Shown here: positions 1 through 64,000 of the stretch, piece by piece
Position numbering within the stretch: position 1 is the stretch's first letter
Layout of the letters: each line of letters begins with the position of its first letter
Assembly (NCBI RefSeq): GCF_030053115.1
Contig: NZ_CP125619.1
Location: 5,033,501 to 5,097,500 of the forward strand
Reading direction: 5' to 3'
Source of the DNA: Pseudomonas svalbardensis
GTDB taxonomy: Bacteria > Pseudomonadota > Gammaproteobacteria > Pseudomonadales > Pseudomonadaceae
Length of the DNA: 64,000 nt
The notes under the pieces: generated by a model
The model's database searches: none
Seen by the model: only the letters and a program-made list of their open reading frames with translations
What the model was told of the DNA's origin: nothing
Made by a program: the position numbers and the translations under genes

Positions 1-408
1 ATGTTTGAAACGCTTGGGCACCTGTTCTTCGGTCAGCCCCAGATGATCGCGGCCATCAAAGTAGATCGACGGCGACGACAAGTGCACCAGACGCCGAACC
101 CGCTGTTTCAGGCAGGCCTCGACCACGTTTTCAGTGACCTGGACATTGCCTTGATGGAAGTCCTGATACCGCCCCCACAAACCGACCGCACCGGCGCAAT
201 GCACCACGGCTTCGACGTCTGAGCACAGATCGCGTGCCAGTTCCGGGTCGCTCAAGTCACCCTGGATGAACTCGGCGCCACGGCGCACCAGATGCTCCAC
301 ACTTTCGGCCCGGCGACCATTGACCCGCACGTCCAGGCCCTGCTCCAGGGCAAAACGCGCAAAGCGCCCGCCAATGAAGCCGCTTGCGCCGGTAACCAGA
401 ATCTTCAT
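1..408 (-). CDS. NAD-dependent epimerase/dehydratase, partial (3' end outside window)
   Basis: The reverse strand from 408 encodes MKILVTGASGFIGGRFARFA and continues past base 1, so only about 136 N-terminal residues are visible. The N-terminus has the Rossmann glycine motif TGASGFIGG of extended short-chain dehydrogenases/epimerases, followed by a beta-strand ending in GDLSDP, an AVVHCAGAVG stretch and LVHLSSPSIYFDG, the usual Ser/Thr of the active site region. The substrate cannot be deduced. It lies downstream of argP on the same strand with a gap of about 54 bases, so it may be cotranscribed. Confidence 0.85.
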   Translation of the reverse strand, partial: MKILVTGASGFIGGRFARFALEQGLDVRVNGRRAESVEHLVRRGAEFIQGDLSDPELARDLCSDVEAVVHCAGAVGLWGRYQDFHQGNVQVTENVVEACLKQRVRRLVHLSSPSIYFDGRDHLGLTEEQVPKRFKH

Positions 409-462
409 GAATTGCTCCGAATGTTTCGTTTTGCGTATTGCGTCAGGTCTTGACGCTGCCCG

Positions 463-1356
463 TCAGTCCAACGGCACCAGCCATTGCTTCGACGAACGCA
501 CCAACTGATCGGTGAGTAACCCCAGCAACTGACCGCCATTGCGCCAATGATGCCAGTACAGCGGCACATCGATCGGCTTATCGGGCAAAAGCTCTACCAA
601 TACACCGCGCTCCAGTTGCTCGCGCACCTGCAGTTCAGGCACCAGCCCCCAACCGAGTCCCGCTTCCGTGAGGCGGATGAAGCCTTCGGACGAAGGGCAT
701 AGATGGTGTTCGAATCCGCCATCGACGCCGAGGGACGCGAGGTAGCGATGCTGTAGGAAATCGTCCGGGCCAAACACCAGCGCGGGCGTTTTCGACAACA
801 GATCGGCGCGTACACCTTCAGGAAAATGTCGGGCAATAAATGCTGGGCTGGCCAACGCACGGTAGCGCATGGCCCCCAGCAAAACGCTGCGCGCGCCGGC
901 CACCGGTCGCTCGCTGGCGCAGACGCACGCCGCGACTTCACCGGCGCGCATGCGTTTGAGGCCGACCGTCTGGTCTTCGACCACCAGATCGAGCAGCAAA
1001 TGCTGCTGCGCACAAAAATCCCCGACCGCCACGGCCCACCAGGTGGCGAGGCTGTCGGCATTCAAAGCGATGCGCAGACGTTCCGGCTGGCCTTCTTCGT
1101 CGAGTGCCGGCACCAGGGTTTGCAAGTCCCGTTCAAGCAAACGCACCTGCTGCACATGGTTGAGCAATCGTCGGCCGATTTCGGTCGGGGCCGGCGGTGT
1201 CACCCGCACCAGCACCGGTTGGCCGACCCGCGACTCCAGCAACTTGATGCGCTGGGAGATCGCCGATTGCGACAAACCGAGCACCTGAGCCGCACGTTCG
1301 AACCCCGCCTGCTCAACCACCGCGGCCAAGGCAGAAAGCAATTTATAGTCGAACAT
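463..1356 (-). CDS. argP: LysR-family regulator ArgP (IciA)
   Basis: This 297-residue protein has an N-terminal winged HTH (FERAAQVLGLSQSAISQRIK, about residues 18-37) and a LysR substrate-binding domain. The motif VLVRVTPPAPTEIGRRLL is typical of the ArgP/IciA branch. I start it at 1356 (MFDYKLL) because this aligns with the family; the longer upstream reading to 1410 has no family support. ArgP controls export and metabolism of basic amino acids and normally activates an ArgO/LysE exporter. Such an exporter gene lies 500 bases away on the other strand, which supports the assignment. Confidence 0.9.
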   Translation of the reverse strand: MFDYKLLSALAAVVEQAGFERAAQVLGLSQSAISQRIKLLESRVGQPVLVRVTPPAPTEIGRRLLNHVQQVRLLERDLQTLVPALDEEGQPERLRIALNADSLATWWAVAVGDFCAQQHLLLDLVVEDQTVGLKRMRAGEVAACVCASERPVAGARSVLLGAMRYRALASPAFIARHFPEGVRADLLSKTPALVFGPDDFLQHRYLASLGVDGGFEHHLCPSSEGFIRLTEAGLGWGLVPELQVREQLERGVLVELLPDKPIDVPLYWHHWRNGGQLLGLLTDQLVRSSKQWLVPLD

Positions 1357-1452
1357 CAGTTTTCCTAATGAGCGATCAGCATGATTGGTTTTTCTTATAC
1401 AGCTTTGCACCGGAGAATAGCCAGCAAGAACTCTTGAACAAGGATCATCGAC

Positions 1453-1854
1453 ATGGCTGGCGAAACTTCATTGGCAACCTTGCTGCGCAGCATGAGCCCG
1501 CAACTCAACGTCGGCGAATACGTGTTCTGCACCCTGCGCGACGGCAAGTTGCCGGCAGGCCTTGAGATCGTCGGCAGCTTTCGCGAGCAGGAAGGTCTGA
1601 CGGTGATTCTGGAACGTTCCCACGCCGAAAAGGCCGGCTTCGGTTTCGATTACGTCGCGGCCTGGATCACCTTGAACGTGCATTCGGCCCTCGAAGCCGT
1701 CGGCCTGACCGCCGCGTTCGCCACGGCACTAGGCCAGGCGGGCATCAGCTGCAACGTGATCGCCGGCTATTACCACGACCATTTATTCGTCGGCCAGGCC
1801 GATGCCGAACGCGCCCTGCACGTGCTGCGGGATCTGGCGGCCAACGCGGAGTAA
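1453..1854 (+). CDS. ACT domain-containing protein (ACT_3/DUF2241 type)
   Basis: The 133-residue product contains YVFCTLRDGKLPAGLEIVGS in its N-terminal part and GISCNVIAGYYHDHLFVG near the C-terminus, a pattern of the ACT_3 family of small amino-acid-binding proteins. It lies between the divergent argP and the downstream argO-type exporter, with only 7 bases to the exporter start, so the two are probably one transcript activated by ArgP. A role as an amino acid sensor for the export system is inference; no catalytic residues are evident. Confidence 0.8.
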   Translation: MAGETSLATLLRSMSPQLNVGEYVFCTLRDGKLPAGLEIVGSFREQEGLTVILERSHAEKAGFGFDYVAAWITLNVHSALEAVGLTAAFATALGQAGISCNVIAGYYHDHLFVGQADAERALHVLRDLAANAE

Positions 1855-1861
1855 ACATCTT

Positions 1862-2464
1862 ATGTGGCAGAGCTATGTGAACGGCCTGTTGGTGGCCGCG
1901 GGGCTGATCATGGCGATCGGTACTCAAAATGCGTTCGTGTTGGCTCAGAGCCTTCGGCGCGAACATCACCTGCCCGTGGCGGCACTGTGCGTGACCTGCG
2001 ATGCCTTGCTGGTGGCCGCCGGGGTATTCGGCCTGGCGACGGTGCTGGCGCAAAACCCGACGTTGCTGGCAGTCGCCCGTTGGGGTGGCGCGGCGTTTTT
2101 GATTTGGTATGGCAGCCTGGCGTTGCGTCGAGCCTGCTCGAAACAGAGCCTGCAACAGGGCGAAAACCAGACCGTGCGTTCACTGCGCGCGGTGATGCTC
2201 AGTGCTTTGGCCGTAACGCTGCTTAACCCGCACGTTTATCTGGATACCGTGTTGCTGATTGGCTCTCTCGGTGCCCAACAAACCGAGCCCGGCGCTTATG
2301 TCGTGGGCGCGGCCAGTGCGTCGTTGCTTTGGTTTTTCACCCTGGCGCTCGGCGCGGCGTGGTTGGCGCCATGGTTGGCGCGGCCAAGCACCTGGCGAAT
2401 CCTTGATCTGTTGGTGGCGGTCATGATGTTCACAGTGGCGTTTCAATTAATCGTCGCCAGCTGA
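1862..2464 (+). CDS. argO: LysE/ArgO-family amino acid exporter
   Basis: A 200-residue, very hydrophobic protein with about six predicted membrane segments. The N-terminus has [20 protein letters not shown], the signature of LysE/ArgO exporters (G-x-Q-N-x-F). The conserved [18 protein letters not shown] in the middle is also typical. The start at 1862 (MWQSYVNG) is used because the signature then falls in the first helix; the in-frame ATG at 1802 lies inside the ACT gene and would add a non-conserved extension. It exports arginine and/or lysine and is probably under ArgP, encoded divergently. Confidence 0.9.
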
Positions 2465-2640
2465 TTATTCCAAAAGGCTCTGGAACCTCTATTCCACACA
2501 GTTGTTGCGTGGTTATGCCGCACCCCCGGTGCTATGATCCGATCCGATGCGCCGCAAAGAGTACAAACTCCCCGGCGCTTGTCTGGCCGCCCGTGATCGG
2601 CCTTGCGCTCACCGCAACTGACCTGATTAGGAGAATCATC

Positions 2641-3237
2641 ATGGCTTTCGAATTGCCGCCGCTGCCTTACGCACACGATGCCCTGCAGCCGCACATTTCC
2701 AAGGAAACTCTGGAATACCACCACGACAAGCACCACAACACCTATGTCGTGAACCTGAACAACCTGGTGCCAGGCACCGAGTTCGAAGGCAAGACTCTGG
2801 AAGAGATCGTCAAATCTTCCTCTGGCGGTATCTTCAACAACGCCGCTCAGGTCTGGAACCACACTTTCTACTGGAACTGCCTGGCGCCAAACGCCGGCGG
2901 TCAACCAACCGGCGCACTGGCTGACGCGATCAACGCAGCCTTCGGTTCGTTCGACAAGTTCAAGGAAGAATTCAGCAAGACTTCCATCGGCACCTTCGGT
3001 TCCGGTTGGGGCTGGCTGGTGAAAAAGGCTGACGGTTCCCTGGCCCTGGCCAGCACCATCGGCGCCGGCAACCCGCTGACCAACGGCGACACCCCGCTGC
3101 TGACCTGCGACGTCTGGGAACACGCTTACTACATCGACTACCGCAACCTTCGTCCAAAATACGTCGAAGCGTTCTGGAACCTGGTCAACTGGAAATTCGT
3201 GGCTGAGCAGTTCGAAGGCAAAACCTTCACCGCTTAA
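2641..3237 (+). CDS. sodB: Superoxide dismutase [Fe]
   Basis: The 198-residue cytoplasmic enzyme converts superoxide to peroxide and oxygen. Metal ligands are visible: His27 in YHHDKHH, the His in [11 protein letters not shown], and Asp and His in [13 protein letters not shown]. The sequence [12 protein letters not shown] with a Gln before the second ligand half and the overall length match Fe-type SodB rather than Mn-type SodA. A strong ribosome site (TTAGGAGA) precedes the ATG at 2641; the longer upstream reading from 2509 is non-coding leader. It sits between argO and bifA as in PAO1. Confidence 0.97.
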
Positions 3238-3253
3238 GATCGATGCCAGTCAA

Positions 3254-3281
3254 AAAAACCCGGCTTTTGCCGGGTTTTTTT
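3254..3281 (+). terminator. Rho-independent terminator of sodB
   Basis: A hairpin with arms AACCCGGC and GCCGGGTT and a TTTT loop is followed by a run of T, starting 17 bases after the sodB stop. Confidence 0.9.
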
Positions 3282-3316
3282 ATGGGCGCTGGAAATGTGT
3301 TGTCTGTTCGGACGTC

Positions 3317-3381
3317 TTCGCGAGCAGACTCGCTCCCACATTTGGAATGCGTTCCCCTGTGGGAGCGGGCTTGCTCGCGAA
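3317..3381. repeat. Inverted REP pair (family 1)
   Basis: The arm at 3317-3340 (TTCGCGAGCAGACTCGCTCC...) is repeated in inverse orientation at 3358-3381 (...GGAGCGGGCTTGCTCGCGAA). This is the common P. fluorescens REP doublet, present several times in the window. Confidence 0.9.
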
Positions 3382-3412
3382 GAACGATGACACGGTCAAC
3401 CTGACGGAATGC

Positions 3413-3706
3413 CTAGTCCTGTGTGTCGACGATATCCAAAGCCCTGTTCACAGCAAGGTCCGCCAGCATGACGATCTGCGCAATGGCCAACGCCGTACTG
3501 CGCTGGGAGCCGCTCAGGTAGGTGGCGAAATCGCTGGCCATGACACTTGCCGAGGCCAATGACTCACAGGCGTGGGCCAGGAGGGATTCGATGTTCATGT
3601 CCGGGGAGATCAGGAACATGGGGCTGGGGTTGTAGGGTTTGGAGCTGTTGAAGGGGGGATCGGGGATTAATTTATCCAAGGGAATGCCTATGACGTTGGG
3701 TGACAT
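3413..3706 (-). CDS. Small DUF6124-like hypothetical protein
   Basis: The product (97 residues from the ATG at 3706, 103 from a GTG at 3724) has a variable Pro-rich N-terminus and a conserved-looking helical core: ESLLAHACESLASASVMASD, then FATYLSGSQRSTALAIAQIV and LADLAVNRALDIVD. This helical pattern resembles the many paralogous DUF6124/DUF3077 proteins of Pseudomonas, whose function is unknown. The ATG at 3706 is preferred because GAGG precedes it, although the spacing is short. No clear partner gene is adjacent. Confidence 0.65.
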   Translation of the reverse strand: MSPNVIGIPLDKLIPDPPFNSSKPYNPSPMFLISPDMNIESLLAHACESLASASVMASDFATYLSGSQRSTALAIAQIVMLADLAVNRALDIVDTQD

Positions 3707-3724
3707 TCCCTCGCCGTTTCTCAC

Positions 3725-4352
3725 GCGACGAAGAGGTGGCAGCTATGTGCGAGGTGAGAAACCGGTCATAGACACCCGGCCAGACCGAAGTCTGCCCGCA
3801 CACAGCCGCCATAACGCATATGCAGCAGATAAGCTGGCGGCAATTATGCGGATACTGGCGATGGATGACTATGACTTGCCGGGTTCTCACACCCGATCGC
3901 TGAGTTTTCAGCGACACCCAAAAGGTTATTGAACCCGCTTCCTACGGGCAACCTGAAAACCTCGTGGGAAAGGTCTGGTTTTTTTACCCCTGTTTAAACG
4001 GACGCATCCGTTGCCTGTGCGGCCGCTATCGCGAGCAAGCTCGCACACACATTCAAAACGTGTACATCAGCAGAAACCAGAGCAATTTCCCACGATGAAA
4101 CCAGCATTCAGCCCCTTGCCCCAACGCCACAGCCGTCTAACATCAACCAAACGGAAAATATGTCCCAATCCCCCTCAAGTTGAAGGACCCAACAACCGAC
4201 ACAGTACGAATAGGACAAACACTCCAACGACAGCATTTCGGCCAAGCTACAGGCAAAAACCAATGTGATTGATTGTCCCTTTGACTGCCATCACCGGATT
4301 GCCAATACTCATGGCAACTTGACGCTACCCGCACGGAACAAGGAATGACTCT
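3725..4352. other. Intergenic region without a convincing gene
   Basis: About 630 bases separate the DUF6124-like gene from bifA. Reading frames here have low-complexity, non-conserved translations. A partial REP arm (ATCGCGAGCAAGCTCGC) lies at about 4028-4044. The last 100 bases must hold the bifA promoter, but I see no clear -35/-10 pair. Confidence 0.6.
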
Positions 4353-6404
4353 TTGAAGCTGGAACTCAAGAACAGCTTGTCGGTGAAGTTGCTTCGGGTA
4401 GTGCTCCTGTCGGCATTGATCGTCGGCGTGGTCTTGAGCTGCGCGCAGATCGTTTTCGATGCCTATAAAACACGCCAGGCCGTGGCCAGCGATGCCCAAC
4501 GCATCCTCGACATGTTCCGCGACCCCTCGACCCAGGCCGTCTACAGCCTGGACCGGGAAATGGGTATGCAGGTTATCGAAGGCCTGTTTCAGGACGACGC
4601 TGTGCGCAAGGCCTCCATTGGCCATCCCAACGAAGCCATGCTCGCGCAAAAGTCTCGCGAGCTGCAGCATTCCGACAGTCGCTGGCTGACCGACCTGATC
4701 CTCGGCAAGGAACGCACCTTCACCACCGAGCTGGTGGGTCGCGGCCCTTACAGCGAGTATTACGGCGACTTGAGCATCACCCTCGACACCGCCACCTACG
4801 GCCAGGGTTTCATCGTCAGTTCGGTGATCATCTTCATCTCCGGCGTGTTGCGTGCGATGGCCATGGGGCTGGTGCTGTACCTGGTCTATCACTGGCTGCT
4901 GACCAAGCCGCTGTCGCGGATCATCGAACACCTCACGGAAATCAATCCGGATCGCCCCAGCGAACACAAAATCCCGCTGCTCAAGGGGCATGAAAAGAAC
5001 GAACTGGGAATCTGGATCAACACCGCCAACCAGTTGCTCGAGTCCATCGAGCGCAACACCCATTTGCGCCACGAAGCGGAAAACAGCCTGCTACGCATGG
5101 CCCAGTACGACTTCCTCACCGGCCTGCCGAACCGCCAGCAATTGCAGCAGCAACTGGACAAAATCCTGGTAGACGCCGGCAGGTTGCAACGTCGGGTCGC
5201 GGTATTGGTCGTCGGCCTGGACGACTTCAAGGGCATCAACGAACAATTCAGCTACCAGACCGGCGACCAACTGCTGCTGGCCCTGGCCGATCGCCTGCGC
5301 GCTCACAGCGGACGCCTTGGTGCCCTCGCCCGCCTCGGCGGCGACCAGTTCGCCCTGGTTCAGGCCGACATCGAACAACCCTACGAAGCGGCCGAACTGG
5401 CCCAAAGCATTCTCGATGACCTGGAAGCGGCATTTGCCCTCGATCATCAAGAGATTCGTCTGCGCGCGACCATCGGCATCACCCTGTTCCCCGAAGACGG
5501 TGACAGCACCGAGAAACTGCTGCAAAAAGCCGAGCAGACCATGACCCTGGCCAAGACTCGCTCGCGCAACCGTTATCAGTTCTATATCGCCAGTGTCGAC
5601 ACCGAAATGCGCCGCCGTCGCGAGCTGGAAAAAGACCTGCGCGACGCCTTGGCCCGTAACCAGTTCTACCTCGTCTACCAGCCGCAGATCAGCTATCGCG
5701 ATCACCGGGTGGTGGGTGTCGAGGCACTGATTCGCTGGCAGCATCCCGAGCACGGGCTGGTTCCGCCAGACTTGTTCATCCCCCTGGCCGAGCAGAACGG
5801 CACCATCATCGCCATCGGCGAATGGGTGCTGGATCAGGCGTGCAAACAATTGCGCGACTGGCATGACCAGGGTTTCGTCGACCTGCGCATGGCGGTGAAT
5901 CTGTCCACGGTGCAGCTGCACCACGCCGAGTTGCCACGGGTGGTCAACAACCTGCTGCAGATGTACCGCCTGCCGCCCCGCAGCCTGGAGCTGGAAGTCA
6001 CCGAAACCGGCCTGATGGAAGACATCAGCACGGCTGCCCAGCACCTGCTGAGCCTACGTCGCTCCGGCGCGCTGATCGCGATCGACGACTTCGGCACCGG
6101 ATACTCATCATTGAGCTATCTGAAAAGCCTGCCGCTGGACAAGATCAAGATCGACAAGAGCTTCGTTCAGGACCTGCTCGATGACGACGACGATGCGACC
6201 ATCGTTCGGGCCATCATCCAGTTGGGCAAGAGCCTGGGCATGCAGGTGATTGCCGAAGGCGTGGAAACCGCCGAGCAAGAGGCCTACATCATCTCTGAAG
6301 GCTGTCACGAAGGTCAGGGCTATCTCTACAGCAAGCCGCTGCCGGCGCGGGAATTGAGCGCGTATCTGAAACAGGCTCAGCGCAGTAACGCGGCTATTTT
6401 GTAG
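4353..6404 (+). CDS. bifA: Cyclic-di-GMP phosphodiesterase BifA (GGDQF-EAL)
   Basis: This 683-residue inner-membrane protein has a first membrane segment at about 11-33, a periplasmic stretch, a second segment at about 153-182, a linker, a degenerate GGDEF domain (RLGGDQF at 327-333) and an EAL domain with EAL intact at 457-459, DDFGTGYSSL and EGVET. The GGDQF change and sodB neighbour are hallmarks of BifA, which degrades c-di-GMP and controls biofilm and swarming. The start codon is TTG at 4353 with AAGGA nine bases upstream; no in-frame ATG is available before the first membrane segment. A three-codon ATG reading frame overlaps the start. Confidence 0.93.
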   Translation: MKLELKNSLSVKLLRVVLLSALIVGVVLSCAQIVFDAYKTRQAVASDAQRILDMFRDPSTQAVYSLDREMGMQVIEGLFQDDAVRKASIGHPNEAMLAQKSRELQHSDSRWLTDLILGKERTFTTELVGRGPYSEYYGDLSITLDTATYGQGFIVSSVIIFISGVLRAMAMGLVLYLVYHWLLTKPLSRIIEHLTEINPDRPSEHKIPLLKGHEKNELGIWINTANQLLESIERNTHLRHEAENSLLRMAQYDFLTGLPNRQQLQQQLDKILVDAGRLQRRVAVLVVGLDDFKGINEQFSYQTGDQLLLALADRLRAHSGRLGALARLGGDQFALVQADIEQPYEAAELAQSILDDLEAAFALDHQEIRLRATIGITLFPEDGDSTEKLLQKAEQTMTLAKTRSRNRYQFYIASVDTEMRRRRELEKDLRDALARNQFYLVYQPQISYRDHRVVGVEALIRWQHPEHGLVPPDLFIPLAEQNGTIIAIGEWVLDQACKQLRDWHDQGFVDLRMAVNLSTVQLHHAELPRVVNNLLQMYRLPPRSLELEVTETGLMEDISTAAQHLLSLRRSGALIAIDDFGTGYSSLSYLKSLPLDKIKIDKSFVQDLLDDDDDATIVRAIIQLGKSLGMQVIAEGVETAEQEAYIISEGCHEGQGYLYSKPLPARELSAYLKQAQRSNAAIL

Positions 6405-6405
6405 A

Positions 6406-6478
6406 AGATCAAAGGATCGCAGCCTCGTTTCACTCTGTAGCAGCTGTCGAGTGAAACGAGGCTGCGATCTTTTGATCT
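6406..6478. repeat. Long extragenic palindrome after bifA
   Basis: Arms of 30 bases at 6406-6435 and 6449-6478 are complementary except for one position, with a 13-base loop. No T-run follows on the + strand beyond TTTT inside the arm. It probably also ends bifA transcription and may be a mobile palindrome. Confidence 0.8.
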
Positions 6479-6528
6479 ACCTCACGTGTCTCCGTGAATA
6501 AGAAATATTTACAAGCACAACCCTTTAC

Positions 6529-6555
6529 ACATAATGCGAAAGATTTGCATTATGT
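6529..6555. promoter_or_regulatory. 27-bp palindromic operator candidate upstream of icmP
   Basis: ACATAATGC at 6529-6537 is inverted exactly at 6547-6555 (GCATTATGT), with 11 of 13 pairs matching around base 6542. The ATAATG/CATTAT half sites resemble Fur-type half sites, but their spacing is 11 bases rather than 5. A metal regulator fits the imelysin genes downstream; the identity is inference. Confidence 0.5.
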
Positions 6556-6612
6556 CGCAGTTTTGCGCGCTTGCTGCGCCATTCCACCCCCTCTCGAAGC
6601 AGGATGTTCGCC

Positions 6613-7959
6613 ATGATTCGTATGCCTCTGGCTACCGCCAGTCTGTTGGCCATCGCTATTTCCCTCGCCGGTTGTGGCGAAGGCAAAGACAAAGCTGTCG
6701 CTGCGCAAGCACCGAATCCGGCCGCCAGCACCACGGCCCCGGCTGCTGCGCCTGCCGCTGTTGGTAAAATCGACGAAGCCGCCGCCAAAGCCGTTGTCGC
6801 GCATTACGCCGACATCGTCTTCGCCGTTTACAGCGATGCCGAATCCACCGCGAAGACCCTGCAAACCGCCGTCGACGCCTTCCTCGCCAAGCCGAACGCC
6901 GACACCCTGAAAGCTGCCAAGGCTGCCTGGATCGCTGCCCGCGTTCCTTACCTGCAGAGCGAAGTGTTCCGCTTCGGCAACACCATCATCGACGATTGGG
7001 AAGGTCAGGTGAACGCCTGGCCACTGGACGAAGGCCTGATCGACTACGTCGACAAATCCTACGAGCACGCACTGGGTAACCCGGGCGCCACGGCCAACAT
7101 CATCGCCAACACCCAGGTTCAGGTCGGCGAAGACAAGATCGACGTGAAAGACATCACCCCGGCAAAACTCGCCAGCCTGAACGAGCTGGGTGGTTCCGAG
7201 GCCAACGTTGCCACCGGCTACCACGCCATCGAATTCCTGCTCTGGGGCCAGGACCTGAACGGCACCGGCCCTGGCGCTGGCAAACGCCCAGCTTCCGACT
7301 ACCTGGAAGGCAAAGGTGCAACCGGCGGTCATAACGATCGTCGTCGCGCTTACCTGAAGTCCGTGACCCAACTGCTGGTCAGCGACCTGGAAGAAATGGT
7401 CGGTAACTGGAAGCCGAACGTGGCCGACAACTACCGCGCCACCCTCGAAGCCGAGCCAGCTGAATCCGGCCTGCGCAAAATGCTGTTCGGCATGGGCAGC
7501 CTGTCCCTGGGCGAACTGGCGGGCGAGCGCATGAAGGTTTCCCTGGAAGCCAACTCGCCGGAAGACGAACACGACTGCTTCAGCGACAACACCCACAATT
7601 CGCAGTTCTACGATGCCAAAGGCGTTCGTAACGTGTACCTGGGTGAATACACCCGCGTCGACGGCACCAAAATGACCGGCGCCAGCCTGTCATCCCTGGT
7701 GGCCAAGGCTGACCCGGCTGCCGACACCGCGCTGAAAGCCGACCTGGCTGCGACCGAAGCGAAGATGCAGGTTATCGTCGATCACGCCAACAAGGGTGAG
7801 CACTACGACCAGCTGATCGCTGCCGGCAACACTGCTGGCAACCAGATCGTGCGCGACGCTATCGCTTCCCTGGTCAAGCAGACCGGTTCGATCGAAGCAG
7901 CCGCTGGCAAACTGGGCATCAGCGACCTGAACCCGGACAACGCTGATCACGAGTTCTGA
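6613..7959 (+). CDS. icmP: Imelysin-family lipoprotein IcmP
   Basis: The 448-residue protein starts with a lipoprotein signal (lipobox LAGC, Cys at about residue 21), then an Ala/Pro linker and an imelysin (peptidase M75) domain. The GxHxxE motif is present as GYHAIE at about residues 202-207, followed by FLLWGQD. In PAO1 IcmP was described as an insulin-cleaving outer-membrane metalloprotein; related imelysins act in periplasmic iron handling. I use the ATG at 6613 because AGGA lies nine bases upstream and the lipobox then has normal spacing. It is the first gene of a four-gene module, but a terminator separates it from the next gene. Confidence 0.9.
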   Translation: MIRMPLATASLLAIAISLAGCGEGKDKAVAAQAPNPAASTTAPAAAPAAVGKIDEAAAKAVVAHYADIVFAVYSDAESTAKTLQTAVDAFLAKPNADTLKAAKAAWIAARVPYLQSEVFRFGNTIIDDWEGQVNAWPLDEGLIDYVDKSYEHALGNPGATANIIANTQVQVGEDKIDVKDITPAKLASLNELGGSEANVATGYHAIEFLLWGQDLNGTGPGAGKRPASDYLEGKGATGGHNDRRRAYLKSVTQLLVSDLEEMVGNWKPNVADNYRATLEAEPAESGLRKMLFGMGSLSLGELAGERMKVSLEANSPEDEHDCFSDNTHNSQFYDAKGVRNVYLGEYTRVDGTKMTGASLSSLVAKADPAADTALKADLAATEAKMQVIVDHANKGEHYDQLIAAGNTAGNQIVRDAIASLVKQTGSIEAAAGKLGISDLNPDNADHEF

Positions 7960-7974
7960 TCAACGCTGTCTGAA

Positions 7975-8003
7975 TAAAAAGGCGACCTTCGGGTCGCCTT
8001 TTT
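7975..8003 (+). terminator. Rho-independent terminator after icmP
   Basis: AAAAAGGCGACC and GGTCGCCTTTTT form a hairpin with a short TTCG-containing loop, followed by T residues, 15 bases after the icmP stop. It may only partly stop transcription into the following gene. Confidence 0.9.
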
Positions 8004-8118
8004 GCTGCCGGTCGCCGATCAGTTGCCCCACATCAACCAAACGATAATTCCTCTTATTCAATCCCCCCTGCCCTGTTAGACTTTGCGCCCTTGTTTTGCT
8101 CGTCTTGCAGGATGTCTG

Positions 8119-9546
8119 ATGCCCTCGCTGCCTCTTCGCTTGTCCGCACTGTTTCTGGCCCTGGGCCTGAGTGCCTGCGATGACGCCCCGCGCTTTACCC
8201 AAGCCGAACCCGGTGAAGCCCGGTCCGGTGGCAGCGCAACCGTGCGCAAGACCGATCAGAACGCATTTTCCCTGCCGTCCGCCAACCTGCCGCCGTCACG
8301 GCGCGTGGACTTCAGTGTCGGCAACAGCTTTTTCCGTAATCCCTGGGTGATCGCCCCGTCGACCACCACCGCCCGGGATGGCCTCGGCCCGCTGTTCAAC
8401 ACCAACGCGTGCCAGAACTGCCACATCAAGGACGGACGCGGTCATCCGCCCACGCCTGATGCGCAGAACGCCGTGTCGATGCTGGTACGTCTGTCGATTC
8501 CCGATACGCCAGCGTACGCCAAGGTCATCGAGCAGCTCGGTGTCGTCCCGGAGCCGGTCTACGGCGGCCAGTTCCAGGACATGTCCGTACCGGGTGTCGT
8601 GCCGGAAGGCAAAGTGCGCGTCGATTACACACCCGTTCCGATCCGCTTCAAGGACGGCACCGAAGTCGAGTTGCGCAAGCCGACGTTGCAAATCACCCAG
8701 CTCGGCTATGGCCCGATGCACCCTGACACGCGCTTCTCAGCCAGGGTTGCACCGCCAATGATTGGCCTGGGCCTGCTCGAAGCGATTCCCGACGAGGCGA
8801 TCCTGGCCAATGCCGAGGCTCAGGAAAAAGACAAAAACGGTATCGCCGGGCGTCCGAACCGGGTCTGGGATGACGCGCAGCAAAAATCCGTTCTCGGGCG
8901 ATTTGGCTGGAAGGCCGGCCAACCAAACCTCAATCAGCAAAATGTTCATGCGTTTTCCGGGGACATGGGCCTGACCACCAGTCTGAGACCCGTTGATGAC
9001 TGCACCGCCGCGCAAACCGCTTGCAAGCAAGCGCCCAACGGTAATGGCCCGGATGGCGAGCCGGAAGTCAGCGATAACATCCTGCGTCTGGTGCTGTTCT
9101 ACAGCCGTAACCTCGCCGTACCGGCCCGCCGCGATGTCAGCGCCCCCGAGGTGCTGGCCGGCAAGAATCTGTTTTTCCAGGCCGGATGCCAGTCCTGCCA
9201 CACCCCGAAATACACCACCGCCGCCAACGCCGCAGAACCTGAATTGGCCAATCAAGTGATTCGCCCTTACAGCGATCTGCTGCTGCATGACATGGGCGAC
9301 GGTCTGGCCGACAACCGTACCGAATTCCAGGCCAGCGGCCGCGACTGGCGCACCCCGCCGTTGTGGGGCATCGGCCTGACGCAGGCGGTCAGTGGGCACA
9401 CCCAGTTTTTGCACGATGGCCGCGCCCGCAATCTGCTTGAAGCCGTGCTCTGGCATGGCGGCGAAGCCACAGCGGCGCAGCAACAGGTTTTGTCTTTCAA
9501 TGCCGAGCAGCGCGCTGCGTTGCTGGCGTTCTTGAATTCCCTTTAA
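8119..9546 (+). CDS. Di-heme oxidoreductase (DHOR/DUF1111) lipoprotein
   Basis: The 475-residue protein begins with a lipoprotein signal (lipobox LSAC) and has two c-type heme sites, CQNCH at residues 98-102 and CQSCH at about 357-361. Conserved stretches such as NPWVIAPSTTTARDGLGPLF and HDMGDGLADNR are typical of the di-heme oxidoreductase family once called thiol oxidoreductases, distantly related to MauG/cytochrome c peroxidases. The start at 8119 gives a proper signal peptide; the in-frame ATG at 8083 does not. It sits between two imelysin genes and 26 bases before the second, suggesting a periplasmic redox role in metal uptake. Confidence 0.88.
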   Translation: MPSLPLRLSALFLALGLSACDDAPRFTQAEPGEARSGGSATVRKTDQNAFSLPSANLPPSRRVDFSVGNSFFRNPWVIAPSTTTARDGLGPLFNTNACQNCHIKDGRGHPPTPDAQNAVSMLVRLSIPDTPAYAKVIEQLGVVPEPVYGGQFQDMSVPGVVPEGKVRVDYTPVPIRFKDGTEVELRKPTLQITQLGYGPMHPDTRFSARVAPPMIGLGLLEAIPDEAILANAEAQEKDKNGIAGRPNRVWDDAQQKSVLGRFGWKAGQPNLNQQNVHAFSGDMGLTTSLRPVDDCTAAQTACKQAPNGNGPDGEPEVSDNILRLVLFYSRNLAVPARRDVSAPEVLAGKNLFFQAGCQSCHTPKYTTAANAAEPELANQVIRPYSDLLLHDMGDGLADNRTEFQASGRDWRTPPLWGIGLTQAVSGHTQFLHDGRARNLLEAVLWHGGEATAAQQQVLSFNAEQRAALLAFLNSL

Positions 9547-9572
9547 TACGTATTCCATAGCGGGAGCCCGAC

Positions 9573-10637
9573 ATGTTCCGTCCCAAATTGTTGTTCACCA
9601 GCCTTGCCGCACTCGCCCTGGGCGCCTGTTCGCCTCAGGATCCGCAGGCCGTCACGTCGGCGGCGATCGCCAAGTCGGTAATCCTGCCGACCTACACGCG
9701 CTGGGTTGAAGCCGACCGCCAACTGGCCGTCAGCGCCCTCGCCTACTGCGAAGGCAAGGAAAACCTCGACACCGCCCGCGCCGACTTCCTGCACGCGCAG
9801 AAAGCCTGGGCCGAGTTGCAGCCACTGCTGATCGGGCCGCTGGCCGAGGGCAATCGCGCCTGGCAGGTGCAGTTCTGGCCGGACAAGAAAAACCTCGTCG
9901 GCCGTCAAGTCGAGCAACTGGTCACCGCACAGCCGCAGATCGATGCCGCTGCATTGGCCAAGTCCAGCGTTGTGGTTCAAGGCCTCTCCGCCTACGAATA
10001 CATCCTGTTCGACAGCAAGCCTGATGTGGCCAACGCTGAACAGAAAACCAAGTACTGCCCGCTGCTGATCGCGATTGGCGAGCGTCAGAAACAACTGGCC
10101 GAAGAAATTCTGAAAAGCTGGAACAACACCGACGGCATGCTCGCGCAGATGAGCAAATTCCCGAACCAACGCTACGCCGATTCCCACGAAGCCATCGCCG
10201 ATCTATTGCGCGTGCAAGTCACCGCCCTCGACAGCCTGAAGAAAAAACTCGGCACGCCGATGGGCCGTCAAACGAAGGGGGTGCCGCAACCGTTCCAGGC
10301 CGATGCATGGCGCAGCCAGTCGTCCCTGACCGGCCTCGAAGCCAGCCTCGCCGCCGCCAAAACGGTATGGGAAGGCGTCGACAACAAAGGCCTGCGCGGC
10401 CTGTTGCCGAACGAGCAGAAACCCTTGGCCGACAAGATCGACGCCGCTTACGCCGCGTCCCTGAAACTGTTCGCCAGCAACCAGCGTTCGCTGACTGAAA
10501 TGCTCGGCGATGACGCCGGTCGCCAACAGCTAAACGATATCTACGACAGCCTGAACGTCGTCCACCGCCTGCACGAAGGCGAACTGGCCAAGGCGCTGGG
10601 CATCCAACTGGGCTTCAACGCCAACGACGGTGACTGA
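9573..10637 (+). CDS. Imelysin-family lipoprotein (second copy)
   Basis: The 354-residue protein has a lipoprotein signal (lipobox LGAC, Cys at residue 19) and an imelysin-like helical domain. Signature stretches are AWAELQPLLIGPLAEGNRAW and SAYEYILFD; the canonical GxHxxE is altered to LSAYEYIL, so the metal site may be different from that of IcmP. It follows the di-heme gene by 26 bases and overlaps the next gene by one base (TGATG), so it is in an operon. A role in binding or passing iron in the periplasm is inferred from the family. Confidence 0.88.
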   Translation: MFRPKLLFTSLAALALGACSPQDPQAVTSAAIAKSVILPTYTRWVEADRQLAVSALAYCEGKENLDTARADFLHAQKAWAELQPLLIGPLAEGNRAWQVQFWPDKKNLVGRQVEQLVTAQPQIDAAALAKSSVVVQGLSAYEYILFDSKPDVANAEQKTKYCPLLIAIGERQKQLAEEILKSWNNTDGMLAQMSKFPNQRYADSHEAIADLLRVQVTALDSLKKKLGTPMGRQTKGVPQPFQADAWRSQSSLTGLEASLAAAKTVWEGVDNKGLRGLLPNEQKPLADKIDAAYAASLKLFASNQRSLTEMLGDDAGRQQLNDIYDSLNVVHRLHEGELAKALGIQLGFNANDGD

Positions 10638-11749
10638 TGAGGGCAAGTTCCATGCTGCGACGCCAGGCTCTGACGTTAGGTAGTTTGCTGCTGGGTGCGG
10701 TGACACTGGGCGGCTGGACGCTGTTCAAGCAGAAGGGCAAAAGCCCGCTGCTGCTCTCGGCGCGGGACGATACCGACGGCAAACACTACGCCGTCGGTTA
10801 CCGGCTGGACGGTACCCGGGTGTTTGCCACCCAGGTCGGCCAGCGTTGCCACGACATCATCAACCACCCGACGCTGCCGATTGCGCTGTTCGTCGCCCGT
10901 CGTCCTGGCACCGAGAGTTACCTGATCGACCTGCGCGACGGCACGTTGCTGCAAACCGTGACCTCGCGGCCGAACCGGCACTTCTACGGTCACGCGGTGA
11001 TTCACAAGAGCGGCGACTGGCTGTACGCCACCGAGAACGACACCTCCGATCCGGGTCGTGGCTTGCTGGGTGTGTATAAGTTCGAAGGCGAGCGACTTAT
11101 CCACAGCGGCGAGATCCCCACCCACGGCGTCGGCCCGCACCAGGTGTCGTGGATGCCCGATGGTGAAACTCTGGTGGTCGCCAACGGCGGCATTCGCACC
11201 GAGGCCGAAAGCCGCGTCGAAATGAACCTCAACGCCATGGAACCGAGCCTGGTCCTGATGCAACGCGACGGCACCCTGCTGAGCAAGGAAACCCTCGCCC
11301 AGCAGATGAACAGCGTGCGTCATTTGGGGATCGCCAGTGACGGCACCATCGTCGCCGGTCAGCAGTTCATGGGGCCGTCTCACGAGTCTTCGGAGCTGCT
11401 GGCGATCAAGCGGCCCGGCCAGCCGTTCGTGGCTTTCCCGGTGCCTGAGCATCAGTTGCAGGTCATGGGGCATTACACCGCCAGCGTCGCGGTGCACAGC
11501 GAACTGCGCCTGGTGGCGTTGACCGCGCCACGGGGCAACCGCTTTTTCATCTGGGACCTGGATAGCGGTGAAGTGCGCCTGGACGCGCCGCTTCCCGATT
11601 GCGCCGGGGTCGGCGCGGTAGCCGATGGCTTTGTCGTGACCTCGGGTCAGGGGCGCTGCCGGTTCTACGACTGCCGCCAGACAAGCCTTGTTGCAAAACC
11701 CCTCGATCTACCCGCAGGGCTCTGGGACAACCACCTTCACCTCATCTAA
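10637..11749 (+). CDS. DUF1513 beta-propeller protein
   Basis: The 370-residue protein has a twin-arginine-like N-terminus (MLRRQALTLGSLLLGAVTLG from codon 6), suggesting export, then a DUF1513 domain with propeller-like repeats such as YLIDLRDGTLLQTV, GHAVIHKSGDWLYATEND and GVGPHQVSWMPDGETLVVANG. Its ATG overlaps the stop of the imelysin gene. The ATG at 10652 is an alternative start. DUF1513 proteins occur with imelysins and di-heme proteins in many proteobacteria; the function is not known. Confidence 0.85.
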   Translation: MRASSMLRRQALTLGSLLLGAVTLGGWTLFKQKGKSPLLLSARDDTDGKHYAVGYRLDGTRVFATQVGQRCHDIINHPTLPIALFVARRPGTESYLIDLRDGTLLQTVTSRPNRHFYGHAVIHKSGDWLYATENDTSDPGRGLLGVYKFEGERLIHSGEIPTHGVGPHQVSWMPDGETLVVANGGIRTEAESRVEMNLNAMEPSLVLMQRDGTLLSKETLAQQMNSVRHLGIASDGTIVAGQQFMGPSHESSELLAIKRPGQPFVAFPVPEHQLQVMGHYTASVAVHSELRLVALTAPRGNRFFIWDLDSGEVRLDAPLPDCAGVGAVADGFVVTSGQGRCRFYDCRQTSLVAKPLDLPAGLWDNHLHLI

Positions 11750-11760
11750 ACACAGCCCTT

Positions 11761-11893
11761 TGTAGCAGCTGGCGCAGCCTGCGTTCGGCTGCGGAGCAGT
11801 CGTGATATCAGGCGCCGCGATGTTTCATGCAAACCGAGGTGTCTGGATTTGCGACTGCTCCGCAGCCGAACGCAGGCTTCGCCAGCTGCTACA
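11761..11893. repeat. Long inverted repeat (family 2)
   Basis: A 42-base arm at 11761-11802, beginning TGTAGCAGCTGGCG, is repeated inverted at 11852-11893 with one mismatch. A related copy lies at 26858-26984. The inner 49 bases are not conserved between copies. Confidence 0.88.
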
Positions 11894-11998
11894 GGTCGGG
11901 GATACGCTTGCCTGTAAGTTCTGCCAGTTGGAATCAACCTCCCACTCGGAGTAATGTGCCCGACTGTCTCACCTGATTTTCTCCAAGGAAGTGGAAAT

Positions 11999-13147
11999 AT
12001 GCTGCGTCGCCGCATGCTGATCATGTTGGGTGTTGTTTTGCTGATCGTGCTGGTCCTGGCCGGTTACAAAGCCTTCTCCATCTATACGATGATTCAGGGC
12101 TTTGCTGCGCCGAAACCGGCGATCAGTGTCGCCGTGGCCACGGCTACCGAGCGGCCGTGGCAAGCCCGCCTGCCCACCGTTGGCACGCTCAAGGCGTTGC
12201 AAGGCGTGGACCTGAGCCTGGAGACCGACGGCACCGTCATTGATTTGCAGTTCGAGTCAGGTCAGAAGGTCAAGGCCGGTCAACCACTCCTGCGGCTCGA
12301 CAGCGCCGTGGAAAGTGCCTTGCTGGAAACGGCTCTGGCCGACCTCGGGCTAGCCCAACTCGATTACGGTCGCGGTAGCCAACTGGTAGGCAGCCAAGCC
12401 ATTTCCAAAGGCGAATTCGACCGACTTTCGGCGGTGCAGAAAAAGAGCAAGGCCACGGTCAATCAACTCAAGGCTGCACTCGGCAAAAAGAGCATCGTCG
12501 CGCCCTTCAGCGGGACCATTGGCATTCGTCAGGTGGACATCGGTGACTATCTCGCCAGCGGCACCATGATTGCCACCCTGCAAGACCTCAGCAGCCTCTA
12601 TGTAGACTTCTTCGTGCCCGAGCAGTCGGTACCGAAGATCGCCCCCGGCCAACGGGTACAGATCGTTGTCGCGGCCTACCCGACACAAACTTTCCCCGGC
12701 ACCATCAGCGCGATCAACCCGAAAGTCGAAAATAGCACGCGCAACGTCCAGGTCCGCGCGACCCTGGCCAACCCCGACGGCAAACTGCTGCCGGGGATGT
12801 TCGCCAGCCTGCAAGTGTTGTTGCCCGACCCGCAGCCGCGCATCGTCGTGCCGGAAAGCGCGATCACTTACACGCTGTACGGCAACTCGCTCTATGTCGT
12901 CGCGCAGAAAAAAGCCGAAGACGGCAGCCTGGAAAAAGACGACAAGGGCCAACCGATCCTGATCGCCGAACGGCGTTTCATCGAAACCGGCGAGCGCCGC
13001 GATGGGCAAGTGATGATCACCAAAGGTGTGCAGAACGGCGAAAAAGTGGTCACGGCCGGCCAGATCAAACTAGACAACGGCGCACATATCGCGATCAGCG
13101 ACGACAAGACACTAGCCGAGAAGAGCAGTCAGCCTCGCGTTGACTAA
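11999..13147 (+). CDS. RND efflux membrane fusion protein (MexV-like)
   Basis: This 382-residue periplasmic adaptor has an N-terminal membrane segment (MLIMLGVVLLIVLVLAGYKA) instead of a lipobox, then a lipoyl/barrel-sandwich part (GTVIDLQFESGQKVKAGQPL), a hairpin and the beta-barrel region VVAAYPTQTFPGTISAINPK. The start at 11999 follows AAGGAAGTGG. It overlaps nothing but ends 14 bases before the RND pump start, so they are cotranscribed. Position after the DUF1513 gene matches PA4374 (mexV) in PAO1, but the substrate range here is unknown. Confidence 0.88.
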   Translation: MLRRRMLIMLGVVLLIVLVLAGYKAFSIYTMIQGFAAPKPAISVAVATATERPWQARLPTVGTLKALQGVDLSLETDGTVIDLQFESGQKVKAGQPLLRLDSAVESALLETALADLGLAQLDYGRGSQLVGSQAISKGEFDRLSAVQKKSKATVNQLKAALGKKSIVAPFSGTIGIRQVDIGDYLASGTMIATLQDLSSLYVDFFVPEQSVPKIAPGQRVQIVVAAYPTQTFPGTISAINPKVENSTRNVQVRATLANPDGKLLPGMFASLQVLLPDPQPRIVVPESAITYTLYGNSLYVVAQKKAEDGSLEKDDKGQPILIAERRFIETGERRDGQVMITKGVQNGEKVVTAGQIKLDNGAHIAISDDKTLAEKSSQPRVD

Positions 13148-13160
13148 TCAAGGAATCCCC

Positions 13161-16100
13161 ATGGCTTTTACCGACCCATTCATCCGCCGCCCGGTGCTCG
13201 CCACCGTGGTCAGCCTGTTGATTGTGCTGCTGGGCTTCCAGGCCTGGAGCAAGTTGCCGCTGCGCCAATATCCACAAATGGAAAACGCCCTGATCACGGT
13301 GACCACCGCTTATCCCGGGGCCAACGCCGAAACCATTCAGGGCTACATCACCCAACCGATGCAGCAAAGTCTGGCCAGTGCCGAAGGCATCGATTACATG
13401 ACGTCGGTCAGTCGCCAGAACTTCTCGGTGATCTCGATCTACGCGCGCATTGGCGCCAACAGCGACCGCTTGTTCACCGAACTGCTGGCCAAGGCCAACG
13501 AGGTGAAGAACCAGCTGCCTCAGGACGCCGAAGACCCGGTACTGAGCAAGGAAGCCGCCGACGCCTCGGCACTGATGTACATCAGCTTCTTCAGCAAGGA
13601 GCTGAGCAACCCGCAGATTACCGACTACCTGTCGCGGGTCATCCAGCCGAAACTGGCGACCCTGCCGGGCATGGCTGAAGCCGAAATTCTCGGCAACCAG
13701 GTGTTTGCCATGCGTCTGTGGCTGGACCCGGTCAAGCTGGCCGGTTTCGGCCTGAGTGCCAGCGACGTGACCGATGCCGTGCGCAAGTACAACTTCCTCT
13801 CCGCCGCCGGCGAAGTGAAAGGCGAGTACGTCGTCACCAGCATCAATGCCAACACCGAACTCAAATCCGCCGAAGCCTTTGCCGCGATTCCGCTCAAGGT
13901 CGAGGGCGACAGTCGCGTGCTGCTCAGCGATGTGGCGCGGGTTGAAATGGGTGCGGAAAACTACGACTCGATCAGCTCCTTCGGCGGCACCCCTTCGGTG
14001 TACATCGGAATCAAGGCCACGCCCGGCGCCAACCCGCTGGACGTGATCAAGGAAGTGCGCAAGATCATGCCGGACCTGGAAGCCCAGCTGCCGCCGAACC
14101 TCAAAGGTGAAATCGCTTACGACGCCACGCTGTTTATCCAGGCCTCGATCGACGAAGTGGTGAAAACCCTGTTCGAAGCGGTTCTGATCGTCATTGTGGT
14201 GGTGTTCCTGTTTCTCGGCGCGCTGCGTTCAGTGGTGATCCCGGTGGTCACCATCCCGCTGTCGATGATCGGCGTGATGTTCTTCATGCAGATGATGGGC
14301 TACTCGATCAACCTACTGACGTTGCTGGCGATGGTATTGGCCATCGGCCTGGTGGTGGACGACGCCATTGTGGTGGTGGAAAACATCCACCGGCACATCG
14401 AAGAAGGCAAGACGCCGCTGGATGCGGCCATCGAAGGCGCCCGGGAAATCGCCATGCCGGTGGTCTCGATGACCATCACCCTGGCGGCGGTCTATGCGCC
14501 GATCGGCTTCCTGACGGGGCTCACAGGGGCGCTGTTCAAGGAGTTCGCCTTGACCCTGGCCGGCGCGGTGGTGATCTCCGGCATCGTCGCCCTGACCCTG
14601 TCGCCGATGATGTGTGCCTTCCTGCTGCGTCACGACGAAAATCCCAGCGGTCTGGCCCATCGCCTGGACCTGATTTTCGAAGGCCTCAAGCGCCGTTACC
14701 AAAGCATGCTCCACGGTACCCTCAACACCCGGCCGGTGGTGCTGGTGTTCGCGGTGATCGTGCTGTGCCTGATTCCGGTGCTGCTCACGTTTACCAAGTC
14801 GGAACTGGCGCCGGACGAAGACCAGGGCATCATTTTCATGATTGCCAACGCCCCGCAACCGGCCAACCTCGACTATCTGAGCACCTACACCGACGAGTTC
14901 GTCACGATCTTCAAGACGTTTCCCGAGTACTACTCGTCGTTCCAGATCAATGGCTTCAACGGCGTGCAATCGGGAATCGGCGGCTTCCTGCTCAAGCCGT
15001 GGAACGAACGCAGCCGCACGCAAATGCAGATCCTGCCCGAGGTACAGGCCAAACTGGAGAGCATTTCCGGCCTGCAAATCTTCGGCTTCAACCTGCCTTC
15101 CCTGCCCGGCACCGGCGAGGGGCTGCCGTTTCAGTTCGTCATCAGTTCCGCCAACGATTACGAGTCACTGCTGCAAGTGGCCGACCGGGTGAAAAAACGG
15201 GCAATGGAATCCGGCAAGTTCGCCTTCGTCGACCTCGACCTGGCGTTCGACAAGCCCGAAGTGGTGGTGGATATCGATCGCGCCAAGGCCGCACAGATGG
15301 GTGTTTCCATGCAGGATCTTGGCGGGACACTCGCGACGTTGCTGGGTGAGGCGGAGATCAACCGTTTCACCATTGAAGGTCGCAGCTACAAAGTCATCGC
15401 GCAGGTCGAACGGCCCTTCCGGGATAACCCCGACTGGCTGAACAATTATTACGTCAAGAACACCCAAGGCCAACTGCTGGCCCTGTCGACCCTAATCACC
15501 GTGACCGACCGGGCGCGTCCACGGCAGTTGAACCAGTTCCAGCAACTCAACTCGGGCATCCTGTCCGGGGTTCCGCTGGTCAGCATGGGTGAAGCCATCG
15601 ACACCGTGCGCCAGATCGCTCGGGAAGAGGCGCCGGTGGGTTATGCCTTCGATTATGCCGGCGCATCACGGCAATACGTCCAGGAAGGCAGTGCGCTGTG
15701 GGTCACCTTCGCTCTGGCACTGGCGATCATTTTCCTGGTCCTGGCCGCCCAGTTCGAAAGCTTCCGCGATCCGCTGGTGATTCTGGTGACCGTACCTTTG
15801 TCGATCTGTGGTGCCCTGATTCCGCTGTTCCTGGGCTGGTCGAGCATGAACATCTACACCCAGGTCGGCCTGGTGACGTTGATCGGGCTGATCAGCAAAC
15901 ACGGAATCCTGATCGTCGAATTTGCCAACCAGTTGCGCAAGGACAAAGGCCTGACGCCGCGCGAGGCCGTGGAGGAAGCGGCGGCCATTCGTCTGCGTCC
16001 GGTGTTGATGACCACTGCTGCGATGGTGTTCGGTATGGTGCCGTTGATCATCGCCACGGGGGCGGGCGCCGTCAGCCGGTTCGACATCGGCATGGTGATC

Positions 16101-16187
16101 GCCACGGGGATGTCGATCGGAACGTTGTTTACGTTGTTTGTGCTGCCGTGTGTCTACACGTTACTGGCTAAACCCGATAAACCCTGA
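13161..16187 (+). CDS. RND multidrug efflux permease (MexW-like)
   Basis: The 1008-residue inner-membrane pump has the usual RND layout: TM1 (VLATVVSLLIVLLGFQAW), a large porter loop, TM2-TM6, a second loop and TM7-TM12. The proton-relay aspartates are seen in GLVVDDAIVVVENIH in TM4, about residue 400. It pairs with the MFP gene just upstream and shares the position of PA4375 (mexW). No outer-membrane channel gene is present here, so it probably uses a shared OprM-type channel. The ATG at 13161 follows AAGGAATCCCC; the earlier ATG at 13140 overlaps the MFP gene. Confidence 0.9.
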   Translation: MAFTDPFIRRPVLATVVSLLIVLLGFQAWSKLPLRQYPQMENALITVTTAYPGANAETIQGYITQPMQQSLASAEGIDYMTSVSRQNFSVISIYARIGANSDRLFTELLAKANEVKNQLPQDAEDPVLSKEAADASALMYISFFSKELSNPQITDYLSRVIQPKLATLPGMAEAEILGNQVFAMRLWLDPVKLAGFGLSASDVTDAVRKYNFLSAAGEVKGEYVVTSINANTELKSAEAFAAIPLKVEGDSRVLLSDVARVEMGAENYDSISSFGGTPSVYIGIKATPGANPLDVIKEVRKIMPDLEAQLPPNLKGEIAYDATLFIQASIDEVVKTLFEAVLIVIVVVFLFLGALRSVVIPVVTIPLSMIGVMFFMQMMGYSINLLTLLAMVLAIGLVVDDAIVVVENIHRHIEEGKTPLDAAIEGAREIAMPVVSMTITLAAVYAPIGFLTGLTGALFKEFALTLAGAVVISGIVALTLSPMMCAFLLRHDENPSGLAHRLDLIFEGLKRRYQSMLHGTLNTRPVVLVFAVIVLCLIPVLLTFTKSELAPDEDQGIIFMIANAPQPANLDYLSTYTDEFVTIFKTFPEYYSSFQINGFNGVQSGIGGFLLKPWNERSRTQMQILPEVQAKLESISGLQIFGFNLPSLPGTGEGLPFQFVISSANDYESLLQVADRVKKRAMESGKFAFVDLDLAFDKPEVVVDIDRAKAAQMGVSMQDLGGTLATLLGEAEINRFTIEGRSYKVIAQVERPFRDNPDWLNNYYVKNTQGQLLALSTLITVTDRARPRQLNQFQQLNSGILSGVPLVSMGEAIDTVRQIAREEAPVGYAFDYAGASRQYVQEGSALWVTFALALAIIFLVLAAQFESFRDPLVILVTVPLSICGALIPLFLGWSSMNIYTQVGLVTLIGLISKHGILIVEFANQLRKDKGLTPREAVEEAAAIRLRPVLMTTAAMVFGMVPLIIATGAGAVSRFDIGMVIATGMSIGTLFTLFVLPCVYTLLAKPDKP

Positions 16188-16210
16188 CGCTAACGATCAG
16201 CGTCGGGAAT

Positions 16211-16242
16211 AAAAAAGGCCTCGCATTAGCGAGGCCTTTTAT
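16211..16242 (+). terminator. Rho-independent terminator after the RND operon
   Basis: AAAAAAGGCCTCGC and GCGAGGCCTTTT form a strong stem with an ATTA loop and T-run. The A-run on the left also makes it active on the reverse strand, where it ends the small secreted protein gene. Confidence 0.9.
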
Positions 16243-16258
16243 TTGGGCTTCAATCTGT

Positions 16259-16486
16259 TCAACTCTGTGGCCTCAATCCTTGAGAAAGTCCGAACATGAA
16301 CAGCAATAAATCATGATCGGGTTGGGATGCCACGGATGCCTTCGCAACTCGTGGCATTGGACAATGCGCGTCGCCGCTCACTGAACTGAGGACCTGCGGG
16401 CGGGGCTGCTCCCATGCCGCCACCGCCAGTGAAGCAACTGCCAAGGCTCCTATTAAAAATATACCTCGTGCAATTTCGAGTTTCAT
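16259..16486 (-). CDS. Small exported hypothetical protein
   Basis: The 75-residue product begins with a clear signal peptide (GIFLIGALAVASLAVAAWEQ), then a short region with one Cys (GDAHCPMP) and a hydrophobic LLLFMFGLSQG near the end. It starts 2 bases after the inaA stop, so it is the third gene of the methyltransferase-inaA operon and would share ColR control. I do not recognise a family; PAO1 has a small hypothetical gene (PA4377) in the same place. Confidence 0.65.
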   Translation of the reverse strand: MKLEIARGIFLIGALAVASLAVAAWEQPRPQVLSSVSGDAHCPMPRVAKASVASQPDHDLLLFMFGLSQGLRPQS

Positions 16487-16488
16487 TG

Positions 16489-17202
16489 CTATAAACCCTT
16501 GATAGCGCTGCCAAACGCCGTCTTATAAAAATAGACGAGTTTCTGCCAGTCCGTCGTGCTGAACGACGAGTGGCGACGCAGTTGTTTCATGTCATGCGTA
16601 GCCGCTTGCCGGGCGGTCAAACGCTGCCGACATTTCTCCAGATCGATCAAGGCCACTTCAACCTTGGCAGCCTCGTCTTCACCTGTGACGCGCACGAATA
16701 CGTGCTTGACGTAGAGGCAGCTGTGCTGCCAGCGACCCTTGTGCATCCGGGCCAGGTTCTCGGCCAGTTCCTTCAACACTCGATCATGCACAGCCTCACC
16801 GTGACGTTCGCGACCACCGCCAGCGTACCAGTGTTCGATTTCCTCGAAGCCGTCCAGCGCCTTGGTGATCAGCAATGCGCGCCATTTATGCACCGGATCG
16901 CGCTGTGCACCGCAAAAAACGATTTCCGGAACGCGAACGTCGAGCAGGTTCAGGCCGATGAGCGCATCGCGCTCGCGCAACACCGTCGGCCGACCGAACG
17001 GGTGCAGCAAGCTGCGATGGATATGACCGGTCTGACGTTTAACGTAAAGCAACTGTCCATTGCTGCTCACGACGCGCTGCACGCCACTTTCTCCACCGCG
17101 ACGGACGTTGGGTTCTTCTACCCACTCACCGCGCTGATTCCAGAAATAGTCGAAGCGGTCCTGAGGAGCGACGTCCGTTTCTGCTGCACATTGCACTGCC
17201 AT
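16489..17202 (-). CDS. inaA: InaA-family lipopolysaccharide kinase-like protein
   Basis: The 237-residue protein belongs to the Kdo/WaaP kinase-like fold: LLYVKRQTGH near the N-terminal lobe, RERDALIGLNLLDVRVPEIV, HKGRWQHSCLYVKHVFVRV (catalytic loop region) and EVALIDLEKCRQR (the DLEK metal-binding motif). I begin at the ATG 17202 because the frame further upstream overlaps the methyltransferase gene. It probably phosphorylates or guards lipopolysaccharide. In P. putida inaA is a ColR target near colRS, and the same context is present here. Confidence 0.88.
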   Translation of the reverse strand: MAVQCAAETDVAPQDRFDYFWNQRGEWVEEPNVRRGGESGVQRVVSSNGQLLYVKRQTGHIHRSLLHPFGRPTVLRERDALIGLNLLDVRVPEIVFCGAQRDPVHKWRALLITKALDGFEEIEHWYAGGGRERHGEAVHDRVLKELAENLARMHKGRWQHSCLYVKHVFVRVTGEDEAAKVEVALIDLEKCRQRLTARQAATHDMKQLRRHSSFSTTDWQKLVYFYKTAFGSAIKGL

Positions 17203-17206
17203 TCTG

Positions 17207-17875
17207 TTACCTCTTGCGTAATACGTAGACCCGCCACATGGCATAGAGCGGTAAAAAGTCCAGTTGTTCCTGAATACGGAAACCCACCTGCTCGAATTCC
17301 TTTTCAACCGTAGCCGCCGGTAACACAAATCGATTTTGGTAACCTTCCTGCCCACGGGTTTTCTCGGCGCGCTTGCGTTTCCAGGCTTTGAAATTGCCGT
17401 CCACCCACAAAGAAAGGATCACGCTGTCGCGGGTGACGCGCTCGAATTCACGCAAAATAGCCAGTCGATGCTCGGCTTCACCGATGTGATGGAGCAAACG
17501 CATGCAGAAAATGCTGTCGACGGCGTTATCAGGCAAGGCGATGTCAAATGCAGAAGTGTGCAAGGGCCGTACCCGTTTCACCACCTCGGCAGGTTGCGCC
17601 TGCATGGCAATCTTCAGCATGGATTCGGAGTTGTCGGCCCCAATGATCGCACGATTGGTTTTTTCCGCCAGCAATGGCCAAAAGCGCCCCGCACCGCAGG
17701 GCAAATCGAGGATCAGCCCCGGCTCACCGACCAGTGCCAGCGCCTTGCGTGCCAGTTGCTCGTCACGCCAGTGGGACAGGCGGCGGCCAAAGCCATCCTG
17801 GTGTTTGCGCAGGTATCGTTGAGCGTGTTGATCGTCGTATTTTTCGGAAAAATCAAGCTTGATCGGGCCAGCCAT
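17207..17875 (-). CDS. Class I SAM-dependent methyltransferase
   Basis: The 222-residue protein shows motif I as LILDLPCGAGRFWPLLA, motif II around NRAIIGADNSESML, and DSIFCMRLLHHIGEAEHRLAILREFERV, a typical small-molecule/lipid methyltransferase layout. The ATG at 17875 follows AGGAGACC; earlier codons up to 17974 are leader. It is the first gene of the operon with inaA and a small secreted protein, and a ColR-like box lies 74 bases upstream. A role in envelope modification under ColRS is inferred from context. Confidence 0.85.
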   Translation of the reverse strand: MAGPIKLDFSEKYDDQHAQRYLRKHQDGFGRRLSHWRDEQLARKALALVGEPGLILDLPCGAGRFWPLLAEKTNRAIIGADNSESMLKIAMQAQPAEVVKRVRPLHTSAFDIALPDNAVDSIFCMRLLHHIGEAEHRLAILREFERVTRDSVILSLWVDGNFKAWKRKRAEKTRGQEGYQNRFVLPAATVEKEFEQVGFRIQEQLDFLPLYAMWRVYVLRKR

Positions 17876-17948
17876 CACCAAGGTCTCCTGAGCTGCTGAT
17901 GGCACCCACGATAGGTAGTGCCGTGTCAGCGACAGGTCATTCCTTTGT

Positions 17949-17962
17949 GAAAAAAACGTCAT
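17949..17962 (-). promoter_or_regulatory. Candidate ColR-binding box upstream of the methyltransferase-inaA operon
   Basis: On the reverse strand the site reads ATGACGTTTTTTTC. It matches 13 of 14 positions of the ColR consensus as I recall it from P. putida (YYNASNNYTTTTTS); only the first base differs. It is 74 bases from the operon start. Confidence 0.5.
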
Positions 17963-18028
17963 GTAAAACCACAAATTATTTCGAGGTTTTGCAGGGCGGC
18001 AACGATGGCTCTGGGCCGTTGCGACCGA

Positions 18029-19312
18029 TCAGCTCACATCCGACGAACACAACTCCACCTCAAAACGACAACCATGAGGCTCCATGTTCGTCAGGCTGAC
18101 GTTCCAACCCTGGTTTTCACAGATCCGCTGCACCAGCGACAGCCCAAGCCCCAAGCCCTCACCGCGCTTCTCGTTGCCCCGCACGAACGGCTCGAACATC
18201 GCCTCGCGTTTTTCCTCGGGAATGCCCACGCCACTGTCCTCGACCATGAAACCCGTGGCCGTCAGGGTCAGGCGGATGAACCCGCACTCGGTGTAATGCA
18301 GCGCGTTACGCAGCAGGTTGCCCATGACCGCGTGCAGAAGGGTTGCGTTGTAGCAAGTGTTGGTCGGATTACCCGGTTCAAAGTTCAGTGCCAGCCCCTT
18401 GGCCTCGATCGGCTCGCGCCACTGATTGAGCAGTCCATCGGCTACCTGGCTCAGGGTCTGCTGGGGCGACATGCTGGCGTCTTCACGTTGTGCGCGGGCC
18501 AACATCAGGAAGGTTTGCACCAGCTCGCGCATCTCCTCACAAGCACGGGCGATTCGCTGGACCTGTGCACGTCCACGCTGATCGATGCCGGGGTTTTCCA
18601 GCAGCAGCTCGCAGGAACTGGCCAGCACCATCAATGGCGTGCGCAGCTCGTGACTGACGTCACTGGTGAACAACCGTTCGCGGGTCAACGCCTGGCGCAA
18701 GCGCCCGAGGGTGGCGTCGAAGGCCACGGCCAACTCGCCCACCTCATCAGCCGCGTAATCCGGCGCCAGCGGTGGCGCAAGACCTAATAATTGATCACGG
18801 TGACGGACCTGACGGGCCAGCCGCACCACGGGCGCCATCACTTTGCGCGCCAGTACCCAGCCAAGAAACACCGCCAACGCCAGACTCAGGACGAAGCCCA
18901 CCAGCACCACGGCAAACAGCACCCGTTCACGCTCTTCGAAATCGCTCTGATCCTGCAACAGCACATAATGCCGGCCGTCGACGACTTCGACCATCGCGTG
19001 ATACGACAGCTGTTCGCGAAACACTTCATGAAAGCCCGGGTCCAGGTGCCGCAGGTCCTTGGGCAGCTCGAAATCCCCCGGCCCGCCGCTGAAATAGAAC
19101 ATCTGGTCCGGCTCGGGACGGTGGCTCCAGTCCGACACGCTGTCCATCAGCAACAGCCGTTGTAAATCGCCGCCCAGCCCTGCCGAAATCAGTTTTTCTT
19201 CGACCAGGTGCACGGTCGCCACAATGCCCATGGCGAAGGCCCCTGCCACCAATGCGCTCATCAGCGCAAAGGCGATGATGATCCGTTGAGCAAGGCTCTG
19301 TTTAAACTCCAT
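18029..19312 (-). CDS. colS: Sensor histidine kinase ColS
   Basis: The 427-residue kinase has TM1 (IIIAFALMSALVAGAFAMGI), a periplasmic domain of about 110 residues ending in QSDFEERERVLF, TM2 (VLVGFVLSLALAVFLGWVLA), a HAMP region, a dimerisation/H-box FTSDVSHELRTPLMVLASS, and HATPase motifs NLLRNAL, VEDSGVGIP and GEGLGLGLS. The EERE in the periplasmic part fits the ExxE metal-sensing motif reported for P. putida ColS. The ATG at 19312 overlaps the 3' end of colR by 11 bases. ColS senses excess zinc/ferric iron in P. putida. Confidence 0.9.
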   Translation of the reverse strand: MEFKQSLAQRIIIAFALMSALVAGAFAMGIVATVHLVEEKLISAGLGGDLQRLLLMDSVSDWSHRPEPDQMFYFSGGPGDFELPKDLRHLDPGFHEVFREQLSYHAMVEVVDGRHYVLLQDQSDFEERERVLFAVVLVGFVLSLALAVFLGWVLARKVMAPVVRLARQVRHRDQLLGLAPPLAPDYAADEVGELAVAFDATLGRLRQALTRERLFTSDVSHELRTPLMVLASSCELLLENPGIDQRGRAQVQRIARACEEMRELVQTFLMLARAQREDASMSPQQTLSQVADGLLNQWREPIEAKGLALNFEPGNPTNTCYNATLLHAVMGNLLRNALHYTECGFIRLTLTATGFMVEDSGVGIPEEKREAMFEPFVRGNEKRGEGLGLGLSLVQRICENQGWNVSLTNMEPHGCRFEVELCSSDVS

Positions 19313-19985
19313 CTCGGCCCTCGGCCAAGCGATAACCCACACCGTGCACGGTTTGCAGCAACGGTTTGGCGAACGGCTTGTCGATCACCTGGCGCAATTG
19401 ATGGACGTGGCTGCGCAGGCTGTCGCTGTCCGGGCAGTCATCACCCCACAGCGCCTCTTCGAGAATTTCGCGGCGCAGTACGTGAGGACTTTTTTGCATC
19501 AACACGGCCAGCAATTTCAGCCCCACCGGGTTGAGTTTGAGCAGACGACCTTCGCGGGTGACTTCCAGGGTATCGAGGTCGTAGATCAGATCGCCGACCT
19601 GCAGGGTGCGGCGACCGCCACCCTGGGCGCGACGCATGACCGCCTCGATGCGCGCCGCCAATTCAGACAGCGCAAAGGGTTTGATCAGGTAGTCATCGGC
19701 GCCGGATTTGAAGCCTTGCAGCCGGTCGTCCAATTGATCGCGAGCGGTGAGCATGATCACCGGCGTGTCGCGGCGCGCGTCTTCACGCAGACGTTTGCAC
19801 AGGGTGTAACCGTCGATGCCCGGCAACATGATGTCGAGCACGATCAAGTCGTAATGCTCGGTGGCCGCCAAGTGCAAGCCTGACAAACCGTCCTGCGCGC
19901 AATCCACGGTATAACCTTTGAGCCCCAGGTAATCGGCCAGATTGGCCAGGATATCGCGGTTGTCTTCAACCAATAGAATTCGCAT
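19302..19985 (-). CDS. colR: Response regulator ColR (OmpR family)
   Basis: The 227-residue regulator has a receiver domain (VEDNRDILANLADYL, phospho-Asp in DLIVLDIMLPGIDGYTLC, Lys in DDYLIKPFALSEL) and a C-terminal winged helix (LKLLAVLMQKSPHVLRREIL, LRSHVHQLRQVIDKPF). It is followed by colS with a short overlap. ColR activates envelope genes; candidate boxes lie in front of the PAP2 gene and the methyltransferase-inaA operon on either side. Confidence 0.92.
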   Translation of the reverse strand: MRILLVEDNRDILANLADYLGLKGYTVDCAQDGLSGLHLAATEHYDLIVLDIMLPGIDGYTLCKRLREDARRDTPVIMLTARDQLDDRLQGFKSGADDYLIKPFALSELAARIEAVMRRAQGGGRRTLQVGDLIYDLDTLEVTREGRLLKLNPVGLKLLAVLMQKSPHVLRREILEEALWGDDCPDSDSLRSHVHQLRQVIDKPFAKPLLQTVHGVGYRLAEGRDGV

Positions 19986-20103
19986 GGGTGTCTCCTGCGT
20001 ACACAGTAACGGCCGTCTTGGCCCGCGCAGCTTAAGGCCAAGTGTGGCTGAGGGCTAGGACTGTGTGCAGTTGTAAATCCACCTCCATAAACCCGGGATG
20101 GCT

Positions 20104-20117
20104 ATAACGACTTTTTC
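20104..20117 (+). promoter_or_regulatory. Candidate ColR-binding box upstream of the PAP2 gene
   Basis: The site ATAACGACTTTTTC matches 13 of 14 positions of the remembered ColR consensus, with the same first-base deviation as the box before the methyltransferase operon. It lies 88 bases before the PAP2 start codon. Confidence 0.5.
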
Positions 20118-20204
20118 ACTATCGATTCACACACCGACGACAGGACCAGGCTCAAACTCCGCGCGACTGCGCTTTCAGAACATTTCACCGACCAAGGAAC
20201 TGCC

Positions 20205-20948
20205 ATGGTTTCGACTGCTGTCCGCCCCGCCTCCCGCCCGCTGAATTTCTGGGTGTGCCTAGGCGTTCCCGCCATCGCGGCGATCATTCTGGTGCTGCTC
20301 GAACTGACGTCCCTGGACATGGACCTTGCCAAGCTGTTCTATGACCCGGTCGCGGGGGATTTCATCGGGCGGCACAGTTACTTCCTGGAAGAGATCCTGC
20401 ATGACCGCGCCAAGCAGGTGGTCATCGCCTTCTCGGTGTTGGCCATCTTCGGTTTCATCGCCTCCTTTTTCATGGACAGGCTCAAACCGATCAAACGGGA
20501 ACTGGGCTGTCTGGTGCTGTCTCTGGCGCTAGCGACCTCCTTTGTCACGCCAGTCAAAGCGGTGACAGCGGTTCAATGCCCGTGGAGCCTTGAGCAGTTC
20601 GGTGGTCACGAGACCTATAGCGAGTTGCTCAGCCCTCGCCCGCACACCGATAAACCTGGCCGTTGCTGGCCCGGCGGCCATGCGGCGACCGGTTTCACAC
20701 TGTTTGCGCTGTTCTTTGTCCTGCGCGACCGTCGTCCGCGTCTGGCGCGCAAGGCGTTTGTGTTCGCTTTCGCGTTGGGCACGGTGTTTTCCATCAGCCG
20801 GATGATGCAGGGGGCGCACTTCTTTTCGCATAACGTGTGGACGGCGATTTTCTGCTGGCTGATTTGCCTGGGGGCGTATTACTACATTTTTTATCGGCCA
20901 GCCTCGAAGGCTGAGCGAGAGTCCGAAGCACAACCGGTCAACGCCTGA
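20205..20948 (+). CDS. PAP2-family membrane phosphatase
   Basis: The 247-residue protein has about five to six membrane segments. PAP2 motifs are seen as KAVTAVQCPW (variant of the first motif), PGGHAATGFTLF (second motif with its His) and SRMMQGAHFFSHNVW (third motif; the usual Asp is Asn). Such proteins dephosphorylate or transfer phosphate among undecaprenyl/lipid A or phospholipid substrates at the outer face of the inner membrane. The start follows AAGGAACTGCC. Location next to colRS and the ColR-like box suggest control by ColR. Confidence 0.85.
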   Translation: MVSTAVRPASRPLNFWVCLGVPAIAAIILVLLELTSLDMDLAKLFYDPVAGDFIGRHSYFLEEILHDRAKQVVIAFSVLAIFGFIASFFMDRLKPIKRELGCLVLSLALATSFVTPVKAVTAVQCPWSLEQFGGHETYSELLSPRPHTDKPGRCWPGGHAATGFTLFALFFVLRDRRPRLARKAFVFAFALGTVFSISRMMQGAHFFSHNVWTAIFCWLICLGAYYYIFYRPASKAERESEAQPVNA

Positions 20949-21008
20949 AACACAGATCAAAAATGTGGGAGCGAGCTTGGCCCGAGGTGACCCTCGAAAT
21001 CCGGGCAA

Positions 21009-21047
21009 TAAAAAACCCCGCCTGCTTATCGCAGGCGGGGTTTTTTA
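21009..21047. terminator. Bidirectional terminator between the PAP2 gene and groEL
   Basis: AAAAAACCCCGCCTGC and GCAGGCGGGGTTTTTT form a long stem with a TTATC loop between two convergent genes. A and T runs on the two sides let it work in both directions. A degenerate REP arm precedes it at about 20964-20984. Confidence 0.93.
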
Positions 21048-21065
21048 GTACGGGGTAAGGCTGGC

Positions 21066-22721
<1,656 letters not shown>

Positions 22722-22758
22722 TTAAATACTTTGTAGTAGCGGGAAAATGAGCGGGGAA

Positions 22759-23052
22759 TCAGCCTTCGATAACAGCGAGGATTTCGTTCTCGCTCATTAC
22801 CAACAGGTCTTCGCCGTCGACTTTCACGGTGTTGCTGCCGGAGTACGGGCCGAACACAACCTTGTCACCCACTTTAACGGCCAGTGCACGCACTTCACCG
22901 TTGTCCAGCACGCGGCCGGTACCGACAGCGAGGATCTCGCCGCTGTTGGCTTTTTCAGCAGCCGAACCTGGCAGGACGATACCGCCAGCGGTTTTCTTTT
23001 CTTCTTCGCTGCGACGGATGACGACGCGGTCATGCAGAGGACGAAGCTTCAT
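22759..23052 (-). CDS. groES: Co-chaperonin GroES
   Basis: The 97-residue protein [20 protein letters not shown] contains the mobile loop [14 protein letters not shown] and the conserved [16 protein letters not shown] and [12 protein letters not shown]. It caps the GroEL ring. AGGAGAGATC precedes the start. A structured leader of about 140 bases and a heat-shock-type promoter lie upstream. Confidence 0.98.
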
Positions 23053-23195
23053 TGTCGATCTCTCCTAATTGTGGTTTTCATCGGCCGGTGTATTCCCGGC
23101 GGGTTTAACAAATCCGGCGGTGCCGGGTGCGGTTCGTCGAGCGAACCGCGGAAGTCTGTCTGGCGTAATCGCCAGAAACCTTGCGGTGACCGTTA
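23053..23195 (-). ncRNA. Structured groES 5' leader (Pseudomon-groES RNA motif)
   Basis: On the reverse strand the leader holds several GC-rich hairpins: one over 23131-23150 (CGCGGTTCGCTCGACGAACCGC), one over 23160-23175 (TGGCGATTACGCCA) and one near 23082-23102. A conserved structured leader named Pseudomon-groES RNA is known in front of groES in Pseudomonas, and this is its expected place. I have not aligned it to the published model. Confidence 0.55.
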
Positions 23196-23222
23196 CATAA
23201 GGGCGCATAAGCTTATTACAAG
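23196..23222 (-). promoter_or_regulatory. Candidate sigma-32 heat-shock promoter of groESL
   Basis: On the reverse strand CTTGTA (23217-23222) and CCCTTATG (23196-23203) are separated by 13 bases, close to the heat-shock consensus CTTGAA-N12/13-CCCCATNT. Confidence 0.45.
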
Positions 23223-23300
23223 GGCGAGGAAGCAAATTTTTTCAGGTTGCTGCCCCACAAACGAACACGGCACCCGAAGGTGCCGTGCCGGTATAGCGGA

Positions 23301-23780
23301 TTACTTGGTATCGCGGTGTTCGAATTCGCCTTCGATCACGTTCGGCTCACGGCCTAGCGGCTCGCGGGTCGCAGGGCCGCCGCCACGTGGCTGAAGGTCG
23401 TCGGCGAATGCACGCTGACGGATTGCCGCCTCTTCGGCACGCTGGCGCATTTTATTGGCCAACAGTCGACGAGAGATCGGCAGCAACATGATCAGACCCA
23501 GCACATCAGTGACGAAGCCCGGCAGGATCAACAGACCACCCGCCAGTGCCAGCATCAAACCTTCGAGCATGGTCTGGGCCGGCAACTCGCCGCGGTTCAG
23601 GCTTTCACGAGCACGCAATGCGGTTGCCAGACCAGCGATACGCAGCACGAACACGCCGAGCATCGAGCCGAGAATGACCAGCAGCAGGGCCGGGAAAAAC
23701 CCGATCGCCCCGCTGACCTTGACGAATACGAACAGCTCCAACACCGGAAACAGTACAAAGAGCAATAAAAAAGGGCGCAT
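23301..23780 (-). CDS. fxsA: FxsA-family membrane protein
   Basis: The 159-residue protein has three to four hydrophobic segments, with the family stretch LLLFVLFPVLELFVFVKVSG, FFPALLLVILGSMLGVFVLR and LMLALAGGLLILPGFVTDVLG, and a polar C-tail. FxsA proteins affect phage exclusion in E. coli when overproduced; the general function is unclear. The ATG at 23780 is chosen because the protein then starts MRPFLLL like relatives. It lies upstream of groES on the same strand as in PAO1. Confidence 0.9.
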   Translation of the reverse strand: MRPFLLLFVLFPVLELFVFVKVSGAIGFFPALLLVILGSMLGVFVLRIAGLATALRARESLNRGELPAQTMLEGLMLALAGGLLILPGFVTDVLGLIMLLPISRRLLANKMRQRAEEAAIRQRAFADDLQPRGGGPATREPLGREPNVIEGEFEHRDTK

Positions 23781-23846
23781 CAAATGGTTCCTCAACGCAA
23801 GAATGCCTTGCCAGTCTTCCCTAGATGACGTCGCCGATTCGTGAAT

Positions 23847-24578
23847 TCAAGCGTCGGCCACTTCATTTTTCGGCCAATGTTCGGCGTGAGCCAGGAAAAC
23901 CAAGGCTTCGCGCACTTGTGTCGGCGTATTACACGGCGCTTGAAACGGCAACCAATAGAGCCCCTGACCAATGCGCAGGTGCATGCCTTCAGTGTCGATA
24001 CCCGCCAGTTGCGCCGGCTCGGTTTTCGGCAGCCCCGCCAGTTCGACGTAGTGGGCGATGGCTTTGGCGTGATCGGCATTCATGTGCTCGACCATGCTCG
24101 CTTCGGCCTTACCGGCGAACGGGTTGGCCAAGGTCAGTTGATCGACCCAGTGAATCGCACCGAAGCCGCCGATGTAACGGTGACGTACCGGTTTGAGCAC
24201 CCAGAAATCGAAATCGTGGGCCTTGTGGTAGCTCTGCGAATCCGGGAAATAGCGGTAGTAACGCTCAGCCGCCGCTTCGATGGCTGACTCGTCCTCGAGC
24301 TTTTCTGCTTCGGCGAGGTAGGTCAGGCGACCAACGGCTTGCACGTCTTCGGCCCCGCGCTCACCCACAAACAGTGAGCATTTTGGATCTTTCTGCAGGT
24401 TGTGGGTGTGCTGGGCGATACGGCTGATAAGGATCAGCGGCCAGCCCTGTTCGTCCAGACAGTACGGAACCACGGAGCCAAACGGGAAACCGGGCATCGC
24501 CTTGGAGTGTGTCGAGAGCACTCCACGGTATTCCTTGAGAAGCAATTCTCGGGCATTCTTGGCTGCTTCAACGCTCAA
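23847..24578 (-). CDS. HugZ-like heme/FMN split-barrel protein with DUF2470 domain
   Basis: The 243-residue protein has an N-terminal pyridoxamine-phosphate-oxidase-like split barrel (GVLSTHSKAMPGFPFGSVVP, DPKCSLFVGERG) and a C-terminal DUF2470 part (EASMVEHMNADHAKAIAHYV). This order is found in HugZ-type heme-degrading proteins and in related proteins of unknown substrate. The start codon is TTG at 24578; AAGGAG seven bases upstream supports it strongly. It is divergent from the SDR gene. Confidence 0.85.
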   Translation of the reverse strand: MSVEAAKNARELLLKEYRGVLSTHSKAMPGFPFGSVVPYCLDEQGWPLILISRIAQHTHNLQKDPKCSLFVGERGAEDVQAVGRLTYLAEAEKLEDESAIEAAAERYYRYFPDSQSYHKAHDFDFWVLKPVRHRYIGGFGAIHWVDQLTLANPFAGKAEASMVEHMNADHAKAIAHYVELAGLPKTEPAQLAGIDTEGMHLRIGQGLYWLPFQAPCNTPTQVREALVFLAHAEHWPKNEVADA

Positions 24579-24748
24579 TTTATGACTCCTTATATAGAAT
24601 CCGTCAAAAAAACGGACAGGCGCCTGGGGATAAGTTCCAGTACGCCATCGGGGCAGTTCTCATGTGCAGCCAGGCCGTATCAGGTGCAGATCGAGAGGCT
24701 ACTCTCTAAAAGGAAACCACTCCTCTGATCTGCTATTGGGGCATGCGA

Positions 24749-25507
24749 ATGCAACTCACTGACAAAGTAATCATTATCACGGGCGGTTGCCAGGGTTTAG
24801 GCCGTTCCATGGCCGAGTATTTCGCCGGTAAAGGCGCGAAGCTCGCGCTGGTGGACCTGAATCAGGAAAAGCTCGACGACACCGTCGCCGCTTGCACGGC
24901 TAAAGGCGTCGAGGCTTGTGCTTATCTGTGCAATGTCGCCAATGAAGAGCAAGTGACGCACATGGTCGCCCAGGTTGCCGAGGACTTCGGCGCGATCCAT
25001 GGCCTGATCAACAACGCCGGGATCCTGCGCGATGGTTTGCTTATCAAGGTCAAGGACGGCGAGATGACCAAGATGAGCCTGGCCCAGTGGCAGTCGGTCA
25101 TCGACGTCAACCTGACCGGCGTATTTCTGTGCACACGTGAAGTCGCGGCCAAAATGATCGAGCTGAACAACAGCGGCGCGATCATTAATATCTCGTCGAT
25201 CTCCCGCGCTGGCAACGCCGGCCAGACCAACTACTCCGCCGCCAAGGCCGGTGTCGCTGCAGCGACCGTGACCTGGGCCAAGGAACTGGCACGCTATGGT
25301 ATTCGCGTGGCAGCCATTGCACCGGGCTTTATCGAAACCGAAATGACACTGAGCATGAAGCCTGAGGCGCTGGAGAAGATAACGACCGCGATTCCGCTCA
25401 AGCGCATGGGCAAGATTGAAGAGATCGCCCATTCGGCGGCGTACATTTTCGAGAACGACTATTACACCGGTCGGATTCTTGAATTGGATGGCGGGTTGCG
25501 GATTTAG
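24749..25507 (+). CDS. Short-chain dehydrogenase/reductase (FabG-like)
   Basis: The 252-residue enzyme has the classical SDR motifs: [12 protein letters not shown] (cofactor), NNAG in [10 protein letters not shown], catalytic Ser in [13 protein letters not shown] and YxxxK in NYSAAKAGV. It is a cytoplasmic NAD(P)-dependent oxidoreductase; the substrate is unknown. I use the ATG at 24749 because GGGG is spaced about nine bases from it; the ATG at 24743 is also possible and adds two residues. Confidence 0.9.
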
Positions 25508-25524
25508 GGCCTACACAAAACAAA

Positions 25525-25629
25525 TGTGGGAGCGACGGTGCGACGATTCGACCTGCTCGCGATGAGGGCATAACATTCACCATTGATGGTGACTGTTACA
25601 CCGCTATCGCGAGCAAGCCCGCTCCCACA
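25525..25629. repeat. REP doublet (family 1), one arm degenerate
   Basis: A full REP arm at 25606-25629 (ATCGCGAGCAAGCCCGCTCC...) faces a diverged arm that begins TGTGGGAGCGACGG at 25525 and resumes CTGCTCGCGAT at about 25553. Confidence 0.8.
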
Positions 25630-25652
25630 GGGGATCGCATTTCTTCAGCGAA

Positions 25653-26747
25653 TCAATCGTCGCTGATGGTGATGTTCGGCATGGCCGGTGTCGCCGCTTC
25701 CTGCAACACGATCCGCGCGCCGACATGGCGGGCCAGTTCCTGGTAAACCATCGCAATCGGGCTATCAGGCTCGGCGATCACCGTTGGCTTGCCGCCGTCG
25801 GCCTGTTCGCGGATGGCCATCGCCAAGGGCAACGAAGCCAGCAGCTCGACGCCGTACTGGTTGGCCAGCTTCACACCACCGCCCTCACCGAACAGATGCT
25901 CGGCATGCCCGCAGTTGGAGCAAATGTGCACGGCCATGTTTTCCACCACGCCCAGCACCGGAATGTTGACCTTGCGGAACATTTCCACACCCTTGCGTGC
26001 GTCCAGCAATGCCAGATCTTGTGGCGTGGTAACGATCACCGCGCCCGCCACCGGGACTTTCTGTGCCAGGGTCAGCTGGATGTCGCCGGTGCCTGGCGGC
26101 ATGTCGATGACCAGGTAATCCAGGTCGCCCCAGGCGGTTTGAGTGACCAGTTGCAACAAGGCGCCGGAAACCATCGGCCCGCGCCAGACCATCGGCGTGT
26201 TGTCATCGGTCAGGAACGCCATGGACATGACTTCAACACCGTGGGACTCGATCGGAATAAACCACTTCTGATCCTTGACCTTAGGTCGGGTGCCTTCGGG
26301 GATGCCGAACATGATGCCCTGGCTCGGTCCGTAAATATCCGCGTCGAGGATCCCGACCTTGGCGCCTTCGCGGGCCAGGGCCAGGGCCAGGTTGGCGGCG
26401 GTGGTGGATTTACCCACACCGCCCTTGCCGGACGCCACGGCCACCACGTTCTTGACGTTGGCCAGACCCGGGATCTGCGCTTGAGCCTTGTGCGCGGCAA
26501 TGACACTGGTGATCTCGACGCGGGCGATGGTCACGCCGTCCAGCCCTTCAATGGCCATTTGCAGCAACTGCGCCCAGCCACTCTTGAACAGGCCGGCGGC
26601 GTAGCCCAGCTCCAGCTGGACGCTGACGCGATCACCCTGAATGTCGATGCCACGCACGCACCCGGCGCTGACCGGGTCCTGGTTCAGGTAAGGGTCGGTG
26701 TATTGGCGAAGGACGGCTTCCACCGCTGCGCGATTGACGGCGCTCAT
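25653..26747 (-). CDS. mrp: Iron-sulfur cluster carrier ATPase Mrp/ApbC
   Basis: The 364-residue protein has an N-terminal MIP18/DUF59 domain (AVEAVLRQYTDPYLNQDPVS) and a deviant Walker A GKGGVGKSTT at about residue 107. The switch region DADIYGPSQG and the cluster-binding CxxC in HICSNCGHAEHLFG are present. It carries Fe-S clusters to target proteins in the cytoplasm. The ATG at 26747 matches relatives. It is divergent from metG, as in PAO1. Confidence 0.94.
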   Translation of the reverse strand: MSAVNRAAVEAVLRQYTDPYLNQDPVSAGCVRGIDIQGDRVSVQLELGYAAGLFKSGWAQLLQMAIEGLDGVTIARVEITSVIAAHKAQAQIPGLANVKNVVAVASGKGGVGKSTTAANLALALAREGAKVGILDADIYGPSQGIMFGIPEGTRPKVKDQKWFIPIESHGVEVMSMAFLTDDNTPMVWRGPMVSGALLQLVTQTAWGDLDYLVIDMPPGTGDIQLTLAQKVPVAGAVIVTTPQDLALLDARKGVEMFRKVNIPVLGVVENMAVHICSNCGHAEHLFGEGGGVKLANQYGVELLASLPLAMAIREQADGGKPTVIAEPDSPIAMVYQELARHVGARIVLQEAATPAMPNITISDD

Positions 26748-26857
26748 GGGCAACTCCGATAGCAAGACTGGAAAATCAGGCGGGTATCCTAACCGTTCTG
26801 TCGCCCGGACGGCATGCTTTCAGGATGTGACAAACACCCCATGGTTGAATGCGACCT

Positions 26858-26984
26858 AGCCGCTGGCGAAGCCTGCGTTCGGCGGCGCAGCAGTCGTGAA
26901 TCCGGGAAACTCGGACTACCTGAAACACCGCAGCGCCAGGTTTTACGACTGCTGCGCCCCCGAACGCAGGCTTCGCCAGCTGCT
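26858..26984. repeat. Long inverted repeat (family 2), second copy
   Basis: Arms at 26858-26897 and 26945-26984 are mostly complementary and match the arms at 11761-11893 (GCTGGCGAAGCCTGCGTTCG). It fills much of the gap between mrp and metG. Confidence 0.85.
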
Positions 26985-27076
26985 CCAAAGGTCCGCGGAG
27001 GCCGGCCTTGGGGGTGAAAAATATACGCCGGCGCTTTATAGTGGCCGACCTCCGTTTCATCAAGTAGCCGAGCCCC

Positions 27077-29128
27077 ATGTCCGAGCCACGCAAGATCCTC
27101 GTCACCAGCGCCCTGCCCTATGCCAATGGTTCGATCCATCTTGGCCACATGCTGGAATATATCCAGACCGATATGTGGGTGCGCTTCCAGAAGCACCGCG
27201 GCAATCAATGCATTTATGTCTGCGCCGACGACGCCCACGGTTCGGCCATCATGCTGCGCGCGGAAAAGGAAGGCATCACCCCGGAACAACTGATCGCCAA
27301 CGTCCAGGCTGAACACAGCGCCGACTTTGCCGAGTTCCTGGTGGACTTCGACAACTTCCACTCCACTCACGCCGAAGAAAACCGTGAGCTGTCGAGCCAG
27401 ATCTACCTGAAGCTGCGCGACGCCGGGCACATCGCCCAGCGTTCGATCACTCAGTACTTCGACCCGGAAAAGAAAATGTTCCTGGCCGACCGCTTCATCA
27501 AGGGCACCTGCCCGAAATGCGGCACCGAAGACCAGTACGGCGACAACTGCGAAAAATGCGGTGCGACCTACGCGCCGACGGACCTGAAGGATCCGAAGTC
27601 GGCGATCTCTGGCGCTACTCCGGTGCTCAAGGATTCCCAGCACTTCTTCTTCAAGCTGCCGGACTTCCAGGAAATGCTGCAAGCCTGGACCCGCAGCGGC
27701 ACCCTGCAAGAGGCTGTGGCGAACAAGATTGCCGAATGGCTGGACGCCGGTCTGCAACAGTGGGACATCTCCCGCGATGCGCCGTACTTCGGTTTTGAAA
27801 TCCCGGACGAGCCAGGCAAATACTTCTATGTATGGCTGGACGCGCCGATCGGCTACATGGCCAGCTTCAAGAACCTCTGCGACCGCACGCCTACACTTGA
27901 TTTCGACGCGTTCTGGGGCAAGGACTCCACCGCTGAGCTGTACCATTTCATCGGCAAGGACATCGTCAACTTCCACGCCCTGTTCTGGCCAGCCATGCTC
28001 GAAGGCGCCGGTTTCCGTAAACCGACCGGCATCAACGTACACGGCTACCTGACCGTCAACGGTCAGAAAATGTCCAAATCCCGCGGCACCTTCATCAAGG
28101 CCCGGACCTATCTGGACCATCTGTCGCCGGAATACCTGCGCTACTACTACGCGGCGAAGCTGAGCCGTGGCGTCGACGACCTCGACCTGAACCTCGAAGA
28201 CTTCGTGCAGAAGGTCAACTCTGACCTGGTCGGCAAAGTCGTCAACATCGCCAGCCGTTGCGCCGGTTTCATCCACAAAGGCAACGCCGGTGTACTGGTG
28301 GCGGGCAATGCCGCGCCGGAACTGACCGAAGCGTTCCTGGCCGCAGCGCCAAGCATCGCCGAAGCCTACGAGGCTCGCGACTTCGCCCGTGCCATGCGCG
28401 AAATCATGGGCCTGGCCGACCGTGCCAATGCCTGGATTGCCGACAAGGCGCCGTGGTCGCTGAACAAACAGGAAGGCAAGCAGGACGAAGTCCAGGCCAT
28501 CTGCGCCTTGGGCGTGAACCTGTTCCGCCAGCTGGTGATTTTCCTCAAGCCGGTGTTGCCGTTGCTGGCCGCCGACGCCGAGGCGTTCCTCAACGTCGCG
28601 CCGCTGACCTGGAACGACCACGCTACCTTGCTCAGCAACCATCAGCTGAACGAGTTCAAACCGTTGATGACCCGTATCGACCCGGTAAAAGTGCAAGCCA
28701 TGAGCGACGCCTCGAAAGAAGACCTGACCGCCAGCGCTACTGACACCGGCGAGGCTGCACCTGCCGGCAATGGCGAACTGGCCAAGGATCCGCTGTCGCC
28801 GGAAATCGAGTTCGATGCCTTTGCCGCTGTCGACCTGCGCGTCGCCCTGATCCTCAAGGCCGAACACGTGGAAGGTGCCGACAAACTGCTGCGCCTGACC
28901 CTCGACATCGGTGACGAGCAACGCAACGTGTTCTCCGGGATCAAGAGTGCTTATCCGGATCCGTCCAAGCTCAATGGTCGTTTGACCATGATGATCGCCA
29001 ACCTCAAGCCACGGAAAATGAAGTTCGGCATCTCCGAAGGCATGGTGATGGCGGCCGGCCCTGGCGGTGAAGAAATCTACCTGCTCAGCCCTGACAGCGG
29101 CGCCAAGCCTGGTCAGCGCATCAAGTAA
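27077..29128 (+). CDS. metG: Methionyl-tRNA synthetase
   Basis: The 683-residue class I synthetase has the HIGH signature in [13 protein letters not shown] (residues 12-24), a zinc knuckle with CPKC and CEKC near residues 145-161, KMSKSRGTF near residue 331, an anticodon-binding helical domain and a C-terminal EMAP/Trbp111-type tRNA-binding domain ([20 protein letters not shown]). It charges tRNA-Met and initiator tRNA. The ATG at 27077 follows GTAGCCGAGCCCC. Confidence 0.98.
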
Positions 29129-29145
29129 GCTTCTGCTGTAAACCG

Positions 29146-29181
29146 ATCCCACAGTCGTGCCTGACGCGACTGTGGGATTTT
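29146..29181 (+). terminator. Rho-independent terminator of metG
   Basis: ATCCCACAGTCG at 29146-29157 and CGACTGTGGGAT at 29167-29178 form a perfect 12-base stem followed by TTTTC. Confidence 0.85.
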
Positions 29182-29270
29182 CATGTCTGGCCCACCCTCC
29201 GTCCTTGCCGGATAATGCCTAAGCTTTTTAGACCGCTCCGTTAAAAAGCCCCGTTCTTGCCGGCACGATC

Positions 29271-29840
29271 ATGACCGAAATTGTTCTTACGCTTATCAGC
29301 ACTGCCCTGATCAACAACCTCGTGTTGCACTGGCCGTTGGGCGTCGATCCACTGCTGGGCAACGAGCATCGGCAAGTCCACGCGCTGGGCCTTGCGACGG
29401 CTTGCTTGATGTTAATCGTCGGCACGGTGGGCTACTCGGCCTACCGTTGGTTGCTGGTCCCGCTGGAGCTGACGTCGCTGCGCCTTTTCGTGTTCCTGCC
29501 GTTGAGCGTTCTGCTGATTGGCCCGCTGCTGAAAGTGCTTTCCCGGTCACTTCCAAAGCTTGCGTTCGATGGCCTCTGGCCCCTGCTGCTGGGCAATGCT
29601 GGCGTACTCGGCCTGACGCTGCTCAACGCTCAGGACGACAAAGGCTTCTTCCACGCCATGGCCCTGAGCCTGGGTGCCGGCCTGGGCTTCTGGCTGGTAC
29701 TGAGCCTGTTCAGCGACCTGCGCCAACGCACAATCGAAAATGATATCCCCCTGCCCTTTCGCGGCCTGCCCATCGACCTGATCGGCGCCGGGTTGATTGC
29801 AGTGGCCTTTCTCGGATTCAGCGGACTGATCAAAACATGA
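29271..29840 (+). CDS. rnfA: RnfA-like membrane subunit lacking the cluster cysteines
   Basis: The 189-residue protein has six hydrophobic segments and aligns along its length with RnfA/RsxA (INNLVL near the start, [20 protein letters not shown] and [10 protein letters not shown] at the end). In canonical RnfA the first half carries LGLCP and the second TNCAVLG; here these read LGVDP (Asp26) and GNAGVLG (Ala110). Both cysteines of the RnfA share of the intramembrane [2Fe-2S] centre are therefore missing. It starts the operon rnfA-B-D-G-E-nth and overlaps rnfB by ATGA. Confidence 0.88.
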
Positions 29841-30847
29841 GTCTGATTCAACGCATCGACGCCCTCTTGCCGCAGACCCAATGCGGCAAGTGCGGCCACC
29901 CCGGATGCAAACCGTACGCCGAAGGCATTGCCAGCGGCGAACCGATCAACAAGTGCCCGCCGGGCGGCAGCGAAACCATCGCCGCCCTGGCCGAGCTGTT
30001 GAAAGTGCCGGTGCTGGAACTGGACGTCAGTCGCGGTTCGGCCCCGGCGCAGATCGCCTATATTCGTGAAGCGGAGTGTATTGGTTGCACCAAGTGCATC
30101 CAGGCCTGCCCGGTGGATGCCATTGTCGGCGCGGCGAAATTGATGCACACGGTGATCGTCGATGAATGCACCGGTTGCGACCTGTGCGTAGCGCCCTGCC
30201 CGGTGGATTGCATCGAGATGCGGCCGTTGCCGCTGGCCACAGTGCTGCCGATTGTCGGTGGCCTGGCGTTCAGCTTTGAGGAGCAACGCGCCCGGACGGT
30301 CAAGCGCAATCACGCACGGCGCCGATTCGAACAGCGCAATGCTCGCCTGCGTCGCGAAGAAGAACAGAAAATCGCCGAACGTCAGGCCCGAGCCCAACGC
30401 GCCATCCAGCACAGTGAGGTGGCGACGCTCAATCCGGTTCAGGCCGCTCTTGAGCGAGTCCGCGCACAGAAGGCAGCCAATGCGGATACGGCGCTGAAAA
30501 AGGCCAAGATCGATCTGGCGATGAGTCGGGCGCAACTGAACAAGTCACTCAAGGCGTTCGGGCATCCGCCGACCTTCGAACAGCAGTCGCAACTGATCGT
30601 CCTGCAACAGCAGTTCGAGGCAGCCGAACAGGCGTTAGCGAAACTGGAAAGTACTGCACCGCCAGCCGCGGCACCCGTCGTTCCGGCGAAAAATGCGCAG
30701 CTGAATCGGGCAAAGATCCAGCTGGCCATGCGCCGCGCCGAACTCAAGAAAGGCCAAGCCAGCGAAGCGCCAGCTGAGCAGATCGAAGCCCTGGAACGCG
30801 CGGTGAGTGAAGCCGAGCGTCAGGTGGATGCCTATGCAGCCCCTTGA
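29837..30847 (+). CDS. rnfB: RnfB-like Fe-S protein with RnfC-like C-terminal tail
   Basis: The 336-residue protein begins directly with the [4Fe-4S] domain (Cys16, 19, 24, 40) and lacks the usual N-terminal membrane anchor. Two ferredoxin motifs follow (Cys81/84/87/91 and Cys111/114/117/121). From residue 150 on it is a charged, Ala-rich coiled region with [17 protein letters not shown] and two similar units, [12 protein letters not shown] and [12 protein letters not shown], that recall the C-terminal tail of RnfC. Canonical RnfB is about 190 residues. It overlaps rnfA (ATGA) and rnfD (14 bases). No rnfC gene lies between B and D. Confidence 0.88.
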
Positions 30848-31826
30848 ATCGGTCGACGAGCGCCTTCAGCAGACCATGAAGCTGGTATTGCTGGCCACCG
30901 TGCCGGGAATGCTGGTGTTTTTCTGGCTGTATGGCTGGGGCGTGTTGATCAACCTGATTCTGACCGGTATTACCGCTCTGACCGTTGAAGCGACCGTATT
31001 GCGCTTGCGCAAGCTTGCGGTCAAGCCGGCCCTGAGCGACGGCAGTGCGCTGGTCAGCGCGACGCTGTTGGCTCTGGCCTTGCCGCCTTATTGCCCGTGG
31101 TGGCTGACGGTCTGTGCCGCGGCGTTCTCGATGGTGTTCGGCAAACACCTGTATGGCGGCGTTGGCAAGAACCCGTTCAACCCGGCAATGCTGGGCTTCG
31201 CCCTGGTGCTGGTGACCTTTCCCCAACAGATGACCCACTGGCCGTCATCCCATGGGCTGGACCTGATCGGCGGCTTGCAGCAGGTGTTCGGGTTCAGCCT
31301 CGTGCAGACGCCAGACGCCTGGGTCCAGGCCACGGCGCTGGACAGCCTGCGGATCAACAAAAGCCTGACCATGGACGAACTGTTTGCCGCTAACCCGGCG
31401 TTCGGTCATTTCGGCGGCCGAGGCATGGAATGGGTCAACCTGGCCTTTCTGGCAGGTGGCGCGTTTCTGCTGCAACGACGGGTGTTCAGCTGGCATGCGC
31501 CGGTCGGCATGCTCGCCAGCCTGTTCATCATCAGCCTGCTGTGCTGGAACGGCTCGGGCTCCGACTCCCATGGTTCGCCGCTGTTTCATCTGCTCACTGG
31601 CGCGAGCATGCTGGGTGCATTCTTCATCGTCACGGAACCGGTGTCCGGTGCAAAAAGCCCCGGCGCGCGACTGCTGTTCGGCGCGGGCGTCGGGCTGCTG
31701 ACGTACCTGATTCGTACCTGGGGTGGTTATCCGGACGGCGTAGCCTTTGCCGTGCTGTTGATGAACCTCTGTGTGCCGGCGCTGGAGCGGTTTGCCACCT
31801 CCAGACTGGAACGGGGTGCGCCATGA
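30834..31826 (+). CDS. rnfD: Rnf complex subunit D
   Basis: The 330-residue membrane protein has about nine to ten hydrophobic segments. It keeps the flavin-attachment region as VQATALDSL (Thr167 in the place of the covalent FMN threonine), [20 protein letters not shown] and the C-terminal [18 protein letters not shown]. These features fit a functional RnfD/RsxD. The ATG at 30834 is preferred over 30807 because GTCAGGTGG precedes it and [12 protein letters not shown] fits relatives; it overlaps the end of rnfB. It overlaps rnfG by ATGA. Confidence 0.9.
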
Positions 31827-32434
31827 GCCGAGCGTCGAGCGTTGTGACCCTGGTGTTGCTGGCAGGGCTGGGGATTGGCGCGACTTACCTCGTGCAGCAC
31901 ACCAGCGCGCCGCGCATTGCGGCCGAACAGCGCCTGATCGACAGTCGTAACCTGCTGGACTTGCTCCCTGCTGGAGGCTACGACAATCAGCCGCTGGAAC
32001 AGACACTCGCCCTCGAAAATACTGAGCTGGCCAACAGCACGCTGCTAGGTGGCTACCTGGCGACCAAGACTGGCCAACCCAGCGCCGTGTTGCTGCGCAG
32101 CCAGACCCTGGGCTACGAGGGTTCCATCGAATTGCTGATCGCCATCGGCGCAAACGGCAAGGTGTTAGGCGTGAAAACGCTCAAGCAATCGGAAACTCCG
32201 GGCCTGGGCGGCCGACTCGCCGACTGGCCCAATGCCTGGCTTCAGGGATTTTCCGGAAAGTCCCAAACCGAACCTGCCGACAATGGCTGGGCCTTGAAAA
32301 AGGATCAGGGGCAATTCGATCAAATGGCGGGGGCAACCATTACTTCGAGAGCGGTCATCAACGCCATCCATGACGCGTTGCGCTATTTCGACGAACATCA
32401 GCAACAGTTGATCGGGAGCAGCGCTCATGAATAA
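31823..32434 (+). CDS. rnfG: Rnf complex subunit G (FMN-binding)
   Basis: The 203-residue protein has one N-terminal membrane segment (VVTLVLLAGLGIGATYLV) and a periplasmic FMN-binding domain. The attachment motif is QMAGATITSRAV with Thr172 as the likely covalent FMN site; GVKTLKQSETPGLGGRL is the conserved preceding loop. It looks intact compared with RsxG. The start codon overlaps the rnfD stop, and the stop overlaps the rnfE start region by eight bases. Confidence 0.9.
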   Translation: MSRASSVVTLVLLAGLGIGATYLVQHTSAPRIAAEQRLIDSRNLLDLLPAGGYDNQPLEQTLALENTELANSTLLGGYLATKTGQPSAVLLRSQTLGYEGSIELLIAIGANGKVLGVKTLKQSETPGLGGRLADWPNAWLQGFSGKSQTEPADNGWALKKDQGQFDQMAGATITSRAVINAIHDALRYFDEHQQQLIGSSAHE

Positions 32435-33014
32435 GTCATCGACGCTGCAGAATTCGCTGATGCTTGCACCGCTGATCGGTGCCACGGATTCATTAGTGAC
32501 CGCTGTGGGCTTGTGGCTGATGTTCATCGTGGTGATCAGTGCTTTTGGGGTGAGCATGGGCGCCTTGCGATCCCGACTTATCCCTGCGACACATCTGCTT
32601 GCCAGCGTCCTGCTGGCGGCCACGCTGACCAGCTGCGCGGAACTCGCCGCGCAAGTCTGGTCGCTGCAATGGCACCAACATGTAGGGTTCTATGCAGGAT
32701 TGATTGCCTTGCAATGCGTTGTGCTGGAACACACCGGTTTTTTCCAGAGCGCCTGGCGTGATCGCCTGCGCCTGTGTGGCCTGTTCGGCGCGTTGATGGC
32801 AGGCCTTGGCTTGCTGCGCGAACTCATCGGCAGCGGGACACTCGGCAGCCATCTGCCATGGCTGGCTGGCACTGCGCAAGCGGACTGGCAAGGCTGGGTG
32901 CTGACTGCCGACGGTGGCTTGCGCCTGGCCACCCTGGCCCCTGGTGGATTCATTCTGCTGGGCCTGCTGATCGCCACACGTCAGGCCTGGACCCGCTCGA
33001 CGCCCTCTCACTGA
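32427..33014 (+). CDS. rnfE: RnfE-like membrane subunit with one cluster cysteine lost
   Basis: The 195-residue protein has about six hydrophobic segments and RnfE features such as GLLRELIGSGTLGSH and LAPGGFILLGLLIA. Canonical RnfE has LGLCPLLAVT near the N-terminus and TNC in the middle. Here the first reads LMLAPLIGAT (Ala14) and the second LIALQCVVLE (Cys97 kept). It overlaps rnfG by eight bases and ends 25 bases before nth. Confidence 0.85.
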   Translation: MNKSSTLQNSLMLAPLIGATDSLVTAVGLWLMFIVVISAFGVSMGALRSRLIPATHLLASVLLAATLTSCAELAAQVWSLQWHQHVGFYAGLIALQCVVLEHTGFFQSAWRDRLRLCGLFGALMAGLGLLRELIGSGTLGSHLPWLAGTAQADWQGWVLTADGGLRLATLAPGGFILLGLLIATRQAWTRSTPSH

Positions 33015-33039
33015 CTGCCTTCGAGGAAACGCACTGCCC

Positions 33040-33678
33040 ATGAATGCCGCAAAACGTCTGGAAATTTTTCGCCGATTTCACGAAGACAACCCGGAACCGA
33101 AGACCGAACTGGCCTACTCCTCGCCGTTCGAATTGCTGATATCCGTGATTCTCTCGGCGCAGTCGACCGATGTCGGCGTCAACAAGGCCACCGCCAAACT
33201 CTATCCGGTGGCCAATACACCGGCGGCGATTTATGCCTTGGGTGTCGAGGGACTGTCGGAATACATCAAGACCATCGGCCTGTTCAACAGCAAAGCGAAA
33301 AACGTGATCGAGACCTGTCGCTTACTGATGGAACGTCATGGAGGCGAAGTGCCGCAAACCCGTGAAGAGCTGGAAGCGTTACCCGGCGTCGGCCGCAAGA
33401 CTGCCAACGTGGTGCTCAATACCGCATTCCGTCAGCTGACCATGGCCGTGGACACGCATATCTTCCGGGTCAGCAACCGTACCGGCATTGCTCCAGGCAA
33501 AAATGTGGTCGAGGTTGAGCAAAAACTGATGAAGTTCGTGCCGAAGGAATATCTGCTGGATTCCCATCACTGGCTGATCCTCCACGGACGCTACGTTTGC
33601 CTGGCCCGTAAGCCTCGCTGCGGCAGTTGCCGGATCGAAGACTTGTGCGAATACAAGCAAAAGACTTCGGACGATTGA
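33040..33678 (+). CDS. nth: Endonuclease III
   Basis: The 212-residue DNA glycosylase/AP lyase removes oxidised pyrimidines. The helix-hairpin-helix LPGVGRKTANVVLN holds catalytic Lys120; catalytic Asp138 is in AVDTHIFRV. The C-terminal [4Fe-4S] loop has Cys187, 194, 197 and 203 with the standard 6-2-5 spacing. It is the last gene of the rnf operon, as in many gamma-proteobacteria. Confidence 0.97.
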   Translation: MNAAKRLEIFRRFHEDNPEPKTELAYSSPFELLISVILSAQSTDVGVNKATAKLYPVANTPAAIYALGVEGLSEYIKTIGLFNSKAKNVIETCRLLMERHGGEVPQTREELEALPGVGRKTANVVLNTAFRQLTMAVDTHIFRVSNRTGIAPGKNVVEVEQKLMKFVPKEYLLDSHHWLILHGRYVCLARKPRCGSCRIEDLCEYKQKTSDD

Positions 33679-33784
33679 GGCGCTATTAGGTTTTTTGATT
33701 TATCGATTGAAAAAATCTTTTTTACCCGCCGGAAGATTATCGATATAAGGAGCGCCAAAGGCAGTCTTAGCCTGGAGTAACACT

Positions 33785-33964
33785 ATGAGCACTGGCAAAG
33801 AGCAATTGGAAGTAGAAGACGACTTCACCCCTGTTGAAGCAGATGATGCTGAACCGGTGGTTGAAGTGGCGAAGACAAACCTGAGCAAACGCCGTACCAT
33901 CGACAATCTGCTGGAGGAGCGCCGACTGCAAAAGCAATTGGCCGATTACGATTTTGACCTATGA
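33785..33964 (+). CDS. Small PA3496-family protein
   Basis: This 59-residue gene begins MSTGKEQLEVEDDFTPVEAD and ends LLEERRLQKQLADYDFDL. The acidic N-terminal half and basic RRTIDNLLEERRLQKQ C-terminal half match the PA3496 family, annotated as putative envelope integrity proteins and found next to nth in PAO1. GGAG is placed eight bases before the ATG. No signal peptide or membrane segment is visible. The function is not established. Confidence 0.85.
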   Translation: MSTGKEQLEVEDDFTPVEADDAEPVVEVAKTNLSKRRTIDNLLEERRLQKQLADYDFDL

Positions 33965-33969
33965 CACCT

Positions 33970-33997
33970 AAAAGCCTCCCGAAACGGAGGCTTTTTA
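33970..33997 (+). terminator. Rho-independent terminator after the PA3496-like gene
   Basis: AAAAGCCTCC and GGAGGCTTTTT form a stem with a short CGAAAC loop and T-run. Confidence 0.9.
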
Positions 33998-34054
33998 CTA
34001 AGTGCCGACCCCTGATACCCCCCGTTCATCGCGCCTCGTCAAACGCTGAGTCAG

Positions 34055-34681
34055 TCACACCAGACCATTGCGCTGAGCCAATTCGATCAGGTCCACCAGG
34101 GAGCGAGCATTGAGCTTCAACAACAGACGAGTCTTGTAAGTACTGACGGTCTTATTGCTGAGGAACATTCCGTCGGCGATCTCCTTGTTGGTCTTGCCTC
34201 GGGCCAATTGTTGCAAGACCATCATTTCCCGTCCCGACAGTCGATCCACCATATCGGCCTCACTGGCGTTCCCCAAACTGGAACGTACGGTATGCAAGGC
34301 TTGATTCGGAAAGTAACTGTAGCCCGACAATACTGCCTTTATTGCACTGAGCAACTCAGTGAGATCCTGTTGTTTGCAGACATACCCTGCGGCACCGGAT
34401 TGCATGCAACGCATGGAAAAATGCCCAGGTGCCTGGGAAGTTAATATCAGCACTTTCATGGGCATCGCTGTCGATGTCAGACGCGCAATGACTTCCAGCC
34501 CATCAAGTTTCGGTATTCCAATATCCAGGATGACAATATCCGGCATATGCTCACGGGCAAGTTGCAACGCATCCACGCCATTATCTGTCTCTGCAATAAC
34601 CTCGTAGCCGTGACGCTCCATTAGCATACGTACCGCAAGACGAATGACGGGGTGATCATCCACGATCAGCACTTTATTCAT
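34055..34681 (-). CDS. LuxR/NarL-family response regulator (BvgA-like)
   Basis: The 208-residue protein has a receiver domain (VLIVDDHPVIRLAVRMLMER, phospho-Asp in DIVILDIGIPKLDG, ILTSQA, YVCKQQDL with the conserved Lys) and a C-terminal HTH (LSGREMMVLQQLARGKTNKE, FLSNKTVSTYKTRLLLKLNA). This is like BvgA/RocA1 of fimbrial or virulence circuits. No kinase gene is adjacent, so it is an orphan here. The ATG at 34681 is used; the in-frame ATG at 34693 adds four residues. It borders an AT-rich patch. Confidence 0.88.
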   Translation of the reverse strand: MNKVLIVDDHPVIRLAVRMLMERHGYEVIAETDNGVDALQLAREHMPDIVILDIGIPKLDGLEVIARLTSTAMPMKVLILTSQAPGHFSMRCMQSGAAGYVCKQQDLTELLSAIKAVLSGYSYFPNQALHTVRSSLGNASEADMVDRLSGREMMVLQQLARGKTNKEIADGMFLSNKTVSTYKTRLLLKLNARSLVDLIELAQRNGLV

Positions 34682-35258
34682 GGGCAAGTCCAATTTTCGC
34701 TGTTCGAATTTTTAGAGCCCGCACGATAGCCTAGTCGTTTCACCCATGGCATGCCGCCCCCCTCGGCCACCCACACCGAGAGACATTCCCTACAGACATT
34801 GAAGAATAATCTTACAAAATTCCCAAAAATACGGTGGGGGTAAACGTTTTATCAACCAGAAAATATTTCGATTATCCGCAGTTTTTTTGTTTCAGTTTAC
34901 AACCAGAAAACCAAATAACAGGGTTCGCCGCAAGAGGTCCAACGAATACTGACTATTGAGCTACCCTTAAAAGTAACTGATATTTACCACTTGAAACCCC
35001 ACACCACAAACACCGCACATCAAGAATGTAGTAAAAATCACACCAGGCAACACTTCAACAACAAACTCAATCCAATACCACCTAAAACCCTACAACAGAG
35101 GCACCCGCCGCACACTCAATACCGCTACTATCAAACCCTCTAAATCTAAAACTTAAAAGGAGCCACCGCACCAATACAATCACCGACCACTTAGTTATTA
35201 AAATCAAACCAAAACATTAATCAACCGAGAAAAAACAATATTTCAACGAGCAAAACAC
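34682..35258. other. AT-rich intergenic region with a C-rich, G-poor leader
   Basis: No gene is seen in about 575 bases. From about 34981 to 35258 the + strand has roughly 8 percent G and 32 percent C by my count, very unlike the flanking genes. This is the composition of Rho-loading RNA. The region may hold promoters for both flanking divergent genes. Confidence 0.6.
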
Positions 35259-35891
35259 ATGATCAAATCAAAGAAAAAAATCATCAACCCCATGACAGTT
35301 ATTGCAATATTTGCCGCTATTTCTGAAACATCGGCCGCCGTATCACTGCCCTTTCTCGACAATAAGGAACGGGAGTTCTATATCTGGTTCCTGATCAGTT
35401 TCCCTTTTTATTTGCTTTTTCTTTTCTTCGCCACACTCAACTTCAACTATCGGTCGCTGTACGCGCCATCCGATTACGGCAAGGGAAAGCACTTTATAAA
35501 AGTGATGGACAACGCTGAACGCGGTCAGCGACCCGATAACCTGAAGGACCCTCCCGCCCGGATCGATATTCAGACGGGCCTCTCGGCTCTACAGTACGTT
35601 TGCATGGCCGAGCAGCTGAAGAACCTGCACATCATCGATGCGCGGTGGCTAAACAAGAAAATGGAATTCGGTGCCTGGATTGAAAAATACCGACGCCCAC
35701 AGGGAAGCCCTGCACAAGTGATCGTATTTCTCACCTGTACCGATTCGGAGGCATTACTGAAGGAAAGCGCAAGCAAGCAATCAAAACAGGCAAAGAATCG
35801 CAGCGGCCCAACGCTTTGCATTGCTTACAATTTGAATTCACACGGTCTGACGATTCTTGATCACTCTTTTTACCTGACACGCAGCAGGTAA
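35259..35891 (+). CDS. Unknown membrane-anchored protein
   Basis: The 210-residue product has two hydrophobic stretches in the first 65 residues (MTVIAIFAAISETSAAVSLP and WFLISFPFYLLFLFFATLNF), then a soluble domain with DIQTGLSALQYVCMAEQLKN, AQVIVFLTCTDSEALLKESA and a Lys-rich segment. I do not recognise a family. It is AT-richer than its neighbours and its ribosome site (CAACGAG) is weak. It stands alone between an orphan response regulator and argG, suggesting acquired DNA. Confidence 0.6.
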   Translation: MIKSKKKIINPMTVIAIFAAISETSAAVSLPFLDNKEREFYIWFLISFPFYLLFLFFATLNFNYRSLYAPSDYGKGKHFIKVMDNAERGQRPDNLKDPPARIDIQTGLSALQYVCMAEQLKNLHIIDARWLNKKMEFGAWIEKYRRPQGSPAQVIVFLTCTDSEALLKESASKQSKQAKNRSGPTLCIAYNLNSHGLTILDHSFYLTRSR

Positions 35892-35995
35892 CGCTTGAAG
35901 AGCATTCAGAGAGAGGAAACAGAAGGAAGGTATTACAGATACAAATAGAGCGCTGATAACACGATGACCGGTAGGAAAACTCCCCCTATTCAAAA

Positions 35996-36029
35996 TTGTG
36001 GCCTTGTCACCGACAAGGCCACAACTCTA
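35996..36029 (-). terminator. Terminator of argG
   Basis: TTGTGGCCTTGTC at 35996-36008 and GACAAGGCCACAA at 36012-36024 form a perfect 13-base stem. On the reverse strand a TTTTG stretch follows. It lies 37 bases after the argG stop. Confidence 0.75.
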
Positions 36030-36060
36030 TTACCGTCGTTCCACTACGGTTTCAAAGATC

Positions 36061-37278
<1,218 letters not shown>

Positions 37279-37332
37279 GCCATCACTCCACGGGGTTCTA
37301 CGGAAAGCAGTCAAGTCTACCGGTCATGCAGG

Positions 37333-37374
37333 ATAATTTACAGAGGCGCGACAGCTTATGACGACGAAGCGACA
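37333..37374 (-). promoter_or_regulatory. Tandem ArgR operator of argG
   Basis: On the reverse strand TGTCGC occurs at 37369-37374 and again exactly 21 bases later at 37348-37353; the second is followed after eight bases by AA. This fits the Pseudomonas ArgR pattern of repeated TGTCGC-N8-AA-N5. Confidence 0.6.
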
Positions 37375-37407
37375 GATTATGTCGAGTGAGCGACGATTAC
37401 AGCGGGT

Positions 37408-38316
37408 TCAGGAGGTCGATGCAGCGCTCGCCGATGCGGTGGCCTGAGGGGCCGACTTTTCGGTGGGCGTAACGCGCGCGAGGTGCACATTGACCCGACG
37501 GTTCTTCGCCCGGTTGGCGGAATTGGTATTGGGCGCCAATGGATAACGCTCGCCGTGAAAGCGCACGGTGATCTGCGATTCCTGAATGCCGTTGGCCTTG
37601 AAGAACTCCATGACTGCCAGGGCCCGACGCCGCGACAGGTCACGATTGGTCAGGCGGTTGCCGCTGTTGTCCGAGTGGCCATCGAGCTCGACGTGGTTGA
37701 CCGTCGGATCAGCCTTCATGAACTCCAGCATCACTTGTAATTGCGCCTTGGCCTGCGCGTCGAGATCGATGCCTTCACCGGGGAAGCCGATCTGCGATTG
37801 TTTAACCTGCTCGAAATTCTTCGGCAGCAGCTTCGCCACGCAGCTCTGGTAGTCGTTGAAGGCCTTGCTGAACTTGACCGGCAACAGGCGCACTTCCGAC
37901 ACCCGGCCATCGCCCGAGTAATGTCGAACGACCGGACTGCGGCCGTCCATCAGGCCACTGATCAAGCGGCCAGCCTGAACTTGCGAACTGTTAAACAACA
38001 CATTGCCGCTGCCGATTCGTACAGAACCGAGGTTGATGTCGCCACGCCCCGGCTGCCAGGGTGCAGCCGCCGCCAGCAAGGTGGCCGAACCGCCGCCGAT
38101 CATCGAGTTATAGGCCTTCAGACGAAACGTCGCTTGCTCGCCAGCGCGACGCACGAACTCGCCCGAACCGAAATCGCTGATCGGCTGAGTCAGGCGGCAC
38201 TCGAACTTGTCTCCTTCGACCGTCCACTCGATGCTCTCCAGACGGGTCTGGAAAGTGAGCGCCATCGCAGGAAGGCTGGCAAACACGCTGAGCAAGGCTA
38301 AATAACGCTGGCGCAC
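37408..38316 (-). CDS. motY: Flagellar motor protein MotY (OmpA-like)
   Basis: The 302-residue protein has a signal peptide (ALLSVFASLPAMA), an N-terminal domain specific to MotY (IEWTVEGDKFECRLTQPISD, FGSGEFVRRAGEQ) and a C-terminal OmpA peptidoglycan-binding domain (VELDGHSDNSG, NRDLSRRRALAVMEFFKANG). MotY forms the T-ring that helps assemble stators. The GTG at 38316 is chosen because GGAG lies seven bases upstream and the signal peptide then starts well. It lies between argG and divergent pyrC as in PAO1. Confidence 0.92.
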   Translation of the reverse strand: MRQRYLALLSVFASLPAMALTFQTRLESIEWTVEGDKFECRLTQPISDFGSGEFVRRAGEQATFRLKAYNSMIGGGSATLLAAAAPWQPGRGDINLGSVRIGSGNVLFNSSQVQAGRLISGLMDGRSPVVRHYSGDGRVSEVRLLPVKFSKAFNDYQSCVAKLLPKNFEQVKQSQIGFPGEGIDLDAQAKAQLQVMLEFMKADPTVNHVELDGHSDNSGNRLTNRDLSRRRALAVMEFFKANGIQESQITVRFHGERYPLAPNTNSANRAKNRRVNVHLARVTPTEKSAPQATASASAASTS

Positions 38317-38475
38317 GGGAGGCTCCACTGGCTTCTACAACAAAAAGACCGACACACAGATGTTTACGGCATACCTGTTGGATATCGGAAGCTTCCTGCA
38401 AAACTTGATAGCGAGTGCCTGGAAGAGTCTTTTCCGGTAGCATTCCCCTCAGTTTGACCCGCCTGGAATCCCCTC

Positions 38476-39522
38476 ATGTCCGACCGCCTGACCCTGCTGC
38501 GTCCCGACGACTGGCATATTCATCTTCGCGATGGTGCTGTGTTGCCCAATACAGTCGCGGATGTCGCGCGCACCTTTGGTCGCGCCATCATCATGCCCAA
38601 CCTGGTACCTCCGGTGCGTAACACCGCTGAAGCCGACGGCTATCGCCAGCGGATTCTCGCTGCACGCCCGGCTGGCAGCCGCTTCGAACCGTTGATGGTG
38701 CTGTACCTGACCGACCGCACCCAGCCCGAAGAAATTCGCGAGGCCAAGGCCAGCGGCTTCATTCACGCCGCCAAGCTGTACCCGGCCGGCGCGACCACCA
38801 ACTCGGACTCTGGTGTCACCAGCATCGACAAGATTTTCCCTGCACTTGAGGCCATGGCCGAAGTCGGGATGCCCTTGCTGGTTCACGGTGAAGTCACCCG
38901 TGGCGATGTCGACGTGTTCGATCGCGAAAAATTCTTTATCGATGAGCACATGCGTCGTGTGGTCGAGCGCTTCCCGAGCCTCAAAGTGGTGTTCGAACAC
39001 ATCACTACCGCCGACGCCGTGCAGTTCGTCAACGAGGCTTCGGCCAATGTTGGCGCGACCATCACCGCGCATCACCTGCTGTACAACCGCAACCACATGC
39101 TGGTGGGCGGGATTCGGCCGCACTTCTATTGCCTGCCGATCCTCAAGCGCAACACCCATCAGGAAGCCCTGCTCGACGCCGCCACCAGCGGCAGCGACAA
39201 GTTCTTCCTCGGCACCGACTCGGCGCCCCATGCCCAGCACGCCAAAGAAGCCGCTTGCGGCTGTGCCGGCTGCTACACCGCTTATGCAGCGATCGAGATG
39301 TATGCCGAAGCCTTCGAACAGCGCAACGCGCTGGATAAGCTCGAAGCCTTCGCCAGCCTGAACGGCCCTCGTTTCTACGGCCTGCCGGTGAACACCGATC
39401 GCATTACCCTGGTCCGCGAAGAGTGGACCGCCCCAACCAGCCTGCCATTTGGCGAGCTGACCGTAATCCCGCTGCGCGCCGGTGAAAAACTGCGCTGGCG
39501 CCTGCTGGAGGAACACGCGTGA
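38476..39522 (+). CDS. pyrC: Dihydroorotase (class II)
   Basis: The 348-residue zinc enzyme cyclises carbamoyl-aspartate to dihydroorotate. Metal ligands are visible in [13 protein letters not shown] (HxH), the carboxylated Lys region [28 protein letters not shown] and [13 protein letters not shown]. It is followed by rnt with a GTGA overlap. Confidence 0.97.
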
Positions 39523-40196
39523 GTGAAGACCATTTCGACGACGAACAGGACGGTCAAGGCGGCGGAGCTGGTTCGCGCCACCCGATGGCTGAGCGCTTCC
39601 GTGGATACCTGCCAGTCGTTGTCGACGTTGAAACCGGTGGTTTCAACTCTGCCACTGACGCCTTGCTGGAAATTGCCGCAACCACCATTGGCATGGACGA
39701 AAAAGGGTTTGTGTACCCCGACCACACCTACTTCTTTCGCGTAGAGCCTTTTGAAGGCGCGAACATCGAAGCGGCCGCTCTGGAATTTACCGGGATCAAA
39801 CTCGATCACCCGCTGCGCATGGCAGTGAGTGAAGAAGCAGCGCTGACCGACATCTTCCGCGGCATCCGCAAGGCTCTGAAAGCCAACGGTTGCAAACGGG
39901 CGATTCTGGTCGGGCACAACAGCAGCTTCGATCTGGGTTTCCTCAACGCCGCTGTCGCACGCCTGGATATGAAGCGCAATCCGTTTCATCCGTTCTCGAG
40001 CTTCGATACCGCGACCCTGGCCGGTCTGGCTTACGGCCAAACCGTACTGGCCAAGGCCTGTTCGGCAGCCGACATCGACTTCGACGGCCGTGAGGCCCAC
40101 TCGGCTCGCTACGACACCGAGAAGACGGCCGAGCTGTTTTGCGGCATCGTCAATCGCTGGAAACAAATGGGCGGCTGGGAAGACTACAACGACTGA
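39519..40196 (+). CDS. rnt: Ribonuclease T
   Basis: The 225-residue DEDD exonuclease trims tRNA and other RNA 3' ends. Motif I is [20 protein letters not shown], motif II is [17 protein letters not shown] and motif III is [14 protein letters not shown]. The start is GTG at 39519, overlapping the pyrC stop. Its terminator has been split by an IS4-type element. Confidence 0.96.
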
Positions 40197-40228
40197 TCGT
40201 TGGGTTTATCCCGCCCATAAAAAAACCG

Positions 40229-40239
40229 GCCTCAACGGC
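40229..40239. repeat. Left target-site duplication of the IS4-type element
   Basis: GCCTCAACGGC is repeated directly at 41666-41676 on the other side of the element. Joining the two flanks restores a perfect terminator hairpin, AACCGGCC-TCAAC-GGCCGGTT. Confidence 0.93.
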
Positions 40240-40240
40240 T

Positions 40241-40274
40241 AATGCCAGTCAGTTAAGCTGACTGGCATTTTTCT
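40241..40274 (+). terminator. Hairpin formed by the left IS end
   Basis: AATGCCAGTCAG (40241-40252) and CTGACTGGCATT (40258-40269) form a perfect 12-base stem, followed by TTTTC. It can end transcription coming from rnt and so replaces the interrupted native terminator. Confidence 0.7.
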
Positions 40275-41607
40275 TTCTGATCGGATATTTCGGTGATTTG
40301 AGCCTTATGGCGCGGGGATAAATGCGCTCTTCCCGTCGATGCGGCAGAACATAATGCGGGGCAGAGGCGTGCAGCTCGGCCAGATATTTGGGGATGTTCC
40401 CGGAACGGTCGGCCGAAACGCTGTTGATAAACCCTAAAATTGCCCAAGTACACGCGGCAAAGCTCATTTCGCACGGGTAAATACCTGGACAGTGGCGGCT
40501 CATTTCCACCATCTGGTAGCGCAGCAGGTTGTAGCCCAGCAACACACCCCACAGTTCCTGCTCGATCATCTCGGGCGTCTTGCTACGCAATGTATAGCTG
40601 CTGTTGAGCAGCGTCTGTTTCATCTCGCGAAACCCTAATTCGATCTCCCATCGCTGGCTGTACAGGTCGACGATTTCGTCGGACGGGAAGCGTAGCGGAT
40701 CGGCCATCGACGTCAGGATCTGACAAACCTTGCCCTTGACGGTTTTGCTCAGCAATCGCGCGGTCAGGCGCTCCGGCAGCCCCGGCCATTGCGTGCGGGC
40801 CTGCGGCGAAGTGCTCAACGAGACCACAGCGTCCTGGCGCCCCAAGCGCTGAATCACTTCGTACTGCGCACCTTTGCGCAGAGGCATCAGCCAATGCCGC
40901 TCGATGCCTGCTTGCTGCCACTGATGCAGCAAACCCAAGGAGTAAAAACCGCGATCGAACAGCGTCAGCGAGTGATCGGGCGTGGTTTCGATCAGTTGCT
41001 CCGCCAGTTTCATTTCGTTGCTGCGATAGCCATCCAACGCGCTGCCGATCAGCATGTGGCTGGTCAACTCCATTTGGCAGACCATGCGCACCTGGGGGAA
41101 ACCGGTGTCGCCATGCTGGTTGCTGGCGGAATCGTAGCGCGCCCGATTTTCGGGTGTATCGGGTGTTCGCCAGACGACGCCGTCGACCCCCAGCAAACGC
41201 AAGCCTGCCCAAGTTGGGTGATCCACGGTCTCATGCCAACTTTTCTGAGTCAGATGGAAGACTTGTCGTACAGCCTCGCAGCCCAATCTCTGACGGGCTT
41301 GAACCACAGCGCTGGGTGCCACCAATGGACGTTGGCCCGGCAGCATGATGTTCATGCGGCTGACCACATCCCACGCCGACATGCGGCGAAAGAAGGCCAT
41401 GGATATCACGCACCAGAGCATCATTTCCAGTGGCAAACGCCGCTTGCGCAGGGTCGCCACGCCGGCCTGTTCAAGTGCCTGCTCGACCAAAGATGGATCG
41501 AGTAAAGAATCCAGTCCCTCGATTGAGTTAGGGGTGGAGGCGATATTGTGGGTCAGTTCCAGGGCCCGAGCGAGACGCATAAAAAAATCCGATGCCAGTA
41601 CAGGCAT
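40249..41607 (-). CDS. IS4-family transposase
   Basis: The 452-residue transposase is close to the IS4 enzyme: [27 protein letters not shown]-like [29 protein letters not shown] (first Asp), [12 protein letters not shown] (second Asp) and the YREK motif [15 protein letters not shown]. It uses DDE chemistry for cut-and-paste movement. The start is uncertain: ATG at 41607 lies inside a hairpin, ATG at 41580 follows that hairpin and gives [12 protein letters not shown], and a TTG at 41631 is also in frame. No frameshift or stop is present, so it is probably active. Confidence 0.93.
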
Positions 41608-41610
41608 CGG
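41582..41610 (-). terminator. Inward-facing hairpin at the right IS end
   Basis: On the reverse strand CCGATGCC-TGTACT-GGCATCGG is followed by ATTTTTTT. It covers the possible transposase start at 41607 and would stop or mask read-through from outside promoters. Confidence 0.6.
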
Positions 41611-41665
41611 ATTTTGATTTCTTGCGGCCAAAGGTCAAGCGAGAGGGCTTAACTGATCGGCATTA

Positions 41666-41676
41666 GCCTCAACGGC
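41666..41676. repeat. Right target-site duplication of the IS4-type element
   Basis: GCCTCAACGGC, identical to 40229-40239. Confidence 0.93.
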
Positions 41677-41702
41677 CGGTTTTTTTATGCCTCAAACGTG
41701 CC

Positions 41703-42305
41703 TTACAGCGCAGCAGCGTTCTCGGTCAGGTAAGCCGCGACGCCTTCGGTCGAAGCGGTCATGCCTTTGTCGCCTTTTTTCCAGTTGGCAGGGCAAACTT
41801 CGCCGTGCTCTTCGTGGAATTGCAGAGCGTCGACCAGACGGATCAGCTCTTCAATGTTACGACCCAGCGGCAGGTCGTTGATGATCTGCGAACGGACAAC
41901 GCCTTTGTCGTCGATCAGGAACGCGCCACGGAAAGCCACGCCGCCTTCGGACTCAACGTCGTAGGCCTTGGCGATTTCGTGCTTCAGGTCGGCAGCCATG
42001 GTGTAGCGAACTTCGCCGATACCACCATTGTTGACCGGGGTGTTGCGCCAGGCGTTGTGGGTGAAGTGCGAGTCGATCGAAACGGCGATCACTTCAACGT
42101 TGCGTGCCTTGAAGTCAGACATACGGTTGTCCAGAGCGATCAGCTCGGACGGGCAAACGAAGGTGAAGTCCAGTGGGTAGAAGAACACCAGGCCGTATTT
42201 GCCTTTGATGGCCGACGACAGGGTGAAGCTGTCTACGATTTCGCCATTGCCGAGTACGGCCGGTACGGTGAAGTCTGGGGCTTGTTTGCCTACGAGTACG
42301 CTCAT
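41703..42305 (-). CDS. 2-Cys peroxiredoxin (AhpC/TsaA type)
   Basis: The 200-residue thiol peroxidase has the peroxidatic Cys51 in LDFTFVCPSE and the resolving Cys171 in GEVCPANWKKGD. Between them AVSIDSHFTHNAW and the C-terminal tail typical of typical 2-Cys enzymes are present. It removes hydrogen peroxide and alkyl peroxides in the cytoplasm. The ATG at 42305 gives MSVLVGKQAPDF as in relatives. It is divergent from bfd and convergent with rnt; the shared terminator carries an IS4-type element. Confidence 0.93.
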   Translation of the reverse strand: MSVLVGKQAPDFTVPAVLGNGEIVDSFTLSSAIKGKYGLVFFYPLDFTFVCPSELIALDNRMSDFKARNVEVIAVSIDSHFTHNAWRNTPVNNGGIGEVRYTMAADLKHEIAKAYDVESEGGVAFRGAFLIDDKGVVRSQIINDLPLGRNIEELIRLVDALQFHEEHGEVCPANWKKGDKGMTASTEGVAAYLTENAAAL

Positions 42306-42539
42306 TGGATATCTCCTGGTGTAAAAACGTGAAGTTCCGGGTTTGCGCCAGCCTGCCACCTTCAGGCGACAGCCCTGTGACACGAACCCGCTTCATAAGG
42401 ACCGGCCATCATACACTGCGTTTTTGGCCTGTCCTTAACGGTTTTTTTGTCAGGGGAAATGCAGTTGACGGGTTTTCGTCGTGATCGATGCCGAGAGGAA
42501 ACCGTTCGTCAGCCCTGATCAAAGCTTTCAGAAACCACT

Positions 42540-42568
42540 TTGACAATCATTCTCGTTAACATTAAGAT
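42540..42568 (+). promoter_or_regulatory. Sigma-70 promoter of bfd with embedded Fur box
   Basis: TTGACA at 42540-42545 and TAAGAT at 42563-42568 are 17 bases apart. The spacer AATCATTCTCGTT matches the right half of the Fur box (AATCATTATC) at nine of ten positions. Fur with iron would block the promoter. Confidence 0.65.
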
Positions 42569-42607
42569 CCATCGCAATTGAGTCACAACCAGCGACGGTT
42601 TTCACTT

Positions 42608-42826
42608 ATGTATGTTTGCCTCTGCACTGGCGTCACCGACGGTCAAATCCGCGAAGCGATCTATGAAGGTTGCTGCAGCTATAAGGAAGTCCGTCAGGCC
42701 ACCGGCGTAGCTAGCCAATGCGGCAAATGTGCCTGCCTTGCCAAGGAAGTGGTCCGCGAAACCCTGACCAAATTGCAATCGGCCCAGGCCGCGATTCCCT
42801 TCCCTGTAGAATTTACTGCCGCGTAA
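42608..42826 (+). CDS. bfd: Bacterioferritin-associated ferredoxin
   Basis: The 72-residue [2Fe-2S] protein has the cluster cysteines in MYVCLCTGVTDGQI (CxC) and VASQCGKCACLAKE (CxxC). It docks to BfrB and gives electrons to release stored iron. A Fur-controlled promoter is directly upstream, and bfrB follows after a terminator. The ATG at 42608 matches relatives exactly. Confidence 0.96.
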   Translation: MYVCLCTGVTDGQIREAIYEGCCSYKEVRQATGVASQCGKCACLAKEVVRETLTKLQSAQAAIPFPVEFTAA

Positions 42827-42843
42827 ATAACGTATTTCAAAGA

Positions 42844-42869
42844 ACCGGACTTGATGTCCGGTTTTTTTA
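42844..42869 (+). terminator. Rho-independent terminator of bfd
   Basis: ACCGGAC and GTCCGGT flank a TTGAT loop, followed by seven T. Confidence 0.9.
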
Positions 42870-43024
42870 TGTCTGAAAATCAACCGCTTACGATCTAGAC
42901 GCGGAACACAAACATTCTTATTCCGATTAATTTTCACTTAAGTTTCAATAACTTAGGTTTGACACTCTTAATTACGCGGCTCAAACTCTGCCTTATAGAC
43001 AGTTACTTAGGGCAGGACCCCATC

Positions 43025-43498
43025 ATGAAAGGCGACGTTACAGTCATCCAGCATCTCAACAAGATCCTTGCCAATGAGCTGGTCGCGATCAATCAATACT
43101 TCCTGCATGCACGCATGTACGAAGATTGGGGCCTGAACAAGCTCGGCAAGCACGAATACCACGAATCCATCGACGAGATGAAGCACGCGGACAAGCTGAT
43201 CAAGCGCATCCTGTTCCTTGAAGGCCTGCCGAACGTCCAGGACCTGGGTAAGCTGCAGATCGGCGAACACACCCAGGAAATGATTGAGTGCGACCTGCGT
43301 ATCGAACGCACCGGTCATGCGGATCTCAAAGTGGCCATCGCTCATTGCGAAACCGTTGGCGACTTTGGTAGCCGTGAACTGCTTGAAGATATTCTTGAAT
43401 CCGAAGAAGAACATATCGACTGGCTGGAAACCCAACTGGGCCTGATCGATAAAGTCGGTCTTGAGAACTATCTGCAATCGCAGATGGGCGAAGAGTAA
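43025..43498 (+). CDS. bfrB: Bacterioferritin BfrB
   Basis: The 157-residue subunit of the 24-mer iron store has ferroxidase ligands Glu18 (LANELVAIN), Glu51 and His54 (DEMKHADKL) and Glu127-region [11 protein letters not shown]. Met52 is the inter-subunit heme ligand. The ATG at 43025 is the start; the longer reading from 42959 is leader. It follows bfd, its partner in iron release. Confidence 0.96.
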
Positions 43499-43525
43499 GT
43501 TAGCGCCCGCTAAACCCGAGACAAT

Positions 43526-43564
43526 AAAAAGCCCCGCGCTCTTTTAAAGAGGCGGGGCTTTTTT
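43526..43564 (+). terminator. Rho-independent terminator of bfrB
   Basis: AAAAAGCCCCGC and GCGGGGCTTTTTT form a strong stem with a further CTCTT/AAGAG inner stem. Confidence 0.92.
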
Positions 43565-43572
43565 AATGACCC

Positions 43573-43662
43573 TGTAGGAGCATGGCTTGCCAGCGATGAA
43601 CGATGACGCGGTGTTCTTGCTAAACCGCGGCGCCTGCATCGCGAGCAAGCTTTGCTCCTACA
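43573..43662. repeat. REP doublet, TGTAGGAGC variant
   Basis: TGTAGGAGCATGGCTTGCCA at 43573 faces AGCAAGCTTTGCTCCTACA ending at 43662. The arms are a variant of the family 1 REP. Confidence 0.8.
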
Positions 43663-43670
43663 GATACCAA

Positions 43671-44012
43671 TCAGGCTTCGGTCTTGTTGGCAGCAGCAGC
43701 TTCGACAGCAGCCTTGATGGTGGTTTGCAGCGAACCGTCTGCAGCCATCTCGGTCATGATGTCGCTACCGCCGACCAGCTCACCGCCAACCCACAGTTGC
43801 GGGAAGGTTGGCCAGTTGGCGTATTTTGGCAGGTTGGCGCGGATTTCCGGGTTCTGCAGGATGTCCACGTAAGCAAATTTTTCACCACACGCCATCACGG
43901 CCTGCGCGGCTTTCGCAGAGAAGCCGCACTGCGGGGCATTCGGCGAGCCTTTCATGTAAAGCAGAATGGTGTTGTTAGCAATCTGCTCTTTAATCGTTTC
44001 GATGATATCCAT
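43671..44012 (-). CDS. grxD: Monothiol glutaredoxin Grx4
   Basis: The 113-residue protein has the CGFS active site (APQCGFSAK, Cys29), the GSH-binding WPTFPQLWVGGELVGGSD, and an Ala-rich tail. CGFS glutaredoxins carry [2Fe-2S] clusters for transfer. The ATG at 44012 follows GAGGTGCTCC. It lies near bfd-bfrB and the molybdopterin oxidoreductase. Confidence 0.96.
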   Translation of the reverse strand: MDIIETIKEQIANNTILLYMKGSPNAPQCGFSAKAAQAVMACGEKFAYVDILQNPEIRANLPKYANWPTFPQLWVGGELVGGSDIMTEMAADGSLQTTIKAAVEAAAANKTEA

Positions 44013-44109
44013 GGAGCACCTCGGCTGAACTTTCCGACTCAGGGGTCGGCACGGTGGCGCATTGTAACGGAAACCCGAGCACCCTGCTCGGTCTCCCCGA
44101 CAGACTTGA

Positions 44110-46215
44110 TCAAGCCGCCGACACGGTCACTGGCACACCGTTCAACGCCGCATTGCCCGACAACTCATCGAGCTGACACTCGTCGGTCAAGTCATTGGCG
44201 CTGGAACCCGGCTGACCACTGGCAATGGTCATCTGCACACCCGGCCGCGCATGGCCCCAACCGTGCGGAAGGCTGACCACGCCTTTCATCATATCCAGAC
44301 TGCCGAGCACTTCAACTTCAATCACACCGACCCGCGAACTGACCCGCACTCGCTGTCCGTCGTTGAGCCCACGGCTGGCCAGGTCATCCGGGTGCATCAG
44401 CAATTGATGGCGCGGTTTACCCTTCACCAGGCGGTGATAGTTGTGCATCCACGAGTTGTTGCTGCGCACATGACGGCGGCCAATCATCAGCAACTCATCA
44501 ACGGCCGGCGCTTTCAATGCCGCAAAGCGCACGAGGTCAGCAAGGATCGCGGCAGGCGCTGCCTGGACTCGCTGATCAGCTGTTTTCAGACGTGGAGCCA
44601 GATTGGATTTCAATGCCCCAAGATCGACACCGTGAGGGTGATCAAACAACGTCGCCAGCGATAGCTTGTGCTCCGAAGCGTCGCCATACAGCCCCATCCG
44701 CAAGCCACGGTCGATCATCTGCGCTGGCGGGATCGTCGGTTTCAGTTCCTTGCCAGTCTTCGCAGCAAACGCCTTGGCCAGCCCCACGAAAATCTCCCAG
44801 TCATGCAACGCACCTTCAGGTTTGGCCAGAATCGCGCGATTGAACCGACTGACGTTACGCACCGCAAACATATTGAAAGTCGTGTCGTAATGATCGTTTT
44901 CCAGGGCCGAGGTGGACGGCAGAATCAGGTCGGCATAACGCGTGGTTTCATTGATGTACAGGTCGATGCTGACCATGAACTCCAAACCGTCCAGAGCCTG
45001 CTCCAGTTGTCGGCCATTGGGCGTCGACAGCACCGGATTACCCGCCACGGTAATCAGCGCGCGGACCTGCCCTTCCCCTTCGGTGAGCATCTCTTCGGCC
45101 AGCGCCGACACCGGCAGTTCTCCACCGTATTCAGGACGCCCGGAGACCCGGCTCTGCCACAGATTGAAATGCCCACCGGAGGTGGACGCCACCAAATCCA
45201 CCGCCGGTTCGGTGCACAACGCACCTCCCACGCGATCGAGATTACCGGTGACCAGGTTGATCAACTGCACAACCCAATGACACAAGGTGCCGAACGCCTG
45301 GGTCGAGACACCCATGCGGCCGTAACAGACCGCTGTCGGCGCCGCCGCAAAGTCCCGCGCCAGTTGGCGGATCTGTTCGGCGGGCACTGCGCACAGCGGG
45401 CTCATGTCCTCGGCGGTGAAATTCGCGACCGCCTCACGCACCTCATCCAGACCGTCCACCGGCAAATGACTGTCGCGGGTCAGACCTTCAGCGAACAAGG
45501 TATTGAGCAGTCCGAACAACAACGCCGCATCGCCACCGGGGCGCACGAATAGATGCTGGTCGGCAATCGCCGCGGTTTCGCTGCGGCGCGGATCGACCAC
45601 CACCACTTTGCCGCCGCGCGCCTGAATGGCCTTCAAGCGCTTCTCCACATCCGGCACGGTCATGATGCTGCCGTTGGAGGCCAGCGGATTGCCGCCGAGG
45701 ATCAGCATGAAATCGGTGTGATCGATGTCCGGGATCGGCAACAGCAAACCGTGGCCGTACATCAAATGGCTGGTCAGGTGATGGGGCAACTGGTCGACTG
45801 AGGTCGCGGAAAACCGGTTGCGGGTTTTCAACAGGCCGAGAAAGTAATTGCTGTGGGTCATCAGCCCATAGTTGTGCACGCTGGGGTTGCCTTGATAGAC
45901 CGCCACCGCGTTCTGTCCGTGACGCTCCTGAATCGCCACCAGACGTTCGGCTACAAGGTTGAAGGCGTCTTCCCACTGGATGGGTTGCCATTCACTGCCG
46001 ACACGTAACATCGGCTGACGCAAACGATCCGGATCACTCTGAATATCTTGCAGGGCGACGGCCTTGGGGCAGATGTGCCCGCGGCTGAATGTATCTTGAG
46101 CGTCACCCTTGATCGAAGTGATCTGCACCGCGCCTTCGACCTCGGTGGTTTCGATGGTCAGGCCGCAGATGGCTTCACACAAGTGGCACGCACGGTGATG
46201 GAGAGTCTTGGTCAT
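44110..46215 (-). CDS. Molybdopterin oxidoreductase with N-terminal [4Fe-4S] site
   Basis: The 701-residue protein has the cluster ligands Cys10, Cys13, Cys17 and Cys49 (ACHLCEAICG, GHICPKA), a molybdopterin guanine dinucleotide domain (MLILGGNPLASNGSIMTVPD, DLILPSTSALENDHYDTTFN) and a C-terminal molydopterin-binding barrel (NSWMHNYHRLVKGKPRHQLL, VSLPHGWGHARPG). It has no twin-arginine signal, so it is cytoplasmic. No partner FeS or cytochrome subunit is adjacent. The substrate is unknown; formate-dehydrogenase-like or assimilatory reductase-like activity are the options. Confidence 0.88.
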   Translation of the reverse strand: MTKTLHHRACHLCEAICGLTIETTEVEGAVQITSIKGDAQDTFSRGHICPKAVALQDIQSDPDRLRQPMLRVGSEWQPIQWEDAFNLVAERLVAIQERHGQNAVAVYQGNPSVHNYGLMTHSNYFLGLLKTRNRFSATSVDQLPHHLTSHLMYGHGLLLPIPDIDHTDFMLILGGNPLASNGSIMTVPDVEKRLKAIQARGGKVVVVDPRRSETAAIADQHLFVRPGGDAALLFGLLNTLFAEGLTRDSHLPVDGLDEVREAVANFTAEDMSPLCAVPAEQIRQLARDFAAAPTAVCYGRMGVSTQAFGTLCHWVVQLINLVTGNLDRVGGALCTEPAVDLVASTSGGHFNLWQSRVSGRPEYGGELPVSALAEEMLTEGEGQVRALITVAGNPVLSTPNGRQLEQALDGLEFMVSIDLYINETTRYADLILPSTSALENDHYDTTFNMFAVRNVSRFNRAILAKPEGALHDWEIFVGLAKAFAAKTGKELKPTIPPAQMIDRGLRMGLYGDASEHKLSLATLFDHPHGVDLGALKSNLAPRLKTADQRVQAAPAAILADLVRFAALKAPAVDELLMIGRRHVRSNNSWMHNYHRLVKGKPRHQLLMHPDDLASRGLNDGQRVRVSSRVGVIEVEVLGSLDMMKGVVSLPHGWGHARPGVQMTIASGQPGSSANDLTDECQLDELSGNAALNGVPVTVSAA

Positions 46216-46349
46216 GGCCAGTCTCTGTCTTGTTCTGGGCGGGCGATATCGGCCGCGGGAACAAAACTATGGCGCCTGATCCACTGCTGCGCCAGCGACG
46301 TTCGTCTTGTGAATCGGCGGCCATCAGGCCAGCCGATGACCGCTGGGGA

Positions 46350-46640
46350 TCAGTTCGGCGGCAGCCTCGGCGGCGCCTGCAACTGGATCTCCTGGATGGT
46401 TTCGATCTGCTCTTGAGCGATATGAACACCGGTGAGTTCGCCGATCAGCCGCCAGTGCTCGTCGAGCCCGGTGCTGATGGTTGCCATGCGGTCAATCATC
46501 CGCCGGCCGGCAGCCTTGGTCACTTCGTCTTCACTGCGCATCAACTCGAAGGACATCGAGGTCATGGACGCGGTGAGGTGGGTCAGCGAGCGAGCCGTGA
46601 GGCCGAGTAACTCCATTAACTGTCGTTCTTTCGATTCCAT
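46350..46640 (-). CDS. Small helical hypothetical protein
   Basis: The 96-residue product is all-helical and amphipathic: LTARSLTHLTASMTSMSFEL, AGRRMIDRMATISTGLDEHW and AQEQIETIQEIQLQ, with a Pro-rich end. There is no signal peptide or Cys. It lies 135 bases before the molybdopterin oxidoreductase gene on the same strand and could be cotranscribed. I do not recognise a named family. Confidence 0.6.
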   Translation of the reverse strand: MESKERQLMELLGLTARSLTHLTASMTSMSFELMRSEDEVTKAAGRRMIDRMATISTGLDEHWRLIGELTGVHIAQEQIETIQEIQLQAPPRLPPN

Positions 46641-47057
46641 TCCGAAGGCTTCCTGCGTCGTTCGTGCGTTAGTTATAACCCGCCGCTTTGCATTAGCAAA
46701 TGTTTCAGACCAGACACATCCCTCAATCCTGAGTACAAATGTTTCGAATGACAGGTCAGAAACCGACCGTTGCTACGCCTTCCCCGCCCCGTTTGATTGC
46801 AAAGCCCCGCACCCCCAGTGTACAAATGACGGGCTGCTGTCAGGAAACAGGCTTCAAAAGCGCTACTGCGGTCATCCCGTAGCCCCTCTGAAATCCCCTA
46901 AAAACCGTAGCCCTATTGGTAAGACGCGACATTTAATTATAAGATCGCGCCTTCCCCTATTTCGTCGCCCCGTGCGGCTTACGCCGCAGGTCTCGCCCGT
47001 TTTTCAGTTAAACAAGGCTTTGAGTATCTGCGGTCTGTTGCAAAAAGGTAGTCAATG
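46641..47057. other. Intergenic region upstream of argF
   Basis: About 415 bases hold the argF promoter and ArgR operator (listed separately). The rest carries no convincing gene; short frames here have no conserved look. Confidence 0.6.
46911..46952. promoter_or_regulatory. argF promoter with tandem ArgR operator
   Basis: A candidate promoter on the + strand is TTGGTA (46916-46921) and TATAAG (46938-46943) with a 16-base spacer. On the reverse strand AGGCGC-N8-AA at 46947-46952 and TGTCGC-N8-AA at 46926-46931 are exactly 21 bases apart, fitting the ArgR repeat and covering the promoter. Confidence 0.55.
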
Positions 47058-47978
47058 ATGAGCGCAAGGCACTTTCTCTCCCTGATGGATTGCACGCCCG
47101 AAGAGCTGGTCAGCGTGATCCGTCGAGGCGTTGAGCTCAAAGACCTGCGTAACCGCGGCGTACTGTTCGAGCCCCTGAAAAACCGCGTGCTCGGGATGAT
47201 TTTCGAGAAATCGTCAACCCGCACCCGAATTTCGTTCGAAGCCGGCATGATCCAGCTCGGTGGCCAGGCGATCTTCCTGTCGCCGCGCGACACCCAACTG
47301 GGCCGTGGCGAGCCGATCGGCGACTGCGCCATCGTCATGTCGAGCATGCTCGACGCGGTGATGATCCGTACCTTTGCCCACAGCACCCTGACCGAATTCG
47401 CCGCCAACTCGCGCGTGCCAGTGATCAACGGCCTGTCCGATGACCTGCACCCGTGCCAGTTGCTGGCCGACATGCAGACCTTCCTAGAGCACCGCGGCTC
47501 GATTCAGGGCAAAACCGTGGCCTGGATCGGCGACGGCAACAACATGTGCAACAGCTATATAGAAGCGGCGATCCAGTTCGACTTCCAGTTGCGCGTCGCT
47601 TGCCCGGAAGGCTTTGAACCCAACCCTGAATTCGTGGCCAAGGCCGGCGATCGGGTCACCATCGTCCGCGATCCGAAGGATGCCGTACGCGGCGCCCACC
47701 TGGTCAGCACCGACGTCTGGACCTCCATGGGCCAGGAAGAGGAAACCGCCAAGCGCCTGAAGCTGTTCGCGCCGTTCCAGGTCAACCGCGCCCTGCTCGA
47801 CCTGGCCGCCCCGGATGTGCTGTTCATGCACTGCCTGCCGGCCCACCGTGGCGAGGAAATCAGCGTCGACCTGCTCGATGACCAGCGCTCCGTCGCGTGG
47901 GATCAAGCCGAAAACCGTCTTCACGCACAAAAGGCCCTGCTCGAGTTTCTCGTCGAGCCGGCGTATCACCACGCATGA
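47058..47978 (+). CDS. argF: Ornithine carbamoyltransferase (anabolic)
   Basis: The 306-residue enzyme makes citrulline from ornithine and carbamoyl phosphate. Motifs are [11 protein letters not shown] (carbamoyl phosphate), [32 protein letters not shown] and [14 protein letters not shown] (ornithine/Cys site). I use the second of two adjacent ATG codons (47058) to give the usual [11 protein letters not shown] start. The stop overlaps the ATPase start (ATGA). Confidence 0.96.
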
Positions 47979-49084
47979 GCCATCCATTACTGCTGAACCT
48001 GCGCAACCTTGCCTGCGGCTATCAAGACCAGCGCGTCGTGCAGAACCTCAACCTGCATTTGAATGCCGGCGACATCGGTTGCCTGCTGGGCTCTTCGGGT
48101 TGCGGCAAAACCACTACCCTGCGGGCGATTGCCGGTTTCGAACCGGTACACGAAGGTGAAATCCAGTTAGCGGGAGAGACAATCTCCCGCGCCGGCTTCA
48201 CTCTCGCCCCGGAGAAACGCCGGATCGGCATGGTGTTTCAGGATTACGCACTGTTTCCGCATTTGAGCGTGGCCGAGAACATCGCCTTCGGGATTCGCAA
48301 GCACCCGCAAAAGGATCGCGTCACCGAAGAATTGCTGGAACTGGTCAACCTGAAAAACCTCGGCAAGCGCTTCCCGCATGAGCTGTCCGGTGGTCAACAG
48401 CAGCGCGTCGCTCTCGCCCGCGCCCTGGCGCCGGAACCGCAATTGCTGCTGCTCGACGAACCCTTCTCCAACCTTGATGGCGAGCTTCGGCGCAAGCTCA
48501 GCCATGAGGTGCGCGATATCCTCAAGGCCCGTGGTACCAGCGCGATTCTGGTGACCCACGACCAGGAAGAGGCCTTCGCAGTGAGCGATCATGTGGGGGT
48601 TTTCAAGGAAGGTCGTTTGGAACAGTGGGACACGCCCTACAACCTGTATCACGAACCGCTGACGCCGTTTGTCGCCAGTTTCATTGGCCAGGGTTATTTC
48701 ATTCGCGGTCAGCTGAGCAGCCCCGAGTCGGTGCAGACCGAACTAGGTGAGTTACGCGGTAATCGTGCCTACACCTGGCCGGTTGGCGGAGCGGTGGATG
48801 TATTGCTGCGTCCGGACGATATCGTTTATGCACCGGACAGCACGTTGAAGGCCCGGATTGTCGGCAAGTCTTTCCAGGGTGCGTCCACCTTGTATCGCTT
48901 GCAGTTGCCGACCGGCGCGCAGCTGGAATCGATTTTCCCGAGCCATGCCGATCATCTGGTGGGTTCAGAGGTCGGCATTCGTGTCGCGGCTGAACACTTG
49001 GTGTTGTTTCAGGCATCGGGCAGTACGGCGGCGCAGATTCCGGTCGTAGAGTCCGGCGTCCGCCGCTACAGCAGCGCCCACTGA
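47975..49084 (+). CDS. ABC transporter ATP-binding protein (Fe/polyamine type)
   Basis: The 369-residue ATPase has Walker [15 protein letters not shown]-loop [10 protein letters not shown], signature [15 protein letters not shown], Walker [13 protein letters not shown], and a C-terminal TOBE domain. It resembles FbpC/PotA-type ATPases. No permease or binding-protein gene is near, so its partners are elsewhere. It overlaps argF by four bases, the same order as PA3537-PA3538, so it follows argF expression and ArgR control. Confidence 0.88.
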
Positions 49085-49095
49085 CACCCCGTTTC

Positions 49096-49185
49096 TGTAG
49101 GAGCAAAGCGTGCTCGCGATAGCATCGCCACGGTTTAGCTGATGCACCGCGACATCGTTCATCGCGAGCGAGCTTTGCTCCTACA
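49096..49185. repeat. REP doublet, TGTAGGAGC variant
   Basis: TGTAGGAGCAAAGCGTGCTC at 49096 faces GAGCGAGCTTTGCTCCTACA ending at 49185. Confidence 0.85.
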
Positions 49186-49195
49186 AAGATCAGCA

Positions 49196-49978
49196 TCAAC
49201 CCAGCATTAGCGTTCCGCTTGCAACGAGCGTCGCATTCCCACCGATTTTCACCCGATCCCCTTCCAGCCGACAGAACAACTCCCCGCCTCGAGCCGAACG
49301 CTGACAAGCCGTCAGGCTCGACTTGCCCAAACGTTTCGACCAGTACGGAATCAGGCTGCAATGAGTCGAACCCGTCACGGGGTCTTCGTTGATGCCGATC
49401 GCCGGTGCGAAGTAGCGGGAAACAAAATCATGCTGGCTGCCCCTGGCCGTGACAATTGCTCCTGGCCACGGCAGCTTCGCCAGCGCAGCCATGTCCGGCT
49501 GACATTCGAGCACCGCCTGCTCGGACTCCAGCACCACGAACAACTCGTTCGACCCCAGCACATCAACCGCTTCCACACCCAGCGCGCGCTCGACATCTAG
49601 GGTCACGCCCACTTCCGACGGAATGAGCGCCGGAAAATCCAGCCACAAGCGCTCACCCTCACGGCTCACGCTTAGCGGGCCGGACTTGCAGACGAAGTCC
49701 AGTCGCTGGACCGGCTCGTTGTAGATTTCAAACAGAATATAAGCGCTGGCCAGAGTTGCATGACCGCACAACGGCACCTCGGTGGTTGGAGTAAACCAGC
49801 GGATGCGCCAGCCCTGCCCTTCGCGTACCACGAAGGCGGTTTCGGCGAGGTTGTGCTCGGCGGCGATCTTCTGCATCAACTCATCGGCAAGCCAGGCATC
49901 GAGGCGATAGACCATCGCCGGGTTGCCACTGAACGGCCGATCACTGAACGCATCGACCTGATGAAACTCAAGCTGCAT
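49196..49978 (-). CDS. PhzF-family epimerase/isomerase
   Basis: The 260-residue protein has the PhzF layout: VDAFSDRPFSGNPAMVYRLD, the catalytic Glu in EHNLAETAFV, TPTTEVPLCGHATLASAYIL and the second-half mirror INEDPVTGSTHCSLIPYWSK. PhzF proteins are diaminopimelate-epimerase-fold isomerases. No phenazine genes are present here, so the substrate is unknown. The ATG at 49978 follows AGGGAGAATG. Confidence 0.92.
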   Translation of the reverse strand: MQLEFHQVDAFSDRPFSGNPAMVYRLDAWLADELMQKIAAEHNLAETAFVVREGQGWRIRWFTPTTEVPLCGHATLASAYILFEIYNEPVQRLDFVCKSGPLSVSREGERLWLDFPALIPSEVGVTLDVERALGVEAVDVLGSNELFVVLESEQAVLECQPDMAALAKLPWPGAIVTARGSQHDFVSRYFAPAIGINEDPVTGSTHCSLIPYWSKRLGKSSLTACQRSARGGELFCRLEGDRVKIGGNATLVASGTLMLG

Positions 49979-50084
49979 AACATTCTCCCTTTGTCAGGCC
50001 ACCGAGCATGAAGCTGCCGACAATGCGGCACCAGTGACAGAGCCCGTCAATTTGCACCATACAGCGCCGGGCTGATAGTCCGCG

Positions 50085-50555
50085 TCAGGCACGGCCGATA
50101 TCAGCGAACTTCGCCTGGGTATGTTCGGCCAACACCGCGGGTGCCAATTCGACTTCCAGCCCTCGTCGCCCCGCACTGACAAAAATGCTGGCGAAGGGCT
50201 GAGCTGAATTATCGATAAAGGTGCGCAAGCGCTTTTTCTGTCCCAGCGGACTGATGCCGCCCAAGAGGTAACCGGTGGATCGTTGCGCTGCGGCAGGATC
50301 GGCCATTTCGACTTTTTTCACGCCCGCTGCATGCGCCAGGCCCTTTAAGTCCAGACTTCCGACGACCGGCACCACGGCCACCAGCAACTCACCTTTCTCG
50401 CTGGCCGCCAGCAAGGTCTTGAACACCTGCGCCGGATCCAGTCCCAGCTTCTCCGCGGCCTCCAGCCCGTAGGACGCTGCCTTCGGATCATGTTCGTAAC
50501 TGTGCACGCGATGTTCGGCACGAACTTTTTTCAACAAATCCAATGCAGGGGTCAT
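50085..50555 (-). CDS. ybaK: Cys-tRNA(Pro) deacylase YbaK/EbsC
   Basis: The 156-residue protein has the YbaK/ProX fold: [47 protein letters not shown] and [20 protein letters not shown] (active Gly-Gly region). It hydrolyses mischarged Cys-tRNA(Pro). Confidence 0.93.
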
Positions 50556-50926
50556 GACAGCTCCAGACTGGGCGACAGTAGAAAAATACTGCGCTGGATT
50601 CTAGGTCATCGATCAATAAAAGGCTCTATTGCGGCGCTATTTCAAAGGCTTGGCGCCGCCTTATGCCGTTCGTCCACCTTCGGTCTGTCGCGTGAACGAT
50701 GCGGTCATTCATGTGACTAATAGTTCGATTGTGACTGACGGTTCACTTTCGACCTTTGACAGCAGCGTTTCTTGTCTATATTTTTTCGATTCTGAATACT
50801 GTACGAATGTTCCTATCGCAGCACCCTGCAGTAGGCCGAGAACAGGATGGGGATCCTGCCTCGGTGAAAATCGCGCTTTTGACCATGATGCAAAAGCGCC
50901 AGACAACAACAAAAACGAGGTTTTCA
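50556..50926. other. Leader/promoter region of glpF
   Basis: No gene is seen. A GlpR-like half site CGAATGTTC lies at about 50805-50813 and TTTTCGATTC at about 50783-50792, about 120 bases before glpF. A hairpin with AAAAGCGC and GCGCTTTT arms lies at 50873-50900. Confidence 0.5.
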
Positions 50927-51778
50927 ATGACAACTGCTTTACAACAACCGTCACTCTCAAGCCAATGCATGGCCGAATTCTTGGGTACTGCGCTGCTGAT
51001 CTTTTTTGGTACAGGCTGTGTTGCCGCGCTCAAAGTCGCGGGTGCCAGCTTCGGCCTTTGGGAAATCAGCATCATCTGGGGTGTCGGCGTGAGCATGGCG
51101 ATCTACCTGACCGCCGGCGTTTCCGGGGCTCATCTCAATCCCGCCGTCAGCATTGCCCTGAGCATTTTCGCTGACTTCGAAAAGCGCAAACTGCCTTTCT
51201 ATATTCTCGCCCAGATCGCTGGGGCCTTCTGTGGAGCGTTGTTGGTTTACACGCTGTACAGCAATTTATTTTTCGATTACGAACAAACTCACCATATGGT
51301 TCGTGGTACTCAGGCCAGCCTCAAATTGGCGTCGGTGTTTTCCACCTTCCCCAACCCGGTCTTGTCCACGGCACAAGCCTTCCTGGTTGAAGTGATCATC
51401 ACCGCCATCCTGATGGGCGTGATCATGTCCCTGACCGACGACAACAATGGCTTGCCAAAGGGTCCGCTCGCTCCGCTGCTGATCGGCCTGCTGATTGCCG
51501 TGATTGGTAGTTCGATGGGGCCGCTAACCGGTTTTGCGATGAACCCGGCGCGCGACTTCGGTCCTAAACTGATGACTTTCTTCGCTGGCTGGGGTGAAAT
51601 TTCCTTCACTGGCGGGCGCGATATCCCGTATTTCCTGATTCCGATTTTTGCACCGATTGTCGGTGCCTGCCTCGGTGCTGCAGCGTATCGCGGGCTGATT
51701 GCCCGTCATCTGCCCAGCGCCCTACCTGCTACAAAGGACGCAGCACCGGCCATTGACGGCAAACCAAGAACTTCTTGA
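50927..51778 (+). CDS. glpF: Glycerol facilitator (aquaglyceroporin)
   Basis: The 283-residue channel has six membrane segments and two NPA boxes: GAHLNPAVSIALSIF and GFAMNPARDFGPKL. The Asp after NPAR marks a glyceroporin. It lets glycerol into the cell for GlpK. The ATG at 50927 follows ACGAGG. It is the first gene of glpF-glpK. Confidence 0.95.
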   Translation: MTTALQQPSLSSQCMAEFLGTALLIFFGTGCVAALKVAGASFGLWEISIIWGVGVSMAIYLTAGVSGAHLNPAVSIALSIFADFEKRKLPFYILAQIAGAFCGALLVYTLYSNLFFDYEQTHHMVRGTQASLKLASVFSTFPNPVLSTAQAFLVEVIITAILMGVIMSLTDDNNGLPKGPLAPLLIGLLIAVIGSSMGPLTGFAMNPARDFGPKLMTFFAGWGEISFTGGRDIPYFLIPIFAPIVGACLGAAAYRGLIARHLPSALPATKDAAPAIDGKPRTS

Positions 51779-53359
<1,581 letters not shown>

Positions 53360-53396
53360 GCCAAGTACAAGATCCAGATAGGGTTCGTCCACACAG

Positions 53397-53536
53397 CGTG
53401 AAAACGTAGCGAGCGAAGGAAAGACAAGGAAAAAACAGGCGAGGACCGGCTGGGGTCGCACCCGACTTTACGAGGTTGTAAATGAGCGTCCGAGCCTGTT
53501 TTTAACGCAGTATTTCCGAGCGCAGTAGTTTTCACG
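53397..53536. repeat. Long imperfect palindrome between glpK and glpR
   Basis: Outer arms CGTGAAAAC (53397) and GTTTTCACG (53528), inner arms AAAAACAGGC (53431) and GCCTGTTTTT (53494), and a centre TTTAC/GTAAA make a nested 140-base hairpin. It may end glpFK transcription or be a mobile palindrome. Confidence 0.65.
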
Positions 53537-53612
53537 TTGTTTGGAAACTGGTCGGGAGCAGATTCCTGCGTCATCATGGGCGAATTTTGCACGGCAGCCC
53601 AAAGGAAGCCCC

Positions 53613-54368
53613 ATGAATCTGCCTCCCCGTCAGCAGCAAATCCTCGAACTGGTCCGCGAACGCGGCTATGTCAGCATCGAGGAAATGGCTACGCTGTTCG
53701 TCGTTACACCGCAAACCATCCGCCGCGATATCAATCAGCTCGCGGAAGCTAATTTGTTGCGTCGCTACCACGGCGGCGCAGCCTACGATTCCAGCGTCGA
53801 AAACACCGCCTACGCCATGCGTGCCGATCAGATGCGCGATGAAAAGCAGCGTATCGGTGAAGCCATTGCGGCTCAAATCCCCGATCACGCCTCGCTGTTC
53901 ATCAATATCGGCACCACCACCGAATCCATCGCCCGGGCGTTGCTCAATCACAATCACCTGAAGATCATCACCAATAACCTGCATGTAGCCTCGATGCTCA
54001 GCGCCAAGGACGACTTCGACGTTCTGCTGACTGGTGGCAACGTGCGGCGTGACGGTGGCGTGGTCGGTCAGGCCAGTGTCGACTTCATTAACCAGTTCAA
54101 GGTTGATTTCGCCCTGGTCGGCATCAGCGGTATCGATGAAGACGGCAGTCTGCTGGACTTCGACTATCAGGAAGTTCGGGTGTCCCAGGCGATCATCGCC
54201 AATGCCCGACAGGTCATCCTCGCGGCTGACTCCAGCAAATTCGGGCGCAACGCCATGATTCGTCTGGGGCCGATCAGTTTGATTGATTGCCTGGTGACCG
54301 ACCAGCAGCCTGTGCCGGCGTTGGCGCAGTTGCTGAGTCAGCACAAGATTCGGTTGGAAGTCGTCTAA
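53613..54368 (+). CDS. glpR: DeoR-family repressor GlpR
   Basis: The 251-residue repressor has an N-terminal HTH ([20 protein letters not shown], about residues 19-38) and a sugar-phosphate sensor domain ([48 protein letters not shown]). It represses the glp genes until glycerol-3-phosphate binds. The ATG at 53613 follows AAAGGAAGCCCC. Confidence 0.94.
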
Positions 54369-54402
54369 CCCCCCCGACATATTTGGTGCCTGTACTGGCG
54401 CC

Positions 54403-54466
54403 TTCGCGAGCAAGCCCGCTCCCACAGGTTCAGCGCAATCCTTGTGGGAGCGGGCTTGCTCGCGAA
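54403..54466. repeat. Perfect REP doublet (family 1)
   Basis: TTCGCGAGCAAGCCCGCTCC... at 54403-54426 is exactly inverted at 54443-54466. Confidence 0.93.
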
Positions 54467-54511
54467 TACGATCGCCCATGCAACACACCTTCTGCGGCTT
54501 ACCGCACATCT

Positions 54512-54524
54512 AAATGTTCGAAAA
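54512..54524 (+). promoter_or_regulatory. Candidate GlpR half-site upstream of glpD (distal)
   Basis: AAATGTTCGAAA contains ATGTTCG, the half site of the E. coli GlpR operator. It lies about 140 bases before glpD. Confidence 0.35.
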
Positions 54525-54607
54525 TTTTCCTTTAACAGCCCTTCGATCAGTATTTTCAATCGAAGTTAACTGGCTGTGGGCGACTTTATGGGCTACCATT
54601 TTCGCAA

Positions 54608-54625
54608 ATGAACATTAATGTTCGA
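54608..54625. promoter_or_regulatory. Candidate GlpR operator upstream of glpD (proximal)
   Basis: ATGAACATTAATGTTCGA contains the perfect 14-bp palindrome GAACATTAATGTTC and the half site ATGTTCG, 40 bases before the glpD start. Confidence 0.45.
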
Positions 54626-54664
54626 ATTCCAATACAGAAAATCATAAAAGCCCGAGGCTAGCCG

Positions 54665-56203
54665 ATGCCCACTTCTACCTTGCCTACGCCCCCTCTCGCT
54701 GAGATCTACGATATCGCCGTCATCGGTGGCGGGATCAATGGCGTGGGGATCGCAGCGGATGCCGCCGGTCGCGGTCTTTCGGTGTTTCTTTGCGAAAAGG
54801 ATGACCTGGCCAGCCACACCTCGTCAGCCAGCAGCAAGCTGATCCACGGCGGCTTGCGCTACCTTGAACATTACGAATTCCGCTTGGTGCGCGAAGCCCT
54901 GGCCGAACGCGAAGTGCTGCTGGCCAAGGCCCCGCACATCGTCAAGCAGATGCGCTTCGTGCTGCCGCATCGCCCACACCTGCGTCCGGCCTGGATGATC
55001 CGCGCCGGTCTGTTCCTTTATGACAACCTCGGTAAACGGGAAAAACTCGAAGGCTCGAAAAGCCTGAAGTTCGGCCCGGACAGCCCGCTTAAAAGCGAAA
55101 TCACCAAAGGCTTCGAATACTCGGATTGCTGGGTCGACGATGCTCGTCTGGTGGTGCTGAACGCCATGGCCGCCCGCGAAAAAGGTGCCCACGTTCACAC
55201 CCAGACTCGCTGCGTCAGCGCCCGTCGCACCAAGGGCATGTGGCACCTGCATCTGGAGCGCGCCGATGGCAGTCTGTTTTCGATCCGCGCCAAGGCGCTG
55301 GTAAACGCCGCAGGCCCATGGGTCGCCAAGTTCATTCGTGACGACCTGAAGATGGAATCGCCGTACGGCATCCGCCTGATTCAGGGCAGTCATCTGATCG
55401 TTCCGAAGCTGTACGAAGGCGAACACGCGCACATTCTGCAAAACGAAGATCAACGCATCGTGTTCACCATTCCGTACCTGAACCACTTCACCCTGATCGG
55501 CACCACCGACCGCGAGTACACCGGCGATCCGGCTGCAGTTGCGATCACTGAAGGCGAAACCGATTACCTGTTGAAAGTGGTCAACTCCCATTTCAAGAAA
55601 CGCATCAGCCGCGACGACATCCTGCACAGCTATTCCGGTGTTCGCCCACTGTGCAACGACGAATCCGACAACCCGTCGGCCGTTACCCGCGACTACACCT
55701 TGGCACTGTCGGGCACCGGCGAAGAAGCGCCGCTGTTATCGGTGTTCGGCGGCAAGCTGACCACCTACCGCAAACTGGCCGAGTCGGCGCTGGCGCAACT
55801 GGCTCCGTACTTCAAGGACATCAAGCCGAGCTGGACCGCCAGCGCTACCCTGCCGGGCGGTGAAGACATGACCACCCCGCAAGCCTTGTGCGCCTTGATC
55901 CGTGACAAATTCGACTGGGTGCCGACCGAAATTGCCCGCCGCTGGGCCACCACCTACGGCAGCCGCACCTGGCGCATGCTGGAAAGCGTGCAGAATCTCG
56001 GCGATATGGGCGAACACATCGGCGGCGGGCTCTACACCCGTGAAGTCGATTACCTGTGCAGCGAAGAGTGGGCGACCACCGCGCACGACATTCTGTGGCG
56101 TCGCAGCAAGCTGGGGCTGTTCACTACTCCGGCGGAACAGGAAAAGCTCAAGGATTACCTGAACAAGGTCGAACAGAACCGCAGCAAGATCGAAGCGGCC
56201 TGA
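54665..56203 (+). CDS. glpD: Aerobic glycerol-3-phosphate dehydrogenase
   Basis: The 512-residue FAD enzyme oxidises glycerol-3-phosphate at the inner face of the membrane and feeds quinone. Motifs are IAVIGGGINGVGIAADAAGR (FAD), SSKLIHGGLRYLEHYEFRLV and SGVRPLCNDESDNPSAVTRD. It has its own upstream region with GlpR-like sites and completes the glp regulon in this block. Confidence 0.97.
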   Translation: MPTSTLPTPPLAEIYDIAVIGGGINGVGIAADAAGRGLSVFLCEKDDLASHTSSASSKLIHGGLRYLEHYEFRLVREALAEREVLLAKAPHIVKQMRFVLPHRPHLRPAWMIRAGLFLYDNLGKREKLEGSKSLKFGPDSPLKSEITKGFEYSDCWVDDARLVVLNAMAAREKGAHVHTQTRCVSARRTKGMWHLHLERADGSLFSIRAKALVNAAGPWVAKFIRDDLKMESPYGIRLIQGSHLIVPKLYEGEHAHILQNEDQRIVFTIPYLNHFTLIGTTDREYTGDPAAVAITEGETDYLLKVVNSHFKKRISRDDILHSYSGVRPLCNDESDNPSAVTRDYTLALSGTGEEAPLLSVFGGKLTTYRKLAESALAQLAPYFKDIKPSWTASATLPGGEDMTTPQALCALIRDKFDWVPTEIARRWATTYGSRTWRMLESVQNLGDMGEHIGGGLYTREVDYLCSEEWATTAHDILWRRSKLGLFTTPAEQEKLKDYLNKVEQNRSKIEAA

Positions 56204-56221
56204 TCGGCAATCCGGTTAAAG

Positions 56222-56258
56222 CCAAGCCCCTGAATCTCACGATTCAGGGGCTTTTTTG
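56222..56258 (+). terminator. Rho-independent terminator of glpD
   Basis: AAGCCCCTGAATC and GATTCAGGGGCTT form a perfect stem with a TCAC loop and T-run. It can also serve the convergent LysR gene. Confidence 0.93.
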
Positions 56259-56265
56259 TAGGCGC

Positions 56266-57153
56266 TTACTGCGCCAGATGCAGCAACAGGAAATCAATGA
56301 ACGCCCTCGATTTGTGGGGCAAATGCGGGCTGTTGGGAAACACCACGTTGACGGACTGCGAGGGCAGCGAATAGTCGGGTAACAACCGGATCAGCCGCTC
56401 GCTGGCGATGTCGTCCTTGACCACCCAGGAGGGCAGCACCGAAACACCTAGCGACGACAACGTCATGGAACGGATGGCCGTGGAAGAATTGGATTCAAAC
56501 TGATTGATCCCATTGATCTCGACATCACCCATTTGCGGATGGCGCAGCGTCCACTGAGTGGGCGCCTGCAGGTTGCTATTGGCAATCCACGGCACCGCAT
56601 TCAGGTCCTGAGGTTTTTGCACTGGGTGACGCGCAAGGAACGTCTTGGTAGCCACCAGGACAATCTCATAATCCGCCAGTTTACGGCTCTTGAAAGCCGA
56701 GTCCGCCAAGTTTCCAAGACGGATAACCAAGTCTAACTTTTCTGCCACCAGATCATTGAGTGACGAATTAAAGTTATAACTGAGTTTTATTTCCGGGTAG
56801 CGCTCTATAAATTGCGGGATCAGCGGGAGAATATACGCTTCACCGTATTCACTGGTGGAACTCAACCGCAATTTACCGGACACCCTATTATGTCCTTTCA
56901 ATACATTACCAAAAGCATTATCGATATCCGCGACAATACCTTTGAACTCTTCATAAAAATCCTGACCGATTTCGGTGAGGGATATATTTCGGGTATTTCG
57001 AATCAACAACGTCGCTGACAGCACGTCCTCTAGCGCCTTGACATGCAGGCTGGCCATGGCTTTGCTGATGCTCAGGTAATTGGCAGCCTTGGTGTAAGAA
57101 CCAAAATCGACCACGGCCAGGAATGTCTGGACCCGATTAAGATGAGTGTGCAT
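56266..57153 (-). CDS. LysR-family regulator
   Basis: The protein (295 residues from ATG 57153; a GTG at 57168 would add five) has the N-terminal HTH FGSYTKAANYLSISKAMASLH and a substrate-binding domain with GKLRLSSTSEYGEAYILPLI and LSSLGVSVLPSWVV. It resembles the CrgA/LeuO-like group with a short C-terminus. It is divergent from the MFS gene and probably regulates it. It is AT-richer than the metabolic genes around it. Confidence 0.88.
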   Translation of the reverse strand: MHTHLNRVQTFLAVVDFGSYTKAANYLSISKAMASLHVKALEDVLSATLLIRNTRNISLTEIGQDFYEEFKGIVADIDNAFGNVLKGHNRVSGKLRLSSTSEYGEAYILPLIPQFIERYPEIKLSYNFNSSLNDLVAEKLDLVIRLGNLADSAFKSRKLADYEIVLVATKTFLARHPVQKPQDLNAVPWIANSNLQAPTQWTLRHPQMGDVEINGINQFESNSSTAIRSMTLSSLGVSVLPSWVVKDDIASERLIRLLPDYSLPSQSVNVVFPNSPHLPHKSRAFIDFLLLHLAQ

Positions 57154-57258
57154 AGCAATATGGCTCACTGTTAAATCCCGTCAAACATTGTTTCAAGGAT
57201 AGTCGTATCGACAGTTCAAGTCCACCGCCCCTATGCTTTGCGGCAAAGGGGAAACAAC

Positions 57259-58626
57259 ATGACCTATCGCTACAAAGTTGCACTAATATTCCTGATCGGT
57301 TTTTTTATAGACTGCATTAACATCTTTATGTCGGCGGTTGCATTACCGAGTATATCGACGGCGCTGCACGTTAGTACTTCAGACGTTGCCTGGGTGGCTA
57401 ACGCTTATATTCTGGGGCTGACACTGATCATCCCGGTCAGCACCTGGCTGGCCGGTCGTTTTGGCAGCCGGGAAATCCTCACCGCCTCGATGATCGTATT
57501 CACAGGCTCCGTGTGGATGTGTGGGCTGGCCAACAGTTTCAACGAACTGGTGATCTGGCGCTTCGTCCAGGGCGTTGGCGGCGGACTGTTGATTCCTGTC
57601 GGCCAGGCGCTGACGTTCAACCTGTTCAAGGGTGAGCAGCGGGCGAAAATATCCACATTGGTCATGGCCGTTGCCCTGATAGCGCCCGCCATTTCACCTA
57701 CCATCGGCGGCGTCATCGTCGACAGCAGCTCCTGGCGCCGGGTCTTCTACAGCAACATTCCGTTCTCGCTGATCGCTGCATTGTTGTCCTGGTTCTGGAT
57801 CAACGAAGCGCGCCCGACGAGTTTGCCCAGACCCGACATCAAGGGCTTGCTGCTGGTTAGCGCGGCGCTCGGCAGCCTGCTGATGGGAATGTCGTTGTAT
57901 GGCGGCGACGCTCCGGCAGGGGTGGCCGCCCTCTTCGTCATGGCCGGCGTTACTTTCGTCGTGCTATACGGGCTGCACTACCGCACCTGCAAAAACCCGA
58001 TCATTGAACTGAGCCTGCTCAAAAGCAAAAAACTCAGCACCTCCATCTTTATCTATTACGCGATTCCAGGTGTGTTCACCGGAGTCAACTTGATGAACAT
58101 CTTCTTCCTGCAAAACACCCTGCACTTCAGCGCCCGACTGACAGGGATGTTCATGATCCTGTATGCCATCGGCGCGTTCATCGCGATGTTGATCTGTGGC
58201 CGGGTCTATAACCGGATGGGCGCAAAGCGGCTGTTTGCCCTGGGCATGCTGTTACACAGCGCTGGCATTGCCACCCTGTTACTGGTGAACAATCCCTCAG
58301 ACCTTTGGATGATTGTCATCGCCTACAGCTTGATGGGGATCGGCGGCGGCATCGGTGCCAACACAGCACAAACCACGTCATTGATGGACTTTGAGGGCAG
58401 TGACACCCACAAGGCCAGTGTCATCTGGAACATCAACCGACAGATGTCATTCAGCATCGGCGCTGCCCTCTTCCTGATGGTTTTCAACCTGCTCTTGAAG
58501 CATTTCGATACCACCCAGGCGTACCACGTGACCTTCGCCATCGCCGCGCTGGTGGGCCTGTTTCCACTCTTTCAACTGAGTCAGTTGAACACTCAAAAGG
58601 ACTGTCATGCACAACAAAATAGTTGA
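57259..58626 (+). CDS. MFS transporter, DHA2 (EmrB/QacA) type
   Basis: The 455-residue protein has 12-14 membrane segments. The DHA2 signatures are SAVALPSISTALHVSTSDVA, TWLAGRFGSREILTAS (motif A) and RFVQGVGGGLLIPVGQALTF (motif C region). It exports drugs or metabolites using the proton gradient. AAGGGG precedes the ATG at 57259. Its end overlaps the next gene by 20 bases, giving coupled translation. The substrate is unknown. Confidence 0.9.
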   Translation: MTYRYKVALIFLIGFFIDCINIFMSAVALPSISTALHVSTSDVAWVANAYILGLTLIIPVSTWLAGRFGSREILTASMIVFTGSVWMCGLANSFNELVIWRFVQGVGGGLLIPVGQALTFNLFKGEQRAKISTLVMAVALIAPAISPTIGGVIVDSSSWRRVFYSNIPFSLIAALLSWFWINEARPTSLPRPDIKGLLLVSAALGSLLMGMSLYGGDAPAGVAALFVMAGVTFVVLYGLHYRTCKNPIIELSLLKSKKLSTSIFIYYAIPGVFTGVNLMNIFFLQNTLHFSARLTGMFMILYAIGAFIAMLICGRVYNRMGAKRLFALGMLLHSAGIATLLLVNNPSDLWMIVIAYSLMGIGGGIGANTAQTTSLMDFEGSDTHKASVIWNINRQMSFSIGAALFLMVFNLLLKHFDTTQAYHVTFAIAALVGLFPLFQLSQLNTQKDCHAQQNS

Positions 58627-59017
58627 ACAGGCGCACCACAGCATTCATCACGTGCACGCGTTGATCCACACCCTGTTCACCGATTCAAACGGTAAGGGGC
58701 AGGCCGCTTTCGAGCCGCTGATGTCGGCATTCGCCGAGCACTTCACCATGGTTACCACTTCGGCCGCCATCGTCAGCCGGGCGATGGTTGAACAGATGTT
58801 CAAGGGTGCGGTCGGCGCCAAGCCAGGTCTGGAAATCGTCATCAGCGACCTGCAGACGGTATGGCAAGAAGGCGCCAGCGTGGCGATCCGCTACCAGGAA
58901 ACCCATCGCCTCAACCAGCGCGAAAGCTCACGGGTTTCGGTGGCGATCATTGGCATGCATCACCACAACGCCCAATGGACCTACCTGCATGAAACGCCGC
59001 TAAGCCAGGAAAGCTGA
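58607..59017 (+). CDS. SnoaL/DUF4440-like small protein
   Basis: The 136-residue protein has the helix-sheet pattern of an NTF2-like fold: AFEPLMSAFAEHFTMVTTSA, LEIVISDLQTVWQEGASVAI, YQETHRLNQRESSRVSVAII and NAQWTYLHETPLS at the end. Such folds bind small ligands or serve as isomerases/adaptors. Coupling to the MFS gene suggests a role with the exported compound. The assignment to a named family is moderate. Confidence 0.7.
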   Translation: MHNKIVEQAHHSIHHVHALIHTLFTDSNGKGQAAFEPLMSAFAEHFTMVTTSAAIVSRAMVEQMFKGAVGAKPGLEIVISDLQTVWQEGASVAIRYQETHRLNQRESSRVSVAIIGMHHHNAQWTYLHETPLSQES

Positions 59018-59206
59018 TTCTCGTATGAACGGCACGATCACTGACTCTTATCTGGCCAATAGGGCGTTAGCGGCCGCAAACTCCATTCGGTTTTCCGAAC
59101 GCGACCTGTCGGTCGATTCGGTTAACCGGATTCTCCAGCATCAAAAATCTCGCCATAAATATTTAATCCCCTTATAAATCAATAGTTTGATCTATTCAGC
59201 CTAGCC
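59018..59206. other. Upstream part of the aatJ control region
   Basis: Nothing gene-like is seen between the SnoaL-like gene and the sigma-54 promoter. An activator (AauR) site is expected 80-150 bases upstream of the promoter but I cannot point to it. Confidence 0.5.
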
Positions 59207-59222
59207 TGGCACGAGTCATGCT
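59207..59222 (+). promoter_or_regulatory. Sigma-54 promoter of aatJ
   Basis: TGGCAC-GAGTC-ATGCT has the exact GG/GC spacing of -24/-12 promoters (consensus TGGCAC-N5-TTGCW), with one mismatch. It lies about 115 bases before the aatJ start and fits control by the NtrC-type activator AauR. Confidence 0.75.
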
Positions 59223-59337
59223 CTACACTCTTGGACGAATGACCGCTGTGCCAACCCTTCAGGAGCCGGCAAGCATTCGAAGCACGAAAAGGGCCGATGA
59301 ACTGGCTCCATATAAAAACAATGTCGAGGAAAATTTG

Positions 59338-60252
59338 ATGCGCATCGTTCCCCATCTCCTGGGCGCAGCCATTGCTGCCGCTCTGATCAGCACTCCAGTT
59401 TTCGCCGCCGAGCTCACCGGCACCCTGAAGAAGATCAAAGAGTCCGGCGTTATCACCCTCGGGCATCGTGACGCTTCCATTCCGTTTTCCTACATCGCGG
59501 ACGCTTCTGGCAAACCGGTTGGCTACTCCCACGATATCCAGCTGAAAATCGTTGAAGCCATCAAAAAAGACCTGGACATGCCGAACCTCCAGGTCAAGTA
59601 CAACCTGGTGACCTCGCAAACCCGTATCCCGCTGGTGCAGAACGGCACCGTGGACGTCGAGTGCGGCTCCACCACCAACAACGTCGAGCGTCAGCAACAA
59701 GTTGACTTCTCCGTCGGCATCTTCGAAATCGGCACCAAGCTGCTGGCCAAGAAAGATTCGCCCTACAAAGACTTCGCCGACCTTAAAGGCAAGAACGTCG
59801 TGACCACCGCCGGCACCACGTCCGAGCGCATCCTCAAGTCGATGAACGCCGACAAGCAGATGGGCATGAACGTGATCTCCGCCAAAGACCACGGCGAGTC
59901 CTTCAACATGCTGGAATCGGGCCGTGCCGTTGCTTTCATGATGGACGACGCCCTGCTGGCCGGTGAAATGGCCAAGGCCAAGAAGCCGACTGACTGGGCC
60001 GTAACCGGTACTGCACAGTCCTACGAAATCTACGGTTGCATGGTCCGCAAGGGTGACGCACCGTTCAAGAAGGCTGTGGATGACGCGATCGTTGCGACCT
60101 ACAAGTCCGGCGAGATCAACAAGATCTACGAAAAATGGTTCATGGCGCCAATCCCGCCAAAAGGCCTGAACCTGATGTTCCCGATGAGCGACGAGCTCAA
60201 GGCCCTGATCGCCAATCCGACCGATAAAGCGGCTGACGACAAGAAATCCTGA
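59338..60252 (+). CDS. aatJ: Glutamate/aspartate-binding periplasmic protein AatJ
   Basis: The 304-residue protein has a signal peptide (LLGAAIAAALISTPVFAAEL) and a type 3 solute-binding domain (LTGTLKKIKESGVITLGHRD, IPLVQNGTVDVECGSTTNNV, VVTTAGTTSERILKSMNADK). These sequences match GltI/AatJ proteins for acidic amino acids. The ATG at 59338 starts the signal peptide; upstream codons are leader. It is expressed from a sigma-54 promoter. Confidence 0.94.
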   Translation: MRIVPHLLGAAIAAALISTPVFAAELTGTLKKIKESGVITLGHRDASIPFSYIADASGKPVGYSHDIQLKIVEAIKKDLDMPNLQVKYNLVTSQTRIPLVQNGTVDVECGSTTNNVERQQQVDFSVGIFEIGTKLLAKKDSPYKDFADLKGKNVVTTAGTTSERILKSMNADKQMGMNVISAKDHGESFNMLESGRAVAFMMDDALLAGEMAKAKKPTDWAVTGTAQSYEIYGCMVRKGDAPFKKAVDDAIVATYKSGEINKIYEKWFMAPIPPKGLNLMFPMSDELKALIANPTDKAADDKKS

Positions 60253-60602
60253 TTTCTGACTAACCTTATCTCCTGACAGGGCGCTGCCCTTTCAGGGGAT
60301 AGTCATTCCCTGCTGGCATTTTTGGAAACACTCGAACCGGTGGCTGTCGAGCCGCTCGTGTGTGCCTGACCGTAGTGGTCTGTACGGTCAGTTCGTTAGC
60401 TCAAATTCGGTGCCGGAAGTTCATATCCAAGGCGCTGTGACGAGTCATAGCCCGCTATGGCGAGGAACAGCAACGCAGGAGATGGACTTCCGGGGCCGGA
60501 GTTGAGCTGACAGAACTGACCACACAGACCACCTAGGTCGGGCGGGAACGGAGCTTCCCCAGGCGGGCATTTGTATATCGAACGATCTGAGGGGAGACCC
60601 TA
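60253..60602. other. Gap between aatJ and aatQ
   Basis: The 350 bases contain no gene but a long palindrome (listed separately). A CAGGGCGCTGCCCTTTCAGGG hairpin lies directly after aatJ, which could protect the abundant binding-protein mRNA. Confidence 0.6.
60377..60530. repeat. Long imperfect palindrome between aatJ and aatQ
   Basis: The left arm 60377-60425 (GGTCTGT..GGTCAGTTC..AGCTCAA..CCGGAAGT.CAT) is matched inverted by 60482-60530 with about eight mismatches. The central part contains its own small inverted repeat, CATAGCCCGCTATG. Total length is 154 bases. Confidence 0.75.
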
Positions 60603-61349
60603 ATGAATTACAACTGGGACTGGGGCGTTTTCTTCAAGTCCACCGGCGTTGGCAGCGAGACGTATCTCGACTGGTACATTTCCGGTTTGGGCTGGACCAT
60701 CGCCATTGCCATCGTGGCCTGGATCATTGCCCTGACGCTGGGCTCGATTCTCGGCGTCATGCGCACCGTGCCGAATCGCATCGTGTCGGGCATTGCGACC
60801 TGCTACGTCGAACTCTTCCGTAACGTGCCGCTGCTGGTTCAGCTGTTCATCTGGTACTTCCTGGTGCCCGATCTGCTACCTCAGAACCTGCAAGACTGGT
60901 ACAAGCAGGATCTCAATCCGACCACCTCGGCATACCTGAGCGTCGTCGTCTGCCTGGGCCTGTTCACCGCCGCTCGTGTTTGCGAACAGGTGCGCACCGG
61001 CATCCAGGCGCTACCGCGTGGCCAGGAAGCCGCTGCTCGCGCCATGGGCTTCAAGCTGCCGCAGATCTACTGGAACGTGCTGCTGCCCCAAGCCTATCGG
61101 ATCATCATTCCGCCGCTCACCTCGGAATTCCTGAACGTGTTCAAGAACTCCTCCGTCGCGTCGCTGATCGGCCTGATGGAGTTGCTCGCGCAGACCAAAC
61201 AGACCGCCGAGTTCTCCGCCAACCTGTTCGAAGCCTTCACCCTGGCAACGCTGATCTACTTCACCCTGAACATGGGCCTGATGCTGCTGATGCGCGGTGT
61301 CGAGAAGAAAGTCGCCGTACCGGGCCTGATCTCCGTAGGGGGTAAATGA
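60603..61349 (+). CDS. aatQ: Acidic amino acid ABC transporter permease AatQ
   Basis: The 248-residue permease has about five membrane segments and the HisM/GltJ-type EAA loop EAAARAMGFKLPQIYWNVLL. Other family blocks are VELFRNVPLLVQLFIWYF and KNSSVASLIGLMEL. GAGGGGAGACCC precedes the start. It overlaps aatM by ATGA. Confidence 0.94.
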   Translation: MNYNWDWGVFFKSTGVGSETYLDWYISGLGWTIAIAIVAWIIALTLGSILGVMRTVPNRIVSGIATCYVELFRNVPLLVQLFIWYFLVPDLLPQNLQDWYKQDLNPTTSAYLSVVVCLGLFTAARVCEQVRTGIQALPRGQEAAARAMGFKLPQIYWNVLLPQAYRIIIPPLTSEFLNVFKNSSVASLIGLMELLAQTKQTAEFSANLFEAFTLATLIYFTLNMGLMLLMRGVEKKVAVPGLISVGGK

Positions 61350-62020
61350 TGGAATTCGACTTCTCGGGCATCATCCCGTCCCTGCCGGGATTGTGGAACG
61401 GCATGGTCATGACCCTGCAACTGATGGCGCTGGGCGTCGTCGGCGGGATCATCCTCGGCACGATCCTGGCGCTGATGCGTCTGTCCCACAGCAAATTGCT
61501 GTCGAACATTGCCGGCGCCTACGTTAACTACTTCCGCTCGATTCCGCTGCTGCTGGTCATCACCTGGTTCTACCTGGCGGTGCCGTTCGTACTGCGCTGG
61601 ATCACCGGCGAAGACACCCCGATCGGCGCGTTCGCCTCGTGCATCGTGGCGTTCATGATGTTCGAAGCGGCGTACTTCTGCGAAATCGTCCGGGCCGGTG
61701 TCCAGTCGATCTCCAAGGGTCAGATGGGTGCAGCCCAAGCCTTGGGCATGACGTATAGCCAGATGATGCGGTTAATCATCCTGCCGCAAGCGTTCCGCAA
61801 GATGACCCCGCTGCTGCTGCAACAGAGCATTATCCTGTTTCAGGACACCTCGCTGGTCTACGCGGTCGGTCTGGTGGACTTCCTCAATGCCTCGCGTGCC
61901 AGTGGCGACATCATCGGTCGCTCCAACGAGTTCCTGATCTTTGCAGGTCTCACGTACTTCACAATCAGCTTTGCCGCCTCGCTGCTGGTCAAGCGTCTGC
62001 AAAAAAGGTTTGCCGTATGA
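61346..62020 (+). CDS. aatM: Acidic amino acid ABC transporter permease AatM
   Basis: The 224-residue permease has about five membrane segments, [20 protein letters not shown] and the EAA loop [20 protein letters not shown]. It pairs with AatQ in the membrane. Both ends overlap their neighbours by four bases. Confidence 0.94.
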
Positions 62021-62751
62021 TCTCTATCAAGAATGTCAACAAGTGGTATGGCGACTTCCAGGTACTGACTGACTGCAGCACCGAGGTCAAAAAAGGCGAA
62101 GTGATTGTGGTGTGCGGGCCGTCCGGCTCCGGCAAATCCACCCTGATCAAATGCGTCAACGCCCTGGAACCGTTCCAGAAAGGCGACGTAGTGGTCGATG
62201 GCACCTCCATCGCCGATCCGAAGACCAACCTGCCGAAACTGCGTTCGCGCGTTGGCATGGTGTTCCAGCATTTCGAACTGTTCCCGCACCTGACCATCAC
62301 CGAAAACCTGACCATCGCGCAGATCAAGGTGTTGGGCCGCAGCAAGGAAGAAGCCACGAAGAAAGGCCTGCAACTGCTTGAGCGCGTCGGGCTGTCTGCC
62401 CATGCGCATAAGCATCCGGGCCAGCTCTCCGGTGGTCAGCAACAGCGTGTGGCGATTGCCCGTGCGCTGGCGATGGACCCGATCGTCATGCTGTTCGACG
62501 AACCGACTTCGGCGCTGGACCCTGAAATGGTCAACGAAGTACTCGACGTGATGGTGCAACTGGCCCACGAAGGCATGACCATGATGTGTGTGACCCACGA
62601 AATGGGCTTCGCCCGTAAAGTGGCGGACCGGGTGATTTTCATGGACCAGGGCAAGATCATCGAAGACTGCATGAAAGAGGAGTTCTTCGGCGACATCAAC
62701 GCCCGCGCCGAGCGTACGCAGCATTTCCTCGCCAAGATTCTGCAGCACTAA
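62017..62751 (+). CDS. aatP: Acidic amino acid ABC transporter ATPase AatP
   Basis: The 244-residue ATPase has Walker [17 protein letters not shown]-loop [12 protein letters not shown], signature [15 protein letters not shown] and Walker [14 protein letters not shown], closely like GltL. It powers the AatJQM transporter. Start overlaps aatM. Confidence 0.96.
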
Positions 62752-62773
62752 GTCCTGCCACCGCTTCCACCCC

Positions 62774-62863
62774 TGTGGGAGCGAGCCTGCTCGCGAAGAC
62801 GGCTTAACAGTCAACATCGACATTGACTGACCCACCGCTTTCGCGAGCAGGCTCGCTCCCACA
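62774..62863. repeat. REP doublet (family 1)
   Basis: TGTGGGAGCGAGCCTGCTCG... at 62774-62797 is exactly inverted at 62840-62863, between aatP and aauS. Confidence 0.92.
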
Positions 62864-62917
62864 ATGGGCCGGCGGCGATTCACAAGTAAGTGTTGTGGTT
62901 GACCCAAGGCATCTGTG

Positions 62918-64000
62918 ATGAAATGCGACCCCACTCTCTATCGCGCCGCGCCGCCATCACTCGCCGTGAAACCCCGTCTGATTCGCCATCTGTTCCTGCC
63001 GCCGCTGGTCATCGCCCTGATGATCGGATTGGGTTACCTCGGTTTCTGGGTCAGTGAACACTACGGGATTCGCAGCCTCAGCGAGAACGGCCAGCGTCAG
63101 CTGGAACTGCACGCCCGCGCTGTCGAGAGCGAGATCAGCAAGTACACCTACCTGCCCAGCCTGCTGGAACTCGAGTCCAGCGTTTCGAAGCTGTTGGCCG
63201 ACCCGTCGCCAGAACACCGGCAGACGGTCAATGAATACCTCGAAGGCCTGAACCGGCGCAGCCGCAGTCGGGCTATCTATGTGATGGACACCACAGGCCG
63301 TGTCATGGCCACCAGTAACTGGCGCGATGTCGACAGTTACCTGGGCGAAGACCTGTCCTTCCGCGCCTATTTCCAGAATGCCGTTCGCGGTCAGCCGGGG
63401 CGCTTCTATGGCATCGGCAGCACCAGCGGCGAACCCGGTTACTACCTGGCTCATGGCCTGGAAGAGCACGGCAAGATCATCGGCGTCGCGGTGGTCAAGG
63501 TCCGCCTCGAAGCCATGGAAGAACGCTGGCAGCGCGCGCGGCTGGAAGCTTTCGTCAGCGATGAAAACGGCATCATCATTCTTTCCAGCGATCCGGCACG
63601 GCGCCTGAAATCGGTTATTCCGTTGAGCGACGAAACGAAAGAAAAGCTGGCCCGCAGCCTTCAGTACTACTGGTTCCCGCTGAACGAACTGCAACCGCTG
63701 GCCCGGGAAAAACTGGCCGAAGGCGAGGAAAAACTCACCTTCCCCGCCAACAGCGAAGTGGAATCAGATGAAGAGGACATCAGCTACCTCTCGCAAACCC
63801 GGCCATTGAGCGATACCCCGTGGAATTTCACCCTGCTCACCCCCCTGCAGGATTTGCGGCGCGAAGCGATCAATCAGGGGATTCTGGTGGCGGTGGCGTT
63901 TGCCCTGGTGGCGTTCCTGCTGATCGCCTGGAACGAGCGGCGCAAGGTCATTGCAACGCGCCTCGCCGCCCGGGAAGCCTTGCAGGAGGCCAACAATCAA
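62918..64000 (+). CDS. aauS: Sensor histidine kinase AauS (DctB-like), partial at 3' end
   Basis: The reading frame runs from ATG 62918 to the window end (361 codons) without a stop. It has TM1 (LFLPPLVIALMIGLGYLGFW), a periplasmic double-Cache-like sensor domain with SRAIYVMDTTGRVMATSNWR and YLGEDLSFRAYFQNAVRGQP, and TM2 (GILVAVAFALVAFLLIAWNE) near residue 335. The kinase core is outside the window. This is the DctB/AauS layout, and aatJQMP directly upstream supports AauS, the acidic amino acid sensor. A GTG at 62966 is an alternative start. Confidence 0.88.
   Translation, partial: MKCDPTLYRAAPPSLAVKPRLIRHLFLPPLVIALMIGLGYLGFWVSEHYGIRSLSENGQRQLELHARAVESEISKYTYLPSLLELESSVSKLLADPSPEHRQTVNEYLEGLNRRSRSRAIYVMDTTGRVMATSNWRDVDSYLGEDLSFRAYFQNAVRGQPGRFYGIGSTSGEPGYYLAHGLEEHGKIIGVAVVKVRLEAMEERWQRARLEAFVSDENGIIILSSDPARRLKSVIPLSDETKEKLARSLQYYWFPLNELQPLAREKLAEGEEKLTFPANSEVESDEEDISYLSQTRPLSDTPWNFTLLTPLQDLRREAINQGILVAVAFALVAFLLIAWNERRKVIATRLAAREALQEANNQ

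Follow-up and report, generated by a model that had tools for sequence, protein, structure and literature searches.

The question raised by the locus

What becomes of an Rnf complex that has no RnfC? The question is raised by the window, a 64,000-nt stretch of the Pseudomonas svalbardensis genome, in which metG, rnfA, rnfB, rnfD, rnfG, rnfE, and nth follow one another in operon order. The reading frames between 29271 and 33014 overlap, leaving no space for rnfC, and RnfB is 336 residues long; an earlier reading made from the letters alone (the sequence-only reading) was right on both points. Here, loci without rnfC are called C-less, loci with the full RnfABCDGE set canonical, and rnfA, rnfD, rnfG, and rnfE together A-D-G-E. 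The features, by position in the window, are as follows.

27077..29128, +, metG, upstream flank of the locus
29271..29840, +, rnfA, 189 aa, strongly diverged (TIGR01943, 113 bits versus a cutoff of 229)
29346..29348, +, RnfA Asp26, replacing the first [2Fe-2S] cysteine; 54 of 60 C-less loci have Asp here
29598..29600, +, RnfA Ala110, replacing the second [2Fe-2S] cysteine
29837..30847, +, rnfB fused to the RnfC tail, 336 aa, without a membrane helix
29837..30232, +, RnfB core, FeS domain and 4Fe-4S dicluster, 12 cysteines retained
30284..30844, +, RnfC-derived tail of RnfB, a charged long helix and then two helical hairpins
30828..31826, +, rnfD, flavinylation Thr retained, without the cytosolic ends of canonical RnfD; start uncertain (GTG 30807, ATG 30828 or 30834)
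31332..31334, +, RnfD flavin-attachment Thr, in the motif WVQATALD
31823..32434, +, rnfG
32336..32338, +, RnfG flavin-attachment Thr172, in the motif GATITS
32427..33014, +, rnfE, strongly diverged (TIGR01948, 63 bits versus a cutoff of 213)
32466..32468, +, RnfE Ala14, replacing the first [2Fe-2S] cysteine
32715..32717, +, RnfE Cys97, the sole remaining cluster cysteine
33040..33678, +, nth (endonuclease III), downstream flank

The sequence-only reading had proposed a whole-genome profile search for RnfC. With TIGR01945 and PF13375, no RnfC having the FMN/NAD and Fe-S domains was found in the 6.36-Mb, one-contig genome. The best TIGR01945 score, 55.4 bits versus a cutoff of 245.95, fell on NuoF, which is not RnfC. 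The one PF13375 match (27.6 bits, over the family cutoff with its frame neighbors) falls on pyruvate carboxylase subunit B, in its biotin domain, and was rejected as an RnfC candidate.

The RnfB extension is the tail of RnfC

The extension of RnfB had been likened to RnfC on account of a charged stretch and two AK-I-LAM units. Both are present (the stretch from residue ∼150, the units from ∼218 and ∼287), and they match RnfC tails far above chance. We built an RnfC-tail profile from 34 canonical RnfC proteins (there were 45 candidate loci, of which 11 on the minus strand were excluded, and genome G163 is present twice, as L034 and L098). Residues ∼150 to 336 of the window protein, the part put forward for alignment, matched this profile with 104.6 bits, and the alignment was colinear over the junction from about residue 150. 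All but one of 105 RnfB tails (104/105) scored above the best (10.7 bits) of 7538 control frames, which are reading frames of ≥80 aa taken from the same set of loci and including many that are not real genes. The best of 1260 shuffles reached 8.8 bits and the best of 105 reversed tails reached −1.9. Together, shuffles, reversals, and reading frames rule out chance or composition as the source of the match. These comparisons of sequence show that the extension is an RnfC tail.

An AlphaFold model of fused RnfB has a long helix at residues 147 to 194 and helical hairpins at 200 to 273 and 284 to 334; with a mean pLDDT of 64.5 and a pTM of 0.26, it backs only the presence of helices in the tail. 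The first segment of the canonical RnfC tail aligns with the end of the Azotobacter vinelandii RnfC chain (8ahx_C). In that protein a long C-terminal helix contacts RnfB and RnfH, and its function is given as not understood in the excerpt of PMC12174285 consulted.

The core of the window RnfB has the Fe-S character of the family (TIGR01944, 215.4 bits versus a cutoff of 68.7), and the 12-cysteine pattern is kept in 105 of 105 fused proteins. The N-terminal membrane helix, present in 15/15 canonical RnfB proteins, is found in 0/105 fused ones, the window's included, an absence that had been missed. The sequence-only reading derived the gene from a single in-frame deletion of the RnfC core. Its joining of RnfB to the RnfC tail holds, but one deletion is insufficient because RnfB has lost its N-terminal helix as well. 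From the missing helix, we predict that fused RnfB is soluble.

The membrane subunits have lost cluster ligands and kept flavin sites

The two RnfA cysteines that bind the intramembrane [2Fe-2S] cluster were each present in 15/15 canonical versus 0/60 C-less sequences. For RnfE, the first cysteine was present in 14/14 canonical versus 1/60 C-less sequences and the second in 14/14 versus 57/60. The window keeps one of the four. Judging from these ligands, RnfA and RnfE are no longer able to bind the cluster in the known way. Because the RnfA/RnfE cluster ligands are lost too, the proposal of a complex that is normal apart from using a donor other than NADH does not hold. The sequence-only reading did not mention these cysteine losses.

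The flavin-attachment threonines were kept in 60/60 C-less RnfG and 60/60 C-less RnfD proteins, and the window genome has ApbE. By eye, the conserved cytosolic ends of canonical RnfD are absent from the C-less form. ApbE was present in 171/171 genomes with an RnfD/NqrB-type match versus 2/27 without; these two (G010 and G167) have ApbE without RnfD or FMN_bind. FMN_bind proteins were found in 0/26 RnfD-less genomes, and RnfG was the sole FMN_bind protein in 11 of the 18 C-less RnfD-bearing genomes tested. The window genome has a second one, NosR, so ApbE could be kept there for NosR.

RseC is lost together with RnfC

RseC was absent from 61/64 genomes without a strong RnfC and present in 131/134 with one; it was over the cutoff in 0/44 non-canonical genomes tested. 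The best score in the window genome was 21.6 bits, under the cutoff of 24.4, and fell on TauE, not RseC; this component of the SoxR-reducing system was thus not detected there. RseC belongs to the E. coli SoxR-reducing system, according to the excerpt of PMC11729352 used here, and has been described as a regulator (PMC9124969). The view that RseC is a factor for every Rnf [2Fe-2S] cluster is made less likely by two genomes, G027 and G051 (G051 being 70% complete), whose complex, labeled RNF1-like in our analysis, has both RnfA cysteines while no RseC match was found. Tests for independent events gave 2 independent pairs on well-supported branches for RnfC versus RseC (6 on all branches) and 2 for A-D-G-E versus ApbE (5 on all branches), with none discordant and too few for significance.

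Distribution, selection, and origin

A survey of the C-less operon across Pseudomonas, which the sequence-only reading had also suggested, found it in many members of the genus; the C-less fused state is recurrent at this locus and no isolated event. At other loci the fused rnfB alone remains, in most cases flanked by metG and nth. The 120 loci used for trait and tree counts were hand-picked or best matches and include at least four genomes twice, so the counts give no estimate of prevalence. We found no description of an RnfB-RnfC-tail fusion or of a C-less Rnf form in the literature searched.

We calculated dN/dS gene by gene for 13 chosen pairs, 9 of them C-less, with the window in 3. In the nine C-less pairs the values were 0.09 to 0.28 for RnfD, 0.12 to 0.28 for RnfG, 0.13 to 0.32 for RnfA, and 0.12 to 0.56 for RnfE; the four canonical pairs gave 0.04 to 0.33, 0.12 to 0.36, 0.01 to 0.34, and 0.05 to 0.31, respectively. 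For fused RnfB we used pairs with dS between 0.15 and 1.0 (the first 120 with A-D-G-E and all 87 with rnfB only). The median dN/dS was 0.083 for the core and 0.136 for the tail with A-D-G-E, and 0.057 and 0.144 without. Fused RnfB is under equally strong purifying selection whether or not A-D-G-E is present.

On the MetG tree (98 of 114 rows, near copies excluded), RnfC presence needs 7 changes, at least 4 of them forced by starred branches, and A-D-G-E presence needs 10 changes among C-less loci. On the RnfD tree (54 of 74 rows), RnfC presence needs 2 changes, and a single clade was not rejected (p-AU, 0.42). Because the two trees differ in this way, they fit equally with several fusions and with only one or two, after which the locus was exchanged; either may have occurred.

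A probably dismantled complex, and the alternatives

We interpret the locus as an Rnf/Rsx complex that has probably been dismantled and re-used. The catalytic part of RnfC is gone and its tail is joined to an RnfB that keeps its 12 cluster cysteines without its helix. In the parent complex the RnfC tail is probably a helix touching RnfB, so that the fusion would make a single soluble protein of two subunits once in contact, a ferredoxin-like carrier bearing a helical arm and serving a cytosolic acceptor. More tentatively, A-D-G-E, where kept, may pass electrons in one direction by flavins alone, via RnfD and RnfG; having neither NADH nor the Fe-S path, it would run no Rnf pumping cycle. It appears dispensable, having been lost in several lineages that retain fused RnfB. 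On balance, fused RnfB is probably an autonomous soluble electron carrier, and A-D-G-E a flavin-only module unable to run the Rnf cycle. The missing cytosolic ends of RnfD mean that fused RnfB may not dock on it, and with RnfA and RnfE so far diverged, A-D-G-E could be slowly decaying instead of re-used. Expression and electron transfer of the C-less system are putative.

A fuller version is possible but less likely. The C-less operon would be a natural Rnf without the iron-sulfur path, with A-D-G-E a one-way flavin wire from the soluble RnfB-RnfC-tail carrier to the periplasm and the RnfA Asp replacing the cluster ligand. RseC would have been lost as well because it serves assembly of the Fe-S part of Rsx-type complexes, as NqrM seems to for NQR, and ApbE would follow the flavin subunits. 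If true, it would assign a function to RseC and set the two halves of the Rnf cycle apart.

Decay without re-use is rather unlikely. Loss of RnfC would have killed the complex, leaving rnfADGE as passengers heading to deletion and fused RnfB surviving only by virtue of its position ahead of nth, perhaps cotranscribed with it. Loci with only rnfB are indeed common (45/120 in the set read; one, L070, still has an rnfA remnant), RnfA and RnfE are highly diverged, and nth comes directly after 103/105 fused loci. However, dN/dS is well below 1 for all five genes in the nine C-less pairs, and the constraint on the fused RnfB core (0.02 to 0.12) is close to that on MetG in the same pairs (0.01 to 0.11). 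The flavin threonines are also retained, RnfA position 26 is Asp in 54 of 60 C-less loci, and ApbE is kept along with the threonines, even where the genome has no FMN_bind protein besides RnfG. A working pump, in which fused RnfB feeds RnfA/RnfE through another cofactor or the remaining ligands and Asp26 takes over from the cluster as the site for protons or sodium, is quite improbable. It would account for the conserved RnfA Asp and RnfE Cys, and the excerpt of PMC12174285 mentions a proposed passage of ions through RnfA-E, with a fold resembling symporters; but there is no electron entry through RnfC, no RnfB helix, one of four cluster ligands in the window, and no RseC over the cutoff. Least likely is that fused RnfB does what the Rsx complex does in E. 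coli and maintains SoxR in the reduced state, a role that the sequence-only reading had offered. SoxR was over the cutoff in 10 of 18 C-less RnfD-bearing genomes, including that of the window (223.3 bits versus a cutoff of 116.9), but it was not over the cutoff in 4/6 canonical genomes or in 19/25 genomes with RnfB but without RnfD (the fused tail was read in 13 of the 25, the remainder being known by RnfB match alone). Because of these 19 genomes, SoxR is rejected as a general client; RseC, a component of the E. coli system in the excerpted PMC11729352, was over the cutoff in none of the 44 non-canonical genomes, as described above.

With an Rnf that has neither its NADH-binding part nor its membrane iron-sulfur center, many Pseudomonas offer a natural way to learn the role of each piece. 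RnfC, the RnfB helix, the RnfA/RnfE cluster ligands, and RseC are lost as one set, with the flavin sites and ApbE forming another. The role of RseC and that of the RnfC tail can be tested directly by comparing strains. Fused, anchorless RnfB often persists after the other subunits have been lost, and pump membership should not be assumed for Pseudomonas genes labeled electron transport complex subunit RsxB. The second RnfE cysteine, kept in nearly all C-less loci, is not explained by simple cluster loss.

Related systems

The canonical RsxABCDGE/RnfABCDGE complex of the Gammaproteobacteria, which in Pseudomonadaceae lies between metG and nth, shares locus, gene order, RnfB core, and RnfD/RnfG flavin sites with the window form, and its Pseudomonadaceae RnfC carries the tail that sits on RnfB here. 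Unlike it, the window form is without the RnfC core, RnfB helix, three of four RnfA/RnfE cluster cysteines, RnfD cytosolic ends, and RseC. A. vinelandii RNF1 (8ahx) is alike in the contact of the RnfC helix with RnfB but differs in having separate subunits in a complete complex with [2Fe-2S]. The RsxB proteins of PRK06991/NF005415, outside Pseudomonadaceae, also are long RnfB proteins, with nth within ∼1.5 kb in 15 of 21 loci read and RnfC over the cutoff in 0/23 genomes tested. The window RnfB falls outside this family (246.5 bits versus an NF005415 cutoff of 281), and RnfB tails from outside Pseudomonadaceae give only low scores with the Pseudomonas RnfC tail (21 tails; median, 5.3 bits), which makes a common origin no more than possible. 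The NQR/RNF-like partial systems in the excerpt of PMC8238504 likewise keep one of two transmembrane electron paths, are flavinylated, and are thought to be one-way. In them an RnfD/NqrB domain is joined to a NAD domain of the NqrF type, whereas the window RnfD has PF03116 only and RnfA, RnfG, and RnfE are retained.

The C-less rnf locus and its genome

The window holds metG, rnfA, rnfB, rnfD, rnfG, rnfE, and nth in tandem in this order, with overlaps among the rnf genes. The five rnf genes and nth were identified by family scans, in which RnfD (364 bits versus an NCBIfam cutoff of 207) and RnfG (152 versus 102) scored above their cutoffs, and RnfA (113 versus 229) and RnfE (63 versus 213) scored far below. 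By RnfB, the genome's nearest named relatives include Pseudomonas frederiksbergensis, P. lini, and P. umsongensis, which suggests a strain of the P. mandelii group. The genome is a single contig of 6.36 Mb, and profile searches with TIGR01945 and PF13375 found no RnfC in it, which agrees with the sequence-only reading of an Rnf operon without rnfC. The best TIGR01945 place proved to be NuoF and the PF13375 match to be pyruvate carboxylase subunit B; both were rejected as RnfC.

The RnfB extension corresponds to the RnfC tail

The same reading had taken the C-terminal extension of RnfB for an RnfC tail, and this held. We built an RnfC-tail profile on 34 canonical RnfC proteins, taking as the tail everything beyond the second 4Fe-4S motif, and used it to score every RnfB tail from loci without RnfC (n = 105). 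The window's tail gave 104.6 bits, and the alignment of RnfB and RnfC tails was colinear from about residue 150. All but one of the 105 tails exceeded the best of 7,538 control reading frames (10.7 bits), the exception being that of Billgrantia (L209; 3.9 bits). Shuffled tails (n = 1,260) reached at most 8.8 bits and reversed tails (n = 105) at most −1.9 bits. By a rough pattern, a motif of the nonrepetitive C terminus of RnfC also occurs in 14 of the 105 tails. Seven tail positions (R161, R163, R170, A180, R185, K221, and L234) are invariant in 25 fused proteins and take in the charged stretch pointed out previously; the matching residues of canonical RnfC align with the C terminus of the Azotobacter vinelandii RnfC structure (8ahx_C). 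PMC12174285 describes a long C-terminal helix in A. vinelandii RnfC that contacts RnfB and RnfH. AlphaFold, with low overall confidence, predicts a 48-residue helix at 147 to 194 in the fused RnfB and further helices at 200 to 240, 247 to 273, 284 to 308, and 313 to 334. Judged by sequence, the RnfB tail in loci without RnfC is the RnfC tail.

Joint changes in the other subunits

In aligned sets, 15/15 canonical (rnfABCDGE) and 0/105 fused RnfB proteins start with a hydrophobic N-terminal helix; the other subunits were compared between canonical and C-less (rnfABDGE) operons. The first RnfA cysteine is found in 15/15 canonical and 0/60 C-less proteins (Asp in 54 of the 60), and the second likewise in 15/15 and 0/60. 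In RnfE, the first is kept in 14/14 canonical and 1/60 C-less proteins (L082), the second in 14/14 and 57/60. We read these four alignment columns as the cysteines of the [2Fe-2S] cluster. According to excerpts of PMC12174285, this cluster is bound by four cysteines of the inner RnfA and RnfE helices and moves an electron from RnfB over the membrane to RnfG. Both RnfG and RnfD keep their flavin threonines in 60/60 C-less loci; the conserved cytosolic ends of canonical RnfD, judged by eye, are missing from C-less RnfD.

The canonical path described in the same excerpts runs from RnfB through the [2Fe-2S] cluster of RnfA/RnfE, the FMN of RnfG, and the FMN and riboflavin of RnfD to RnfC and NAD. 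The C-less locus is without the NAD end, the RnfB tether, and the first membrane step. The fused RnfB may still act as a ferredoxin-like carrier, now without a membrane helix, and the RnfB-binding helix of RnfC would be permanently joined to it. RnfA, RnfD, RnfG, and RnfE could support no more than the flavin half of the cycle, for which the one-way NQR/RNF-like systems in excerpts of PMC8238504 offer a precedent. SoxR, whose reduction had been suggested as a role, was rejected as a general partner of the fused RnfB on a SoxR survey of genomes.

Distribution and origin

RnfC was over the cutoff in 143 of 198 Pseudomonadaceae genomes. In nine of these the only one is a divergent RnfC-like protein (E values of 1e-111 to 1e-115; 377 to 383 bits in the three inspected, G011, G135, and G136), which leaves 134 genomes with a strong RnfC of the canonical or RNF1-like type. 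The divergent protein studied in detail, that of G011, sits in another cluster.

The 120 loci read in detail, which were picked for study or as best hits, comprised 15 with rnfABCDGE, 60 with rnfABDGE, and 45 with rnfB alone. Going by record titles, the species with C-less operons are P. protegens, P. chlororaphis, P. cichorii, P. alkylphenolica, and P. otitidis, and those with B-only loci include P. lurida, P. antarctica, P. congelans, P. oryzihabitans, and P. luteola. The gene nth comes directly next on the same strand at 103 of the 105 loci that lack RnfC; its link to the fused RnfB is one of gene neighborhood.

The proposed single in-frame deletion does not suffice as the origin: because the RnfB helix was lost too, one deletion cannot give the present gene. 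The MetG and RnfD trees imply differing numbers of events. Genome G124 (L082) groups with canonical RnfD and retains the first RnfE cysteine, and therefore may be a second case. The literature searched, seen in excerpts and with most subscription papers outside its scope, showed no description of an RnfC-less Rnf in Pseudomonas or of an RnfB-RnfC tail fusion.

The separate G011 mini-cluster (L255:5700-10386) consists of apbE, the RnfC-like protein (382 bits, 484 amino acids), an RnfD-like protein (211 bits), and a 397-amino-acid frame without a Pfam match; it is another partial Rnf. G135 and G136 have RnfC-like proteins of similar score. Long RnfB proteins also occur outside the Pseudomonadaceae (L105 to L122, L128, L130, and L131), with nth nearby in 15 of 21 loci, and many of their tails end in KKAIIQAAIERARLKK-like units. 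RnfC was over the cutoff in none of 23 tested genomes outside the family with a long RnfB.

Selection

dN/dS ranges in C-less and canonical pairs
Subunit	C-less (nine pairs)	Canonical (four pairs)
RnfB core	0.02-0.12	0.01-0.15
RnfB tail	0.06-0.22	
RnfD	0.09-0.28	0.04-0.33
RnfG	0.12-0.28	0.12-0.36
RnfA	0.13-0.32	0.01-0.34
RnfE	0.12-0.56	0.05-0.31
RnfC		0.11-0.26

The ranges are similar, so purifying selection acts on the C-less genes with roughly the strength seen for the canonical operon. Constraint on the fused RnfB, tail included, was as strong in B-only strains (87 pairs) as in ABDGE strains (120 pairs), and it is mainly for this reason that we call the fused RnfB autonomous.

RseC, ApbE, and FMN_bind proteins

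RseC was over the cutoff in 134 of the 198 genomes, 131 of which have a strong RnfC; the other three are incomplete assemblies (G104, 83% complete; G118, 76%; G190, 93%). Three genomes (G027, G051, and G081) have a strong RnfC without RseC, and 61 have neither. Among the genomes read, G007 (L263) alone combines RseC with a C-less locus, which lies at metG-nth; it also carries a second, complete Rnf operon. By comparison of two genome listings, ApbE is present in 171/171 genomes that have an RnfD/NqrB-type match and in 2/27 that have none (G010 and G167). From these counts, RseC tracks the complete complex and ApbE tracks the flavin subunits. Against a simple RseC rule, G027 and G051 lack RseC, and their RNF1-like complex retains both RnfA cysteines. 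Also against it, excerpts of PMC9124969 report acetogens that carry RNF without rseC and argue that RseC is a regulator. In a phylogenetic test of the accessory-gene association, independent events were too few for significance.

All 18 of the C-less, RnfD-bearing genomes tested have FMN_bind proteins, against 0/26 of those lacking RnfD; RnfG is the sole one in 11 of the 18. The window's genome has a second, NosR, which is therefore another possible ApbE client there. Its apbE (L258) lies at a distance from the rnf operon and is flanked by a GAPDH-type gene (PRK08289) and a transhydrogenase gene (PRK05249). The genome G167, which belongs to the same genus and is 100% complete, has no close RnfB, no RnfD, and no FMN_bind protein and keeps ApbE and SoxR.
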